A stretch of 48,102 bases of DNA from Bdellovibrionales bacterium (GTDB lineage Bacteria > Bdellovibrionota > Bdellovibrionia > Bdellovibrionales > UBA1609), in assembly GCA_028819545.1 (NCBI GenBank), contig JAPPLG010000031.1:1-48102 (forward strand). Direction: 5' to 3'. Made by a program: the position numbers and the translations under genes. Under the pieces are notes generated by a model, which was not told the DNA's origin, made no database searches, and worked only from the letters and a program-made list of their open reading frames with translations. Positions 1-48,102 of the stretch are shown here, piece after piece. How positions within the stretch are numbered: the stretch's first letter is position 1; every line of letters begins with the position of its first letter.

Positions 1-19
1 CACGCTCTCTCAATTTTCC

Positions 20-50
20 AATTCTGTCATCGAATTAGTGAACATTTACA
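20..50. repeat. Dispersed repeat, left copy
   Basis: This 31-bp segment recurs in inverted orientation at 48050-48080 with 3 mismatches; the first 25 bp (20-44) differ at only one position. The shared core is CGAATTAGTGAACA. It lies downstream of cutA and next to the palindromic repeat at 67-92. Its nature is unknown; it may be the edge of a larger repeat running out of the window. Confidence 0.7.
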
Positions 51-66
51 ATCCCCGCGAACACTC

Positions 67-92
67 GTCATCCCCGCGAAGGCGGGGATCCA
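67..92. repeat. Short palindromic repeat (GTCATCC...GGATCCA type)
   Basis: An 8-bp perfect inverted repeat (ATCCCCGC at 70-77 and GCGGGGAT at 82-89) surrounds a GAAG loop, framed by GTC and CCA. Elements of this form are dispersed in many bacterial genomes; related copies lie at 1078-1104, 1117-1139, 1302-1329 and 40801-40821. This copy overlaps the 3' end of cutA and supplies its last codons and stop. Confidence 0.85.
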
Positions 93-406
93 TCCAACTG
101 AGATTCTATCCATTTCAGAAAATTCGGCTCCACTTTGGAAAAAGGAATAAACACAATACAAGGGCATTCATAACTATGATGTTTTTTTATTTTCTCTGAA
201 AGAGTCTCAAATAAATCTTCAGAAGTTTTAATAATTAAAATATGTTCTTGTTCTTCAGCCTGCGAATCTTTCCAGTTGTACATAGAACAAACAGATTGAA
301 AAATATTTACACAAGCCGCAAGTTTTTTTGATAAACACATTTGAGCCAGCTTTTTTGCTGTCTCTAAGTCCGGAGCTGTAACGTAGGCAAACCCACACAC
401 TTTCAT
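68..406 (-). CDS. cutA: CutA family divalent-ion tolerance protein, C-terminus replaced by a repeat
   Basis: CutA is a small trimeric cytosolic protein linked to divalent metal tolerance. The 112-residue product has the family layout: a start rich in TAPDLETAKKLA, the LAACVNI strand-turn, a central YNWKD, the EEQEHILIIKTSEDLFETL segment and the late HSYECPCIVFIPF strand, then the NFLKWIESQL helix. The ATG at 406 gives the expected N-terminus. The odd feature is the end: family members usually stop soon after the W-I helix, but here the last seven residues (GSPPSRG) and the TGA are read from the palindromic repeat at 67-92. The gene is probably functional, because the addition lies outside the conserved core. 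It stands alone, divergent from the next gene. Confidence 0.9.
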   Translation of the reverse strand: MKVCGFAYVTAPDLETAKKLAQMCLSKKLAACVNIFQSVCSMYNWKDSQAEEQEHILIIKTSEDLFETLSEKIKKHHSYECPCIVFIPFSKVEPNFLKWIESQLDGSPPSRG

Positions 407-486
407 AGCTCTTATACTACATACATATTGTCTTTTATGCCATCCCTGTACTAATATATAATTGTCTCTAAAGACAGGAAACTCGT

Positions 487-1002
487 ATGTTCAGTCACAC
501 AATACAAATAGCAAAATATTGCACATTATTATTTTTAACTTTGACTACTGGCCTAGCCTGTAAACCTAAAGTAACTAATAATCCAGAACGTAAAGCTCTA
601 GCGCCAGTATGGGAGCAGTCAGAATATATTTTTCATAATAAAATGGAACAGAGAGTTACAGCTATCGATAGAGAAAGCGGAAGAGAGGTTATTCTGAATA
701 ATGGAGAATGTGTTTTTATTGGCTCTTATCACTCATTGGCTTTAAGAGATCAAAATGGATTGATTTGTGATTTTTTTCGTGAAAATGGAAATCAGAATAC
801 CAACAATTTATGCAGTGATAAAATAACGGATATTATAAGGGCCAATAGTTTTATTCCTGAAAGAAACGGCAAGTTTTCATATATTTATTTTTACAATATC
901 ATCAACACAAAGAATATTTTTGAACAAGCCGGTCAGCCAAAACAAGAAGATGAATCTTTTACTCATGCCTGCCACATTTTATCAGAAGACACCTATGATT
1001 AG
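487..1002 (+). CDS. Small exported protein of unknown function, possible lipoprotein
   Basis: I do not recognise this 171-residue protein. Residues 8-24 form a hydrophobic signal segment ending TGLA-C25, which could be a lipoprotein cleavage site although the -3 residue is Gly rather than Leu/Val/Ile. The mature part begins KPKVTNNPERK and continues as a mixed-charge domain with three further cysteines (in GECVF, ICDF and NLCSD) and a fourth near the end (HACHIL), so disulfides are possible if it is periplasmic. An AGGA lies about 6 bases before the ATG. It is monocistronic, followed by repeats and a tRNA gene, and typical of lineage-specific small envelope proteins. Confidence 0.6.
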   Translation: MFSHTIQIAKYCTLLFLTLTTGLACKPKVTNNPERKALAPVWEQSEYIFHNKMEQRVTAIDRESGREVILNNGECVFIGSYHSLALRDQNGLICDFFRENGNQNTNNLCSDKITDIIRANSFIPERNGKFSYIYFYNIINTKNIFEQAGQPKQEDESFTHACHILSEDTYD

Positions 1003-1077
1003 ATAACTCTGTTACAACAAGGTCATAACTGGTTAAGAGGATTTTCTGCAAGTCAGAGCTTCGAATCCTCATAATGA

Positions 1078-1104
1078 TGGATTCTGAATCAAGTTCAGAA
1101 TGAC
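1078..1104. repeat. Short palindromic repeat (TGGATTC...GAATGAC type)
   Basis: ATTCTGAA and TTCAGAAT form an 8-bp inverted repeat around TCAAG, framed by TGG and GAC. It is followed by TTTATATACA, which resembles the TTTACATACA after the copy at 1302-1329, so the two copies probably share more than the hairpin. Confidence 0.8.
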
Positions 1105-1116
1105 TTTATATACAGC

Positions 1117-1139
1117 CCCCTGCCTTCGCAGGGGTGACG
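1117..1139. repeat. Short palindromic repeat (CCCCTGC/GCAGGGG)
   Basis: A 7-bp perfect stem, CCCCTGC (1117-1123) and GCAGGGG (1128-1134), closes on CTTC and is followed by GTGACG, matching the GTCAT/ATGAC border of this repeat family. It lies 12 bases from the 3' end of the tRNA gene and could act as a hairpin on that transcript. Confidence 0.8.
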
Positions 1140-1150
1140 TGCAGAACAAT

Positions 1151-1223
1151 GCGCCCGAGAGGATTCGAACCCCTAACCCCTGGATCCGAAGTCCAGTGCT
1201 CTATCCAGTTGAGCTACGAGCGC
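1151..1223 (-). tRNA. tRNA-Arg, anticodon UCG
   Basis: The minus strand folds as a complete cloverleaf. The acceptor GCGCTCG pairs with CGGGCGC (one G-U). The D-arm is GCTC/GAGC, the anticodon stem CTGGA/TCCAG with loop CTTCGGA (anticodon TCG, reading CGA and probably other CGN codons), and the T-arm AGGGG/CCTCT has the standard TTCGAAT loop. Length is 73 nt. The 3' CCA is not encoded. Palindromic repeats flank it on both sides. Confidence 0.96.
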
Positions 1224-1301
1224 TTTTCTTAACATTATAAAATATTCGAAAAAAAGTCAGTTTGAAAAATACATATATCTCAATATATGTCAAAAAAAGA
1301 C

Positions 1302-1329
1302 TGGATTCCGGATCAAATCCGGAATGACG
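1302..1329. repeat. Short palindromic repeat (TGGATTCCGGA...TCCGGAATGACG)
   Basis: ATTCCGGA and TCCGGAAT form an 8-bp inverted repeat around TCAAA, framed by TGG and GACG. A half-element, AAGAATGACATATG, follows about 25 bp later. It occupies the gap between the tRNA gene and the EVE-domain gene; no protein gene is visible between 1224 and 1440. Confidence 0.85.
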
Positions 1330-1440
1330 TATTCGTAATGACTTTACATACAAGAATGACATATGTTTGCAGGGTTGCTTATTGACATCATACAATGATG
1401 TATTTTAAAAAATTAATTTCCGTTTAAAAGGTTTTTCATT

Positions 1441-1926
1441 ATGAAAAAATATTGGCTGATGAAATCAGAACCTTCCAACTATTCCATCCATGACCTGCAA
1501 AAAGAAAAAAAATCTCTTTGGGACGGCGTTAGAAACTACCAGGCCCGAAACTTTATGATGAAAGATATGAAAGTCGGAGATATGGTTTTGTTTTACCACT
1601 CACTGGCCAACCCTCCCGGGATTGCCGGGCTGGCTGAAGTCTCCGGCGAAGCCAGACCTGACCCCACAGCCACAAATCCAAAATCAAAATACTACGATCC
1701 AAAAGCCACTAAGAAAAATCCCCGCTGGCACTGTGTGGAAGTCATTTTTAAAAAAGTTTTTAAAAACTTTATCTCCATTGAGATGTTAAGAGCAGAACAA
1801 AAACTAAAGTCCATGTTAGTTCTCAAAAAAGGACAAAGACTCTCCATTATGCCTGTTCAGAAAACAGAATTTGACCATATTATAAAACTTTCCAATAGAA
1901 CAATAAAACACTCTGATATATCCTGA
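1441..1926 (+). CDS. EVE domain-containing protein
   Basis: The protein belongs to the EVE family (PUA/YTH-like fold, thymocyte nuclear protein 1 type), whose members are thought to bind modified bases in nucleic acid. The conserved start WLMKSEPSNYSI, the WDGVRNYQARNFM segment, VGDMVLFYHS and PGIAGLAEV are all visible, followed by a WHCVEVIF strand. Its 161 residues exceed the usual ~140-155 by a short tail. It is first in a plus-strand run with close spacing to the permease (18 nt), glutaredoxin, purK and purE. The substrate cannot be read from the sequence, and no restriction or defence gene is adjacent, so a housekeeping role is more likely than defence. Confidence 0.92.
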   Translation: MKKYWLMKSEPSNYSIHDLQKEKKSLWDGVRNYQARNFMMKDMKVGDMVLFYHSLANPPGIAGLAEVSGEARPDPTATNPKSKYYDPKATKKNPRWHCVEVIFKKVFKNFISIEMLRAEQKLKSMLVLKKGQRLSIMPVQKTEFDHIIKLSNRTIKHSDIS

Positions 1927-1944
1927 CAACATAAGGATTTTTTC

Positions 1945-3795
1945 ATGAACTCTGAAAAAGAACACAATGATTTAAATTGGATTATTGCCGCCGGTGTGGT
2001 CGGTGCTGATATCGGCACTTCTGTTTTTTACGGCACAGGGATTTTGTTTCCCATTGTAGGTTACTTTGCTCCTGTATTTATTCTAACAGCTTGCCTGGCT
2101 ATGTGGGTTTTTAAAAGAACTTACGAAGAAGGTCTGGCTATGAGCCCTTATAACGGGGGGGCCTACTCCATGATTCTAAGAAGCTTAGGCCGGCGTATGG
2201 CTGTGGTCGCCGGAGCCCTCACCGTCGTTTCTTACCTAGCGACAGCGGCAGTCAGCTCTCTTTCAGGAGGATATTACTTTTCTTCTTTATTTGACGGCGG
2301 ACTTTCAGTTCACACCGTTATCTGGATCTCATTTGTTCCTATTGTAGTCTTCGGTCTATTAAACATAAAGGGTATTAAAGAGCCTGCCAAAATTGTCACA
2401 GGTGTAGCCATATCCCACTTTGCACTTCTTATATTGATCTCACTTTGGGGTTTGATTTATCTTTTATTTCACTGGAGTGAAGTGGATTTTTCAAAATTCT
2501 CTAATTTCTTTAACTATCCAAAAGAAATTACGTTTTCCACTCTTGCTTACGGGTTTGCCGCCGCCTTTTTGGGAATTACAGGTTTTGAGTCCGCCGCTCA
2601 AATTGTAGAAAATTTGGAAAGACCCATACTCAGCACTGTTCGAAAACTCTATAAAGCTGTGATCATTTTAGTCTCTGTCACCGCCCCTGTTATTTCTATT
2701 TTATGCCTGACCATACTTACACCAGAAGAAGTGGAACAAAATCTTCACTATTTGCTTTCCGGCCTCAGTAAAAAAATCGGAGGCTCCTTTTTGCTTTTTC
2801 TAATTGTCGTTGATGCCACACTCACTCTCTTTGCCGCCACCAATACAGCTTTTGTCGGTCTGATCGGCCTTGCAACAACCATGGCCAAACAAGGAAACTT
2901 ACCTCAAGTCTTTCTGAAAAGACTCAACCACGTTTTTCCACAACTGGAAGGCTACCCCGTTATTGTCTTTTCTATGATGCTACTTGTGATGATGATGTCC
3001 TCTTTTGTGGCAGGAGCTGTTGAGATTACAGCTAAAGTTTATGAGATTGCATTTTTAGGAGTTATGGTCAGCTTCGCCATAGGTGTCATCCTTATGAGAA
3101 ATAAAGGGTATAGAAAGAAAACACCCATGCAATATCTATCCCACAGTTACATTAAAATTAAAAATTTTAAATTGCCTTTTCCTCCCATCATGACTGCTGT
3201 TATTTTAGGCTTTGCTGTTTATATGCTCATCATACACGCCTCTTCAGCCTCACTCTTCCTATTTACTTTTCTTTTCGGAAGCACTTTACTCATGATGGCT
3301 TACTACCGGTGGGGAATGCTTGAAAACAGACTGGAGTCTCATACAGATTTACGTTTGGGGCTTGGAAAGTTCCGCTCCGTAAATGACCTGCCTGAAAACT
3401 CATGCAAAAAATTTGTCTTATGTGTGGGGGCTCACCGCATCCGACTGCTCATAAATAGAACAGTCGAATATATTTTAAAAAATGAAAAAGAACCCTTTGA
3501 ACTGATTCTTTTTTATGCAGAAGAGGAAGACCCTTCCGGAAGACAAAATGTGCACTTTCATGAAATTTTCCAAAGGGTTGTGTCTCAACAAATTGCACCC
3601 CTTCATGCGGATAAGGACATTATCTTAACTGTTAAAATTTTACCGGAAAATCTTATGGAAGGTTTGAAAATCTTGAAAAAATCTATTAACTTTGAACAAA
3701 TATATTTTGGCGTAGGGAAAGAACCGGATTATTCTTACAACCTGCGGGATGAAGTGGCTAAGGAGCTTGAAATCCAAATCACCAGTATTTATTAA
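1945..3795 (+). CDS. APC-family amino acid permease with C-terminal UspA-like domain
   Basis: An inner-membrane secondary transporter of the APC (amino acid-polyamine-organocation) superfamily. Residues ~10-470 hold about twelve hydrophobic helices, starting with the AAGVVGADIGTSVFYGTG motif of helix 1 and including YNGGAYSMILRSLG and GITGFESAAQIVENLERP. Residues ~475-616 form a soluble alpha/beta domain (FVLCVGAHRIRLLINRTVEY..., ELILFYAEE, FEQIYFGVG) resembling universal stress protein A domains, a fusion known in this family and thought regulatory. The substrate is not predictable. An AAGGA lies upstream of the ATG. It is probably co-transcribed with the EVE gene. Confidence 0.88.
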   Translation: MNSEKEHNDLNWIIAAGVVGADIGTSVFYGTGILFPIVGYFAPVFILTACLAMWVFKRTYEEGLAMSPYNGGAYSMILRSLGRRMAVVAGALTVVSYLATAAVSSLSGGYYFSSLFDGGLSVHTVIWISFVPIVVFGLLNIKGIKEPAKIVTGVAISHFALLILISLWGLIYLLFHWSEVDFSKFSNFFNYPKEITFSTLAYGFAAAFLGITGFESAAQIVENLERPILSTVRKLYKAVIILVSVTAPVISILCLTILTPEEVEQNLHYLLSGLSKKIGGSFLLFLIVVDATLTLFAATNTAFVGLIGLATTMAKQGNLPQVFLKRLNHVFPQLEGYPVIVFSMMLLVMMMSSFVAGAVEITAKVYEIAFLGVMVSFAIGVILMRNKGYRKKTPMQYLSHSYIKIKNFKLPFPPIMTAVILGFAVYMLIIHASSASLFLFTFLFGSTLLMMAYYRWGMLENRLESHTDLRLGLGKFRSVNDLPENSCKKFVLCVGAHRIRLLINRTVEYILKNEKEPFELILFYAEEEDPSGRQNVHFHEIFQRVVSQQIAPLHADKDIILTVKILPENLMEGLKILKKSINFEQIYFGVGKEPDYSYNLRDEVAKELEIQITSIY

Positions 3796-3810
3796 TTATA
3801 AGGAGGAATA

Positions 3811-4074
3811 ATGGCAGAAATTAAGATTTATACAAAAAGCACTTGTCCGGCTTGTGACATGGCTAAAAAAATCCTAAGTGAAAAAGGAGCTGAATATACA
3901 GAGCTATGTATGGATGACAAGCCTGAAGAGTTGAATCAATTAAAAGCAAGAACAGGCCTTCAAACAGTTCCTCAAATTTTTATTAATGGTGAAATGATCG
4001 GCGGATGTTCAGATTTGATGAAATTGGATGAAGATAAAAAACTCGATCCTATGCTCCAAATCCAACCGGAATAA
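3811..4074 (+). CDS. grxC: Glutaredoxin (GrxC-like)
   Basis: An 87-residue cytosolic thiol-disulfide oxidoreductase. It starts IKIYTKSTCPACDMAKKIL with a CPAC active site at residues ~12-15, continues with the cis-Pro strand TVPQIFINGEMIGGCSDL, and has the short length of class I glutaredoxins. The usual active site is CPYC; Ala for Tyr is a less common variant that keeps both catalytic cysteines. A perfect AGGAGG lies before the ATG. The neighbours (permease, purK) do not indicate a specific partner. Confidence 0.93.
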   Translation: MAEIKIYTKSTCPACDMAKKILSEKGAEYTELCMDDKPEELNQLKARTGLQTVPQIFINGEMIGGCSDLMKLDEDKKLDPMLQIQPE

Positions 4075-4089
4075 ACTGTTGAGGTTGAT

Positions 4090-5166
4090 TTGAAAGTAGG
4101 AATTTTAGGCGGAGGACAACTCGCCCAAATGATGGCTCTTAAAGCTCATGAACTTGGAATTAAACCTTATGTGCTCAGCTCCGACAAAAACGACCCTGCC
4201 GCCCAAGTCACACCTTTTTGGATCAAAGGTGATATTCAAAAACTGTCTGACTTAACAAAGTTTTTAAAAAAAACAGACATTGTCACTTTTGAAAATGAGT
4301 TTGTCCCCACAAACTCTTTAATAAAAGCAATGAGAAAAACAAAAACTCCTGTACGCCCCCACCCGCGTATTATTGCCAAGCTTCAAGATCGATGGTTTCA
4401 AAAACAACTTTTAAAAAAGTATAATATCCCTACATCTCCATTTTTTAAAATTGACAATAAAAAACAAACTCTCAAAGCTTTTGAAATTTTTAACGGCCGG
4501 ATGGTTTTAAAAAAGAGACTTTTCGGATATGACGGCAAGGGAACTTTTATTGTTACAAACATCAAACAAATTCCTCGTGAAAAGAACCTTATTGCCGAAA
4601 AATTTGTCCCCTTCAAAAGAGAACTTGCTCTTATTTTAGCAGTTGGAAAAAACCAAATTATATCTCTTCCTTTAGTGGAAACTTTTCAAAAAGATTTTCG
4701 TTGTTATTGGGTGAAAGGCCCTGTCTCTCATCCAAAGATAAACACTCTAACCAAAAAACTAAAAACCTTTTTAAGAAAAATTAAATATCAAGGTGTGATA
4801 GCTTTTGAAATTTTTGAAACTCCAACAGAATTACTTGTTAATGAAATAGCTCCGCGCGTGCATAACTCCGGCCACTACTCTCTTGATGCTTTATCCAAAG
4901 ATCAGTTTAGCCTTCACTTACAGGCTGTTATGGGAAAACGCCTGCAATCTCCAAAGACTGTCTGTAAGGGGTTTGCAATGCTTAATTTACTAGGCAAAAA
5001 AGAACGTTCAAAAAAATGGAAAAAAATCGAAGAAGTCTATCTGCATGATTATGGAAAAAAACTTCTTAAGAAAGGAAGAAAGATGGGGCACCTCAATAGT
5101 TGTGCAAATTCTTCAAAAAAAGCTTTAGAAAAACTTTTTCGTGCAGAAAAATACTTCCAAAGTTAA
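4090..5166 (+). CDS. purK: N5-carboxyaminoimidazole ribonucleotide synthase
   Basis: PurK uses ATP and bicarbonate to carboxylate AIR to N5-CAIR in purine synthesis, and PurE then isomerises the product. The 358-residue sequence opens with VGILGGGQLAQMMALKAHELG and has the ATP-grasp features DIVTFENEFVP, LQDRWFQKQLLKKYNIPTSPF, KKRLFGYDGKGTF, IAEKFVPFKRELALILAVG and VNEIAPRVHNSGHYSLDA. The start is TTG at 4090, chosen because it begins the conserved first strand with a weak GAGG upstream. The tail is lysine-rich. It is followed after 22 nt by purE; the purK-purE order reverses the common purE-purK order. Confidence 0.96.
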   Translation: MKVGILGGGQLAQMMALKAHELGIKPYVLSSDKNDPAAQVTPFWIKGDIQKLSDLTKFLKKTDIVTFENEFVPTNSLIKAMRKTKTPVRPHPRIIAKLQDRWFQKQLLKKYNIPTSPFFKIDNKKQTLKAFEIFNGRMVLKKRLFGYDGKGTFIVTNIKQIPREKNLIAEKFVPFKRELALILAVGKNQIISLPLVETFQKDFRCYWVKGPVSHPKINTLTKKLKTFLRKIKYQGVIAFEIFETPTELLVNEIAPRVHNSGHYSLDALSKDQFSLHLQAVMGKRLQSPKTVCKGFAMLNLLGKKERSKKWKKIEEVYLHDYGKKLLKKGRKMGHLNSCANSSKKALEKLFRAEKYFQS

Positions 5167-5188
5167 AATAATATGATAAGGATTTAAT

Positions 5189-5683
5189 ATGAAAAATAAA
5201 AAATTAGTGTCTATTATTATGGGAAGCAACTCGGACCTCCCCTGTATGAAAAAATCTGCCGAAGTGTTAGAACAAGCCAAAGTGCCTTTTGAAATCAAAG
5301 TGGTGTCTGCTCACCGCACTCCAAAAGAAATGCAAAAGTATGCACTTTCAGCAAAAAAAAGAGGAATCAAAGTGATTATTGCCGGAGCCGGCGGAGCGGC
5401 TCATCTTCCCGGTATGGTTGCCTCTCTCACTTCTCTTCCTGTGATTGGTGTTCCCATTAAAACAAAATCTTTGGACGGCCTGGATTCTTTACTCTCTATT
5501 GCACAAATGCCTGAAGGAGTGCCTGTCGCTTCTATGGCTATTCATGGATCCACCAATGCAGGATTAATGGCTCTTCGTATTTTAGCTTTATCCAGCTCTT
5601 CAATAGTCAAAAAAGTCGAAGAGTTTCAAAAAAAACAAAAGCAAAAAGTCACAAAAGCCAATAAAAAATTAATATCTCAATAA
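5189..5683 (+). CDS. purE: N5-carboxyaminoimidazole ribonucleotide mutase
   Basis: PurE converts N5-CAIR to CAIR. The 164-residue protein has the class I signatures [72 protein letters not shown] and GVPVASMAI. The purK next to it supports the bacterial N5-CAIR route. After the conserved core it ends with a Lys/Gln-rich tail of about 20 residues. An AAGGA precedes the ATG. It is the last gene of the run that starts at 1441; no clear rho-independent terminator is visible in the 149 bp after it. Confidence 0.97.
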
Positions 5684-5832
5684 GTGCACTCAAACATGCG
5701 TTTTGCCACAGTTGTATTTTGAAAGCATTCGCTCAGCAGTTTCGGTTGGCACCTGCACTGCTTCGTAGTTGTATTTCTTAAAAGTTTAATATTCACTGAG
5801 CACATTAACACAACTCAAAAGTCCCATTGAAA

Positions 5833-6804
5833 TTATGATCGGGAAAAAGTATCTGCACAGCCTTTGCCAAAAATTAAATCAGACAAACCTTTTGTGTCTC
5901 CATACTCTGCCTTATACCACCTTTTAAGAGTGCTCCAAGCAGGAAGCCTTCGATCCTTATAACGAAATTTTTCATACGTCTTCCTGCTTTTCATCTGCTC
6001 TTTCTCTGAAGACTCTGTATTAATTTCTGCTACTGCTGACGGAACTTCCTCCAAGTTATACAGTTGAAAATTTAAACTCCCTTCGAAAATAAAATTAGAA
6101 GCTCCCCTTCCATCCCCATATTTTTCTTTAAACCAATTGACAATTGTACCCCAGGAGGGAAGCTTTGGATCCTTAAAGCGAAACTCTTCATAAGTGGCAA
6201 TACTTCTCATTTGCTCTTTTTCAGGTGACCTGGCATTTAAGTTAGTAACTTTTGATGGAATTTCGTCTAAATCATAAAACCTAAAATAAGGCTCTTTACT
6301 TGAAAGTACAAAACTTAACAGCCCCTCCCCTTCTCCATACACCTCTGTAAACCAATTGACAAGAGAGGTCCAGGAAGGAAGCTTAAGATCTCTATGACGA
6401 AATTGATTATAAGTCTCTACGTCTTTTATTTGCTCTTCTGCAGGCAATTTTGCATTCAAATCAGCCACTGCTAATGGAACTGCTTCCAACGCATAAAGCG
6501 TAGATATTGTATGTCTATCCGGAAAAATAAAATCATAAAGCCCTTTTGTATTTCCATACTTTGCTTTGTACCATCTATAAATGGTAATCCAAGATGGAAG
6601 CTTAGGGTCTTTATAGCGAAAAGCATTATACGTCATTGCATTTCTCATATATTCTGATTGAGGTGATTTTTCATTTAATCTTTCCACTGCTGATGGAATT
6701 TCTTCTAAATTATATACACCTTGGCTTTCAGCTGGATCTGAATAAAAACAAAGAAATAAAAAACAAAAAAGAAAATGAAGGCTATATCTTTGCATTTGAT
6801 ACAC
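5833..6804 (-). CDS. Secreted protein with four LPSW-type tandem repeats
   Basis: Function unknown. The 323 residues start with a hydrophobic signal segment (~6-21) and then consist of four repeats of 72-76 residues (about 30-102, 103-175, 176-247, 248-323). Each begins with a (F/V/L)Y-x-L-(E/D)-E/A-(I/V)P motif, has TY-xx-FR near its middle, then K-LPSW (LPAW in repeat 4), an RWYK/NWFK helix, a KYG turn and a GL-xx-F(I/V) end. The last segment carries one Cys (GKGCAD). It is a paralogue of the gene at 6985-8394 and probably arose by gene plus repeat duplication. The start could be GTG at 6804 or ATG at 6795. Fold guess: helical, with the second half recalling the small helical repeats associated with homing endonucleases (pattern PS-x-x-TL-x-x-x-FG); this is inference. 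Confidence 0.8.
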   Translation of the reverse strand: MYQMQRYSLHFLFCFLFLCFYSDPAESQGVYNLEEIPSAVERLNEKSPQSEYMRNAMTYNAFRYKDPKLPSWITIYRWYKAKYGNTKGLYDFIFPDRHTISTLYALEAVPLAVADLNAKLPAEEQIKDVETYNQFRHRDLKLPSWTSLVNWFTEVYGEGEGLLSFVLSSKEPYFRFYDLDEIPSKVTNLNARSPEKEQMRSIATYEEFRFKDPKLPSWGTIVNWFKEKYGDGRGASNFIFEGSLNFQLYNLEEVPSAVAEINTESSEKEQMKSRKTYEKFRYKDRRLPAWSTLKRWYKAEYGDTKGLSDLIFGKGCADTFSRS

Positions 6805-6984
6805 TCAGCCTATTGATGAGCACCACAATAAAACGCATAACTACATTTACACATAACAATTACAATATAATTTATTTGAAAAAATGTAAATTTTGTACAA
6901 CTGACAGTTACAATTTGAATCACTTTAAGAACTCACAACAAAAAATTTAAAAATATGTTGTTCCCTATTGAAACATAATTAAAT
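6805..6984. other. AT-rich intergenic region between the two LPSW-repeat genes
   Basis: These 180 bp contain no gene. The region is very AT-rich and holds several TTACAAT-like words plus an imperfect inverted repeat GTAAATTTTGTAC at 6886-6898. It presumably contains the promoter of the downstream gene; I cannot place -35/-10 boxes with confidence. Confidence 0.4.
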
Positions 6985-8394
6985 TTACAATGTAGCCATC
7001 TCACGCTCACAACTTCTACTAAACATAAAATCTGCAAGACCTTTTGAACTTCCATGTATTTTTTTATACCAACGTGCAAGAGCACCCCAAGAAGGAAGTT
7101 TTGGATCTTTGCTACGAAACTCCTCATAAGTGTGTTGATTTCTGATATATGCCTCTCCAAAAAACTTTATATTAAAATTGATTATTGCTGAGGGAATGTC
7201 CTCTAAAGTGTAAAGCTTGGGGCGAGGCGGAGGCACAGGGTTTGGAAGTTGTCCTCTAAAAACAAAATCAGCAACACCTATTCCATGTCCATATGTCTCT
7301 TTAAACAAACCTACAAGAGTCATCCAAGATGGAAGCTTTGGATCTTGATCACGAAAGTCCTCATAAGTCATCTTGCTGGTCATTTGCTTCTCTACTGAAG
7401 AATTTTTATTCAAGCTTGCCACTGCCGAGGGGACTTCTTGTAAAATATATAACTTAGACTGGCGTGGGGTTTTCTCAGGGGGTTCCTTTAATGTTCCCCT
7501 TTGAAAAACAAAATCTGCAAGACCTACTTCAGAGTCATGCTTTTCTCGATACCAACTTGCAAGAGCACTCCAAGATGGAAGCTTTGAGTCCTTATCATAA
7601 AACTGCTTATATGTTGATATGTTTGTCATCTGTGCATCCGGGAATTTTTCATTGAAACTCACCACTGCCGAGGGAACCTCTTCCAAAGAGTACAATCTCT
7701 CCCTTTGAAAAACAAAACTTGCAAGACCTGCTCCAGAGCCATGCTCTTCCCGATACCAACGGGCAAGAGTCATCCAAGATGGAAGTTTCGGATCTTTATC
7801 ATAAAAACTTTTATAAGACACCTGACCCCTGATTTGCTCCTCCTCTAAAGATTCTTTATTCAAGCTTGCCACTGCCGACGGAATCTCTTCCAAAGTGTAA
7901 AGTTCCTCCCTCTGAAAAACAAAATCTGCAAGACCTCCTCCAGAGCCATGTTTGTCTCGATACCAACGGGCAAGAGTCATCCAAGATGGAAGTTTCGGAT
8001 CTTTATCATAAAAACTTTTATAAGACACCTGACCCCTGATTTGCTCCTCCTCTAAAGATTCTTTATTCAAGCTTGCCACTGCCGACGGAATCTCTTCCAA
8101 AGTGTAAAATCTCTCCTGCTGAAAAATAAAACGGGCAAGACCTTTTGAGCTTCCATGTTTTTTCTCATACAAACGTGTAAGGGTGCTCCAAGACGGAAGC
8201 TTTGGATCCTTATTATAAAACTGCTTGTATGTTGATATGTTTGTTATCTGCGTATCTGGGAACTGTTCATTGAAGCTCACCACTGCTGAGGGCACTTTCT
8301 GCAACTTATAGTAATCACCACTTTGCCTAGCTAAAGCCTGATTGGAACAAATCAATAAAAATATAAAAAGAATAAAAAAGAGAAACCCTTTCAT
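6985..8394 (-). CDS. Secreted protein with six LPSW-type tandem repeats
   Basis: Function unknown. A clear signal peptide (residues 1-22, hydrophobic 4-16, ALA before R23) is followed by six repeats at about 27-95, 96-164, 165-233, 234-314, 315-393 and 394-469. The shared pattern is Y-x-L-xx-(I/V)PSA(V/I), a variable acidic helix, (T/S)Y-xx-F, D-x-KLPSW, a basic helix usually ending WY, (K/E)xHG or YG, and G-(L/V)A-x-F(V/M/I)F. Linkers after repeats 4 and 5 are Pro-rich. Repeats 2 and 3 are almost identical in DNA, so copy number is still evolving. The C-terminal segment has one Cys (SRSCER), as in the paralogue downstream. A soluble periplasmic or secreted binding protein is the simplest guess; no catalytic motif is visible. 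Confidence 0.82.
   Translation of the reverse strand: MKGFLFFILFIFLLICSNQALARQSGDYYKLQKVPSAVVSFNEQFPDTQITNISTYKQFYNKDPKLPSWSTLTRLYEKKHGSSKGLARFIFQQERFYTLEEIPSAVASLNKESLEEEQIRGQVSYKSFYDKDPKLPSWMTLARWYRDKHGSGGGLADFVFQREELYTLEEIPSAVASLNKESLEEEQIRGQVSYKSFYDKDPKLPSWMTLARWYREEHGSGAGLASFVFQRERLYSLEEVPSAVVSFNEKFPDAQMTNISTYKQFYDKDSKLPSWSALASWYREKHDSEVGLADFVFQRGTLKEPPEKTPRQSKLYILQEVPSAVASLNKNSSVEKQMTSKMTYEDFRDQDPKLPSWMTLVGLFKETYGHGIGVADFVFRGQLPNPVPPPRPKLYTLEDIPSAIINFNIKFFGEAYIRNQHTYEEFRSKDPKLPSWGALARWYKKIHGSSKGLADFMFSRSCEREMATL
7696..8109. repeat. 207-bp tandem duplication inside the LPSW-repeat gene
   Basis: Repeats 3 (7696-7902) and 2 (7903-8109) are adjacent 207-bp units. Over their last ~140 bp (plus-strand order) they appear identical apart from the final base, with differences concentrated in the first ~60 bp. 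The other repeats are far more divergent, so this is a recent duplication or the product of gene conversion. Confidence 0.9.
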
Positions 8395-8535
8395 CTCTAT
8401 GCCCTCTCCCCATCTTTATAGAGAAAAGGTGGCGCACTCTATTTATTTAAGCAAGATAAAACACATAAGTTTCTTATCAGAAGTGTAAAATTTACTCATA
8501 TAAAGAAAAATTTACAAACAATGAATAGAAAACTT

Positions 8536-9597
8536 TTATGAAAGACTCTTCAGAATATTTTGTTCTCTACTGAAGAATCCATTAGGACTTAAATCTTCTG
8601 CAGACCACCCATAATAAACCGGAGACTTCAATTGCATTTGACTCAAGCCTTTCTTTGAATAGACAGGCCACAAACAGGTTGGAGTTTCCCAGCCGTCACT
8701 TTGACAGCTCCATTTAAAATTTGGAAAATACTTTTTTAAAGTCGTGTTTATTTTCTGAAGTGACTCTTCAAAGTCACAAGAAGAATAAGGTATTTTCATC
8801 CAAACTGACATATGATTTTCAACAGCCAAAGATTTTTTTAAACATATCAATCTTTCATGATCCCAGGGAATATCATTCGGATCCGCTAAAACCAAATGCA
8901 CAGGCACAGGGTACCCCTCATCCTCAAAATCAAAGGTCAATCTCTGCCAACACCAATAAGGATGTGCATAGGACTTTGAGAAAAAAATATGATAAAAATC
9001 TTCATTAAAACGCCTCGCCTCCTCCGGATTTAACAAACACACCAGTTCTCTGCTCTTGATTTCTCCAAATTCAGGATGAGAAAAACATTTTAATTTATCA
9101 TCAAAGTTTAAATCATTACCTTTAAAAACAGATATACCGGAATTGAGTGTTTGAGAATTATGTTTTAACAGACCAAAATCTTTAAAGACAAAAGAGACAT
9201 CGCTGTTTTTCATATCATTCAAAGGTTTATCCACACCTGTTGTTAACTGCACTAAAAGCGGCCTTAGCCAATTATCTTTAAAATGATCCAAACTGCCAGA
9301 TAATAAATTTTGATATTCGATACGCTCCTGATAAACGGAGGACAGAAGAGTCTCTTTGAAATGAAAAGATTTCTCCAAAGTTTTTATTGAAAAACCATCA
9401 GGAGACTCCTCCCAATAAGAGGGACGAACAGAATCAATAAAAAATCCAAAAGGACCCTCCAGATCCTCAGAAACATAAGGATTAAAAGCTTTAATAAAAG
9501 CGACCTTCTTTGTTTGGGCCAGTTGATTGGCCAAACTTATTCCCCTTCCATCCACTGATAAAATAACAACATCAAAAGAGTTCAAAGCTTGTCCCAC
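8536..9597 (-). CDS. Unknown protein with a Rossmann-like start, overlapping purM
   Basis: I do not recognise this 353-residue protein as a named family. The start, FDVVILSVDGRGISLANQL, has the shape of a beta-alpha-beta dinucleotide-binding fold, but the GxGxxG glycines are mostly missing, so it may be a degenerate FAD/NAD-binding protein. The rest is rich in Trp, Phe and Tyr (YWCWQRLTFDFEDEGYPVPVHLVLADP; SDGWETPTCLWPVY) without a motif I can assign. No signal peptide or membrane helix is evident. It begins 16 bp inside the end of purM, so the two are translationally linked. Its role is not predictable from that link. Confidence 0.65.
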   Translation of the reverse strand: MGQALNSFDVVILSVDGRGISLANQLAQTKKVAFIKAFNPYVSEDLEGPFGFFIDSVRPSYWEESPDGFSIKTLEKSFHFKETLLSSVYQERIEYQNLLSGSLDHFKDNWLRPLLVQLTTGVDKPLNDMKNSDVSFVFKDFGLLKHNSQTLNSGISVFKGNDLNFDDKLKCFSHPEFGEIKSRELVCLLNPEEARRFNEDFYHIFFSKSYAHPYWCWQRLTFDFEDEGYPVPVHLVLADPNDIPWDHERLICLKKSLAVENHMSVWMKIPYSSCDFEESLQKINTTLKKYFPNFKWSCQSDGWETPTCLWPVYSKKGLSQMQLKSPVYYGWSAEDLSPNGFFSREQNILKSLS

Positions 9598-10589
9598 GTA
9601 TTAAAATCCAGAGCCCAACTGGAAGCTTTTGATGAAATATCTTTGAGCTCCCCTAATTTAAAACCTTCAATCCCCAATGTTTTCAAATCCTGCAATAAAG
9701 CTTGTTCATATTGGGGGTCGCAAAACACCGCCATACCTACCCCGCAATTAAAAGTTTTGAGCATTTCCTCCCAGTTTAAGCCTGTTCTGTTTTTAACTTC
9801 CAGGAAAGGTTCGGGGACAGACCAGGGAATAAGCTCCACTTGAGAACCCTCGGGCGACACCCGAAGTATATTATCCAACCCCCCTCCTGTAATATGAGCC
9901 AAAGCATGAACCCGCCCCTTCATTAATCGGCAGGCCTTCACATAAAGAGATGTAGGTTTTAAAAGTTCTTCAGACCATTTATCCATATCTTTTTCAAAAA
10001 CTTTTCTTAAAAGAGAATAACCATTGCTGTGAAAACCTGAACTTGGCAAAGCAAGCAAGACATCTCCTTTTTTTACATTTGAAGATTTTAAAATATTCGG
10101 ACGGTCCACAACACCCACGACAAAACCGGCACAATCAAAATCCTCTTTTTGATAAACCCCGGGCATCTCGGCTGTTTCCCCGCCCACCAGAGCACATTCA
10201 CTCTCCTGACAGGCCTCCCTGATCCCGGTTAAAAGTTCTTTGAAGTGTTCCGGATTCAATTGGCCGCAGGCATAGTAATCCAAAAAGAATAAGGGCTGAG
10301 CCCCTGTACAAACCAGGTCATTCACACACATGGCAACCAAATCCTGACCCAAACTTTTCAAAGACCGGTGCTTCAAAGCAAGCAACAGCTTTGTCCCCAC
10401 CCCATCTGTACAGCTGACAAGACAGGGTTCTTTCATTTCAGAGTGCATCTTAAAAATAGAGGCATAGCCCCCGATGCCGGAAATAACCTTATCCTGATGA
10501 CAGTCGGATTTTGTCCGCTTCATCCAGTCCACAAGCTCTTCAGCTCGACATATGTCCACACCTGATTTACGATAATCCATAAACTCCAC
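9582..10589 (-). CDS. purM: Phosphoribosylformylglycinamidine cyclo-ligase (AIR synthetase)
   Basis: PurM closes the imidazole ring, converting FGAM to AIR with ATP. AIR is then the substrate of PurK at 4090. The 335 residues show MDYRKSGVDI, SGIGGYASIFKM, CTDGVGTKLLLAL, LGQDLVAMCVNDLVCTGAQPLFFLDYYACG, ALVGGETAEMPGVY, DCAGFVVGVVDR, GLPSSG-like LALPSSGFHSNGYSLLRKVF and the late AHITGGGLDNILR. Length matches the family. The ATG at 10589 begins MEFMDYRKSG; the inner ATG four codons on is also possible. Its start is divergent from the beta-barrel gene at 10636. Confidence 0.96.
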   Translation of the reverse strand: MEFMDYRKSGVDICRAEELVDWMKRTKSDCHQDKVISGIGGYASIFKMHSEMKEPCLVSCTDGVGTKLLLALKHRSLKSLGQDLVAMCVNDLVCTGAQPLFFLDYYACGQLNPEHFKELLTGIREACQESECALVGGETAEMPGVYQKEDFDCAGFVVGVVDRPNILKSSNVKKGDVLLALPSSGFHSNGYSLLRKVFEKDMDKWSEELLKPTSLYVKACRLMKGRVHALAHITGGGLDNILRVSPEGSQVELIPWSVPEPFLEVKNRTGLNWEEMLKTFNCGVGMAVFCDPQYEQALLQDLKTLGIEGFKLGELKDISSKASSWALDFNTWDKL

Positions 10590-10635
10590 ACATTATTACC
10601 ATTTCAAGTTATAATCCAATTACCAGGAGGATGAA

Positions 10636-11385
10636 ATGTATAAAAAGTTTTTTTTACTGGTCATTTGCTGTCCCTCTCTACTTTTTGCAAACCCTGTGCA
10701 GGTCAGCCGGCAGGATGAGAGCACAGAAGAAATAGACGAACTAAACGCTTACGACCCCTTTATAGATTATATTGATTTTCAAGACAGCGAAAATGAAGAG
10801 GAAGACTCAAGCTTCTTTCAAACAGGAAGATTATTATCCGTAGGCGGCTATGTCGGGTACAGACACTTTTTGTTTTTACCTGACCCAGTGACAGGAGAGA
10901 TCAAAAGAAACACCACTGATGCAGTCAATTATGGGGCTTTTCTAAAAAGCTTTGTCAGTTTAAATATTGCCGTACAGTTTTCTTATATCGGAAGCGCAAG
11001 CCTTTTCACAGATGACAAAAACAACCATGTCAGAACCATTTATCATAACTTGGGAGTGGAGTTTCGTTATTACTGGAATAGAACCAAATTAGTCCGCGCT
11101 CTGGCACGCCTCAACCCCTATATTTTTGGGGGGGTTATGTTGAACAGACGCACATCCCAAAAACTGGTTATCAATAGACTTATTCCCGCATCCAGCAATA
11201 GTGGAGGACTAAAGACAGGTTTCGGCTTGGAGTACCATGTCTCCACCCGTTTCCACATAGGTTTGCATGCAGAGTATAATTTTATGTTTATCCAACAAGA
11301 AGAATGCATAACAACCCAAATTCCACATATCTGCCCTCCTGAAAACGTGCTTAATGCCATGTTTGTACTGGGGCGTAATTTTTAA
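10636..11385 (+). CDS. Probable outer-membrane beta-barrel protein
   Basis: A 249-residue exported protein. The signal peptide MYKKFFLLVICCPSLLFA is followed by an acidic stretch (DESTEEIDELNAYDPFIDYIDF...NEEED), then alternating strands such as LLSVGGYVGYRHFLF, NYGAFLKSFVSLNIAVQFSYIG and LKTGFGLEYHVSTRF, with the terminal Phe (VLGRNF) typical of BAM substrates. It resembles OmpA/OmpW-sized barrels, but I cannot name a family. Two cysteines lie in a loop near the end (EECITTQIPHICPP). A perfect AGGAGG at 10625-10630 sets the start. It is the first of three exported barrel-like genes in a row. Confidence 0.75.
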   Translation: MYKKFFLLVICCPSLLFANPVQVSRQDESTEEIDELNAYDPFIDYIDFQDSENEEEDSSFFQTGRLLSVGGYVGYRHFLFLPDPVTGEIKRNTTDAVNYGAFLKSFVSLNIAVQFSYIGSASLFTDDKNNHVRTIYHNLGVEFRYYWNRTKLVRALARLNPYIFGGVMLNRRTSQKLVINRLIPASSNSGGLKTGFGLEYHVSTRFHIGLHAEYNFMFIQQEECITTQIPHICPPENVLNAMFVLGRNF

Positions 11386-11443
11386 TAGCCTTAAGCCTTG
11401 TTTTGAGTTAGCCTTGGGCAATATTTTTTGAAAGGAGTTTTCC

Positions 11444-12343
11444 ATGAAAGTTTTTCTATTATTACTTGTTTCCAGCTTTGTATATGCTCAAGAGCCGCAA
11501 AACAAGGCTGACAATTCCACTCAACAACAAAAAGATCAGACCCATCAGGAGCAACCGCAAGCCACTGAAACTCCGCAACAAGAAGAGCAAAAGACTCCTC
11601 CAGAAAATCAACAGCCTAAAGCTGAGCCTCAAACGCCTGAAGCTCAAAAACCCGAACCTGCTCCAACAGAACAGGCTCCTGTTGAAGAAGCTAAACAAAC
11701 TGCAAAGCCTGCCGTACAGGTGATCAACAAAGCTCAAGTAAAGAAAATACCTGCACAACCCGTAGAAGCTCCTCCGGAAGAACCTATTCCTTATTACAAC
11801 CCACTGCATCCTCAATCACCCTCCGCTTACCAGGAAGGAGATCTTCCAAACGAAGGGGTTTCTGATATGACAAACAGAAAAGATCGTAAACACCGGTTTT
11901 CTATAGGTGGAAAACTTTTTGATTATCACGTACAAGGAAATTTAAAGAAGATTAACATCAATGCCTTAGCAGATTATGGTTATTCTCGAAAATACTTTGA
12001 AGTAGGACCTTATGTTTCAATGGAACTCAATGATTTTGATACTGAGTTATACCGGTTTTCAGAAGAGGTGATGTTCGATATTGGAGCCTTTTTTGAAGTT
12101 AATTTTTCAGCGAACTCAAGACATGCAAAAAATGTACCTTCTATAGGGTTAAAAGCAGGTTATAAGCGAAAAGAAAATGCAAACTACATTGCAGGGCAAC
12201 CCTATGTGTCTATGAAATTTTTCTTCAATCACCAAACAGCTTTTTTTGTCTCCTTAGCTCCCTACTACCAATATAAACTGGAGGGAGAAAGAGGAGAATG
12301 GGGTGTAGAAATACCTACAGGACTTAGGTTTTATTTCTACTAA
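11444..12343 (+). CDS. Exported protein with a Pro/Gln/Glu-rich stalk and a C-terminal beta-barrel-like domain
   Basis: The 299 residues divide into a signal peptide (MKVFLLLLVSSFVYA), a low-complexity region at ~16-115 dominated by Gln, Glu, Pro, Lys and Thr, and from ~145 a beta-rich domain (HRFSIGGKLFDYHV, KYFEVGPYVSMEL, VMFDIGAFFEVNF, SIGLKAGYKRK, QPYVSMKFFF, FFVSLAPYYQYKL) ending in aromatic YFY, consistent with an outer-membrane barrel. The Pro-rich part would be an extended periplasmic spacer, perhaps touching peptidoglycan. An AAGGAG lies before the ATG. It probably belongs with the flanking barrel genes. Function unknown. Confidence 0.72.
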   Translation: MKVFLLLLVSSFVYAQEPQNKADNSTQQQKDQTHQEQPQATETPQQEEQKTPPENQQPKAEPQTPEAQKPEPAPTEQAPVEEAKQTAKPAVQVINKAQVKKIPAQPVEAPPEEPIPYYNPLHPQSPSAYQEGDLPNEGVSDMTNRKDRKHRFSIGGKLFDYHVQGNLKKININALADYGYSRKYFEVGPYVSMELNDFDTELYRFSEEVMFDIGAFFEVNFSANSRHAKNVPSIGLKAGYKRKENANYIAGQPYVSMKFFFNHQTAFFVSLAPYYQYKLEGERGEWGVEIPTGLRFYFY

Positions 12344-12494
12344 ACCAAAGACCTTTATAAGCTGATTACTTTTTGAACAGTGCAAAGCTATTTTTGTTCA
12401 AATACCTGTGATCTGGATATTTGATTTGATTCCTTAATTATTCTTATGGATAATTCCACTAAGTATAAGTAAAAGATCCAACAGGAGATTGAAA

Positions 12495-13058
12495 ATGAAA
12501 TTTATTTACATCTTACTCGCCTTGTTTGTCTTTAGCCTGCAAGCAGAAGAGACTATGCAAAAAAGACTTTACAAAAAAAGACACAATAAAGTTCAAATTA
12601 ATGCAGGGAATTTAGCATTTAACAATAATATGGATATTAGCGGAGACGTATTAGTCAGTTATTCCAGAAATTTTGGTTATTTTGAAATAGGAGCTTTGCT
12701 GGGATTTTCCAATATTGAAATGAACTTAACCGAAATAGATAACATAATGGAAGATTTAGGCCTCACAGTTGGACTTATCTTTGAAGGAAACTTTATAAAA
12801 AACAAAAGAAGAAATAACTGGATTCCTTCCGGAGGCTTAAAATTAGTTTACATGGCCAGGGAATATGATTTTAACCGTGGTGATGATCGAAAAGAAGGAT
12901 TTTATGTTCACCCCTTCCTCAGCTCCAAACACTTTATCAGCAGTCGTACTTCCATCAATCTGGAATTGGAATACCCTTTAAAGGTGTGGGAATGGGAGAC
13001 TGACGAAATCTGGAGAGGCCTCAACTTTACCTTCGCTTACGCGTATTACTTCCACTAA
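12495..13058 (+). CDS. Small exported beta-barrel-like protein
   Basis: I place the start at the ATG at 12495 rather than the TTG at 12489, because AGGAG at 12483-12487 is spaced correctly only for the ATG. The product is 187 residues. A signal peptide (MKFIYILLALFVFSLQA) is followed by beta-rich sequence (VQINAGNLAF, DVLVSYSRNFGYFEIGALLGF, GLTVGLIFEGNF, PSGGLKLVYMA, FYVHPFLSSKHF, LNFTFAYAYYFH) with the spacing of an 8-stranded barrel. The fold resembles the barrel part of the upstream gene. The stop overlaps the stop of der on the other strand. Confidence 0.7.
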   Translation: MKFIYILLALFVFSLQAEETMQKRLYKKRHNKVQINAGNLAFNNNMDISGDVLVSYSRNFGYFEIGALLGFSNIEMNLTEIDNIMEDLGLTVGLIFEGNFIKNKRRNNWIPSGGLKLVYMAREYDFNRGDDRKEGFYVHPFLSSKHFISSRTSINLELEYPLKVWEWETDEIWRGLNFTFAYAYYFH

Positions 13059-14341
13059 GACTTTTTCAAAAAAGTGGTCTGAATAGGGATGCCTTTAAGA
13101 GAGTACTTCTCTTGAATCTTCTTGATGAGAAACTTCTGATACGAGGAGTTTACACCCTTTGGTTCATTGGTAAAAATAATAAAGCTGGGGGGAGTTTTTT
13201 TTGTCTGCGTTAAATAATAAAATTTAACATTTCTAGTTCCATAGACAGGGGCAGGAGCCTGCTGAACCACTTCTATAAAAAATTTATTCAATGCTGAAGT
13301 GGATATACGAACAGAGTTCTTTTTTACACATTCGGAGATAGTCTTCATTAAGATCCCCAGACCTTCACCTGTTTTAGCGCTTATAAAGACACAAGGGATA
13401 TCGGGAAAATATCTTAACTGCTGACGAATTGTTTTTCTCATCTCTATTTTTGTCACTTGAGAGATGTCCCACTTGTTAATCACTAAAATAGTGGTTTTAT
13501 GCTTTTCCATACAATAAGTAAAAAGACGGGCGTCCTGTCTTGAAAACTTTTTCTGACCGTCCATAACCAGTAAAATTAAATCGGACTTTTCAAAATAGCT
13601 TAAACTTTTTGCAGATGAAATTTTTTCCAAATCTTCAAGCCTCTTGCTTTTCCTGCGGATACCTGCTGTATCCAAAATTTCGTATTTTTTCCCATGATAT
13701 TGAAAAACTTCATCAACCACATCTACCGTGGTGTGCATCTCAGAGGAAGTTACCATACGATTTTTCTTTAAAATTAAATTACAAAGAGAGCTTTTTCCCA
13801 CATTACACTGACCCGTCATCAATAGTGAAATCTTTTCGATTTTTTTAAATTTGGAATTTTTAGAATTTTCAATAATCCAGTCAACAATGAGAGCAATGTT
13901 CTCATCCTTCTCAAAAGAAGTTTGAATAAAATCAGAGCCTAAAGTGTAAAACTCGCTCAATTGGCTTTTAAAAGACTGTGGATGATCCACTTTATTAACC
14001 ACTAATAAATGTTTTTTATCTTTAATCCATTTAAAAATTTTTTTATCCTCATCATGGAGACCTAAATGCGCATCCATCACAAAAATAATTAAATCCGCTT
14101 TGTCACAGGCTGATTGGACATGATCTTGAACAGCAGAGAAAATAATTGAAGAAGTGTTCCACATAAGTCCGCCGGAGTCCCAAACTTCAAAAGAATGCCC
14201 CCACCATTCAGCCTCTCCGGTAATAATATCCCGGGTTACCCCAGGTTGATCCAAAACCAAAGATCTTCTCTGCCGAACCAAACGGTTGAATAAAGAGGAT
14301 TTACCCACATTCGGGCGCCCTACAATTAAAACTTTTGTCAT
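13055..14341 (-). CDS. der: Ribosome-associated double GTPase Der (EngA)
   Basis: Der assists 50S ribosome maturation and has two tandem GTPase domains. The first opens TKVLIVGRPNVGKSSLFNRL with G3 DSGG and G4 NKVD. The second has SLLMTGQCNVGKSSLCNLIL, DTAGIRRKS and NKWD. A KH-like C-terminal domain of about 110 residues follows (VRISTSALNKFFIEVV...PSFIIFTNEPKGVNSSYQKFLIKKIQEKY). I start at the ATG at 14341 (428 residues), directly after the rnc stop. A longer reading to 14452 would add 37 basic residues read from inside rnc and is not supported by the family. In the second P-loop QCNVGKS replaces the usual RPNVGKS. Confidence 0.95.
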   Translation of the reverse strand: MTKVLIVGRPNVGKSSLFNRLVRQRRSLVLDQPGVTRDIITGEAEWWGHSFEVWDSGGLMWNTSSIIFSAVQDHVQSACDKADLIIFVMDAHLGLHDEDKKIFKWIKDKKHLLVVNKVDHPQSFKSQLSEFYTLGSDFIQTSFEKDENIALIVDWIIENSKNSKFKKIEKISLLMTGQCNVGKSSLCNLILKKNRMVTSSEMHTTVDVVDEVFQYHGKKYEILDTAGIRRKSKRLEDLEKISSAKSLSYFEKSDLILLVMDGQKKFSRQDARLFTYCMEKHKTTILVINKWDISQVTKIEMRKTIRQQLRYFPDIPCVFISAKTGEGLGILMKTISECVKKNSVRISTSALNKFFIEVVQQAPAPVYGTRNVKFYYLTQTKKTPPSFIIFTNEPKGVNSSYQKFLIKKIQEKYSLKGIPIQTTFLKKS

Positions 14342-14342
14342 T

Positions 14343-15062
14343 TTACTCACCAGGCTCTTCAAATAAATCTTCAAAATCCAGAGTTTTTCTAGCGGCTTCC
14401 TGCTCCGCCTCCTTCTTAGTGGGCCCCCGCCCCTGACCATAGACTTTTCCATTCAAAATAACTTGTACAAAGAAAATTTTTCTATGTGCAGGCCCCTGCT
14501 CCCCCACCAACTGATAGTGAGGCACCTTTTGCAAAACTTTCTGACTCCGACCCTGCAAGATCGTTTTATAATCTTCATCCACCCAATTTTTTAAATCTTT
14601 TTGAAACATTGCAGATATAATTTTTTGAACAACATTATACCCTCCGTCCAAATAAACAGCCCCAACAATAGCCTCAAAAGCTGAGGCCAATAAACGAGGG
14701 TTGGAAGCCCCGCGATTCATTTTCTCAGCTCGCGAAAGTTTAAGCTCTTGGCTAAAACCCAACTCTCTGGCTTTCTTATAAAGCCCTTTAGTGCTGACTA
14801 ATGAAGATCTCATTTTTGAAAGCTGACCCTCATCGGCTTCCTGATGTGTACTCATCAGTAAATCCCCAAGAGCTAAATTCAGAACAGCATCTCCCAAATA
14901 TTCCAATCGTTCGTTATTTTCAATTTTGTTAGATGAGTTTGTATAGCTCTTGTGGCTTAAAGCCTGATCCAGCAATGAAGAGTTTTTAAACTTATAGTTT
15001 AATTTTTTTTCCATTTTTGTAGGTGTGGAAAAAAAATCAAACTTTCTAAACCAAAGACTCAC
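14343..15062 (-). CDS. rnc: Ribonuclease III
   Basis: RNase III cleaves double-stranded RNA in rRNA maturation and mRNA turnover. The nuclease domain (~15-165) contains the signature NERLEYLGDAVLNLALGDLL and a second acidic cluster ASAFEAIVGAVYLDGG. The dsRNA-binding domain follows (~170-235: LQGRSQKVLQKVPHYQLV, FFVQVILNGKVYGQGRG, KKEAEQEAARKTL). The start is GTG at 15062, supported by AAGGAG six bases upstream; it overlaps the end of mtaB by 17 bp. The 239-residue length is slightly above average. Gene order mtaB-rnc-der indicates an RNA-processing operon. Confidence 0.96.
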   Translation of the reverse strand: MSLWFRKFDFFSTPTKMEKKLNYKFKNSSLLDQALSHKSYTNSSNKIENNERLEYLGDAVLNLALGDLLMSTHQEADEGQLSKMRSSLVSTKGLYKKARELGFSQELKLSRAEKMNRGASNPRLLASAFEAIVGAVYLDGGYNVVQKIISAMFQKDLKNWVDEDYKTILQGRSQKVLQKVPHYQLVGEQGPAHRKIFFVQVILNGKVYGQGRGPTKKEAEQEAARKTLDFEDLFEEPGE

Positions 15063-16311
15063 TAATCACTCCTTGAAACTGATTCTTATCTGCAGACCAA
15101 GAAATCAGACGGGCAGATACTTCCTGATTCAAAGCAGGAAGATCATCTTCAAAATGCACATTCCAATAATCACGGCTGACTGCCCCTTTCTGGAGAGGAA
15201 GAACTTTCTTAACTTTTCCGACTTGCAGTTCAGCTTGTTCATGAAATCTCTGATGACTTAAATTTCTCAATAACAAAGCACGTTTTGTTTTGTCGCGCTG
15301 AGAACAATGACCCTCCATACGAAGAGCATAAGTTTTAGGTCTTGCACTATAAGGAAAGACATGCATCTGAGTCCAATAACTGTTTTTAAATAATTCATAA
15401 GTGTCTTCAAAATCTGTTTGAGTCTCCCCCGGAAACCCTGCTATTAAATCCATACCCACAAAAGCTGAAGGTGTTTTGTTATAAATTTTATCCAGACATT
15501 TTTGAACATCCGCCCGTGTGTAGTTCCTCTTCATATTTTTTAAAACCCTTGTGGAACCGCTTTGAATACTCAGATGAAAATGCCGGCACATTCTTTCATC
15601 CTGATAAAGAGATAATAAAGAATCACTCAGCTCAACAGGCTCTAAACTGCTCAGACGAATGCGGGGTATGCGGGTCTTTTTTAACACTTCAGAAACTAAA
15701 TTGTATAAATTTTTATCTTTATCCTGATAGTCTCCAATATGCACCCCTGTCAGCACCACCTCATGAACTCCCTCAGCATGTTTCTCATTAATTTGATCAA
15801 CCAAGTGGGAAATGCTTAAACTGCGGCTTTTACCTCTTGCAAATGGAATGATACAAAAAGTACAAAACTGGGAACACCCATCCTGAATTTTAAGAAAAAA
15901 TCTGGTGTGATTTTTCTCGACCTGCCCCCCCGCACCCAATGGAGGATTTTTAAAAATATTGGAATGAAAAACACGTTCTTTTAAAGAGCCCTCTTCATAT
16001 TTTTTTAAAATATCCGCCAGCTGGTGTTTATGGGAGTTGCCTATAATCAAATGAATATCCGAACTTTGACTGTAACGGTCCAATTCCACCTGGCTTCCAC
16101 ATCCTGTCACAACAATAACGTCCTTGGGGTTTTTTCTTCTATAGCTTCGAATCCATCTTAAGGAATCCAAAATCGCATTTTCAGTAACTGCACATGTGTT
16201 AATAATATGGTATTTAAAAGAAGAATCTTCTTTATGAGATAAATTCTTCTGCAATAATGATGTATCGTATGTATTAACTTTGCATCCAAAAGTTTTAATC
16301 GTGTAATCCAC
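15046..16311 (-). CDS. mtaB: tRNA t6A37 methylthiotransferase (MtaB-type)
   Basis: A radical SAM enzyme that adds a methylthio group to t6A at position 37 of tRNAs. The N-terminal UPF0004 domain has the three cluster cysteines in FGCKVN, NTCAVT and TGCGSQ. The radical SAM CxxxCxxC is CSQFCTFC, followed by IIPFARGKSRS. VHIGDY, HLSIQSGS, KNMKRNYTRADV and GFPGETQTDFEDTYEL follow, and a short TRAM-like tail ends the protein (421 residues). NTYDT after FGCKVN and the MRRNYT-like motif favour MtaB over MiaB or RimO. It overlaps mnmA upstream by 17 bp and rnc downstream. Confidence 0.92.
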   Translation of the reverse strand: MDYTIKTFGCKVNTYDTSLLQKNLSHKEDSSFKYHIINTCAVTENAILDSLRWIRSYRRKNPKDVIVVTGCGSQVELDRYSQSSDIHLIIGNSHKHQLADILKKYEEGSLKERVFHSNIFKNPPLGAGGQVEKNHTRFFLKIQDGCSQFCTFCIIPFARGKSRSLSISHLVDQINEKHAEGVHEVVLTGVHIGDYQDKDKNLYNLVSEVLKKTRIPRIRLSSLEPVELSDSLLSLYQDERMCRHFHLSIQSGSTRVLKNMKRNYTRADVQKCLDKIYNKTPSAFVGMDLIAGFPGETQTDFEDTYELFKNSYWTQMHVFPYSARPKTYALRMEGHCSQRDKTKRALLLRNLSHQRFHEQAELQVGKVKKVLPLQKGAVSRDYWNVHFEDDLPALNQEVSARLISWSADKNQFQGVISESLV

Positions 16312-17365
16312 AAATACTTCCTCCGCCGATAAGCTGATTTTTTCTATAAATCACGGCTGACTGTCCGGGTGTTAAAGCTCTCTGAGGTTCTTCAAATTCA
16401 ATAAAACAATAAGCATTTTTAGGGTAAACACGAGCCCATTGAGCTTGATGTCCAAAACGAATTTTAACTTTTAACCTCTCTCCAGGCAACACGGTATCCA
16501 GCCAATGCAAATCTTTTACTTCCACCTGATGTTTGTATAAAAAATGCTCCTCGCCCAGCCACACAGCTTGACTGGAAGGATCAATTTTAATCACATAAAG
16601 AGGATGCTTGTAGGAAATCCCAAGCCTTTTTCTTTGTCCATATGTAAACTGATGAATCCCTGTATGAAAACCAAGAACCTCCCCTGAAGGATACAGTTTT
16701 AACTCTCCTTTTTTCTCTTTTTCCTGATAACGATCTATAAATTTCACATAGCCGCTTTTTCCAATAAAACAAAGCCCTGTTGAATCTTTTTTATCAAATA
16801 CAGGGAGTTTTTTTTCTTCTGCAATACGTCTCACAATGGCTTTATCCATACCTCCTACAGGAAAAAGCAACTTCGGCAACAAAGTTACAGGAGTGGTGAA
16901 AAGAAAATAAGTTTGATCCTTCCAGCTGTCTTCACTTTGATAGATTTTCCATTTTCCATTTTTGTTTTCCACTTTTGCATAGTGCCCTGTTGCTAAAAAA
17001 TCGCATTCCAACTCTTTCATCTTTTGTACAAGATAATGAAATTTAAGGTGTGTATTGCAGTTCAGACATGGAATAGGTGTTTCCCCTTTTTGGTAAGAAT
17101 CCATAAAAGGGTCAATCACCTTCTCTTTAAACTCTGATTCACAATTAATAACATAAAAAGGGATACTCAACATCTGAGCCACTCTTCTGGCATCCTCAAC
17201 ATCAACACTGGAGCAACAGGTTCCAAACCCCTGCTCACAGTCTTTCTCCGAGTAATCCCAAACCTGCATGGTCACACCGACAACGTCATAGCCTTGATCC
17301 ACCAACAAGGCCGCCGCCACAGAGCTGTCCACTCCACCACTCATTGCTACAAGTACACGTTTCAT
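16295..17365 (-). CDS. mnmA: tRNA-specific 2-thiouridylase
   Basis: MnmA installs sulfur at C2 of the wobble uridine in Lys, Glu and Gln tRNAs using ATP and persulfide sulfur. The start RVLVAMSGGVDSSVAAALL is the PP-loop. Catalytic cysteines lie in TPIPCLNCNTHLKF and STGLCFIG, and FLATGHYAKV and DQTYFLF are conserved. The C-terminal barrel domain ends GGGSICG. The 356-residue length is normal. The ATG at 17365 overlaps the stop of the adjacent cysteine desulfurase by 4 bp, so sulfur donor and user are translationally coupled. Confidence 0.97.
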   Translation of the reverse strand: MKRVLVAMSGGVDSSVAAALLVDQGYDVVGVTMQVWDYSEKDCEQGFGTCCSSVDVEDARRVAQMLSIPFYVINCESEFKEKVIDPFMDSYQKGETPIPCLNCNTHLKFHYLVQKMKELECDFLATGHYAKVENKNGKWKIYQSEDSWKDQTYFLFTTPVTLLPKLLFPVGGMDKAIVRRIAEEKKLPVFDKKDSTGLCFIGKSGYVKFIDRYQEKEKKGELKLYPSGEVLGFHTGIHQFTYGQRKRLGISYKHPLYVIKIDPSSQAVWLGEEHFLYKHQVEVKDLHWLDTVLPGERLKVKIRFGHQAQWARVYPKNAYCFIEFEEPQRALTPGQSAVIYRKNQLIGGGSICGLHD

Positions 17366-18534
17366 TGTTGACCCTCTAAACTCCTCAGTCTATCCACAAT
17401 CTCTTTTAAAACATCTGCAAACTTTTTTAAAGACTCCCACTCTATTCCTACACCAAAACTAACACGAAGAACACATTTTGCTTCACTGGGAGAGTACCCC
17501 ATACCCAATAAAACCGCACTGGGGGCAATACTGCCGGAATGACAGGCAGAACTCACACTCACTGAATAGCCCTTTAAATCCAAGTTCATCATTACTGTCT
17601 CTGCAAAAACTCCATCAATCATTATTGACGAGCAAGTGCCCACACGAGGGTGGTTTTTACCAATAAACCGCACTCCCTGAATGGACTTTTCAACAATAGA
17701 CTCCAATTGATCACGCCATTGGGTAATTTCCTGATTTTGTTTTAGAACTTCTTCACCCTTTTCAGCCACAGCCCCAAAAGCACAAATAGCCAAAACATTT
17801 TCGGTGCCGGCTCTGCGTTTTCTTTCCTGCGGGCCTCCATGGATTAAACTTTCCAAAGACAATCCTTTTTTTACATAAAGAGCCCCTGCCCCTTTTAAAG
17901 AATAAAATTTATGTCCTGATAAACTCAGAAGATCAACATTTAAACGTTCTGCATCCACAGGGATTTTACCCAAGGCCTGAATAGCATCTGAATGAAATAA
18001 GGCACCCGCTTTATGACTCAACTCCGCCAGCTTCTGAATAGGAAATATACATCCTGTCTCATTATTCACATACATAATAGAGACAAAAGCAGTGCGGTCA
18101 TCCAAAGCTTTTTCATATTTTTCCAAATCCAGATGACCCGATTTTAAAACGGGAATAACTTCCAACTGAAAACCATAATGATCTCTGACCCATTCACATA
18201 CACTTTTGACACTAGGGTGCTCAACAGAGGACGTAATAATTTTATTTCTTGATGAATTTCTAAACTTCTCAGCCAACCCTTTAATAGCCTGATTATTGGA
18301 TTCACTTCCACCGCTTGTAAAAACCACTTCCAAAGGACGTGCGTGGATAAAACGTGCTAACTGTTCTCGAGCTGTCCAAACACAACTGCGGGCTTCACGA
18401 GCCTTTTGATAAGTCGCACTGGGGTTTCCCCAATATTTAAGCCAATTCTGAACCTTATCCCCTAAAAAATCCGCTAAAGGAGCTGTCGAATTGTAATCTA
18501 AATAGACTCTGTCTAATTCCTTCAATACTTCCAT
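17362..18534 (-). CDS. iscS: Cysteine desulfurase (IscS/NifS family)
   Basis: A PLP enzyme that moves sulfur from cysteine onto its own cysteine. The 390 residues contain YLDYNSTAPL, SGGSESNNQAIKG, SSVEHPSV, YVNNETGCIFPI, HSDAIQALGKIP, the PLP lysine in LLSLSGHKFYSLKGAG, the RRAGTENV loop and the persulfide cysteine in SVSSACHSGS. The adjacent mnmA makes tRNA thiolation the likely main role; no iscU, iscA or other Fe-S assembly gene lies in this window. Group I (IscS) versus a dedicated NifS-like donor cannot be settled here. It is the first gene of the minus-strand RNA-modification operon and divergent from the gene at 18640. Confidence 0.93.
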   Translation of the reverse strand: MEVLKELDRVYLDYNSTAPLADFLGDKVQNWLKYWGNPSATYQKAREARSCVWTAREQLARFIHARPLEVVFTSGGSESNNQAIKGLAEKFRNSSRNKIITSSVEHPSVKSVCEWVRDHYGFQLEVIPVLKSGHLDLEKYEKALDDRTAFVSIMYVNNETGCIFPIQKLAELSHKAGALFHSDAIQALGKIPVDAERLNVDLLSLSGHKFYSLKGAGALYVKKGLSLESLIHGGPQERKRRAGTENVLAICAFGAVAEKGEEVLKQNQEITQWRDQLESIVEKSIQGVRFIGKNHPRVGTCSSIMIDGVFAETVMMNLDLKGYSVSVSSACHSGSIAPSAVLLGMGYSPSEAKCVLRVSFGVGIEWESLKKFADVLKEIVDRLRSLEGQQ

Positions 18535-18639
18535 ATTCAGATCTCCAGTTCTTATATGATTTTACTTAAGATCAAGTTTAAATAGTCCGTTTGTAAAATA
18601 GAAGAAGAATCAAAAATGATCAACAAGGATTCTTGATAT

Positions 18640-20490
18640 ATGAGCCCTATCACAGCCTGGAAAGAAAAATTTCAAGTTTCAACTTCCTGCACACTTGCAG
18701 AAGCATTGAAAAATCAGATTATCAATGAATCTGAATATCAGGAATGGGCCTCTAAATACTACGGGATTCCCGTAATGAAGGATGATTTTTTTGAGAAACA
18801 TTCATCAAACACAAAATTTCTGGAAACAGTACAAAATATTGCAAATCCATCAGCTATCCCCTGCTTTGAATGGAATAGCATCTTGTATGTGGCCTGTCTT
18901 GAACCGCAGGAAATCCATACAGATCAAAAAACAGTCTTTTTTATTACGTCCATTAAATCCATGGAGTCCTTATGGAAAAATTTTGAGCCTTCTAAAAAAG
19001 AAACAGTCAAGCAAGAGCAAAATCTTTCCCTTTCAGAGAATCCAAAAACCTCCATCCAAAAAGAAAAAGAGCCTCAAAAAGCAGAAGAAAAAACCTTAGA
19101 TATACAACAAAAATCCACTGTTCAAAAAATGGAAAATGACGGTATTGAGTTTGACAGCATGAACCCCTTTAGAGCTTTTATGTTTGCTGTAGGCGATCTT
19201 GCAAAAGCTTTTATGGGATTCATTGCTCCAAATCAAAAAAAATCTAAATACCCAATAAAACAAAAAACAAAATCGGTTACTATTCCAAACACTGATAAAA
19301 ATAATTTAAAAGAAGCTGTAGTCAATCAGGCCAACATAAAAGAAGTTGAAAAAGCTTCTTCTCAAACAATTATACCGGAATCCATTATCTCTGAAATAGA
19401 AGAAAGCGATCAGGTACAAAACACTCCACCTGCAACAAGAAAATCTTCTGGAGAAAAAGAACCTGCAGATATTGCTTTAGATGATGAAAGACCTAATGAC
19501 ATTGACAAACAATCCAAAAACTTAAAAGAAGAAGTGTCTATGCCTATTGCTTTAGATACAGGTGAGAAACCTGCTGAGGCTGATAAACAATCTATAGATC
19601 CAAAAGAAAAAGAAGAAACGCCTATGCCCATCTCTTTAGACATAGATGAAAAATCTATTGATACTGACGAACAATCCGCAGATTCAAAAATAGCAGAAGC
19701 CCCCACACCCATCGCTTTAGATACAGGTGAGAAACCTGCTGAGGCTGATAAACAATCTATAGATCCAAAAGAAAAAGAAGAAACGCCTATGCCCATCTCT
19801 TTAGACATAGATGAAAAATCTATTGATACTGACGAACAATCCGCAGATTCAAAAATAGCAGAAGCCCCCACACCCATCGCTTTAGACACAGAAAAGAAAC
19901 CTGCTGAAGCTCCACCTACACAAGAAGATGAGCAGTCACCTCATACATCTGGGAATTCACCATCCATGGATGAAGGAAACAGCCAGGAGCACGAAAGTAC
20001 AGCAAGCTCTTTTTTAATACTAGATCAAAAGAGAGCAACCTCAATGGATCAACTCAGCCCCATAAGGAGACCCCTGGAAGAAACAAAACATTACATTAAT
20101 TCTTATATACTGTTTATCTTCAAAGAAGGCTCTTTTATACCTTACAAATGGAGTTCCAACCTGCAGTCAGAAGAAAAAAAAGTTGCAGGTATTATAAAAA
20201 AACCTTCTGTTTTTCGTATTGTTCATGCCAGTAAACAACCCTACTTTGGGCATATTGCTCCTGTACTGGCAAATAACTCCTTTTTTAATCAATGGGGGTT
20301 TGAAACCCTTCCCAAACATGTGATTCTTATTCCATTTTTAGATGCCGAGAAACAAAATGTACTTGGAGTGTACCTTGGTATTTCTGAAACACGCACACTG
20401 CCCATTAAGTGTCTGCACGCCATTGAACAAATTGTCCAGCCTTTATCCACTTATTATGAAGACGGAAGTTTACTAAAGAAAGTTTCCTGA
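18640..20490 (+). CDS. Unknown cytosolic protein: MshEN-like start, repetitive acidic linker, GAF-like end
   Basis: Not recognised as a named gene. Residues ~10-115 (SCTLAEALKNQIINESEYQEWASKYYGIPV... AIPCFEWNSILYVACLEP) look like the MshEN fold that begins PilB/GspE ATPases and some c-di-GMP binders, but without clear ligand residues. Residues ~115-465 are a hydrophilic linker rich in Glu, Lys, Ser and Pro with a perfect 55-residue tandem repeat. Residues ~485-616 (INSYILFIFKEGSFIPYKW, FRIVHASKQPYFGHIAP, HVILIPFLDAEKQNVLGVYLG) resemble a GAF domain. There is no signal peptide. It sits near the pilus genes, so a signalling role with them is possible but unproven. Confidence 0.6.
   Translation: MSPITAWKEKFQVSTSCTLAEALKNQIINESEYQEWASKYYGIPVMKDDFFEKHSSNTKFLETVQNIANPSAIPCFEWNSILYVACLEPQEIHTDQKTVFFITSIKSMESLWKNFEPSKKETVKQEQNLSLSENPKTSIQKEKEPQKAEEKTLDIQQKSTVQKMENDGIEFDSMNPFRAFMFAVGDLAKAFMGFIAPNQKKSKYPIKQKTKSVTIPNTDKNNLKEAVVNQANIKEVEKASSQTIIPESIISEIEESDQVQNTPPATRKSSGEKEPADIALDDERPNDIDKQSKNLKEEVSMPIALDTGEKPAEADKQSIDPKEKEETPMPISLDIDEKSIDTDEQSADSKIAEAPTPIALDTGEKPAEADKQSIDPKEKEETPMPISLDIDEKSIDTDEQSADSKIAEAPTPIALDTEKKPAEAPPTQEDEQSPHTSGNSPSMDEGNSQEHESTASSFLILDQKRATSMDQLSPIRRPLEETKHYINSYILFIFKEGSFIPYKWSSNLQSEEKKVAGIIKKPSVFRIVHASKQPYFGHIAPVLANNSFFNQWGFETLPKHVILIPFLDAEKQNVLGVYLGISETRTLPIKCLHAIEQIVQPLSTYYEDGSLLKKVS
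19551..19880. repeat. Perfect tandem duplication, two 165-bp units, in a coding linker
   Basis: Units 19551-19715 and 19716-19880 appear identical by eye over their whole length, and the first bases of a third copy follow (TTTAGACACA, one change). 165 is a multiple of three, so each unit adds 55 residues in frame. Each unit also has an internal half-repeat (IALD.../ISLD...). Confidence 0.93.
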
Positions 20491-20493
20491 TAA

Positions 20494-21759
20494 TCATATA
20501 ATTTTTTGAAATTCAGATTTCTTCTGTGGAAAAGAAAGAGAAAATTCTTCTGCCCACTTCTTAGCAATAACAGTCTGATTGAGCTTTAATAAAGCTTTTA
20601 AAGCAAAAACAGCTGATTCACTTCTTAACCGTTCATCCGGATATTTAGATAAAGCAATTTCACGAAAGACAGGAGCTGTTTGACCGTACTCCCCCATACG
20701 AAACAAAGCTTTATTTTTTAAATATCGAACTTCAAACACTGATTTCCTCAAAACACTATGCTTTAAATAAAAGTTATAAGCTTGAAGCTCCAAGCGCGGA
20801 TCTCCGGACAACTGAGCCAAAGAATGATAAAGATGAAATAAATTTTCAAGATGAATAAACTTCTCCCCTCTTTCTTCAGGCTTTAAGTAGAAACGAATAA
20901 ACCTTTGCTCAAATAAAATATGACGCTGATAAAAGTTCAAAGATTGTGCATACTGTTTTATTTTTGCGGCCCACTCAGCGGCTGATAGCACCATCACAGA
21001 ATCCAAAGGAAAGTAAGAAAGATAGATCTGATACAATTGAATAACATTTTTATCCTGCTTATGAGAATGTGCGATATAAATTAAATTCTGAATAGATTTA
21101 GGAAAATTTCTGCATGAATTATGACTGCAAGCCTGATTTTGTAAATAAATCTGACAAGCTTTATCAAAGTAATGCACCACCTTTTCCCAATCATTTCTAC
21201 TAAGGTAATACCTCGTATCAGACAAAGCAGACTCTAAAGGACTTAAAGATTCTTTTTTCAAAGAAGATGTCTGCTTGTTATTTATTTGTTTTAAATTTTT
21301 TTGCATCTGACGTGATAAAGAGCGTGCTTTTACAATTCTTTTGCGGCTTTTACTGGAAGACAACACCTGCTGATACGCATTTAAAGCTTGAGAATAAGAA
21401 GAAAGTACTTCATATAAATATCCAATACGAAATAAGATCTTGGACTTTTCTTCTCCATCTGTCACACGATTGAGAGCTTTTTTATACAGATAAATAGCTT
21501 CTGTAATTTCATCTTTCAGCTTATGATCTGTTGAAAAACTTGCATGAGCAACATTTTCTCCCTTCACTTTATCCAAAGTGATTTCAGCCAAACGCACCTC
21601 TAAGGAATAGAGGCGGGCCTTATCCACATATTTAGACTGAGTATAAGCTTTGGAAAGCTCCTGCAGAACCTGCTCTTTAGATAAAGACTGTTCAGATAGT
21701 ATCGTGAAGGGTCCGAACAACAAAAGAGCACATAAGAAATATCTTAAGTAAGTATACAT
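20494..21759 (-). CDS. Exported tetratricopeptide-repeat protein
   Basis: A 421-residue protein with an N-terminal signal segment (YLRYFLCALLLFGPFTILS) and then almost entirely helical sequence. TPR-like pairs are visible at ~85-135 (AIYLYKKALNRV...KILFRIGYLYEVLSSYSQALNAYQQVL) and again towards the end (KNKALFRMGEYGQTAPVFREIA). Two cysteines lie in QACSHNSCRNF. It probably acts in the periplasm as a protein-interaction scaffold. It begins 7 bp after pilR and is likely the last gene of the pil operon, so a pilus role is possible, but it is not one of the standard Pil TPR proteins such as PilF. It converges on the gene ending at 20490 with a 3-bp gap. Confidence 0.72.
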   Translation of the reverse strand: MYTYLRYFLCALLLFGPFTILSEQSLSKEQVLQELSKAYTQSKYVDKARLYSLEVRLAEITLDKVKGENVAHASFSTDHKLKDEITEAIYLYKKALNRVTDGEEKSKILFRIGYLYEVLSSYSQALNAYQQVLSSSKSRKRIVKARSLSRQMQKNLKQINNKQTSSLKKESLSPLESALSDTRYYLSRNDWEKVVHYFDKACQIYLQNQACSHNSCRNFPKSIQNLIYIAHSHKQDKNVIQLYQIYLSYFPLDSVMVLSAAEWAAKIKQYAQSLNFYQRHILFEQRFIRFYLKPEERGEKFIHLENLFHLYHSLAQLSGDPRLELQAYNFYLKHSVLRKSVFEVRYLKNKALFRMGEYGQTAPVFREIALSKYPDERLRSESAVFALKALLKLNQTVIAKKWAEEFSLSFPQKKSEFQKII

Positions 21760-21766
21760 ATGCTTC

Positions 21767-23041
21767 TTAAGCTAGTTTATATTTATGAATTCTATGTTTC
21801 AAGGATCTGGGAGTAATTTTCAACAATTGAGCCGCTTTTTCCCGATTTCCTTTAGACCGATGAATAGCTTCCGAAAGAATTTGCTTTTCCGCTTGACGCA
21901 TAACGTGAGTTAAATCCATTCCTTCTGAAGGAAATTCAAAATGAAGGATGTTGTTGTCTTCTGTCTTATGCTCTTTCAACTGTAAATCTCTTGTCTCAAT
22001 CACATCTCCTGTAGAAAACAGCACCGCCTTTTCAATCATATTTGCCAATTCCCTAATATTGCCGGGATAGGTATACTCCTGCAGATATTTAAAAGCCTCT
22101 TCAGAAAACTTCACATGACTTTTTGAATACTTTTCCTGATTTTTCTTTAAGAAATATTGAATTAAAAAAGGGATATCTTCCCTTCTCTCTCTTAACGGAG
22201 GAAGATCTAAATGAATAATAGCTAAACGATGAAACAAGTCTTCGCGAAACATCTGTTTTTGAATCATCTGCTCCAAATTCTGATTGGTTGCAGAAATAAT
22301 TCTGACATCCACTTCATATTCCTCTAAAGAACCTATAGGCCGCACTTTTTTATCTTGAACCACTCGAAGTAATTTAGCCTGTAAATTCAAAGGTAAATCC
22401 CCTAATTCATCCAAAAATAAAGTGCCTTGATGAGAAACTTCAAAAAAACCTTTTTTATCAGCTACAGCTCCCGTGAAACTGCCTTTCTTATGACCAAAAA
22501 ACTCTGATTCCATCAAATTTTCTGAAATAGCCCCACAATGAACCGTTGTAAAGTTATGTAAAGACCTGGAGCTTTTTTGATGAATAAAACGGGCAAACAA
22601 CTCTTTACCTGTACCGCTTTCCCCCGTTAACAAAACAGGGGTATTATAAACAGAAATTTTTTCCATTTGATCCAACAGTTCTTGTATAGATGTCCCTATA
22701 ATTTCTATATTGCCGAAATGATAAAGAAGCCTCTCCAGTTTTGATTTTGCATCTTTAATAGAAAGAGGTTTTTGAATGTAATCTGCAGACTCATCATAGC
22801 GATCACCCATCCACAAAACAGGAATCGAAAAGTCCCATTGATCGCGGGAGACCACAGTTTCATCTGCAATAACAGCATGAAAATCTCTATTATTCAGGAG
22901 ATCTTTAGCTTGATTCAAATGATCTGAAAAAACCAACTCAATAGAAGCAGGTATTTGCTGGCATAAAACTTTAAACAGCGAATGGATATGTGAGTCCGAA
23001 TCAACAACTAAAACAAATTTCTTAGCAGATGAATTCTTCAT
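21767..23041 (-). CDS. pilR: Sigma-54-dependent response regulator, PilR-like
   Basis: An NtrC-family activator of sigma-54 promoters, by position the regulator of pilus genes. A compact receiver domain (1-105) keeps the acidic pair D14/D16, a candidate phospho-acceptor D60 (VIADE) and K91, but the usual Ser/Thr switch residue is not evident (VLWMGD). The AAA+ domain has GESGTGKELFARFIH (Walker A), GSFTGA (the sigma-54 contact loop, Ser variant common in PilR), FLDELGDLP (Walker B) and PGNIRELANMIE. A Fis-type HTH ends the 424 residues (GNREKAAQLLKITPRSLKHRI). The start is 2 nt after the pilS-like stop. Confidence 0.88.
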   Translation of the reverse strand: MKNSSAKKFVLVVDSDSHIHSLFKVLCQQIPASIELVFSDHLNQAKDLLNNRDFHAVIADETVVSRDQWDFSIPVLWMGDRYDESADYIQKPLSIKDAKSKLERLLYHFGNIEIIGTSIQELLDQMEKISVYNTPVLLTGESGTGKELFARFIHQKSSRSLHNFTTVHCGAISENLMESEFFGHKKGSFTGAVADKKGFFEVSHQGTLFLDELGDLPLNLQAKLLRVVQDKKVRPIGSLEEYEVDVRIISATNQNLEQMIQKQMFREDLFHRLAIIHLDLPPLRERREDIPFLIQYFLKKNQEKYSKSHVKFSEEAFKYLQEYTYPGNIRELANMIEKAVLFSTGDVIETRDLQLKEHKTEDNNILHFEFPSEGMDLTHVMRQAEKQILSEAIHRSKGNREKAAQLLKITPRSLKHRIHKYKLA

Positions 23042-23043
23042 TT

Positions 23044-24072
23044 TTAACTCACCTGTTGAGTGGTCTCTTCCCCATTTGGAAGCTTGATATACAGAGAATT
23101 TGTTTTATCTGAAACTTCAATTTGGCCTCCATGCTCATCAATCACCTTTTGAATCACACTAAAACCTTTAAGCCAGTTGAAAACCTGAAGAGGCTCTTTG
23201 ACTTGAGCCACCCCTAATTTTTCCAACTGAATAACAGCCCATGTTCCGTCATTATAAGTAGTGATTTTCAATTTTTGAAAATCACTATAAGTATGGAAAA
23301 ACCACTGAATTAAACTAATCATGACTTGTTTCAATTTACTTTTATATCCAAAAATCACAGAAACCTCAGATAACTCACATTGAATAGACTGAAATTTCGT
23401 TTTGGAGTGAATGTATTCCACTACCTCTCCAATTAATTCATTAATATTTAATTTCTCCTGATGAACATCAGAATCTTCTGTATCTTCTAAAAACGCATCC
23501 CAGCGAAAACGACGAAGAGGGTGAGTAAAAGAACGCTTTACATTCCAATACAGGTGTCGAAAAGAGGAAAGCCAAGGCTGAAAGTAAACTCCCATGAATC
23601 CAGCAGAGAAAGCCATTAAAAGAAATATAAAGTTATTAAGAGCAAAAAATGTTCCATCAACAGAAGCAAAATGTGGAGAGATAAAATGAACCCAAGTGAA
23701 CAAGCAAGAAGTCCAAAGCCCCTGCAAAAGAGAACCTTTATATTGAAACTGCAGTCCGGCAAACAAAATATGCATCAGCCATATAAAAGATAAAAATCCA
23801 AAAAAAGTATATCCTGTAAGATAAATAATAAAAGCAACAAGCAAAGCATCACAAAAATGAATAATAGGCCAAGCTTTAAAATGATTTGGAAAGATAAAAA
23901 TAAGAGCATCAAAGGCCAGTGCCGCCCCGGCAAGAGAATACATAAAAACCCATACTTCAGCATTTAAAAATGCAGGTTGAGTAAAGGCATAAACCAAGCC
24001 CATAACAAATAAGGACACATGAAATACAGAACGAAAAATATTAACTAAAGAAGGAATGAATGTTTTTATCAT
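23044..24072 (-). CDS. pilS: PilS-like membrane sensor with degenerate kinase domain
   Basis: By position this is the partner of PilR. Residues 1-175 have about six hydrophobic helices, as PilS does. The kinase part is abnormal. The dimerisation region (~178-205, RHLYWNVKRSFTHPLRRF) has no H-E/D-x-x-N-P phospho-acceptor motif. The N-box position reads KQVMISLIQWFFHTYSD with no Asn. I find no DxGxG box. Only the late GFSVIQKVIDEHGGQIEV segment recalls a HATPase G2 box. I therefore read it as a pseudokinase that may still sense or bind PilR. No frameshift is visible, and the coding frame is continuous with pilC (2-nt gap) and pilR (2-nt gap). The symbol is by context. Confidence 0.7.
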   Translation of the reverse strand: MIKTFIPSLVNIFRSVFHVSLFVMGLVYAFTQPAFLNAEVWVFMYSLAGAALAFDALIFIFPNHFKAWPIIHFCDALLVAFIIYLTGYTFFGFLSFIWLMHILFAGLQFQYKGSLLQGLWTSCLFTWVHFISPHFASVDGTFFALNNFIFLLMAFSAGFMGVYFQPWLSSFRHLYWNVKRSFTHPLRRFRWDAFLEDTEDSDVHQEKLNINELIGEVVEYIHSKTKFQSIQCELSEVSVIFGYKSKLKQVMISLIQWFFHTYSDFQKLKITTYNDGTWAVIQLEKLGVAQVKEPLQVFNWLKGFSVIQKVIDEHGGQIEVSDKTNSLYIKLPNGEETTQQVS

Positions 24073-24074
24073 TA

Positions 24075-25295
24075 TTAACCGCCAGCCAAAGCACCACTCA
24101 TTTTGAAAATAGGAAGGTAAAGGGCAATGATGATAAACCCAATGACAAGAGCTACACCCACAATCATCACCGGCTCAATCATTTTAATAATACCATCCAC
24201 AGCCGCATCCACCTGCTCTTCACAAAATTCAGCAATCTTCATTAAGATATCATCCACATTACCTGTCTGTTCTCCGGAAATGATCATATTTCTCATCAAA
24301 CTTGGAAATATACTTTCACTGGCTAAAGACTTTCCCAACATAAAACCTTTTTCTACAGATTCAGACACTCTCACTGAAGCATCTTTCATCAGAACACTTC
24401 CTGAAGATTTTCCTGCAATTTTAATAGACTCAACAATATTGCCCCCGGCAGAAAGCAGGCAGGATAAAGTTCTTGAAAAACGAGCCACATTATTTTTAAT
24501 AAGCAACGAACCAAGTACAGGAACATTGGTTAAAAACTTCTCCCATATTCTGGAGCCGTATTCTGATTTAATAAACATCACAAAAGAAACACCCATTGCC
24601 AATACGGACATAATAAGCAACACAGAATTATTCCTCATAAAGTCACTGGCATCCACAAGCATTTGAGTGATTGCAGGAAGCTCTTGATCCGCTTCTGCAA
24701 AAATTTCTTCAAACTTTGGAACCAAATAGACAATCATCCCAATTACAATAGCAATAGCCACAATTGCAACAAACACAGGATACATCATAGAAGACTTAAC
24801 CCGGCCTTTAATGCTTTCTGTTTTTTCAATGTAAGTGGCCAACTGATTTAACATGACATCCAGGCTTCCCCCCTCTTCACCTGCACGCACCATATTGACA
24901 TATAACTCGTCAAAGACATTGGGATACCCCATTAAAGAAGCAGAAAAAGATTTTCCTGCGATAATACCCTGAGAAAGTTCCTCAAAAATTCTTCTTAAAG
25001 GCGCATCATCTGTATTCTTGCCTATGATGTCCAAAGCCTGAGCGATAGGAACACTGGCCTTAACAAGAAACGCAAGCTGTCTTGTTGCCAACACAACTTT
25101 TTTATGACTGATTCCTCCAAAATTAATTTCTAATAAATTAAAATCAGATTTCTTAGTATTTTGAGGTGAAGCGCTAATGAGCACCAATTGTCTGGACATT
25201 AATTTACGTTCGACTTCATCCCTTGAACTGGCTTTGACCCGGCCTTGTACAACACGCCTATTGGGATCTTTAGCTCTAAAATTATATACAGGCAT
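24075..25295 (-). CDS. pilC: Type IV pilus inner-membrane platform protein
   Basis: PilC is the polytopic inner-membrane platform on which the PilB and PilT motors act. The 406 residues show the GspF/PilC duplication: two cytoplasmic domains (~65-190 and ~270-390) each leading into membrane helices. Signatures include FRAKDPNRRVVQGRVKA at the start, LATRQLAFLVKASVPIAQALDII, LNQLATYIEKTESIKGRVKSSMMYPVFV and LMKIAEFCEEQVDAAVDGIIKMIEPVMIV followed by IIALYLPIF. The order pilB-pilT-pilC is standard. Spacing to pilT is 18 nt. Confidence 0.95.
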   Translation of the reverse strand: MPVYNFRAKDPNRRVVQGRVKASSRDEVERKLMSRQLVLISASPQNTKKSDFNLLEINFGGISHKKVVLATRQLAFLVKASVPIAQALDIIGKNTDDAPLRRIFEELSQGIIAGKSFSASLMGYPNVFDELYVNMVRAGEEGGSLDVMLNQLATYIEKTESIKGRVKSSMMYPVFVAIVAIAIVIGMIVYLVPKFEEIFAEADQELPAITQMLVDASDFMRNNSVLLIMSVLAMGVSFVMFIKSEYGSRIWEKFLTNVPVLGSLLIKNNVARFSRTLSCLLSAGGNIVESIKIAGKSSGSVLMKDASVRVSESVEKGFMLGKSLASESIFPSLMRNMIISGEQTGNVDDILMKIAEFCEEQVDAAVDGIIKMIEPVMIVGVALVIGFIIIALYLPIFKMSGALAGG

Positions 25296-25313
25296 ATATC
25301 AATCCCCTTTTAA

Positions 25314-26390
25314 TTAAGCCGCTTCCGTGATAGAGTTTTTAATCAATGTCTCCAATTCCTTAGGCATTGTGGTGGCCTCTAAAGCTGTTTCAATAGAAAT
25401 GGTATTGGCTTTTACCAACCTTGCTAAACATTGATTAAAAGTCACCATACCTTCCTGTTGTTGTGTCAACATTAGAGAGTAAAGCTGATGTTGCTTTCCT
25501 TCACGAATTAAGTTTCTAACACCCACTGTGGCATACATTAATTCATAACATAGAACACGCCCTCGCCCATCCATTGTAGGAAGGAGCCTTTGACAGATAA
25601 CAGCCCTTAAAGAGTTGCTCAACTGATTTCGAATTAAAGCTTTTTCTTCACCGCCAAAAACACCAATCACCCTTTCAACAGCATCAAAAGCCGTATTGGT
25701 GTGAAGTGTGGACAATACCAAGTGGCCTGTCTCCGCTGTATGAAGGGCTGTCGTAATAGTTTCCTTATCCCGCATCTCACCCACTAAACAGACATCCGGG
25801 TCTTCCCTCAAAGCCGCTCTCAATCCATCTCCAAAAGTATAAATATCTGTACCTAATTCTTTTTGTAAAATGACACATTTATCGTGTGTATGCACATACT
25901 CAATAGGATCTTCAACAGTAATAATTAAACCTCTTTTAATATTATTCACTTCTTTAACCATAGAGGCCAAGGTGGTACTTTTCCCTGAACCGGTAGGGCC
26001 TGTCACTAAGACCAAACCATGCGGGTAGCGAGGCATATCGAATACAGAATTGGGAAACCCCAAAGTTTTGAGCTGAGGAATTTGTGTAGGAATACACCTA
26101 AAAGCGCCTCCGATAGTGCCTTTCTGAAAATAAAGGTGTCCCCTAAAGCGATACTCATCCCCCACTGCAAAGCTAAAATCAAGAACCCTCTTATTCTCAA
26201 ACTCCGCTTTTTGATTTTCATTTAATATAGAAAAACAAAGCTCTTTAGTTTGATCCGGTGTCAAAGGAGGGTGATCAATTCTGGATATACGGCTATTGAC
26301 CCTCAAGACCGGGGGGCTGTCCGACAAAACGTGTAAATCCGAAGCTCCCTGAGAAACTGCGGTTTTAAATAATTGAAGCATTGTAATCAT
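25314..26390 (-). CDS. pilT: Type IV pilus retraction ATPase
   Basis: PilT depolymerises the pilus and powers twitching. The 358-residue sequence includes ASDLHV, the Walker A GPTGSGKSTTLASMV, the Asp box ITVEDPIEYVH, the Walker B region CLVGEMRDKETI, the His box HTAETGHLVLSTLHTN and the PilT-specific C-terminal VRNLIREGKQHQLYS (AIRNLIRE motif). Its length is at the family norm. The start overlaps the end of pilB by 4 bp (26387-26390). Both extension and retraction motors are present, so the pili are probably dynamic. Confidence 0.97.
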   Translation of the reverse strand: MITMLQLFKTAVSQGASDLHVLSDSPPVLRVNSRISRIDHPPLTPDQTKELCFSILNENQKAEFENKRVLDFSFAVGDEYRFRGHLYFQKGTIGGAFRCIPTQIPQLKTLGFPNSVFDMPRYPHGLVLVTGPTGSGKSTTLASMVKEVNNIKRGLIITVEDPIEYVHTHDKCVILQKELGTDIYTFGDGLRAALREDPDVCLVGEMRDKETITTALHTAETGHLVLSTLHTNTAFDAVERVIGVFGGEEKALIRNQLSNSLRAVICQRLLPTMDGRGRVLCYELMYATVGVRNLIREGKQHQLYSLMLTQQQEGMVTFNQCLARLVKANTISIETALEATTMPKELETLIKNSITEAA

Positions 26391-28147
26391 CGAGAGTCTC
26401 CTACTGTGCTATATAAAACTTCTTCAAACGTTGTAATCCCCTGAACCATTTTGTCTATTCCACTTTGTCTCAATGTTTTAAGTTCTCCGGATTTTATCGC
26501 ATGTCTTTTAAGGTCCAAAGGAGCCATTTTTTCAAATATACCCTTTTTTATACTATCGGTGATTTTAAGCATTTCATAAACGGCAACACGGCCTTTATAT
26601 CCAATATTAGAACAAACACGACACCCCTTACCTTTTTTTATCTTTCCATAAACCTCTTCTATTTGACTGTCAGAAAGCTCCAGTTTTTTTAAAGAGTCTT
26701 TGGAGACATTGTCTGATATCACACATCTTTGACATATTCTGCGCAGTAATCTTTGCCCGACAATCAAGCTGATATTTTCAGCTATACTGTAGTCTGGTAT
26801 CCCAATATCCAAAAGCCTGGTCACAGTGGATGGTGTATCATTTGTATGCAGGGTGCTTACCACTAAGTGACCTGTAGAAGACGCTTTGAAAGCAATTTCA
26901 GCTGTTTCATAGTCCCTGATCTCACCCACAAGTATCACATCAGGATCCTGCCTTAAAAAAGCCCGGAGAGCAGAAGCAAAAGTCAGCCCAATTTTAGCAT
27001 GCATCTGCACTTGATTAAGCCCTTCAATTTTATACTCCACAGGATCTTCCGCTGTAGAAATATTTCTCTCGGGGGTATTTAATAAATTCAAACCCGAGTA
27101 AATCGTTGTTGTCTTACCGCTTCCTGTAGGGCCTGTGATCAGAATAAGACCCTGAGGTTGATTTAAAGCCTCCTGAAATGTAGTCATCTCTTGTTTATTC
27201 ATCCCTAAATCCTTAAAACCAATAGAAATAGCAGAGTCATCCAAAACCCTCATCACGATTTTTTCTCCGCCGACTGTCGGTGCAATAGACACACGAAAAT
27301 CCAACTCCTTACCCTGTGCCATTTTAACTTTCAGACGACCGTCCTGTGGTTTTCGACGTTCTCCAATATCCAGGTTAGACATCACTTTCATACGGCTGAT
27401 AATATACGGAGAAATTGTTTTTGGAGGATGAAACATTTCATGCAGTTTTCCATCAATACGAAAACGAACACGACACTTTTTTTCATAAGATTCAATGTGA
27501 ATATCTGAAGCTCTCTTATTTCTTGCACTAATAATTACATGGTTGACAAAACGAACAACAGGCTCTGAGTCGTCAGCATTTAAGTGAATGACGACCGCCT
27601 CATCCTCATCATCTTCCGCATTTAAACGTTTTCGAAATTTCATGCTGGATTCTTCAATCTCAGCAAAAAGTTTATGAATCCCCTCTTCTTTCTGAGCATA
27701 AAAAGATGTAATAGCATTCTGAATAGAAGTAGCTGTAGACAAAACAAATTCTATTTTACATTTTGTCGTAAACAAAAGTTGTTCTTTTAAAATGTTATCT
27801 ACAGGGTCCGCAACTGCCACCACAAGGGTGTCCCCTAATCGGGAGATAGGAATAACCGTGTATTTTTCACAAAACTTTTTAGGAACTAATTTAAGAACAT
27901 CCTCAGAAATATCAAAGTTTTCAATATCAATACTTTGATAACCGTACTGCTCAGATAAAAATGAAACCACCTCTGTTTCAGAAAGGTAACCCATTTCCGT
28001 GAGAACAGATAAAAACTTTCTGTCATTATCCCCTGTCTTTTTTTGCAGTTCCACTAACTGCTGTTTACTCATGATCTTCTTTTGGACAAGAAGTTCACCC
28101 ATAGAAGCTGTTTTATTTTGTGAAACTTTTTTTGCAGTCTGTGACAT
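26387..28147 (-). CDS. pilB: Type IV pilus assembly ATPase
   Basis: PilB drives pilus polymerisation. The 586 residues have an N-terminal MshEN domain (~16-170: LVQKKIMSKQQLVELQK... FLSEQYGYQSID...VIPISRLGDTLVVAVADP), the N2 region ASDIHIESYEKKCRVRFRIDG, Walker A GPTGSGKTTTIYSGL, Asp box STAEDPVEYKIEGLNQVQ, Walker B DPDVILVGEIRDYETAE and His box ASSTGHLVVSTLHTND. The zinc tetracysteine is CQRC...CRVC. The N-terminal MshEN form can bind c-di-GMP in some relatives. It is the first pil gene, 54 nt after ribF. Confidence 0.96.
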   Translation of the reverse strand: MSQTAKKVSQNKTASMGELLVQKKIMSKQQLVELQKKTGDNDRKFLSVLTEMGYLSETEVVSFLSEQYGYQSIDIENFDISEDVLKLVPKKFCEKYTVIPISRLGDTLVVAVADPVDNILKEQLLFTTKCKIEFVLSTATSIQNAITSFYAQKEEGIHKLFAEIEESSMKFRKRLNAEDDEDEAVVIHLNADDSEPVVRFVNHVIISARNKRASDIHIESYEKKCRVRFRIDGKLHEMFHPPKTISPYIISRMKVMSNLDIGERRKPQDGRLKVKMAQGKELDFRVSIAPTVGGEKIVMRVLDDSAISIGFKDLGMNKQEMTTFQEALNQPQGLILITGPTGSGKTTTIYSGLNLLNTPERNISTAEDPVEYKIEGLNQVQMHAKIGLTFASALRAFLRQDPDVILVGEIRDYETAEIAFKASSTGHLVVSTLHTNDTPSTVTRLLDIGIPDYSIAENISLIVGQRLLRRICQRCVISDNVSKDSLKKLELSDSQIEEVYGKIKKGKGCRVCSNIGYKGRVAVYEMLKITDSIKKGIFEKMAPLDLKRHAIKSGELKTLRQSGIDKMVQGITTFEEVLYSTVGDSR

Positions 28148-28201
28148 ACTACACCTATCACAGCCCTAATCGGAATATTTAAAGGCATTATTTAAGTCTT
28201 T

Positions 28202-29140
28202 TTAAAGTTTTCTGCTGTTAAAGTAAGCCTTTGCTTTTTCTACGTCAGACTTTATCTCCCTCTTAAGAGAATCTACACTGTCAAATTGTTTTTCATCACG
28301 TATGTAGTTCAGAATATCCACTTGTACTTTTCCTTTGGTTATCCCTTGAGGACAAGCTGAAATAAGATGAACTTCCACTTTTACCCTTGGGTTCAAATCA
28401 GAAAATGTAGGGTTGACGCCAATATTCATCACTCCTGGAAATACTTTCTGTTCCAAGTGCAACAAACAGAGATATACACCTTTCTTTTCGGGCAGAAGAG
28501 AGCTTGTTTGAACATTGAGAGTTGGAAACCCCAATTGTTTTCCTCTACCCTCTCCAGACACAATATCTCCCTGAAGAGAAAAAGGACGCCCCATTAAAGA
28601 ATTCATCCTGGAAAGGTCATTATCTGAAAAAGCTTTTTTCAACATTGATGTCGAGACAATATCCCCATTTATTTTAAACGGACTGATTTCTTCCACCTCA
28701 AATAAATATTTCTTAGCCCATCTTTTTAAACTTTGAACACTTCCTTCCCGGTTAAAACCAAACCTTAAATCATACCCTACAGTCAAACATGAAGGGCGAA
28801 ACGGTTTATATATATACTGTTCAAAAAAAACAGGAGCTGTAAGTTTTGAAAAACCTTTAGAGAACTTTTCTATAATTAAATACTCCACCCCTAAAGATGC
28901 GGCCTGCTGAATCAAATCCTCCAGGGGAAACAACCTTCTTACACCCAACTGAGGTTGGAGAAATGTCAATGGATGAGGATCAAAAGTCATCAAAATAGAA
29001 GGGCAGTGATTTTCTCGGGCCCGAGACACCACCTGCTTTACAATTTTTTGATGACCCAAGTGGAATCCATCAAAAATACCAAGAGTTAAAACTCCAGACA
29101 AACTTCCATTATAATCCGAATGGCTATAGCAAACCTTCAT
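28202..29140 (-). CDS. ribF: Bifunctional riboflavin kinase / FAD synthetase
   Basis: RibF converts riboflavin to FMN and then FAD. The N-terminal adenylyltransferase domain has GVLTLGIFDGFHLGHQKIV, MTFDPHP, YLIIEKFSKGFSKLTAPVFFEQ and VGYDLRFGFNREG. The C-terminal kinase domain has GRPFSLQGDIVSGEGRGKQLGFPTLNV, KKGVYLCLL, GVMNIGVNPTF and VEVHLI. 312 residues is the expected length. It lies between skp and pilB, with 9 nt to skp; co-transcription with the envelope genes is likely, but a functional link is not. Confidence 0.95.
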   Translation of the reverse strand: MKVCYSHSDYNGSLSGVLTLGIFDGFHLGHQKIVKQVVSRARENHCPSILMTFDPHPLTFLQPQLGVRRLFPLEDLIQQAASLGVEYLIIEKFSKGFSKLTAPVFFEQYIYKPFRPSCLTVGYDLRFGFNREGSVQSLKRWAKKYLFEVEEISPFKINGDIVSTSMLKKAFSDNDLSRMNSLMGRPFSLQGDIVSGEGRGKQLGFPTLNVQTSSLLPEKKGVYLCLLHLEQKVFPGVMNIGVNPTFSDLNPRVKVEVHLISACPQGITKGKVQVDILNYIRDEKQFDSVDSLKREIKSDVEKAKAYFNSRKL

Positions 29141-29149
29141 AGAAGAGTT

Positions 29150-29644
29150 TTATTTATATTTTTTATTGTAGGCTTTAATCACACTTTTTGTGAGGTTCAC
29201 ATCATCAGACACCCACAAAACATTTTCAGACATTCTATCAATGCGCGTATAGCCTTTATCTTTGGCGACTTTACCAAGAATAGGCTTCATTTTATCGACA
29301 ATATTTTGAATAAGCCTCATTTGATATTCCTGTAATTCTTTTTGAGATATTTCATATCTTTTCTGGAACTCCATAAGCTGCATTTGTATCTTCTGCGCTC
29401 TTTTTCTTTTTTCGGAATCAGACAGCAAACCGGACTCTGACTCAAACTGCTCCCTTTCTTTCTGTATTTTCTTTTCAGTCTTTTGCAGTTGATTTTGCTT
29501 TTCAGCAACCTCTTTTTCAAATTTCTTTTTTAAAGACCGACCTTCTTTTGTCTGTTGTAAAACCTGATCAAAATTCACATATCCCACCTTTGCAAAAGTT
29601 GAGACACCATAAATAAGAATAAAACAAAGTGATAACAATTTCAT
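29150..29644 (-). CDS. skp: OmpH/Skp-family periplasmic chaperone
   Basis: Skp holds unfolded outer-membrane proteins in the periplasm on their way to BamA. The 164 residues begin with a signal peptide (MKLLSLCFILIYGVSTFA), then the first strand VGYVNFDQVLQQTKEG, a long charged coiled coil (~35-115, Lys/Glu/Gln-rich) and the closing body (LRLIQNIVDKMKPILGKVAKDKGYTRIDR...NVLWVSDDVNLTKSVIKAYNK). Residues 110-112 onward form the expected core. It follows bamA by 54 nt, the classical bamA-skp order. Confidence 0.92.
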   Translation of the reverse strand: MKLLSLCFILIYGVSTFAKVGYVNFDQVLQQTKEGRSLKKKFEKEVAEKQNQLQKTEKKIQKEREQFESESGLLSDSEKRKRAQKIQMQLMEFQKRYEISQKELQEYQMRLIQNIVDKMKPILGKVAKDKGYTRIDRMSENVLWVSDDVNLTKSVIKAYNKKYK

Positions 29645-29698
29645 ATCTAAAAAACCTCCGACAAATATTTCAGTATATTAAAAATAAAAACAAATCAA

Positions 29699-32239
29699 CT
29701 AAAAATCAGCTCCTACACTAAAATGAAATTCAGTTTCCTCCATATTTAACTTATAATCTGAAGAAATAGGGATACCCCATTTTAAATTAACAGGCCCCAT
29801 AGGAGTCATAAACATCACACCTAAACCCACATCTTTTTTTAATTGACTTAAAAAAGCTCTCCAATTTGTAAATAGTTGATCATCTGCATACCCCATATCA
29901 AAAAAGAACAGCCCATACAGCCGGGCTTTTGGTAAAATAGGAAACTGAAATTCCAAGTTATACAAAAGCTTTTGAGTTCCCCCATAAGGAAATGCACCTT
30001 CAATACCCGGAACCTCAATCTGCTTCCCGACAGCATAATATTGGTAACCTCTTAAAGAATGCGGCCCTCCCAACAAATAAAGCAAATCTACTGGTATTGA
30101 TTTACCGCTTATAGACTGGACTCTCCCATACTGTAGTTTATTTTTCCAAATCACACGGCCTAAAAACTCCATAACAGGTGAATAAGTCACAGATTGATCA
30201 AAAGGCAAAAATGACAACAGTGTTTTTGTGCTGATGTAATGACTTCCTGTCCAATCAAAACGGATTAAATTATTGGAGTCACGCCACTTATGCATATGAT
30301 CTAAAGAAAAATTAGTAAAAACTCCACTTGTCGGAAACATCTGATCATTTCTATCGTCATATTCAAAAGATCCTCCCAAAATACTTCTGGATCCGGAGTT
30401 TTCCCTCAATTGAAAACTTTCAATAATACCATCCTCTTTAGCGCTTAAAAGTTGATATTCCAGTCCCAATTTAGCAATGACCTTACTGGTATTTGTCAGC
30501 CATCGCCCAATAGTCACATGAGTTCCTGTTTTTTCTGTAAAGTAAGGTCTTATATAAGTTCTGGTGTCAAAAGGGCCTTCCACCTTGGAGTCCCCAGAAT
30601 TTTTAATACAATTCCTCATGTACCGAAATTTTTGAGACCACGGTACAGAAACGTCCTCTCCTGTAGGTTCTCCTCTAAACTCAGCATCCACTATACATTG
30701 AGTGGCTTGTGTGTCCTCAATAAAAGTACTCCACCCCAAGTACCAATCTGAATCCATTAAACGGGGCTCTATGTATTGAAAATTCAAAAAAGTGGCAGGT
30801 TTATAAATATAAGCCAGTTTCTGACCTGTTTTAGGAGCTGTTCTAACTGCTCCAAGGGTCGTAATAATATTGGCCTGAAAAGCCGCCGTAACCCCCAAGC
30901 CAAAAATATTTTCCCTACTAAACTCACCATTAAAAGTGACACCTGTAGCTGTGGAATAACCAGGCCCCCCTTGAATCTGCCCTAAGAGTTCACGCTCCTT
31001 TACAGACACTTCTAAGTTCACTGTTTTGGAATCCACAGGGTCATTAAGCACGTTGACGCTTTCAATATACCCAAGTCTCTGTATAGATTTTTTAGCCTCT
31101 ACAATACTGGAAGCATTGTAAAGGTCTCCTTCAAAAAATTTCATTTCTCTTCTTAAGACACGGTCACGTGTGACTGAATTGCCGGAAATATTAATTTGAT
31201 TGATATAAACCTTTTCACCCTTTTGTATATCAAATAAAACATGAACTTCACCCTGACTTTGAGAACCAAACCGAGGAACAACATTCGCAAAAGCATAACC
31301 TTCATCTCCGTACCGGGTTTGAAGGGCCGTTAAATCCTGCTGAAAGAAAGAGTATCTAAAGGTATCTCCTGTTTTCAGAGATAATAATTTTCTTAATTCC
31401 AGTTTTGAAAAAATTAAATCTCCTGTAAAATCAATTTGCCCGACTTTAAACTGTTTCCCTTCAGAAATGTAAAAAGAAATATAAATGCCATCCTTGGAAG
31501 GAGAAAGAGTCACTTGAGGCTCTTCCACTTTAACCTCCATATACCCTCTTTCCATGTAAAGAAAACGTATCAACTGTTGATCCCGGCTTAAATTCTCTTC
31601 TTTATACACACCGGAGTTTGTTATAAAACTAAGAAAATTTTTCTCTTTACTTGATAAAAAAGATTTAATTGTACGATCTGAAATACTGTTATTTCCAATA
31701 AAGCGTATACGCCGAATGAGAGCTTTTTTACCCTCCTGAATATCAATAATCAAATCTATTTTATTTTCTTTCTTTTGAGTTTTAATTTGATAAGAAATCA
31801 AAGGGAGAAAATACCCCTTATCTTCATATCCCTTTTTAATATTTGCAATCCCCTGTTGTAATTTTTTAATATTCAGGAACTCATATTTTTTTAACTCAGA
31901 CAACTCTTCCAGTTTCTTATCCGTTAAAGCTGAGTTTCCTTTATACTTAACAGAACTTATTCTGGGTTTTTCTTCCACTTGGAAAGTCACAACCAACTTC
32001 CCTTTTCGAGTATTTGAATGAACTGAAATACGGTCAAAGTACCCCATATCCTTTAACCGCTTTACATCTTTAACAACCGCAGAGTCTCTCAGCCGAACCC
32101 CTTTTTTTGTCTTGAGCTGAGCTTTGACAGCCTCTTTGCTGATCGTTTGATTGCCGGTAACATCAACTCTGCCAACAATCCTTGAAACTGCATAAGAAGG
32201 AATAATGGTAAAACCAATTAATAAAAAAAAGTATTTCAT
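29699..32239 (-). CDS. bamA: Outer-membrane protein assembly factor BamA
   Basis: BamA is the central barrel that inserts outer-membrane proteins. After the signal peptide (MKYFFLLIGFTIIPSYA), about five POTRA domains follow to ~residue 400 (IVGRVDVTGNQTISKEAVKAQL; ALIRRIRFIGNNSIS; FKVGQIDFTGDLIFSKLELRKL; VYINQINISGNSVTRDRVLRREM), then the Omp85 barrel with the conserved LRGY loop motif in GGPHSLRGYQYYAVG and a final Phe (FSVGADF). I place the start at 32239, since the in-frame ATG at 32257 inside lolD adds only MVSGCN before the signal peptide; neither start has a strong ribosome site. The product is 846 residues, and the gene begins just after the lolD stop. Confidence 0.95.
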   Translation of the reverse strand: MKYFFLLIGFTIIPSYAVSRIVGRVDVTGNQTISKEAVKAQLKTKKGVRLRDSAVVKDVKRLKDMGYFDRISVHSNTRKGKLVVTFQVEEKPRISSVKYKGNSALTDKKLEELSELKKYEFLNIKKLQQGIANIKKGYEDKGYFLPLISYQIKTQKKENKIDLIIDIQEGKKALIRRIRFIGNNSISDRTIKSFLSSKEKNFLSFITNSGVYKEENLSRDQQLIRFLYMERGYMEVKVEEPQVTLSPSKDGIYISFYISEGKQFKVGQIDFTGDLIFSKLELRKLLSLKTGDTFRYSFFQQDLTALQTRYGDEGYAFANVVPRFGSQSQGEVHVLFDIQKGEKVYINQINISGNSVTRDRVLRREMKFFEGDLYNASSIVEAKKSIQRLGYIESVNVLNDPVDSKTVNLEVSVKERELLGQIQGGPGYSTATGVTFNGEFSRENIFGLGVTAAFQANIITTLGAVRTAPKTGQKLAYIYKPATFLNFQYIEPRLMDSDWYLGWSTFIEDTQATQCIVDAEFRGEPTGEDVSVPWSQKFRYMRNCIKNSGDSKVEGPFDTRTYIRPYFTEKTGTHVTIGRWLTNTSKVIAKLGLEYQLLSAKEDGIIESFQLRENSGSRSILGGSFEYDDRNDQMFPTSGVFTNFSLDHMHKWRDSNNLIRFDWTGSHYISTKTLLSFLPFDQSVTYSPVMEFLGRVIWKNKLQYGRVQSISGKSIPVDLLYLLGGPHSLRGYQYYAVGKQIEVPGIEGAFPYGGTQKLLYNLEFQFPILPKARLYGLFFFDMGYADDQLFTNWRAFLSQLKKDVGLGVMFMTPMGPVNLKWGIPISSDYKLNMEETEFHFSVGADF

Positions 32240-32240
32240 A

Positions 32241-32909
32241 TTACACCCACTGACCATCTTTCATAGTCAATTTTTTAGGAAAAGGATTTGAAAATAACGG
32301 ATCATGGCTTACAGCAATTAAGGTCAGCCCCAAACGCTCTCTCATCTCAAACAGAATATCCAAAATTTTCATTGAGTTTTCAGTATCCAAAGCTCCCGTC
32401 GGCTCATCAACCAATAAAATCTCCGGCTGATTCATTAAAGCTCTGGCTATAGCGGCTCTCTGTCTTTCTCCTCCACTTAATTCACTGGGAAAATGCTTCC
32501 ACCTATGGTTTAAATTTAAAAGGTTTATTAAATGTTCAGCGCTTTCTTTAGATTTTTTAGCGCTCATACCGGCTACCTGCCCGGCAATCATAATGTTTTC
32601 TATCATGTTAAACTCATTAAGTAAATAATGAAATTGAAAGACAAACCCTAACTTTTGAGAACGAAAATCCGCCCTTTCTTCCTCCTCAGCAGAGGATAAC
32701 TTTTTATTTTTGTAGAAAATCTCTCCTGAAGTGGCTTGATCCAAAGTTCCTAAAATATGCAGGAAGGTGCTCTTACCGGCGCCTGAAGGACCCACAATAC
32801 AAAGAGCTTCCCCTTTCTCTACTGTCATGTCCAAACCCTTTAATACTTTTAAAGTCTCCTGACCCTGACCGAATTCCTTAAATATTGACACAGCTTTTAA
32901 CAAATACAT
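32241..32909 (-). CDS. lolD: Lipoprotein-release ABC transporter ATPase LolD-like
   Basis: An ABC ATPase of the LolD/MacB/FtsE group that powers extraction of lipoproteins from the inner membrane. The 222 residues contain GPSGAGKSTFLHILG (Walker A), the Q-loop FVFQFHYLL, the LolD-like LLNEFNMIENIMI, LSGGERQRAAIARAL (signature) and ILLVDEPTGALD (Walker B). No LolC/LolE permease is adjacent; in this window its partners are the bamA and DUF4340 genes. Assignment to LolD rather than another member rests on the bamA context and Q-loop region. Confidence 0.86.
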   Translation of the reverse strand: MYLLKAVSIFKEFGQGQETLKVLKGLDMTVEKGEALCIVGPSGAGKSTFLHILGTLDQATSGEIFYKNKKLSSAEEEERADFRSQKLGFVFQFHYLLNEFNMIENIMIAGQVAGMSAKKSKESAEHLINLLNLNHRWKHFPSELSGGERQRAAIARALMNQPEILLVDEPTGALDTENSMKILDILFEMRERLGLTLIAVSHDPLFSNPFPKKLTMKDGQWV

Positions 32910-32927
32910 AAAAAACTCTCTAACTTT

Positions 32928-33878
32928 TTACTCAGTATCAGGTGTATTTTTTTCAGATCCGGTTTCTGCAGAATCTTCTTTTTTCTCTTCAAAATCCAAA
33001 TCTAAAAAAGATTGTACAGCATTCAATTCATAAATAAAATTACGATCTGATAAAATCACTTGTGCTCTCTTTTCATTGATTTTCTTTAATTTTAATACCC
33101 ATGGCTCTTCCTGATCTTCACTCACAATCTTTATCTCCAAATCAGGTTTTGCAAAGACAGTTTTTTTCTGATTTGAAAATGAAGAGATCATCTCCCCTTT
33201 TAACAAATCTATCAGGCTCTCTACTGATGTTTGAGAAAGAGGAGTTTTTAAATTCCACTGCCATTTGTTATCTTTGCGTGTAAACTCATAATTTTGATTT
33301 TTAGTTTTATAATATAATTTTGAAATACCGCCGCGCTTTGAATATAAAGACTTGCTTCGATAAACATCTGTCCAGGGACGAGCCAACCGACCCCAATTAG
33401 AAGAGCCAAGCAGAAGTTTGTCGCCCTTTTTAACATAAAACTTGCCGTCAAAACTGGACTCACCGCTGATCCCTACACTCCAGTTTTCATTTTCACTCTG
33501 TAAACTCAAGATGGAAAAAGGAGGATCCAAGTCATAATCAGACCACTGAACATTCTCTGCGGACAACACCTCAGCAGACTCATCAAAGATATCATCCAAC
33601 AATCCCTCTACAGCACTGAATGAAGCCAGATCGTGTATAGGCTGAATTAAGTTCCACCCCTGTTTTGTTTTTTCTACAACAAATTGAGAACCATCCTGCT
33701 TTGTTAAAGAAAACTTTACAATATTTTCACGTACATGACTTTTAAAGATCAGTGCTGATTCTTTTTGAACGGATTTCTGTTTTTCACCTCTTCGATATTC
33801 ATAGACAGCAAAAACAACAAGCACTACAGCGACGCATAAAAAGAATAGACGTATATACAGAGATGATCTCACGACCAC
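32928..33878 (-). CDS. DUF4340-domain membrane-anchored protein
   Basis: A 316-residue protein with one N-terminal transmembrane segment (YIRLFFLCVAVVLVVFAVY) and an extracytoplasmic body. The pattern IVKFSLTKQDGSQFVVEKTKQGWNLIQP...ASFSAVEGLLDDIFD and the later repeat-like YEFTRKDNKWQWNLKTPLSQTSVESLIDLL match the duplicated unit of DUF4340 proteins, which travel with GldG-type ABC systems. The tail is acidic (EEKKEDSAETGSEKNTPDTE). It overlaps the GldG-like gene by 10 bp, so the two are coupled. The biochemical role is unknown. Confidence 0.82.
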   Translation of the reverse strand: MVVRSSLYIRLFFLCVAVVLVVFAVYEYRRGEKQKSVQKESALIFKSHVRENIVKFSLTKQDGSQFVVEKTKQGWNLIQPIHDLASFSAVEGLLDDIFDESAEVLSAENVQWSDYDLDPPFSILSLQSENENWSVGISGESSFDGKFYVKKGDKLLLGSSNWGRLARPWTDVYRSKSLYSKRGGISKLYYKTKNQNYEFTRKDNKWQWNLKTPLSQTSVESLIDLLKGEMISSFSNQKKTVFAKPDLEIKIVSEDQEEPWVLKLKKINEKRAQVILSDRNFIYELNAVQSFLDLDFEEKKEDSAETGSEKNTPDTE

Positions 33879-35476
33879 TTCCTACGAACCCATACAAAAA
33901 CAGCACAAATGAAACAAATTAAAGGGAGCAAAATAGCCGCAATAATCAGTATAAGTTTATGGGTTTGAGTGAGAACCATATGAGTGCCTTTAGGTTGTTT
34001 GGGGCGGATATTTAATAAATTTTCCCTATCTGCCAGATAGGATATTGTGTTTAAAGCGATGTCTTTATGAATACCGACATTAAATGAACCATTAGTTAAA
34101 AAATTACTATCTCCAAAAATAACTGCAATAAAACGATTTTTTTGTTCTTGTTCATCATCTTCATTTTCTTTCTTTTCTTTTTCCTTCCCTTCACCGCTTT
34201 CTGCATCCTTTTTTGTTTCTTCTTCCACAGCCACTGCCATCACAAAAGACTGTTGCTTTTCCTGGGCGGGAGCAATATCCAAAGAAGAAATAGTAAAACC
34301 ACCGACGGAATAAATCAATGGATCCACTTTGACCTGAGGGTGATCTTCAAAAGCCACCTGGCTGACTTCATCAAAAATAGAAGTGAAACCTCCCATCATT
34401 CGAACAAAATCTTTTGTGATGAGATGATTGACATTGTAGTCCATCCCCATCACTGAAGTATTGCTTTTTCCAACCAATGAAGAAATAGGGCTTACAATAA
34501 AATTATTTTTAAACTCCACTCCAAACATTTCTTTTAAGAATGGAGCCAAATTCTGATTAACCCCGGGGTCTAAAGCAATAAGAACTCGTCCATCTCTTTT
34601 GACATATTCCTGAATCCACTTGATCTCCTGTTCAAAGAAGGGTTTTGTCGGACCTAAAATCATAAGAGCTGAGGCATCTTCAGGCACTCCGCTTCTTTTC
34701 TCAATAAAATTCCATTCCACAACATTAAATGAATTTGCTTCCAATTCAGAGGTAAAAACTGATAAAGCCTGAGCATGCTCCGCAAACATATCCCTTTCAC
34801 CATGCCCGGATGTAAAGTAAATATTTTGATCCACTCTTCTGGAAACCTGGATCAAGGCAGATAAAACTGTACTCTCCCCAATAGGCTCTTCCACACGCAC
34901 TTTCTTGCCCTGATAATCTATAAATAAAAATACATCTTTATTATTTTTATCCGATAAAGGCTCCAAGTATGACTTTGCTTTTTTATTATTCAAATGAGCA
35001 TCAATGTACTCAAACTGAATATGAGAAGCATTTTGTTTATAAATCCTTAAATATCTTTCCAACTCATTCTTAGTCGACAGGCTTTGCGCCCCTTTGTAAA
35101 ATACTGTCATTTTAATTTCTTCCATAGAATTTAAAATGCTTAAAGTCTGCTCGGATAAAGAGTGCAGTTTTTCTTCTGTTAAATCGAATGTTTTATCAAA
35201 ACGTTTTGTCAAATAAGCTAAAGAGGAAAGAATGCTTATCAAAATCAAAAGTGTAAAGCCTACACCTAATCCATCTTTAGCTGTTTTCAATGTAAACAAA
35301 GACCAATAAGTGCGAAAATCCAAAATCAAACCCACAAACAGGCTGACAAAGAAAGCTCCAAGAGGCCACCACAAAAAGGGAATCCACCCCCCCAGAAAAG
35401 TACGGGCTACCAATAAAACCAGTAAAGAAACAGCGCTCAGAATCAGTGCGCCTCTAGATATCCATTTTATAGACAC
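33869..35476 (-). CDS. GldG-like ABC-transport auxiliary protein
   Basis: A 535-residue inner-membrane protein of the GldG / ABC auxiliary type. There are two membrane helices near the N-terminus, a third at ~75-90 and one at the extreme C-terminus (KLILIIAAILLPLICFICAVFVWVRRK). The central periplasmic part has FDLTEEKLHSLSEQTLSILNSMEEIKMTVFYKG, NIYFTSGHGERD and VLIALDPGVN, typical of the family. A Glu/Lys-rich stretch (~420-445) precedes FIAVIFGDSNFLTNG. In Bacteroidota GldA-F-G is needed for gliding; here the trio is conserved without the other gld genes, so gliding cannot be concluded. Confidence 0.85.
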   Translation of the reverse strand: MSIKWISRGALILSAVSLLVLLVARTFLGGWIPFLWWPLGAFFVSLFVGLILDFRTYWSLFTLKTAKDGLGVGFTLLILISILSSLAYLTKRFDKTFDLTEEKLHSLSEQTLSILNSMEEIKMTVFYKGAQSLSTKNELERYLRIYKQNASHIQFEYIDAHLNNKKAKSYLEPLSDKNNKDVFLFIDYQGKKVRVEEPIGESTVLSALIQVSRRVDQNIYFTSGHGERDMFAEHAQALSVFTSELEANSFNVVEWNFIEKRSGVPEDASALMILGPTKPFFEQEIKWIQEYVKRDGRVLIALDPGVNQNLAPFLKEMFGVEFKNNFIVSPISSLVGKSNTSVMGMDYNVNHLITKDFVRMMGGFTSIFDEVSQVAFEDHPQVKVDPLIYSVGGFTISSLDIAPAQEKQQSFVMAVAVEEETKKDAESGEGKEKEKKENEDDEQEQKNRFIAVIFGDSNFLTNGSFNVGIHKDIALNTISYLADRENLLNIRPKQPKGTHMVLTQTHKLILIIAAILLPLICFICAVFVWVRRKWS

Positions 35477-35482
35477 AAGCCT

Positions 35483-36289
35483 TTATCTCCATCTTAAAAT
35501 ATCAATAACTTTCACTGTTAAAAAAATTAAAAAAGTAACAATAATAATGAAAAAACAAAAAGAACTAATTACAAACTTACCCATAACAAATTGTTCAAAA
35601 TGCATGGGAATATTTAAATATTCAACAAGCTCTGAAAAAATAGGATTACTGCTGATATCTTTTATTTGATTGGTGATAATCCATATAAAGACATTAAACA
35701 CCACTCCTAAAATAGTGCTTAACACAAGAGAAGAGCTTAAAGCAGAAGCTAAAACCCCAAGCGACACATAAACAGCTGTCAACAGCAACAGCCCCAGGTA
35801 AGAGAGAAAAGGCATAGTCCAATTGAAATCAGCAAAAAGTGAAGTTATTAAAATATAAATAAAAGATACAGAAATAATAATAAAAGAGCATTTATAGGCT
35901 GAACAAAATTTCCCTATAACAATCTGAGCTGATGTTAAAGGAGACGACATTAATAAATCAAATGTCTGTAATTTCCTCTCTTCTGAGAAAAGCCTCATTG
36001 TCAGAGCAGGAACAATAAACAGCAACAAAAGATTCACCTGAGCCAATAAAGGAAAAAAGACATAGTAATGAATATTCATGCCTCCTTCCTGAGCCATCTG
36101 GACAGGCATAGCCATACTCTCACTGGCAAAAACAATGAGGGAGCGCACATAGACAAAACTCCAAAAAAAACAGCTCACTCCCAAAATGATAAAAAACATA
36201 GGGCTGGATATAATTTGAAAAAAATCTTTTTTAGTCAGCGCCATAATCTGACGTACATACACCCCTAAATTATTGAACATAACCTGCAC
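35483..36289 (-). CDS. ABC-2 type permease (GldF-like)
   Basis: A 268-residue membrane protein with about six hydrophobic helices and the ABC-2 permease layout: an amphipathic start (VRQIMALTKKDFFQIISSPMFFII), a long first periplasmic loop, and the cytosolic coupling region TMRLFSEERKLQTFDLLMSSPLTSAQIVIGKF, characteristic of GldF-type exporters. It ends with KVIDILRWR. It abuts the ATPase gene (shared base at 36289) and the GldG-like gene (6-nt gap). The exported substrate is unknown. Confidence 0.87.
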   Translation of the reverse strand: MQVMFNNLGVYVRQIMALTKKDFFQIISSPMFFIILGVSCFFWSFVYVRSLIVFASESMAMPVQMAQEGGMNIHYYVFFPLLAQVNLLLLFIVPALTMRLFSEERKLQTFDLLMSSPLTSAQIVIGKFCSAYKCSFIIISVSFIYILITSLFADFNWTMPFLSYLGLLLLTAVYVSLGVLASALSSSLVLSTILGVVFNVFIWIITNQIKDISSNPIFSELVEYLNIPMHFEQFVMGKFVISSFCFFIIIVTFLIFLTVKVIDILRWR

Positions 36290-37218
36290 TATGAACCCCC
36301 GCCTTGAGATCGTGTAATATGAATAAATATGTCTTCCAGATTGAACTTATTTTCTTTCAGCTCCAAAAACCCGGCACCACTGTCAATCACTGTACGAGCC
36401 ACTAAATCATTCACATTTGATGCCTCAGCAGATACAGAAATATTATAAATTCCTCTTTCATCCTGGACTTCTTTAACACCATCCAGAGCCTGCAACTGAG
36501 ATAATAACTGGGATGAAGGTTGTTCCACACGAACAGATAAACTCTTCTGATGCATTTTTTGTCTCAGTTCAGAAAGCTCACCTGTAACCGCCACCTTGCC
36601 CTGATGAATAATAATCACCCTCTCACAATTGGCTTCTACTTCTGATAAAATATGAGTGGATAAAATCACTGTATGATGGTGTTTCAGATCACCAATCAAG
36701 CCTCTGATCTCAATCACCTGAGCGGGATCCAAACCCACTGTCGGTTCATCTAAAATCAACACATCCGGATTATTCATTAAAGCCTGGGCAATGCCCACTC
36801 TTTGCCGATATCCTTTGGACAAATTTTGAATAAGGCGGGATCGAACCTGACTTAAACCTGTTTTCTTCACACAGGAATCCACCTGATCTTTTAATTGACG
36901 TGCAGGGCATCTTTTAATTTGCCCCACATATTTTAAGTAGTCTTCAACATACATATCTCCATAGAGAGGAGGAATTTCAGGCAAGTACCCCAGCTTCTCT
37001 TTAGTCTGAACAGGATATTCAAAGACATCTTTTCCATCTATTTCAGCTGTTCCGGATGTCGGAGCCAGACATCCTGTTAGTATACGCATGGTAGTGGTCT
37101 TACCGGCTCCATTCGGGCCTAGAAAACCAACCACTTCACCGCCAGCCACAGAAAAACTGACTTGATCCAAAGCCAGTCTGTCCCCATATTTCTTGGTTAA
37201 ATTCTGAACTCTAATCAT
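36289..37218 (-). CDS. ABC transporter ATPase (GldA/NatA-like)
   Basis: A 309-residue ATPase that should energise the adjoining ABC-2 permease. Walker A is GFLGPNGAGKTTTMRIL, the Q-loop region GYLPEIPPLYGDM, the signature LSKGYRQRVGIAQAL, Walker B VLILDEPTVGLDP and the H-loop ILSTHILSEVE. A C-terminal domain of ~85 residues (SVRVEQPSSQLLSQLQALDGVKEVQDE...) is typical of GldA/DrrA-type ATPases. It is first in the ATPase-permease-GldG-DUF4340-lolD-bamA-skp series. Confidence 0.9.
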   Translation of the reverse strand: MIRVQNLTKKYGDRLALDQVSFSVAGGEVVGFLGPNGAGKTTTMRILTGCLAPTSGTAEIDGKDVFEYPVQTKEKLGYLPEIPPLYGDMYVEDYLKYVGQIKRCPARQLKDQVDSCVKKTGLSQVRSRLIQNLSKGYRQRVGIAQALMNNPDVLILDEPTVGLDPAQVIEIRGLIGDLKHHHTVILSTHILSEVEANCERVIIIHQGKVAVTGELSELRQKMHQKSLSVRVEQPSSQLLSQLQALDGVKEVQDERGIYNISVSAEASNVNDLVARTVIDSGAGFLELKENKFNLEDIFIHITRSQGGGS

Positions 37219-37328
37219 TTAATAAACTCATATTTTAAATTAAGAGAGGACTATCCTACCTAATCTTCTCCCTATGGTGCAAGAAAATATTGCCTATCAT
37301 TAAGACAAAAACCAATGAATTTATAGGT

Positions 37329-38837
37329 TTATTCAGGGATGTTGATTTTTCGGCCCACTCTTAATATAGACTTAAAAGTCAAAGAATTCTTTTTCATAAG
37401 AGCAACCAAAGGAACTTCATACTTTTTTGCAATAGTAATCAGAGTATCTCCTCTTCTTACCACGTGGATTTTGCTATTTGTTGAATTGGAGTCAGGAGCT
37501 TTGACCAATAAGACTTGACGAGGATGAATCACAGAGCTGGATAAATTATTCCAAGCCTTAATATTGGATGCAGAAATGCCATAACGACGGGCAATTCTCC
37601 CCAAACTCTCTCCTCTTCTCACCTTATGGTACTTAGTTGATTTTTTCACACTGGCATATTTACGGGAAGAAGAGGCATAGCGATGAGGCAATTTTATCAC
37701 CTGGCCGGCTCTGAGCATTTTCCTGGAAGAAAAACCATTCATACGTGCAATAGTATTCACCGTTGTGCGGTTTCTTCTGGCCAGCTTGAATAAGCTGTCT
37801 CCCCATCTCACTTTATAATAGACATAAGTTTTAGAGTATTTTGGACGGCTCATCACAGATGCAGTCAGAACTTTCTGAGTCGCTTTTCCAGATAAACCCG
37901 GAGGTACACGGATGACCGTTGTACCTGTTTTTTCCATAGGCACATATTCTGTGACATATTTTGGATTGAGTATCTGCAGGTCTTTATATTTTACAGAAAG
38001 ATTGTCCGCTAATTTTTTTAAACTAATAGGCTGATGTACAGCTACAGACTCAAATTGAATAGGCTTTTGATAATTCAAGTGATGAAAGCCGTACTTTTTA
38101 GGATTCTTTGCAATCAAATACGCGGCCATAAACTTAGGAACATACTCACGAGTTTCCCTTGGAATACTTCTATTTTTTCTCAAACGCCAAAAATTACGGG
38201 TGTAATGCTTCATCATCGCCCGATTCACACGATACTCTCCTGCATTGTAAGAAGCCATAGCCAAATACCAGGAGCCGAATAGAGAATATAAATCTTTTAA
38301 ATATTCACTAGCGGCTTTTGTCGAAAGCAAGGGGTCTTTTCTCTCATCTATAAACTGGTCCACTTTCAATCCATAACGACGCCCTGTAGGCTCAATAAAC
38401 TGCCAATAGCCCATAGCCTGAGCACGGCTTCGCGCTTTAAAACTAAAGCCCGATTCAATCATAGCCACATAGATTAATTTATCCGGAAGCCCTGATTCTC
38501 TTAAAACAGAACGCATAAGATCCATGTAGCGTGTGGAGCGCTCTAAGTAGAGTTTCATATTGTCCTTTCCACGCCCTGTAAAGTATTGAATCCATACATC
38601 GACCTCAGGTCTTTCTTCAATCACAACATCCTCATAAGACCTTTGATGATCATAAGGAATATCAGGTTTTTGCTCTTTTACTGTATTTGTCGGCTTTGTT
38701 TGTGTCTGCGAAAGCATTTGCACATTGTCAGGCGGCTCAATAGAACGTATGTCTCTGTTCGGCTCCGAATTTAACTGAGTGGGAGTCATATGCTGACAAG
38801 CCGTACATAAAATAAAAAACATCAAATACTTTTTCAT
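37329..38837 (-). CDS. mltD: MltD-like lytic transglycosylase with LysM domains
   Basis: A peptidoglycan-cleaving enzyme. The signal segment ends ILCTAC14, a likely lipidation site though the -3 residue is Cys. The SLT domain (~95-225) has MIESGFSFKARSRAQAMGYWQFIEPTGRRYGL, with the catalytic Glu in MIESGF, and MASYNAGEYRVNRAM. It is followed by a weak LysM (VHQPISLKKLADNLSVKYKDL) and three clear LysM domains beginning YKVRWGDSLFKLARR, HKVRRGESLGRIARR and HVVRRGDTLITIAKK. 502 residues is slightly longer than E. coli MltD. It is transcribed separately, with 110 bp to the ABC ATPase gene. Confidence 0.93.
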   Translation of the reverse strand: MKKYLMFFILCTACQHMTPTQLNSEPNRDIRSIEPPDNVQMLSQTQTKPTNTVKEQKPDIPYDHQRSYEDVVIEERPEVDVWIQYFTGRGKDNMKLYLERSTRYMDLMRSVLRESGLPDKLIYVAMIESGFSFKARSRAQAMGYWQFIEPTGRRYGLKVDQFIDERKDPLLSTKAASEYLKDLYSLFGSWYLAMASYNAGEYRVNRAMMKHYTRNFWRLRKNRSIPRETREYVPKFMAAYLIAKNPKKYGFHHLNYQKPIQFESVAVHQPISLKKLADNLSVKYKDLQILNPKYVTEYVPMEKTGTTVIRVPPGLSGKATQKVLTASVMSRPKYSKTYVYYKVRWGDSLFKLARRNRTTVNTIARMNGFSSRKMLRAGQVIKLPHRYASSSRKYASVKKSTKYHKVRRGESLGRIARRYGISASNIKAWNNLSSSVIHPRQVLLVKAPDSNSTNSKIHVVRRGDTLITIAKKYEVPLVALMKKNSLTFKSILRVGRKINIPE

Positions 38838-39140
38838 ACCCGTTTCCCAAAAATTGAATATATGTTTCCTATCGGCAATTTTATTTGATCATGTAATTAA
38901 AACAAATAAAACAGCCTAATGAAAAACAAAAAATAATCTATAGCAATGTATTTTAGACCTTTTCCACTACTTTCGTAAAGAAAATATAAGAATGTCATAT
39001 TACTTTCTGCACATATTGTCATTGTCTTTTGTGTGCACTGTCATTCTTTCACACGCTGTCAATTCTGCAACACCATTTTTACTTGTAAATCCACCAGTCT
39101 AAAGACAGTTTTCTTCAATCCTAAACCTTGATTATCATAA
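38838..39140. other. Noncoding region with decayed TGTCAT-type repeats
   Basis: No gene is seen in these 303 bp. From 38993 four words TGTCAT/TGTCAT/TGTCATTC/TGTCAATTC begin at 38993, 39017, 39039 and 39057, separated by short dissimilar spacers. On the minus strand they read as AATGACA, the border of the palindromic repeats elsewhere in the window, so this looks like a decayed repeat cluster. The upstream part should hold the mltD promoter. Confidence 0.45.
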
Positions 39141-39662
39141 TTAACGATCACAACAGTTTTTATGGACAATAATCCTAGCTATCTTATAATTTTTATCAGA
39201 TAAAAAAACAATCTGCCAGGTATCTTGATCTTTAGTTTTTGCAGACTCAATTAAATAAGCGGGAATCACATCCTTAAAATAGTGACCAGAGTAAGCCCCA
39301 AATATCTCTCTTATTTTATGTCTTTCTATACCATAATATTTATTTTGATTCTTAAGAAGAGAACAAGCCATTTTTGCCCTGATAAACTCATTAGAACCCG
39401 ACTCTTTGAATTTGCTCAAATCAAAAGGAGTTTCCCCCCATTTCTCACATACTCCTTCAACACTCATAGTTTCTCCTCTCCAGAAGTGTGTTGGTTTTTT
39501 GTCGTATTGTGAGTGTATACTGTCAGTCTCTGATTTTTGTTTTGTTTTCTGAAAAGACAAGTCTTTTGCAAATTTAGAAAAAACTGAATCCTTTAAAGTG
39601 AAAAATAGAAGAACGCCCAAAACTAGAATCCCAACTATTGTGGTAATAACTGTTCTTTTCAT
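39141..39662 (-). CDS. Membrane-anchored protein of unknown function
   Basis: A 173-residue protein with a single N-terminal transmembrane helix (VITTIVGILVLGVLLFFTL) and a ~145-residue extracytoplasmic domain. The second half (LLKNQNKYYGIERHKIREIFGAYSGHYF... DTWQIVFLSDKNYKIARIIVHK) has the layout of small BamE-like or lipoprotein-like domains in which a helix with an LG-x-P-like turn is followed by a W-x-I-x-F strand and a K-I-x-x-I-x-I strand; this is a loose resemblance. The C-terminus is NCCDR. It starts 3 nt after the upstream gene's stop, so the two form a unit. Function unknown; an inhibitor of its neighbour is one possibility. Confidence 0.62.
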   Translation of the reverse strand: MKRTVITTIVGILVLGVLLFFTLKDSVFSKFAKDLSFQKTKQKSETDSIHSQYDKKPTHFWRGETMSVEGVCEKWGETPFDLSKFKESGSNEFIRAKMACSLLKNQNKYYGIERHKIREIFGAYSGHYFKDVIPAYLIESAKTKDQDTWQIVFLSDKNYKIARIIVHKNCCDR

Positions 39663-39665
39663 TTT

Positions 39666-40304
39666 TTATCTCCTGGTTTTTTTATTTGTTTTATTGATAA
39701 TATTAAGCTCTCCTTCTTGCAAGGCTTGTTGAAAGGATTGCAATATAGTTGTTCTATTTAATTTATTTTTCTCTGAGAGTTTCTTAGCTACCATTAATCC
39801 AAGTTGATTGTTTTCCAGGTCCATTTCTTTTTCTTCCAAGGGCTGTCTAGGTTCACTTTCATGGGCATTCAATACTTTTTGTGTGAATTTGGATCCAAAT
39901 TTTTGATAGAGTAAAGCTGACCAAACAAAATGTCGACAGGCATCACTAGCATCATTTACCCCGCTTTTTGCGAAAAGAGTAGAGCATAGATTTTCAGCAG
40001 ACCACGTCAGTTGATAAGCTACTAACATTTTCTTAGGATACTTGGCGACAAGAGCGCGCTCCACAATATTCAATTCCACATAAAGATCAGACAAATGAAA
40101 TAAAAATTTATTTTTTATTGAAAGCTCACATAGAACATCACACTTCTCAGGACAATGAAAAGTTCTCATATCTGTTCTTGAAATACTACAATCTATAAGA
40201 CAATTCCCATCACTAATGTTTGCGTTCTCAAACCAAATAAGACAGTCATCTGCTAAAACCTTCAAAGGAAAACAACAAATAACTAATAAAAACTTCAAAT
40301 TCAT
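39666..40304 (-). CDS. Exported Cys-rich protein with a DUF6973-like domain
   Basis: A 212-residue protein with a signal peptide (MNLKFLLVICCFPLKVLA). Residues 20-60 contain six cysteines (21, 35, 39, 51, 55, 59), suggesting disulfides in the periplasm. Residues ~95-175 carry a striking pattern, NDASDACRHFVWSALL, then AHESEPRQ and EKEMDLENNQLGL, i.e. D121-x2-R124-H125, H148-E149 and D162-x2-N165-N166. I believe this corresponds to the uncharacterised family DUF6973, which I could not check. The conserved polar residues look like an active or metal site. The C-terminus is basic. It is co-directional with, and 3 nt from, the membrane-anchored gene. Confidence 0.66.
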   Translation of the reverse strand: MNLKFLLVICCFPLKVLADDCLIWFENANISDGNCLIDCSISRTDMRTFHCPEKCDVLCELSIKNKFLFHLSDLYVELNIVERALVAKYPKKMLVAYQLTWSAENLCSTLFAKSGVNDASDACRHFVWSALLYQKFGSKFTQKVLNAHESEPRQPLEEKEMDLENNQLGLMVAKKLSEKNKLNRTTILQSFQQALQEGELNIINKTNKKTRR

Positions 40305-40457
40305 AATACTTCCCTTATTCTTATTGATAGATAATTATTACTCCAACAACTTAGTGTTTATATTTAATTGGAAGAATCTCCATGTTGCACGGTTAAATAA
40401 TGAAGTAAGACGATAGTTATAATCAGAGGCATAGTGCCCTACTTCTAAGCCAGTTTT

Positions 40458-40487
40458 GACTATTTTTCCCAAGTGGGAAAAATAGTC
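40458..40487. terminator. Perfect 14-bp inverted repeat downstream of pdxJ
   Basis: The left arm GACTATTTTTCCCA (40458-40471) and the right arm TGGGAAAAATAGTC (40474-40487) are exact complements around a 2-base centre. It lies 39 bp past the pdxJ stop. There is no U-run after it in the pdxJ direction, so it may be a 3'-end stabilising hairpin or a protein-binding palindrome rather than a classical rho-independent terminator. Confidence 0.45.
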
Positions 40488-40526
40488 TGAAGGAGATTTT
40501 TTAGAGTTGTCACAAGCTTTTACACT

Positions 40527-41435
40527 TTATTTCAATAGTCGATGATAATGTTCTAGAGTCAATTTCAACCCATCATACAAGGCCTCAGAAATAAGAGCAT
40601 GGCCAATAGACACTTCCTGAACCAAAGGCACCCTTTCAATAAGAGGTTTTAAATTCTGTTGATTTAAATCATGCCCTGCATTGATCCCTATTCCCAGCTT
40701 AGATATCTGCTCAGAAGCTGTTTTATATGTTTCTAAAATTTTCAAACATTCTTTATTGAGGGCAATGCCTCCATTTGTCTCACTCTGTAAAACAGTTTTC
40801 TGGATTCCTGCCTTCGCAGGAGCGAAGTAGTGAGGCGCCAGCCGAGACTGCTGAGCAGAAGAGCTTGGAATGCTGGAAAGAGCTGACTTCCTGTGTTTTA
40901 CGTTATCCAATGAAGGAGTTTCTTTTTGACGAATATGGTCAAAGGTCTTGGCCCACTTTCCAGTATAAAACTCCACACGATCAGGACACAACTTTTGCAA
41001 AGCAGACAAATTAAAACAAAGAGGGTCTATAAAAACAGAAGACCTTACTTTATTTTTCTTTAAAAAGCCTAAAACTTTCTCTAAGAAAGAAAATTGATCT
41101 TCCAAATCCCATCCCTGATCAGAGGTTAAAGCTGAAGGTGGATCCGGAACCAAAGTGCATTGATGAGGGCGAGTTTCTTCAATTAAATCCAAAAAATTTT
41201 CACTTGGATATCCTTCTATATTTAACTCCACAGATGGAAATTTTTGGACACACTGAGCAATATCCCGCACATCCTGATACAGAATATGCCGCCCATCCGG
41301 ACGTGGATGCAGTGTAATTCCCCAAGCTCCAAATTGAATTAAATCTTCAACCACTTGAATAAGACAAGGCTCATTGCCGCCTCGAGAATTTCTTAAGGTG
41401 GCCACTTTATTCACGTTCACACTTAATCTCACCAT
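40527..41435 (-). CDS. pdxJ: Pyridoxine 5'-phosphate synthase with an internal repeat-derived insertion
   Basis: PdxJ condenses deoxyxylulose 5-phosphate with aminoacetone phosphate to make pyridoxine 5'-phosphate. Core motifs are intact: RLSVNVNKVATLRNSRGGNEP, GITLHPRPDGRHI, VELNIEG, CTLVPDPP, VEFYTG and GINAGHDLNQQNL, then IGHALISEAL, so all active-site His, Glu and Arg positions I can place are kept. At 302 residues it is about 55-60 longer than usual (E. coli 243). The excess lies between the YTG strand and the following helix (~160-215) and includes APHYFAPAKAGIQ, read from the palindromic repeat at 40801-40821. The frame is maintained and the rest aligns, so the enzyme is probably active with a surface loop. 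Confidence 0.93.
   Translation of the reverse strand: MVRLSVNVNKVATLRNSRGGNEPCLIQVVEDLIQFGAWGITLHPRPDGRHILYQDVRDIAQCVQKFPSVELNIEGYPSENFLDLIEETRPHQCTLVPDPPSALTSDQGWDLEDQFSFLEKVLGFLKKNKVRSSVFIDPLCFNLSALQKLCPDRVEFYTGKWAKTFDHIRQKETPSLDNVKHRKSALSSIPSSSAQQSRLAPHYFAPAKAGIQKTVLQSETNGGIALNKECLKILETYKTASEQISKLGIGINAGHDLNQQNLKPLIERVPLVQEVSIGHALISEALYDGLKLTLEHYHRLLK
40801..40858. repeat. Palindromic repeat inserted in frame within pdxJ
   Basis: TCCTGC (40806-40811) and GCAGGA (40816-40821) pair around CTTC, preceded by TGGAT as in the intergenic copies. The adjoining sequence GCGAAGTAGTGAGGCGCC leads to a second small inverted repeat CTGCTGAGCAG at 40848-40858. On the pdxJ strand the element reads without a stop. 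The outer limits of the insertion are not certain; extra sequence probably extends to about 40930. Confidence 0.8.
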
Positions 41436-41461
41436 AATACACCTTTTGTCAAAAATGCCTA

Positions 41462-41490
41462 TTGACTTTCAACCCTGGCTTTAACATACA
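41462..41490 (+). promoter_or_regulatory. Candidate sigma-70-type promoter for pstS
   Basis: TTGACT at 41462-41467 is a good -35 match. A 17-bp spacer leads to CATACA at 41485-41490, a weak -10. It lies about 75 bp before the pstS ATG. I looked for direct CTGTCAT-type Pho boxes nearby and found none convincing; if PhoB binds here, the site diverges from the E. coli consensus. Confidence 0.3.
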
Positions 41491-41564
41491 CAAAAGATCA
41501 GCAACTTGTAGCATATTCAAAAAAAAGATAGTACGTAATTTAAAAAGGTTTAAATAAGGACATC

Positions 41565-42575
41565 ATGAAATATACATTACTGTTGTTGCTTTTCATTCCT
41601 TTTGCTTTTTCTGCTGATAAACCAAGCCTCATCAATGGTGCAGGAGCCACTTTTCCGTATATCCTATATTCCAAATGGTTTAGTGAATATTCCAAGGTGG
41701 ACACAACAGTAAAAATCAATTACCGCTCTATTGGAAGCGGAGGAGGCATCCGACAGTTGATCAAAGGAACATTAGACTTTGGAGCTTCTGATGTCCCCAT
41801 GAAAGAATATGAAATTAAAAAAAGCAAAAAACCTATCGTACACATCCCAACAACCCTAAGTGCTGTTGTTCTGACTTATAATTTAGAAAATATTACACAA
41901 CCTCTCCACTTAACTTCTGCAGTGATTGCTCAAATCTTTGATGGACGCATTAAAAAATGGAATGACCCACAGCTGACTGCCTTAAATAAAAACATTGAAC
42001 TCCCCGCTCAGGATATCATCGTTGTCTATCGGGCAGATGGAAGCGGCACCACTGCCGTATTCACAGAATATTTGGCAAAAACACAAGAAGACTGGAAAGT
42101 CGGATATGGAAAATCTGTAAACTGGCCTGTTGGCATTGGAGGCAAAGGAAATGAAGGTGTTTTGGGCCTTGTCCAAAAAACACCTGGAGCATTTGCCTAT
42201 ATGGGAATGGGGTATGCCATGAACCAAAAACTCCCTACAGCTCATGTCAAAAATCAGGCTGGACATTTTATTGAACCGACAATGTCCTCGGTCCAGGAAT
42301 CAGCAAAAGATGTAGGCCCTAGGCAGTCTTACATAGAATCTATCGTCAATTCCAAAAGAGAAAAAGCTTACCCCATATCATCTTTTTCTTACCTGCTGGT
42401 CTATAAAGAAATGGAGGAGTCTATCGGTCATGTCATTATTAACTTTATCCAATGGGCTTTGTCTGACGGACAAAAATTCTCTGAACCTCTGTATTACGTG
42501 CCACTGCCGGAAAATGTCATCACACAGGCCAAATCAGCTGTTAAAAATATTCAATTGAAAAATGCCTCTTCCTAA
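41565..42575 (+). CDS. pstS: Phosphate ABC transporter substrate-binding protein
   Basis: The periplasmic phosphate receptor of the Pst importer. The 336 residues start with a signal peptide (MKYTLLLLLFIPFAFSA) and then show INGAGATFPYILYSKWFSEY, INYRSIGSGGGIRQLI, LDFGASDVPM, IFDGRIKKWNDPQL, VYRADGSGTTAVFTEYL and PVGIGGKGNEGV, which hold the phosphate-binding Thr, Ser, Asp and Arg/Gly positions. PISSFSYLLVYKE and VPLPENVI follow near the end. It is the first gene of the pst operon and overlaps pstC by 14 bp. No lipobox is seen, so it is a soluble binding protein. Confidence 0.97.
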   Translation: MKYTLLLLLFIPFAFSADKPSLINGAGATFPYILYSKWFSEYSKVDTTVKINYRSIGSGGGIRQLIKGTLDFGASDVPMKEYEIKKSKKPIVHIPTTLSAVVLTYNLENITQPLHLTSAVIAQIFDGRIKKWNDPQLTALNKNIELPAQDIIVVYRADGSGTTAVFTEYLAKTQEDWKVGYGKSVNWPVGIGGKGNEGVLGLVQKTPGAFAYMGMGYAMNQKLPTAHVKNQAGHFIEPTMSSVQESAKDVGPRQSYIESIVNSKREKAYPISSFSYLLVYKEMEESIGHVIINFIQWALSDGQKFSEPLYYVPLPENVITQAKSAVKNIQLKNASS

Positions 42576-43518
42576 ACTTTTTAATTCTTATCCAAAAATA
42601 AAAGAGATTCACATTAGTGACCGTCTATTTTTCCATATACTGCAAATTTTAGCTTTATTGGTTTTGGCAGCTTTTGCCGCTTTAGTTTTACTGATTTTTC
42701 TGGAGTCCATACCGGCTCTAAAAAAATTCGGTGTTTCCTTTTTTTTCAATCCCGAATGGGACAGCTGGAAAGAAGATTTCGGAGCTTTAGCTATGGTATG
42801 GGGAACTTTTATTTCTTCCATACTGGCCTTACTTATCGCTGTCCCCATTAGTATTGGAGTGGCTCTATTTTTAAATGAGCTGGCTCCTGTATGGCTGGCT
42901 AAACCCTTAAATTTTTGTTTGGAAATGCTGGCGGCTATTCCCTCCATCGTATACGGACTATGGGGGCTGTTTGTTTTAGCTCCTATTATTCGAAGCCCTA
43001 TTCAAGAATTTTTAGGAAAGTACTTTTCTTTTCTGCCATTTTTTAAAGGCCCTCAATACGGTATTGGTATGATGTCTGCGGCTGTTGTTTTAGCTATCAT
43101 GATTATTCCCACCATTTCATCTATCTGTAAGGAAGTTTTTCGCTCCATTCCCAGCTCCCATAAAGAGGCTGTGTTGGGCATAGGGGCAACAAAATGGGAA
43201 ATGTTAAAAACAGCTGTACTCACAGGCGGAAGAGCCGGCATTATCGGAGCCTGCATTATGGGTTTAGGCAGAGCTTTGGGTGAAACTATGGCTGTCACTA
43301 TGGTGATCGGCAATAAACCCTCTCTCAGTTTGTCTCTATTTGAACCTGCTCAGACAATGGCCAGTATCCTGGCCAATCAATATGCTGAAGCAGATTCAGC
43401 ACTTCACCTTTCGTCACTGACAGCTGTGGCACTGGCTTTGTTTATTATTTCTCTTATTGTAAACTCTTCTTCTTTTATTTTAGTTTGGAACACTCAAAAA
43501 AAATTCTCCAGAGGCTGA
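42562..43518 (+). CDS. pstC: Phosphate ABC transporter permease PstC
   Basis: An inner-membrane permease subunit forming the phosphate channel with PstA. There are six predicted helices in 318 residues. Conserved parts are FFFNPEWDS-KEDFGALAMVWGTFISSILALLIAVPISIGVALFLNEL, AIPSIVYGLWGLFVLAP, and the EAA coupling loop SSHKEAVLGIGATKWEMLKTAVL followed by GGRAGIIGACIMGLGRALGETMAVTMVIG. Its start lies within the last codons of pstS, which implies translational coupling. Confidence 0.95.
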   Translation: MPLPKLFNSYPKIKEIHISDRLFFHILQILALLVLAAFAALVLLIFLESIPALKKFGVSFFFNPEWDSWKEDFGALAMVWGTFISSILALLIAVPISIGVALFLNELAPVWLAKPLNFCLEMLAAIPSIVYGLWGLFVLAPIIRSPIQEFLGKYFSFLPFFKGPQYGIGMMSAAVVLAIMIIPTISSICKEVFRSIPSSHKEAVLGIGATKWEMLKTAVLTGGRAGIIGACIMGLGRALGETMAVTMVIGNKPSLSLSLFEPAQTMASILANQYAEADSALHLSSLTAVALALFIISLIVNSSSFILVWNTQKKFSRG

Positions 43519-43521
43519 AGC

Positions 43522-44385
43522 ATGAATTATTTATCACCCACACCAAGAGATTTTTATAGAAAATATTTCAGTCATTTTATGATGGGTATACTGGCTCTTC
43601 TCTCTTGCATTGCTTTGGTTCCTTTTATCGCTATCTCTTTTTTCATTATACAAAAAGGGTGGGACGGACTCAGTTTGGGATTTTTCACAGAAATCCCGGC
43701 CCCTCCGGCAGAAGGAGGCGGCGGTATGGGAAACGCCCTGCTCGGCAGTGCTGTGATTGTAGGAATGGCATCTCTCCTTGGAATACCCTGGGGTATGGGA
43801 GCGGGAATATTTATGAGCGAATACCCAGGCCAAAAGCTTGGGCGTATTTTAAGATTTACAATTGATCTGCTCACCACTGTTCCTTCAATTGTGGTGGGAA
43901 TTTTTATTTATCATCTTGTAGTGATTCACTATGGATTTTCCGCTTTTGCAGGAGCTTTAGCCTTATGTGTGATCATGCTTCCCATTGTAGCAAAAAGCAC
44001 AGAAGAGATTTTAAGGCTGGTTCCTCAACATATTCGAGAAGCCGGTTTGGCTCTGGGTCTTCCCAGGTGGAGGGTTATTATAAATATACTCATTCCGGGC
44101 ACCTATTCCATGCTGATTACAGGAGTGATTCTTGCCATTGCCCGCATTGCCGGCGAAACAGCCCCCCTCCTCTTTACTTCCTTAGGCAATCAGTTTTACG
44201 CCCAAAACCTCAGCGAACCCACATCCACTCTGCCTGTACAAATTTATGAATTTGCCAAAAGCGGTTTCAAAGAGCTGGAAAGTCTGGCATGGAGTGGAGC
44301 TTTAGTGTTAATTGTGTTTGTATTTCTGGTCAATTTAACAGTTCGATCTATACTCTTCCTGTACAAAAGAAGGATGGAAAAATGA
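43522..44385 (+). CDS. pstA: Phosphate ABC transporter permease PstA
   Basis: The second Pst permease, 287 residues with six hydrophobic helices. Signatures include FFTEIPAPPAEGGGGMGNALLGSAVIVGMASLLGIPWGMGAGIFMSEY, TTVPSIVVGIFIY, and the EAA loop VPQHIREAGLALGLPRWRVIINILIPG, then ILAIARIAGETAPLLFTSLGNQF. The 3-nt gap after pstC and a 4-bp ATGA overlap with pstB show tight coupling. Confidence 0.96.
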   Translation: MNYLSPTPRDFYRKYFSHFMMGILALLSCIALVPFIAISFFIIQKGWDGLSLGFFTEIPAPPAEGGGGMGNALLGSAVIVGMASLLGIPWGMGAGIFMSEYPGQKLGRILRFTIDLLTTVPSIVVGIFIYHLVVIHYGFSAFAGALALCVIMLPIVAKSTEEILRLVPQHIREAGLALGLPRWRVIINILIPGTYSMLITGVILAIARIAGETAPLLFTSLGNQFYAQNLSEPTSTLPVQIYEFAKSGFKELESLAWSGALVLIVFVFLVNLTVRSILFLYKRRMEK

Positions 44386-45149
44386 AAACAGATACAGTCT
44401 TACTTCAAATTAAAAATTTAAAAGCCTATTTTTCTTCTACACTTGTTTTAAAAGATATTAGTTTGGACGTCTCAACAAATAAAGTGGTGGCTTTGATCGG
44501 CCCTTCCGGTTGCGGCAAGTCCACTTTTATACGTTGCTTAAACCGTATGCATGAGGAAACACCCGAGGCCCATGTACAAGGCGAAGTGATTTTAAACAAA
44601 CAAAATATTTATGCTCCTTCTGCAGACCCTGTTTTGATTAGAAGAAAAGTCGGCATGGTTTTTCAAAAACCAAATCCTTTTCCCGGAATGAGTATTTTTG
44701 ACAATGTCGCTTTAGGCCTGCGGCTATTGGGAATTAGAAAAAGATCTGTTCTGGAAGAAAAAGTTCACAGTTCCCTTGTTCAAGCCGCTCTTTGGAATGA
44801 AGTTAAAAATATTTTAAAAAGACCGGGCACCAGTCTTTCAGGAGGACAACAACAACGATTGTGTATTGCCCGCACTCTTGCAACCACTCCTTCTGTGATT
44901 CTAATGGACGAGCCCACTTCTGCTTTAGACCCTGTCTCCACTATGCGCATTGAAGAACTGATTCGCCATTTAGTTCAAACTGTAACTGTGGTCATTGTGA
45001 CCCACAATATGCAGCAAGCTTCAAGAATTTCTGATAATACCGCCTTTTTACTTAATGGAGAGCTTGTAGAATATGAAAAAACTTCAAGACTATTTACTAA
45101 CCCGTCTGATCCACGAACAGAGCAATACATTACAGGGCGCTTTGGTTAA
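44382..45149 (+). CDS. pstB: Phosphate ABC transporter ATPase
   Basis: The ATPase of the Pst importer. I start at the ATG at 44382 inside the pstA stop (ATGA overlap), with AGAAGGA upstream; an earlier in-frame ATG at 44289 would only add residues read from pstA. The 255-residue product has LIGPSGCGKSTFIRCLNRMHE (Walker A), the PstB-typical Q-loop VGMVFQKPNPFPGMSIFDNVALGL, LSGGQQQRLCIARTLA and ILMDEPTSALDPVSTMRIEELI, then VTHNMQQASRISD. Length and motifs are normal for PstB. Confidence 0.97.
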   Translation: MKTDTVLLQIKNLKAYFSSTLVLKDISLDVSTNKVVALIGPSGCGKSTFIRCLNRMHEETPEAHVQGEVILNKQNIYAPSADPVLIRRKVGMVFQKPNPFPGMSIFDNVALGLRLLGIRKRSVLEEKVHSSLVQAALWNEVKNILKRPGTSLSGGQQQRLCIARTLATTPSVILMDEPTSALDPVSTMRIEELIRHLVQTVTVVIVTHNMQQASRISDNTAFLLNGELVEYEKTSRLFTNPSDPRTEQYITGRFG

Positions 45150-45884
45150 ATGGACTTGAAGTTAAAAAAACACAATGCCAAAATAAAGAATATGAAAGCA
45201 AAAAAACAAAATATCACTCGTTTTCGAAGCCGCTTGGATGAGCGGTTAAATTATATGAAGTCCCTGGCCTGCTCTATGGGCGAGTGTGTAGAGCAAACCA
45301 TTTCTGATACTCAAGAGGTTGTTTTTGGCAAAGCTGTTCTTGAACAAAAACTAACATCCATCAAAAAAAGAGAAGATCAAATCAATTCTTTACAGCTTAA
45401 ACTGTCTAAAGCCTGTTTTAGAGCTTTGGCCAGACAAGCTCCTGTAGCAAAAGACTTGAGGCTTATTCTCACTTGCCTTTATGCCAACACCGATTTGGAA
45501 AGAATGGGAGATTTAGCCATTAATATTGCTCACAGAACAAAAAAAATGGACACTGACTCTTCTTTGGACTCCTGCTACACCACCCTGGAAAAAATGTTTC
45601 AATCCACCATTCAAATGGTGCAACTCTCCATGCAGGCTTTTATGAAAGAAGACACCACTCTTGCTAAAAACGTCTTGGAAATGGATGATGTTGTAGATTC
45701 CTGCCAGACACAAATTAAAGAAAAATCCAAAAAGGTTATGCAGGACAAACCTCACCTGGTCCCTACCGGAGTAGAGTTTATTATTGTCAGCAACGGTTTA
45801 GAAAGAATTGCAGACCATTCCACCAATATTGCGGAAGAAATTATCTTCCTTCAAACAGGATACGACATTCGCCATGGCAGTTAA
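45150..45884 (+). CDS. phoU: Phosphate transport regulator PhoU
   Basis: PhoU links Pst transport to the PhoR sensor and dampens uptake. Two three-helix bundles are visible in the 244 residues. Each has the PhoU metal/contact motif: LTCLYANTDLERMGDLAINIAHR in the first and IIVSNGLERIADHSTNIAEEIIFL in the second. The N-terminal ~25 residues are Lys-rich and additional to the core, so the true start could be an inner Met (e.g. MKAKK). It follows the pstB stop without a gap and overlaps phoB by 11 bp. Confidence 0.95.
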   Translation: MDLKLKKHNAKIKNMKAKKQNITRFRSRLDERLNYMKSLACSMGECVEQTISDTQEVVFGKAVLEQKLTSIKKREDQINSLQLKLSKACFRALARQAPVAKDLRLILTCLYANTDLERMGDLAINIAHRTKKMDTDSSLDSCYTTLEKMFQSTIQMVQLSMQAFMKEDTTLAKNVLEMDDVVDSCQTQIKEKSKKVMQDKPHLVPTGVEFIIVSNGLERIADHSTNIAEEIIFLQTGYDIRHGS

Positions 45885-46587
45885 CCCATCAAAAAAAATA
45901 CTTGTTGTTGAAGACGAACAAGACATCCGCCAGCTTATGTGTCTTCACTTAAGCCGTAAAGGCCACGATATTGAAGAAGCTGTTAATGGAAGCAAAGCCT
46001 ATGAAATACTGGAGCAAAAATCTTTCGATCTTATTATTCTCGATTGGATGCTTCCGGGAATGAACGGTTTGGAACTGCTCTCATGGATTCGAAATAAACC
46101 GCGCCCTTTAGGAATAACTCCAATTTTATTTGTCACAGCCAAATCTGAACCGGAGAATATTGTAAAAGCTCTGCAAACAGGAGCAGACGATTACTTAGTT
46201 AAACCTTTTGATTTGCGTGTACTGATGGCGCGGGTCTCCAGCCTGCTTCGCCGCCGTGAAATGAGAAACTTGGAAAAAGAAGGCTCTCAAGACAAACTAA
46301 CCATTGGAAATTTAACTTTAGACAGGGAAGCGCACAAGGTGTTTATTCAAAATCAAGAAGTGATTTTAACTTTATCAGAATTTTTATTATTGGAAACTTT
46401 ACTTAAAAACCAGGGTAAAGTCCTTTCCAGACAACAATTAGCCTCTTACATCTTAGGGGAAGAAACAAACGTCACCAGCCGCACTATAGACACTCACACA
46501 TCCATTTTAAGAAAAAAAATAGGAGACTACGGAAAGCTGATTGAAACTGTCCGAGGAGTGGGTTATCGTATCGGTTATCTGAAATAA
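45874..46587 (+). CDS. phoB: Phosphate regulon response regulator PhoB
   Basis: An OmpR/PhoB-type transcription factor activated by PhoR under phosphate limitation. I start at the ATG at 45874 (MAVNPSKKILVVEDEQDI), giving 237 residues; an upstream in-frame ATG at 45808 lies in phoU and adds unrelated sequence. The receiver has VVEDEQD, the phospho-acceptor in LIILDWMLPGMNGLELL, VTAKSE and LVKPFD. The winged helix has LTLSEFLLLETLLKNQGKVLSRQQL, TSRTIDTHTSILRKKIGDYGKLIETVRGVGYRI. Overlap with phoU and a 6-nt gap to phoR keep the set in one transcript. Confidence 0.96.
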   Translation: MAVNPSKKILVVEDEQDIRQLMCLHLSRKGHDIEEAVNGSKAYEILEQKSFDLIILDWMLPGMNGLELLSWIRNKPRPLGITPILFVTAKSEPENIVKALQTGADDYLVKPFDLRVLMARVSSLLRRREMRNLEKEGSQDKLTIGNLTLDREAHKVFIQNQEVILTLSEFLLLETLLKNQGKVLSRQQLASYILGEETNVTSRTIDTHTSILRKKIGDYGKLIETVRGVGYRIGYLK

Positions 46588-46593
46588 TAACTT

Positions 46594-48024
46594 ATGAGTA
46601 AAAAATTTCCTCTTTCTTTATTGATATGGACTTTAAAAAAGTACTCCATTGTATCTTTAGCAGGACTTGTTGTTTACTCTCTACTCCTGTGGTTTATCAC
46701 AAAAACAATTATTCCCAGCATCCCTAAAGAGTTTTTATTTTATTTCATTATATTATTATTGTTGTTAGGGTTTATTTTAAGTTTATCTATAGGTGTTCTG
46801 ACAATATTTTCATATCTAAAACCATTAAGCCTAATGATACAAAAGATAGAACACATTGCCCACATCTCCAGCCTTGATAACACTCCAAAAAAGCAAAACT
46901 CCTTTCTTAAAAACATACAAAAACACCACACTCCCGGGGATTTTTATGAACTTAATAAAAATCTTGATTTGATTTATAAAAATATTAAGCAGACAAGTGT
47001 GCATCTCACACATGAAAAAGCAGAACTGGAAGCTATTGCCGCGGCTGTTTCTGATGCTATTATTGCCATTGACTCTCACAAAAAAATTATTTTCTCCAAC
47101 CCACAAAGTAAAAATTTATTTCCAATGGTAGAACCGCAGGCCTCCATTCAAGATGTTATTTCCAACAAAGAAGTCCTGGAAAATTTAGAAAAATGCCTCA
47201 CATCCGGATCCACATTCAATCGAGACCTCACCCTTAATATAGGAGAGTATAAAGCCCCACGTATATTTGAAGTTTCCATTTCACCTCTTGTACATATTCA
47301 AAGCCAGCTTAACGGAGCTGTCATTGTATTTTTTGACAAAACTGAAATTAAAAATACAGAGAGAAGTCATATTGATTTTGTATCCAACGTTTCACATGAG
47401 TTAAAAACCCCTTTAACTTCCATTAAAGGATTTTTAGAAACCATGCAAACTGACCTGGAGGAAAAAAAGTATGATCAAATCCATAATTTCTTAAATATTG
47501 TCAGCAAAAATGTAGCCCGATTGATGGATCTGATTGATGACCTCTTAAGTCTTTCTCATATTGATTCCATTTCTTTGTTGGATAAACAAGAAGTCAATAC
47601 ACGGGAAATTACTGCAGTGGCTTGTGAAACTATCCCCATGGACAAACACAGGGTAAATTACATTTATAAAGCAGATACAGTCTCAGCTTCCCGCCAATGG
47701 CTGGAGCAAGTGCTCTACAATTTAGTTCACAATGCTGTAAAGTACACTCCTCCAGGCTCCACAATTGATGTGATCTGGGAAAAACATCCTCATTTTATCC
47801 TGCTCACAGTAAAAGATAATGGAGAAGGTATTCCTCTAAGACACCAACATCGTATTTTTGAAAGATTTTATCGTGTAGAAGAAGACCGCTCCCGTGAAAA
47901 AGGGGGAACAGGAATCGGCCTGGCCATTGTGAAACAAGTGATGGAAAAACACGGAGGCCATGTTTACCTCACCAGCCGAAGACGCGGTAAAGGCGCCAAG
48001 CTCACCTGTACCTTTCCCCGCTAG
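46594..48024 (+). CDS. phoR: Phosphate regulon sensor histidine kinase PhoR
   Basis: A membrane sensor kinase that controls PhoB according to Pst/PhoU state. Two transmembrane segments (~12-35 and ~45-70) are followed by a short linker, a PAS domain (~150-250: LEAIAAAVSDAIIAIDSHKKIIFSNPQSKNLF), the HisKA region with the phospho-acceptor His in FVSNVSHELKTPLTSIKGF, and a HATPase domain with its N-box in WLEQVLYNLVHNAVKYTPPG, VKDNGEGI, FYRVEEDRSREKGGTGIGLAIVKQVMEKHGG. 476 residues is normal. It completes the operon pstSCAB-phoUBR; little sequence follows its stop at 48024. Confidence 0.94.
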   Translation: MSKKFPLSLLIWTLKKYSIVSLAGLVVYSLLLWFITKTIIPSIPKEFLFYFIILLLLLGFILSLSIGVLTIFSYLKPLSLMIQKIEHIAHISSLDNTPKKQNSFLKNIQKHHTPGDFYELNKNLDLIYKNIKQTSVHLTHEKAELEAIAAAVSDAIIAIDSHKKIIFSNPQSKNLFPMVEPQASIQDVISNKEVLENLEKCLTSGSTFNRDLTLNIGEYKAPRIFEVSISPLVHIQSQLNGAVIVFFDKTEIKNTERSHIDFVSNVSHELKTPLTSIKGFLETMQTDLEEKKYDQIHNFLNIVSKNVARLMDLIDDLLSLSHIDSISLLDKQEVNTREITAVACETIPMDKHRVNYIYKADTVSASRQWLEQVLYNLVHNAVKYTPPGSTIDVIWEKHPHFILLTVKDNGEGIPLRHQHRIFERFYRVEEDRSREKGGTGIGLAIVKQVMEKHGGHVYLTSRRRGKGAKLTCTFPR

Positions 48025-48049
48025 TTTACACCTGTGAGTACGTCATTCC

Positions 48050-48080
48050 TGTATGTGTTCACTAATTCGCTGACAGAATT
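48050..48080. repeat. Dispersed repeat, right copy (inverted relative to 20-50)
   Basis: The reverse complement of this 31-bp segment matches 20-50 with 3 mismatches. It lies 25 bp after the phoR stop, beside GTCATTCCTG at 48042-48051, a half-element of the palindromic family, just as the left copy lies beside a full palindromic element. Confidence 0.7.
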
Positions 48081-48102
48081 ACTCTCTAGCCCTCTCACAT
48101 AA

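What the first reader, a model, noticed from the sequence alone, without database searches (positions are those of the whole stretch)
5833..8394. Two secreted paralogues made of ten LPSW/LPAW-core repeats
The two proteins contain four and six copies of a ~65-70-residue unit with a strict pattern: Y-x-L-E-E-(I/V)PSAV, TY-xx-F, KDPKLPSW, (R)WY-K, (Y/H)G, GLADF(I/V)F. Both have signal peptides, variable repeat number and a single late Cys. I do not know this family. The second half loosely recalls homing-endonuclease-associated helical repeats (PS-x-x-TL-...-FG), which would be surprising in an exported protein. Candidate roles are adhesion, cell-wall binding or an effector scaffold for interaction with another cell.
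Basis: partly seen in the sequence, partly recalled or inferred. Interest (0 to 1): 0.75.

Follow-up and report, generated by a model that had tools for sequence, protein, structure and literature searches.

The report
Exported helicase-type repeat arrays
Two neighbouring genes of a small-genome relative of the predatory bacterium Bdellovibrio encode exported proteins built from ten copies of a helical unit that related bacteria carry at the end of exported DNA/RNA helicases, and both end in a cysteine tag that recurs on exported proteins across this bacterial order; if the tag marks delivery into other cells, this is a new class of nucleic-acid-targeting effectors.

Summary
In detail: two tandem minus-strand genes encode exported proteins of four and six tandem ~65-81-residue units. 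The units are not family-less. Through exported helicases of the same bacterial family they connect, by intermediate sequences, to the Pfam 'integrase repeat unit' (INT_rpt, PF14882), a repeat that elsewhere mostly sits behind SF2 helicases. Direct comparison of the window units with INT_rpt is not significant; the link depends on intermediates. AlphaFold2 gives a confident four-helix unit, and its nearest viral models are giant-virus SF2 helicases. The same 1.45-Mb genome encodes at least seven exported proteins with units of these two types; sister genera keep the exported helicase, while this genome keeps arrays only. The 'single late Cys' belongs to a terminal C-x-x-x-[FLM] motif (usually Phe) on otherwise cysteine-poor exported proteins; it recurs in three other genomes of the order, on proteins that include Fic, ABC1-kinase, DnaJ and ankyrin domains. 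Best explanation: Sec-exported, tagged nucleic-acid-binding array effectors that act in another cell. Export, fold and kinship are supported by computation; nucleic-acid binding, the tag's role and delivery are inferred. New variant of a known kind; the tag may be new.

The parts
5833..6804 (-). Protein A: exported 4-unit array, 323 aa
6985..8394 (-). Protein B: exported 6-unit array, 469 aa
6721..6804 (-). Protein A signal peptide (heuristic; cleavage about aa 27-28, DPAES|QGVYN; the true start may be the ATG at codon 4)
8326..8394 (-). Protein B signal peptide (heuristic; cleavage about aa 22-23, SNQALA|RQSG)
6508..6714 (-). unit A1
6289..6495 (-). unit A2
6061..6276 (-). unit A3
5860..6060 (-). 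unit A4 (LPAW variant)
8110..8310 (-). unit B1
7903..8106 (-). unit B2
   Evidence: modelled
7696..7899 (-). unit B3 (195/207 nt identical to B2)
7489..7692 (-). unit B4
7246..7449 (-). unit B5
7012..7212 (-). unit B6
5836..5859 (-). C-terminal tag of A: CADTFSRS (C-x-x-x-F)
6988..7011 (-). C-terminal tag of B: CEREMATL (C-x-x-x-M)

Best explanation
The two proteins are Sec-exported arrays of a four-helix unit related to the helicase/integrase repeat INT_rpt. They derive from (or share ancestry with the tails of) exported SF2 helicases of the same bacterial family; in this reduced genome the helicase motor is gone and the arrays have multiplied into a multigene family. Each unit would contribute a helical surface that holds DNA or RNA, so an array clamps nucleic acid over several turns. 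A C-terminal C-x-x-x-[FLM] tag, shared with other exported proteins of the order at either end of the mature protein, would route or anchor them, most likely for release into the host or prey cell, where the family's exported helicases could find ATP. Supported here by sequence or prediction: arrays, export signals (heuristic), fold, kinship through intermediates, the exported-helicase context, and tag enrichment. Inferred: nucleic-acid binding, the tag's function, delivery into another cell.
For: Arrays and paralogues. Intermediates: G012 carries units of the window type (E 2e-12) behind an exported SF2 helicase. Its orthologue in G028 (35% over 707 aa, E 9e-126, alignment running on through the repeats) carries INT_rpt-type units. 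hhalign: window units vs G012 units P 3e-6, G012 vs G028/G029 units P 1.8e-7 (0 of 60 column shuffles reach it), G028/G029 vs INT_rpt units P 2e-20. Own genome encodes three exported INT_rpt-type arrays (Pfam 1.7e-12, 1e-6, 4.6e-4) and an array unit fused to an RpoA-CTD-like domain (1.3e-8). Fold: pLDDT 87, four helices per unit; best viral-model neighbours are SF2 helicases (INT_rpt-type model likewise). Exported helicases recur in G028, G029, G266, G012, G033, G021 and probably G264. Tag: 17 of 19 terminal single-Cys exported proteins in G000, and 9 of 9 in three other genomes, have F/L/M at +4. Tag-bearing proteins include Fic, ABC1, DnaJ and ankyrin domains.
Against: Direct profile comparison of window units with INT_rpt units is not significant (A2 vs A4, 6 of 60 shuffles reach the local score), so kinship rests on intermediates. 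I found no shown biochemical function for INT_rpt, so nucleic-acid binding is inferred from its company. The mature window proteins are near neutral (pI 7.8 and 8.2), not strongly basic as the cytoplasmic helicase array is (pI 10.0). The Foldseek match to a viral helicase is weak for the window type (E 0.21, prob 0.60), and no PDB fold matches. No secretion machine or host is identified.
Confidence: 0.45

Rival explanations
1. The arrays are protein-protein interaction scaffolds, like ankyrin or HEAT arrays in effectors: the unit has been detached from any nucleic-acid role, and variable copy number tunes a binding surface for a host or prey protein.
For: Near-neutral pI; variable copy number and recent unit duplication; other exported proteins of the genome carry ankyrin and DnaJ/HEAT-like domains.
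Against: The intermediates sit behind a helicase motor, one paralogue carries an RpoA-CTD-like domain, and outside this clade the related INT_rpt units often follow helicases. These all point to nucleic acid.
Confidence: 0.27
2. Periplasmic or outer-surface structural proteins of the bacterium itself, tethered by the terminal Cys (disulfide or lipid), with no delivery into another cell.
For: One Cys in the mature protein at an extreme end would suit tethering; Sec signals lead only to the periplasm unless a second step exists; the tag is order-wide, not limited to one lifestyle.
Against: The same kind of export signal and terminal Cys motif occur on ATP-dependent helicases, a Fic protein, an ABC1 kinase and a DnaJ protein, which need cytosolic cofactors or partners.
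Confidence: 0.2
3. Decaying leftovers of exported helicases or mobile elements without present function.
For: The helicase is lost in this genome, the proteins are lineage-restricted (3 of 369 genomes with a match, one of them weak), and G029 carries a degenerate exported helicase.
Against: Intact reading frames, 11 invariant columns over ten units, conserved signal peptides and tags in several dispersed paralogues, and recent unit duplication argue for selection.
Confidence: 0.06

Closest known systems
INT_rpt, 'Integrase repeat unit', Pfam PF14882
   Same: Helical tandem unit with the same order of elements: S/T-x-E-E helix, I-x-S-x-x-Y/F helix, P-S/xP turn, Y...W...F/L end; shared position behind the exported SF2 helicases of G012 and G028.
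   Different: Window units are 66-81 aa with KDPKLPSW and a GLADFIF end, lack the WGDFLG end, score below the Pfam cut-off (19.5 vs 26.5 bits) and show no significant direct profile match; they are exported.
HNH_repeat, PF18780 (homing-endonuclease-associated repeat)
   Same: The PS-x-x-T-L ...
   Different: No match at E<=10 in the genome or in the proteins.
SF2 helicases of giant viruses (Terrestrivirus, Marseillevirus LCMAC102, Klosneuvirus, Bodo saltans virus)
   Same: Best named viral-model structural neighbours of the two unit types.
   Different: Viral proteins are whole helicases without known export; the window-type match is weak (E 0.21).
TAL effectors (repeat-array DNA-binding effectors)
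   Same: Works-like analogy only: exported tandem helical repeats possibly holding nucleic acid (reviewed in PMC4617103).
   Different: 30-42 aa units in type III effectors (PMC4617103); no sequence kinship tested or seen, and no two-residue recognition code seen here.
MYXO-CTERM sorting tag (PMC11980579)
   Same: Lineage-wide terminal tag on exported proteins with an invariant Cys.
   Different: From my own knowledge MYXO-CTERM has a transmembrane helix and basic end after the Cys; the C-x-x-x-[FLM] motif has neither and sits at either the N- or the C-terminus.

Membership tests
INT_rpt PF14882 | Whole-protein score above Pfam cut-off 26.5 bits | tested here: not met
   Protein B 19.5 bits, E 0.0012; protein A no match. 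Own-genome exported arrays L064 and L065 pass (47.8 and 29.3 bits), L066 does not (20.8).
INT_rpt PF14882 | Profile kinship through intermediates | tested here: met
   A1-G012 P 3e-6, G012-G028/G029 P 1.8e-7, G028/G029-A4 P 2e-20; orthologous exported helicases carry the two unit types in the same place.
INT_rpt PF14882 | Direct profile-profile match | tested here: not met
   A2 vs A4 and A1 vs A4 not significant.
INT_rpt PF14882 | Same fold | tested here: inconclusive
   Both modelled as four short helices per unit and both near giant-virus SF2 helicases, but helix lengths differ and no direct superposition was possible.
HNH_repeat PF18780 | Pfam match | tested here: not met
   No match at E<=10.
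SF2 helicase | ATPase motor | tested here: not met
   The window proteins are repeats only; no helicase match. The family's exported helicase motor is not found in G000, only repeat matches remain.
Pfam YscD ppl_3rd / NBP1 (hits above cut-off) | Coherent domain-length match | tested here: not met
   21-28-residue stretches whose scores add up over the repeats; different unrelated families for A and B.
Secreted effector acting in another cell | Translocation into host or prey | not testable with these tools
   Signal peptide and tag only; no experiment.

The most novel reading that the evidence does not exclude
Bdellovibrio-type bacteria mark exported proteins destined for the cytosol of another cell with a short terminal motif, C-x-x-x-[FLM] (usually Phe), after Sec export; one class of such cargo is ATP-dependent helicases and, in this reduced genome, free arrays of their nucleic-acid-binding repeats that have expanded into a repertoire of host- or prey-directed nucleic-acid binders.
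Probability: 0.25. Interest if true: 0.88.

Novelty: new variant of a known kind. Interest (0 to 1): 0.64.

Why it matters
Exported ATP-dependent helicases make little sense in a periplasm, so their repeated occurrence in this family, plus free arrays of their repeat, points to an unrecognised route by which predatory or host-associated bacteria act on another cell's nucleic acids. The terminal Cys motif gives a simple, testable handle for listing the exported arsenal of a whole bacterial order whose prey-directed effectors are largely unknown.

Tried and rejected
Pfam hits above cut-off (YscD, NBP1 for A and B; AMP-binding and others for L010) rejected: 20-50-residue stretches summed over repeats, a different family each time. 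NCBIfam: nothing above cut-off. PDB by sequence and by fold: nothing significant. HNH_repeat: no match. Phages and plasmids: no tblastn match. Window-type units in named genomes and viral contigs: none; A2 was too diverse for the pattern search. Direct window-INT_rpt hhalign: not significant. The tag test in a first, small G012 sample was uninformative (2 terminal single-Cys proteins), and the relaxed test that admits Cys-rich proteins is only weakly enriched (15/41, P 0.01). Literature: no description of the tag or of exported INT_rpt proteins found in the open library; absence there is weak evidence.

Full report
What is there. Two minus-strand genes lie between purE and a purM-linked gene pair. 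Protein B (6985-8394) has six and protein A (5833-6804) four tandem units. The ten units share 11 invariant columns and each scores E 1e-31 or better against the set profile. Units B2 and B3 are 195/207 identical in DNA. Both proteins start with a Sec-type signal peptide and, after it, have one Cys, eight residues from the end.

A larger family. The same genome (1.45 Mb, 35 contigs, 95% complete) encodes further diverged members: a 400-aa array on C1, a unit at the end of a protein with an RpoA-CTD-like domain on C8 (Pfam 1.3e-8), a one-unit 101-aa protein on C9 and a 501-aa array on C34. Among 369 genomes of the phylum only one further genome, G012 of the same family, has clear relatives (E 2e-12); a third match is weak (7.8e-4, with a stop).

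Link to a known repeat. In G012 the units sit behind an exported SF2 helicase with ResIII and Helicase_C domains and in two shorter proteins, one with a visible signal peptide and one cut off at its contig end. In G028, same genus, the orthologous exported helicase (35% identity over 707 aa, E 9e-126, alignment continuing through the repeats) carries units of the INT_rpt type instead. Profile comparisons close the chain: window vs G012 units P 3e-6; G012 vs G028/G029 units P 1.8e-7, not reached by 60 column shuffles; G028/G029 vs INT_rpt units P 2e-20. Window vs INT_rpt directly is not significant, so kinship is by intermediates and I do not file the window proteins as INT_rpt members. The genome also encodes three exported arrays of the INT_rpt type. 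Elsewhere in bacteria, archaea and viral contigs INT_rpt units follow SF2 helicases in about a third of the ORFs examined, and a clear signal peptide was called only in the Bdellovibrionaceae record. The other cases in this phylum found here, G017 and G126, are helicases without a signal peptide.

Exported helicases. A family-wide search finds the exported helicase or relatives in G028 (five places), G029 (three), G266, G012, G033 (two), G264 and G021. Most of those whose start was readable have a signal peptide followed closely by a Cys (FACSKAF, EEDCSPSL, LTCQAEM, STCGPQL, SDTCNVAL); in G266 and G264 my heuristic did not call the signal peptide although the N-terminus is hydrophobic. The window's genome retains only repeat matches. 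An ATP-driven helicase has no energy source in the periplasm, so I infer that these proteins work in an ATP-containing compartment outside the bacterium.

Fold. Two tandem window units are predicted with mean pLDDT 87 and four helices each. Two INT_rpt units from L064 give pLDDT 89.5 and four shorter helices each. PDB has no match. Among viral models the window type is nearest to SF2 helicases of Terrestrivirus (E 0.21, prob 0.60) and, lower, Marseillevirus LCMAC102; the INT_rpt type to an unnamed 309-aa viral protein (E 3.5e-6) and to helicases of Bodo saltans virus (6.7e-3) and Klosneuvirus (0.03).

The Cys tag. Every complete stand-alone window-type array ends in C-x-x-x-[FLM] plus a few residues (CADTF, CEREM, CENEL, CESTM, CMESF, CPKGF; CQRVF in the truncated L053). 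The exported INT_rpt arrays carry it just after the signal peptide (CQHEF, CPDVF, CERSL). The motif was noticed on these and then tested. Rule: predicted signal peptide, no lipobox, exactly one mature Cys, within 15 residues of the mature N-terminus or 18 of the C-terminus. In 820 kb of G000 10/13 N-terminal and 7/7 C-terminal cases have F/L/M at +4 (background 18%, P 6e-6 each); in the part fetched after the motif was noticed 7/9 and 2/2. Other offsets have 0-5 of 19. In three further genomes (G004 same family, G042 and G048 another family of the order) 9 of 9 cases fit, all with Phe (P 1.2e-7). One of these (L200) is probably a membrane enzyme misread as exported, leaving 8 of 8, and L090 in G000 includes a similar doubtful case. 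Sixty loci from other phyla gave no such protein among 35 exported ones, a small control. Tag-bearing proteins include a Fic protein (1.1e-7), an ABC1 kinase (1.5e-30), a DnaJ protein (1.2e-21) and an ankyrin protein.

Lifestyle. Named neighbours are 'Bdellovibrionaceae bacterium CAR1_bin_21' (the G260 contig) and 'Oligoflexia bacterium RHO2_bin_34' (the G261 contig). The bin codes may stand for the sponges Carteriospongia and Rhopaloeides sampled in PMC8163846, but I could not confirm this. Repeats of these types, apart from the G017 helicase, occur within the family only in genera with genomes of 1.4-2.0 Mb, which fits a host-dependent life without proving it.

Mechanism. Sec export, then tag-dependent routing or anchoring, then nucleic-acid clamping by the array in another cell, is the reading I commit to at 0.45. 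Only the anatomy, the kinship through intermediates and the tag statistics are computed results. Novelty: a new exported variant of a known repeat kind; the order-wide tag may be new, and I found no description of it in the open literature searched.

Noticed in passing
L100:18094-19533, L102:2630-3862, L102:4419-5432, L109 near 1602, L110:15716-17119, L118:443-1339, L121:17636-18793 (G000); L185, L192, L199, L206, L210, L211 (other genomes): Order-wide C-x-x-x-[FLM] motif at the mature N- or C-terminus of exported proteins with few cysteines; carriers include Fic, ABC1-kinase, DnaJ and ankyrin proteins.
   Followed up: partly
L154 (G028:C223): Three large exported helicases (1032-1589 aa open frames) in tandem, each with FACSKAF after the signal peptide and a further diverged repeat ending ...DPELQHIPK...GGW...
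   Followed up: partly
L110:15716-17119 and L117 from 12599 (G000): DnaJ-domain proteins with signal peptides (467 aa and about 1700 aa); exported J-domain proteins are odd outside effectors. The second was read by eye only.
   Followed up: no
L011:4482-6009: Exported protein with long repeated RRVTPSEESRRRASEAVRGAGQAVGEKAKGL segments, an RpoA-CTD-like domain and one window-type unit; an N-run interrupts it.
   Followed up: partly
L078:4791-8114 and L079:279-3497: Mrr-type nuclease + ResIII helicase + 6-7 INT_rpt units without signal peptide (G017, G126): possible defence or mobile-element proteins.
   Followed up: no
window 19410-19889: A 159-aa repetitive antisense ORF opposite the tandem acidic repeats of the 18640-20490 gene; probably not a gene.
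   Followed up: no
L225 (Nitrosopumilales contig): At least four adjacent ORFs with 2-6 INT_rpt units each, a multigene array family in an archaeon.
   Followed up: no
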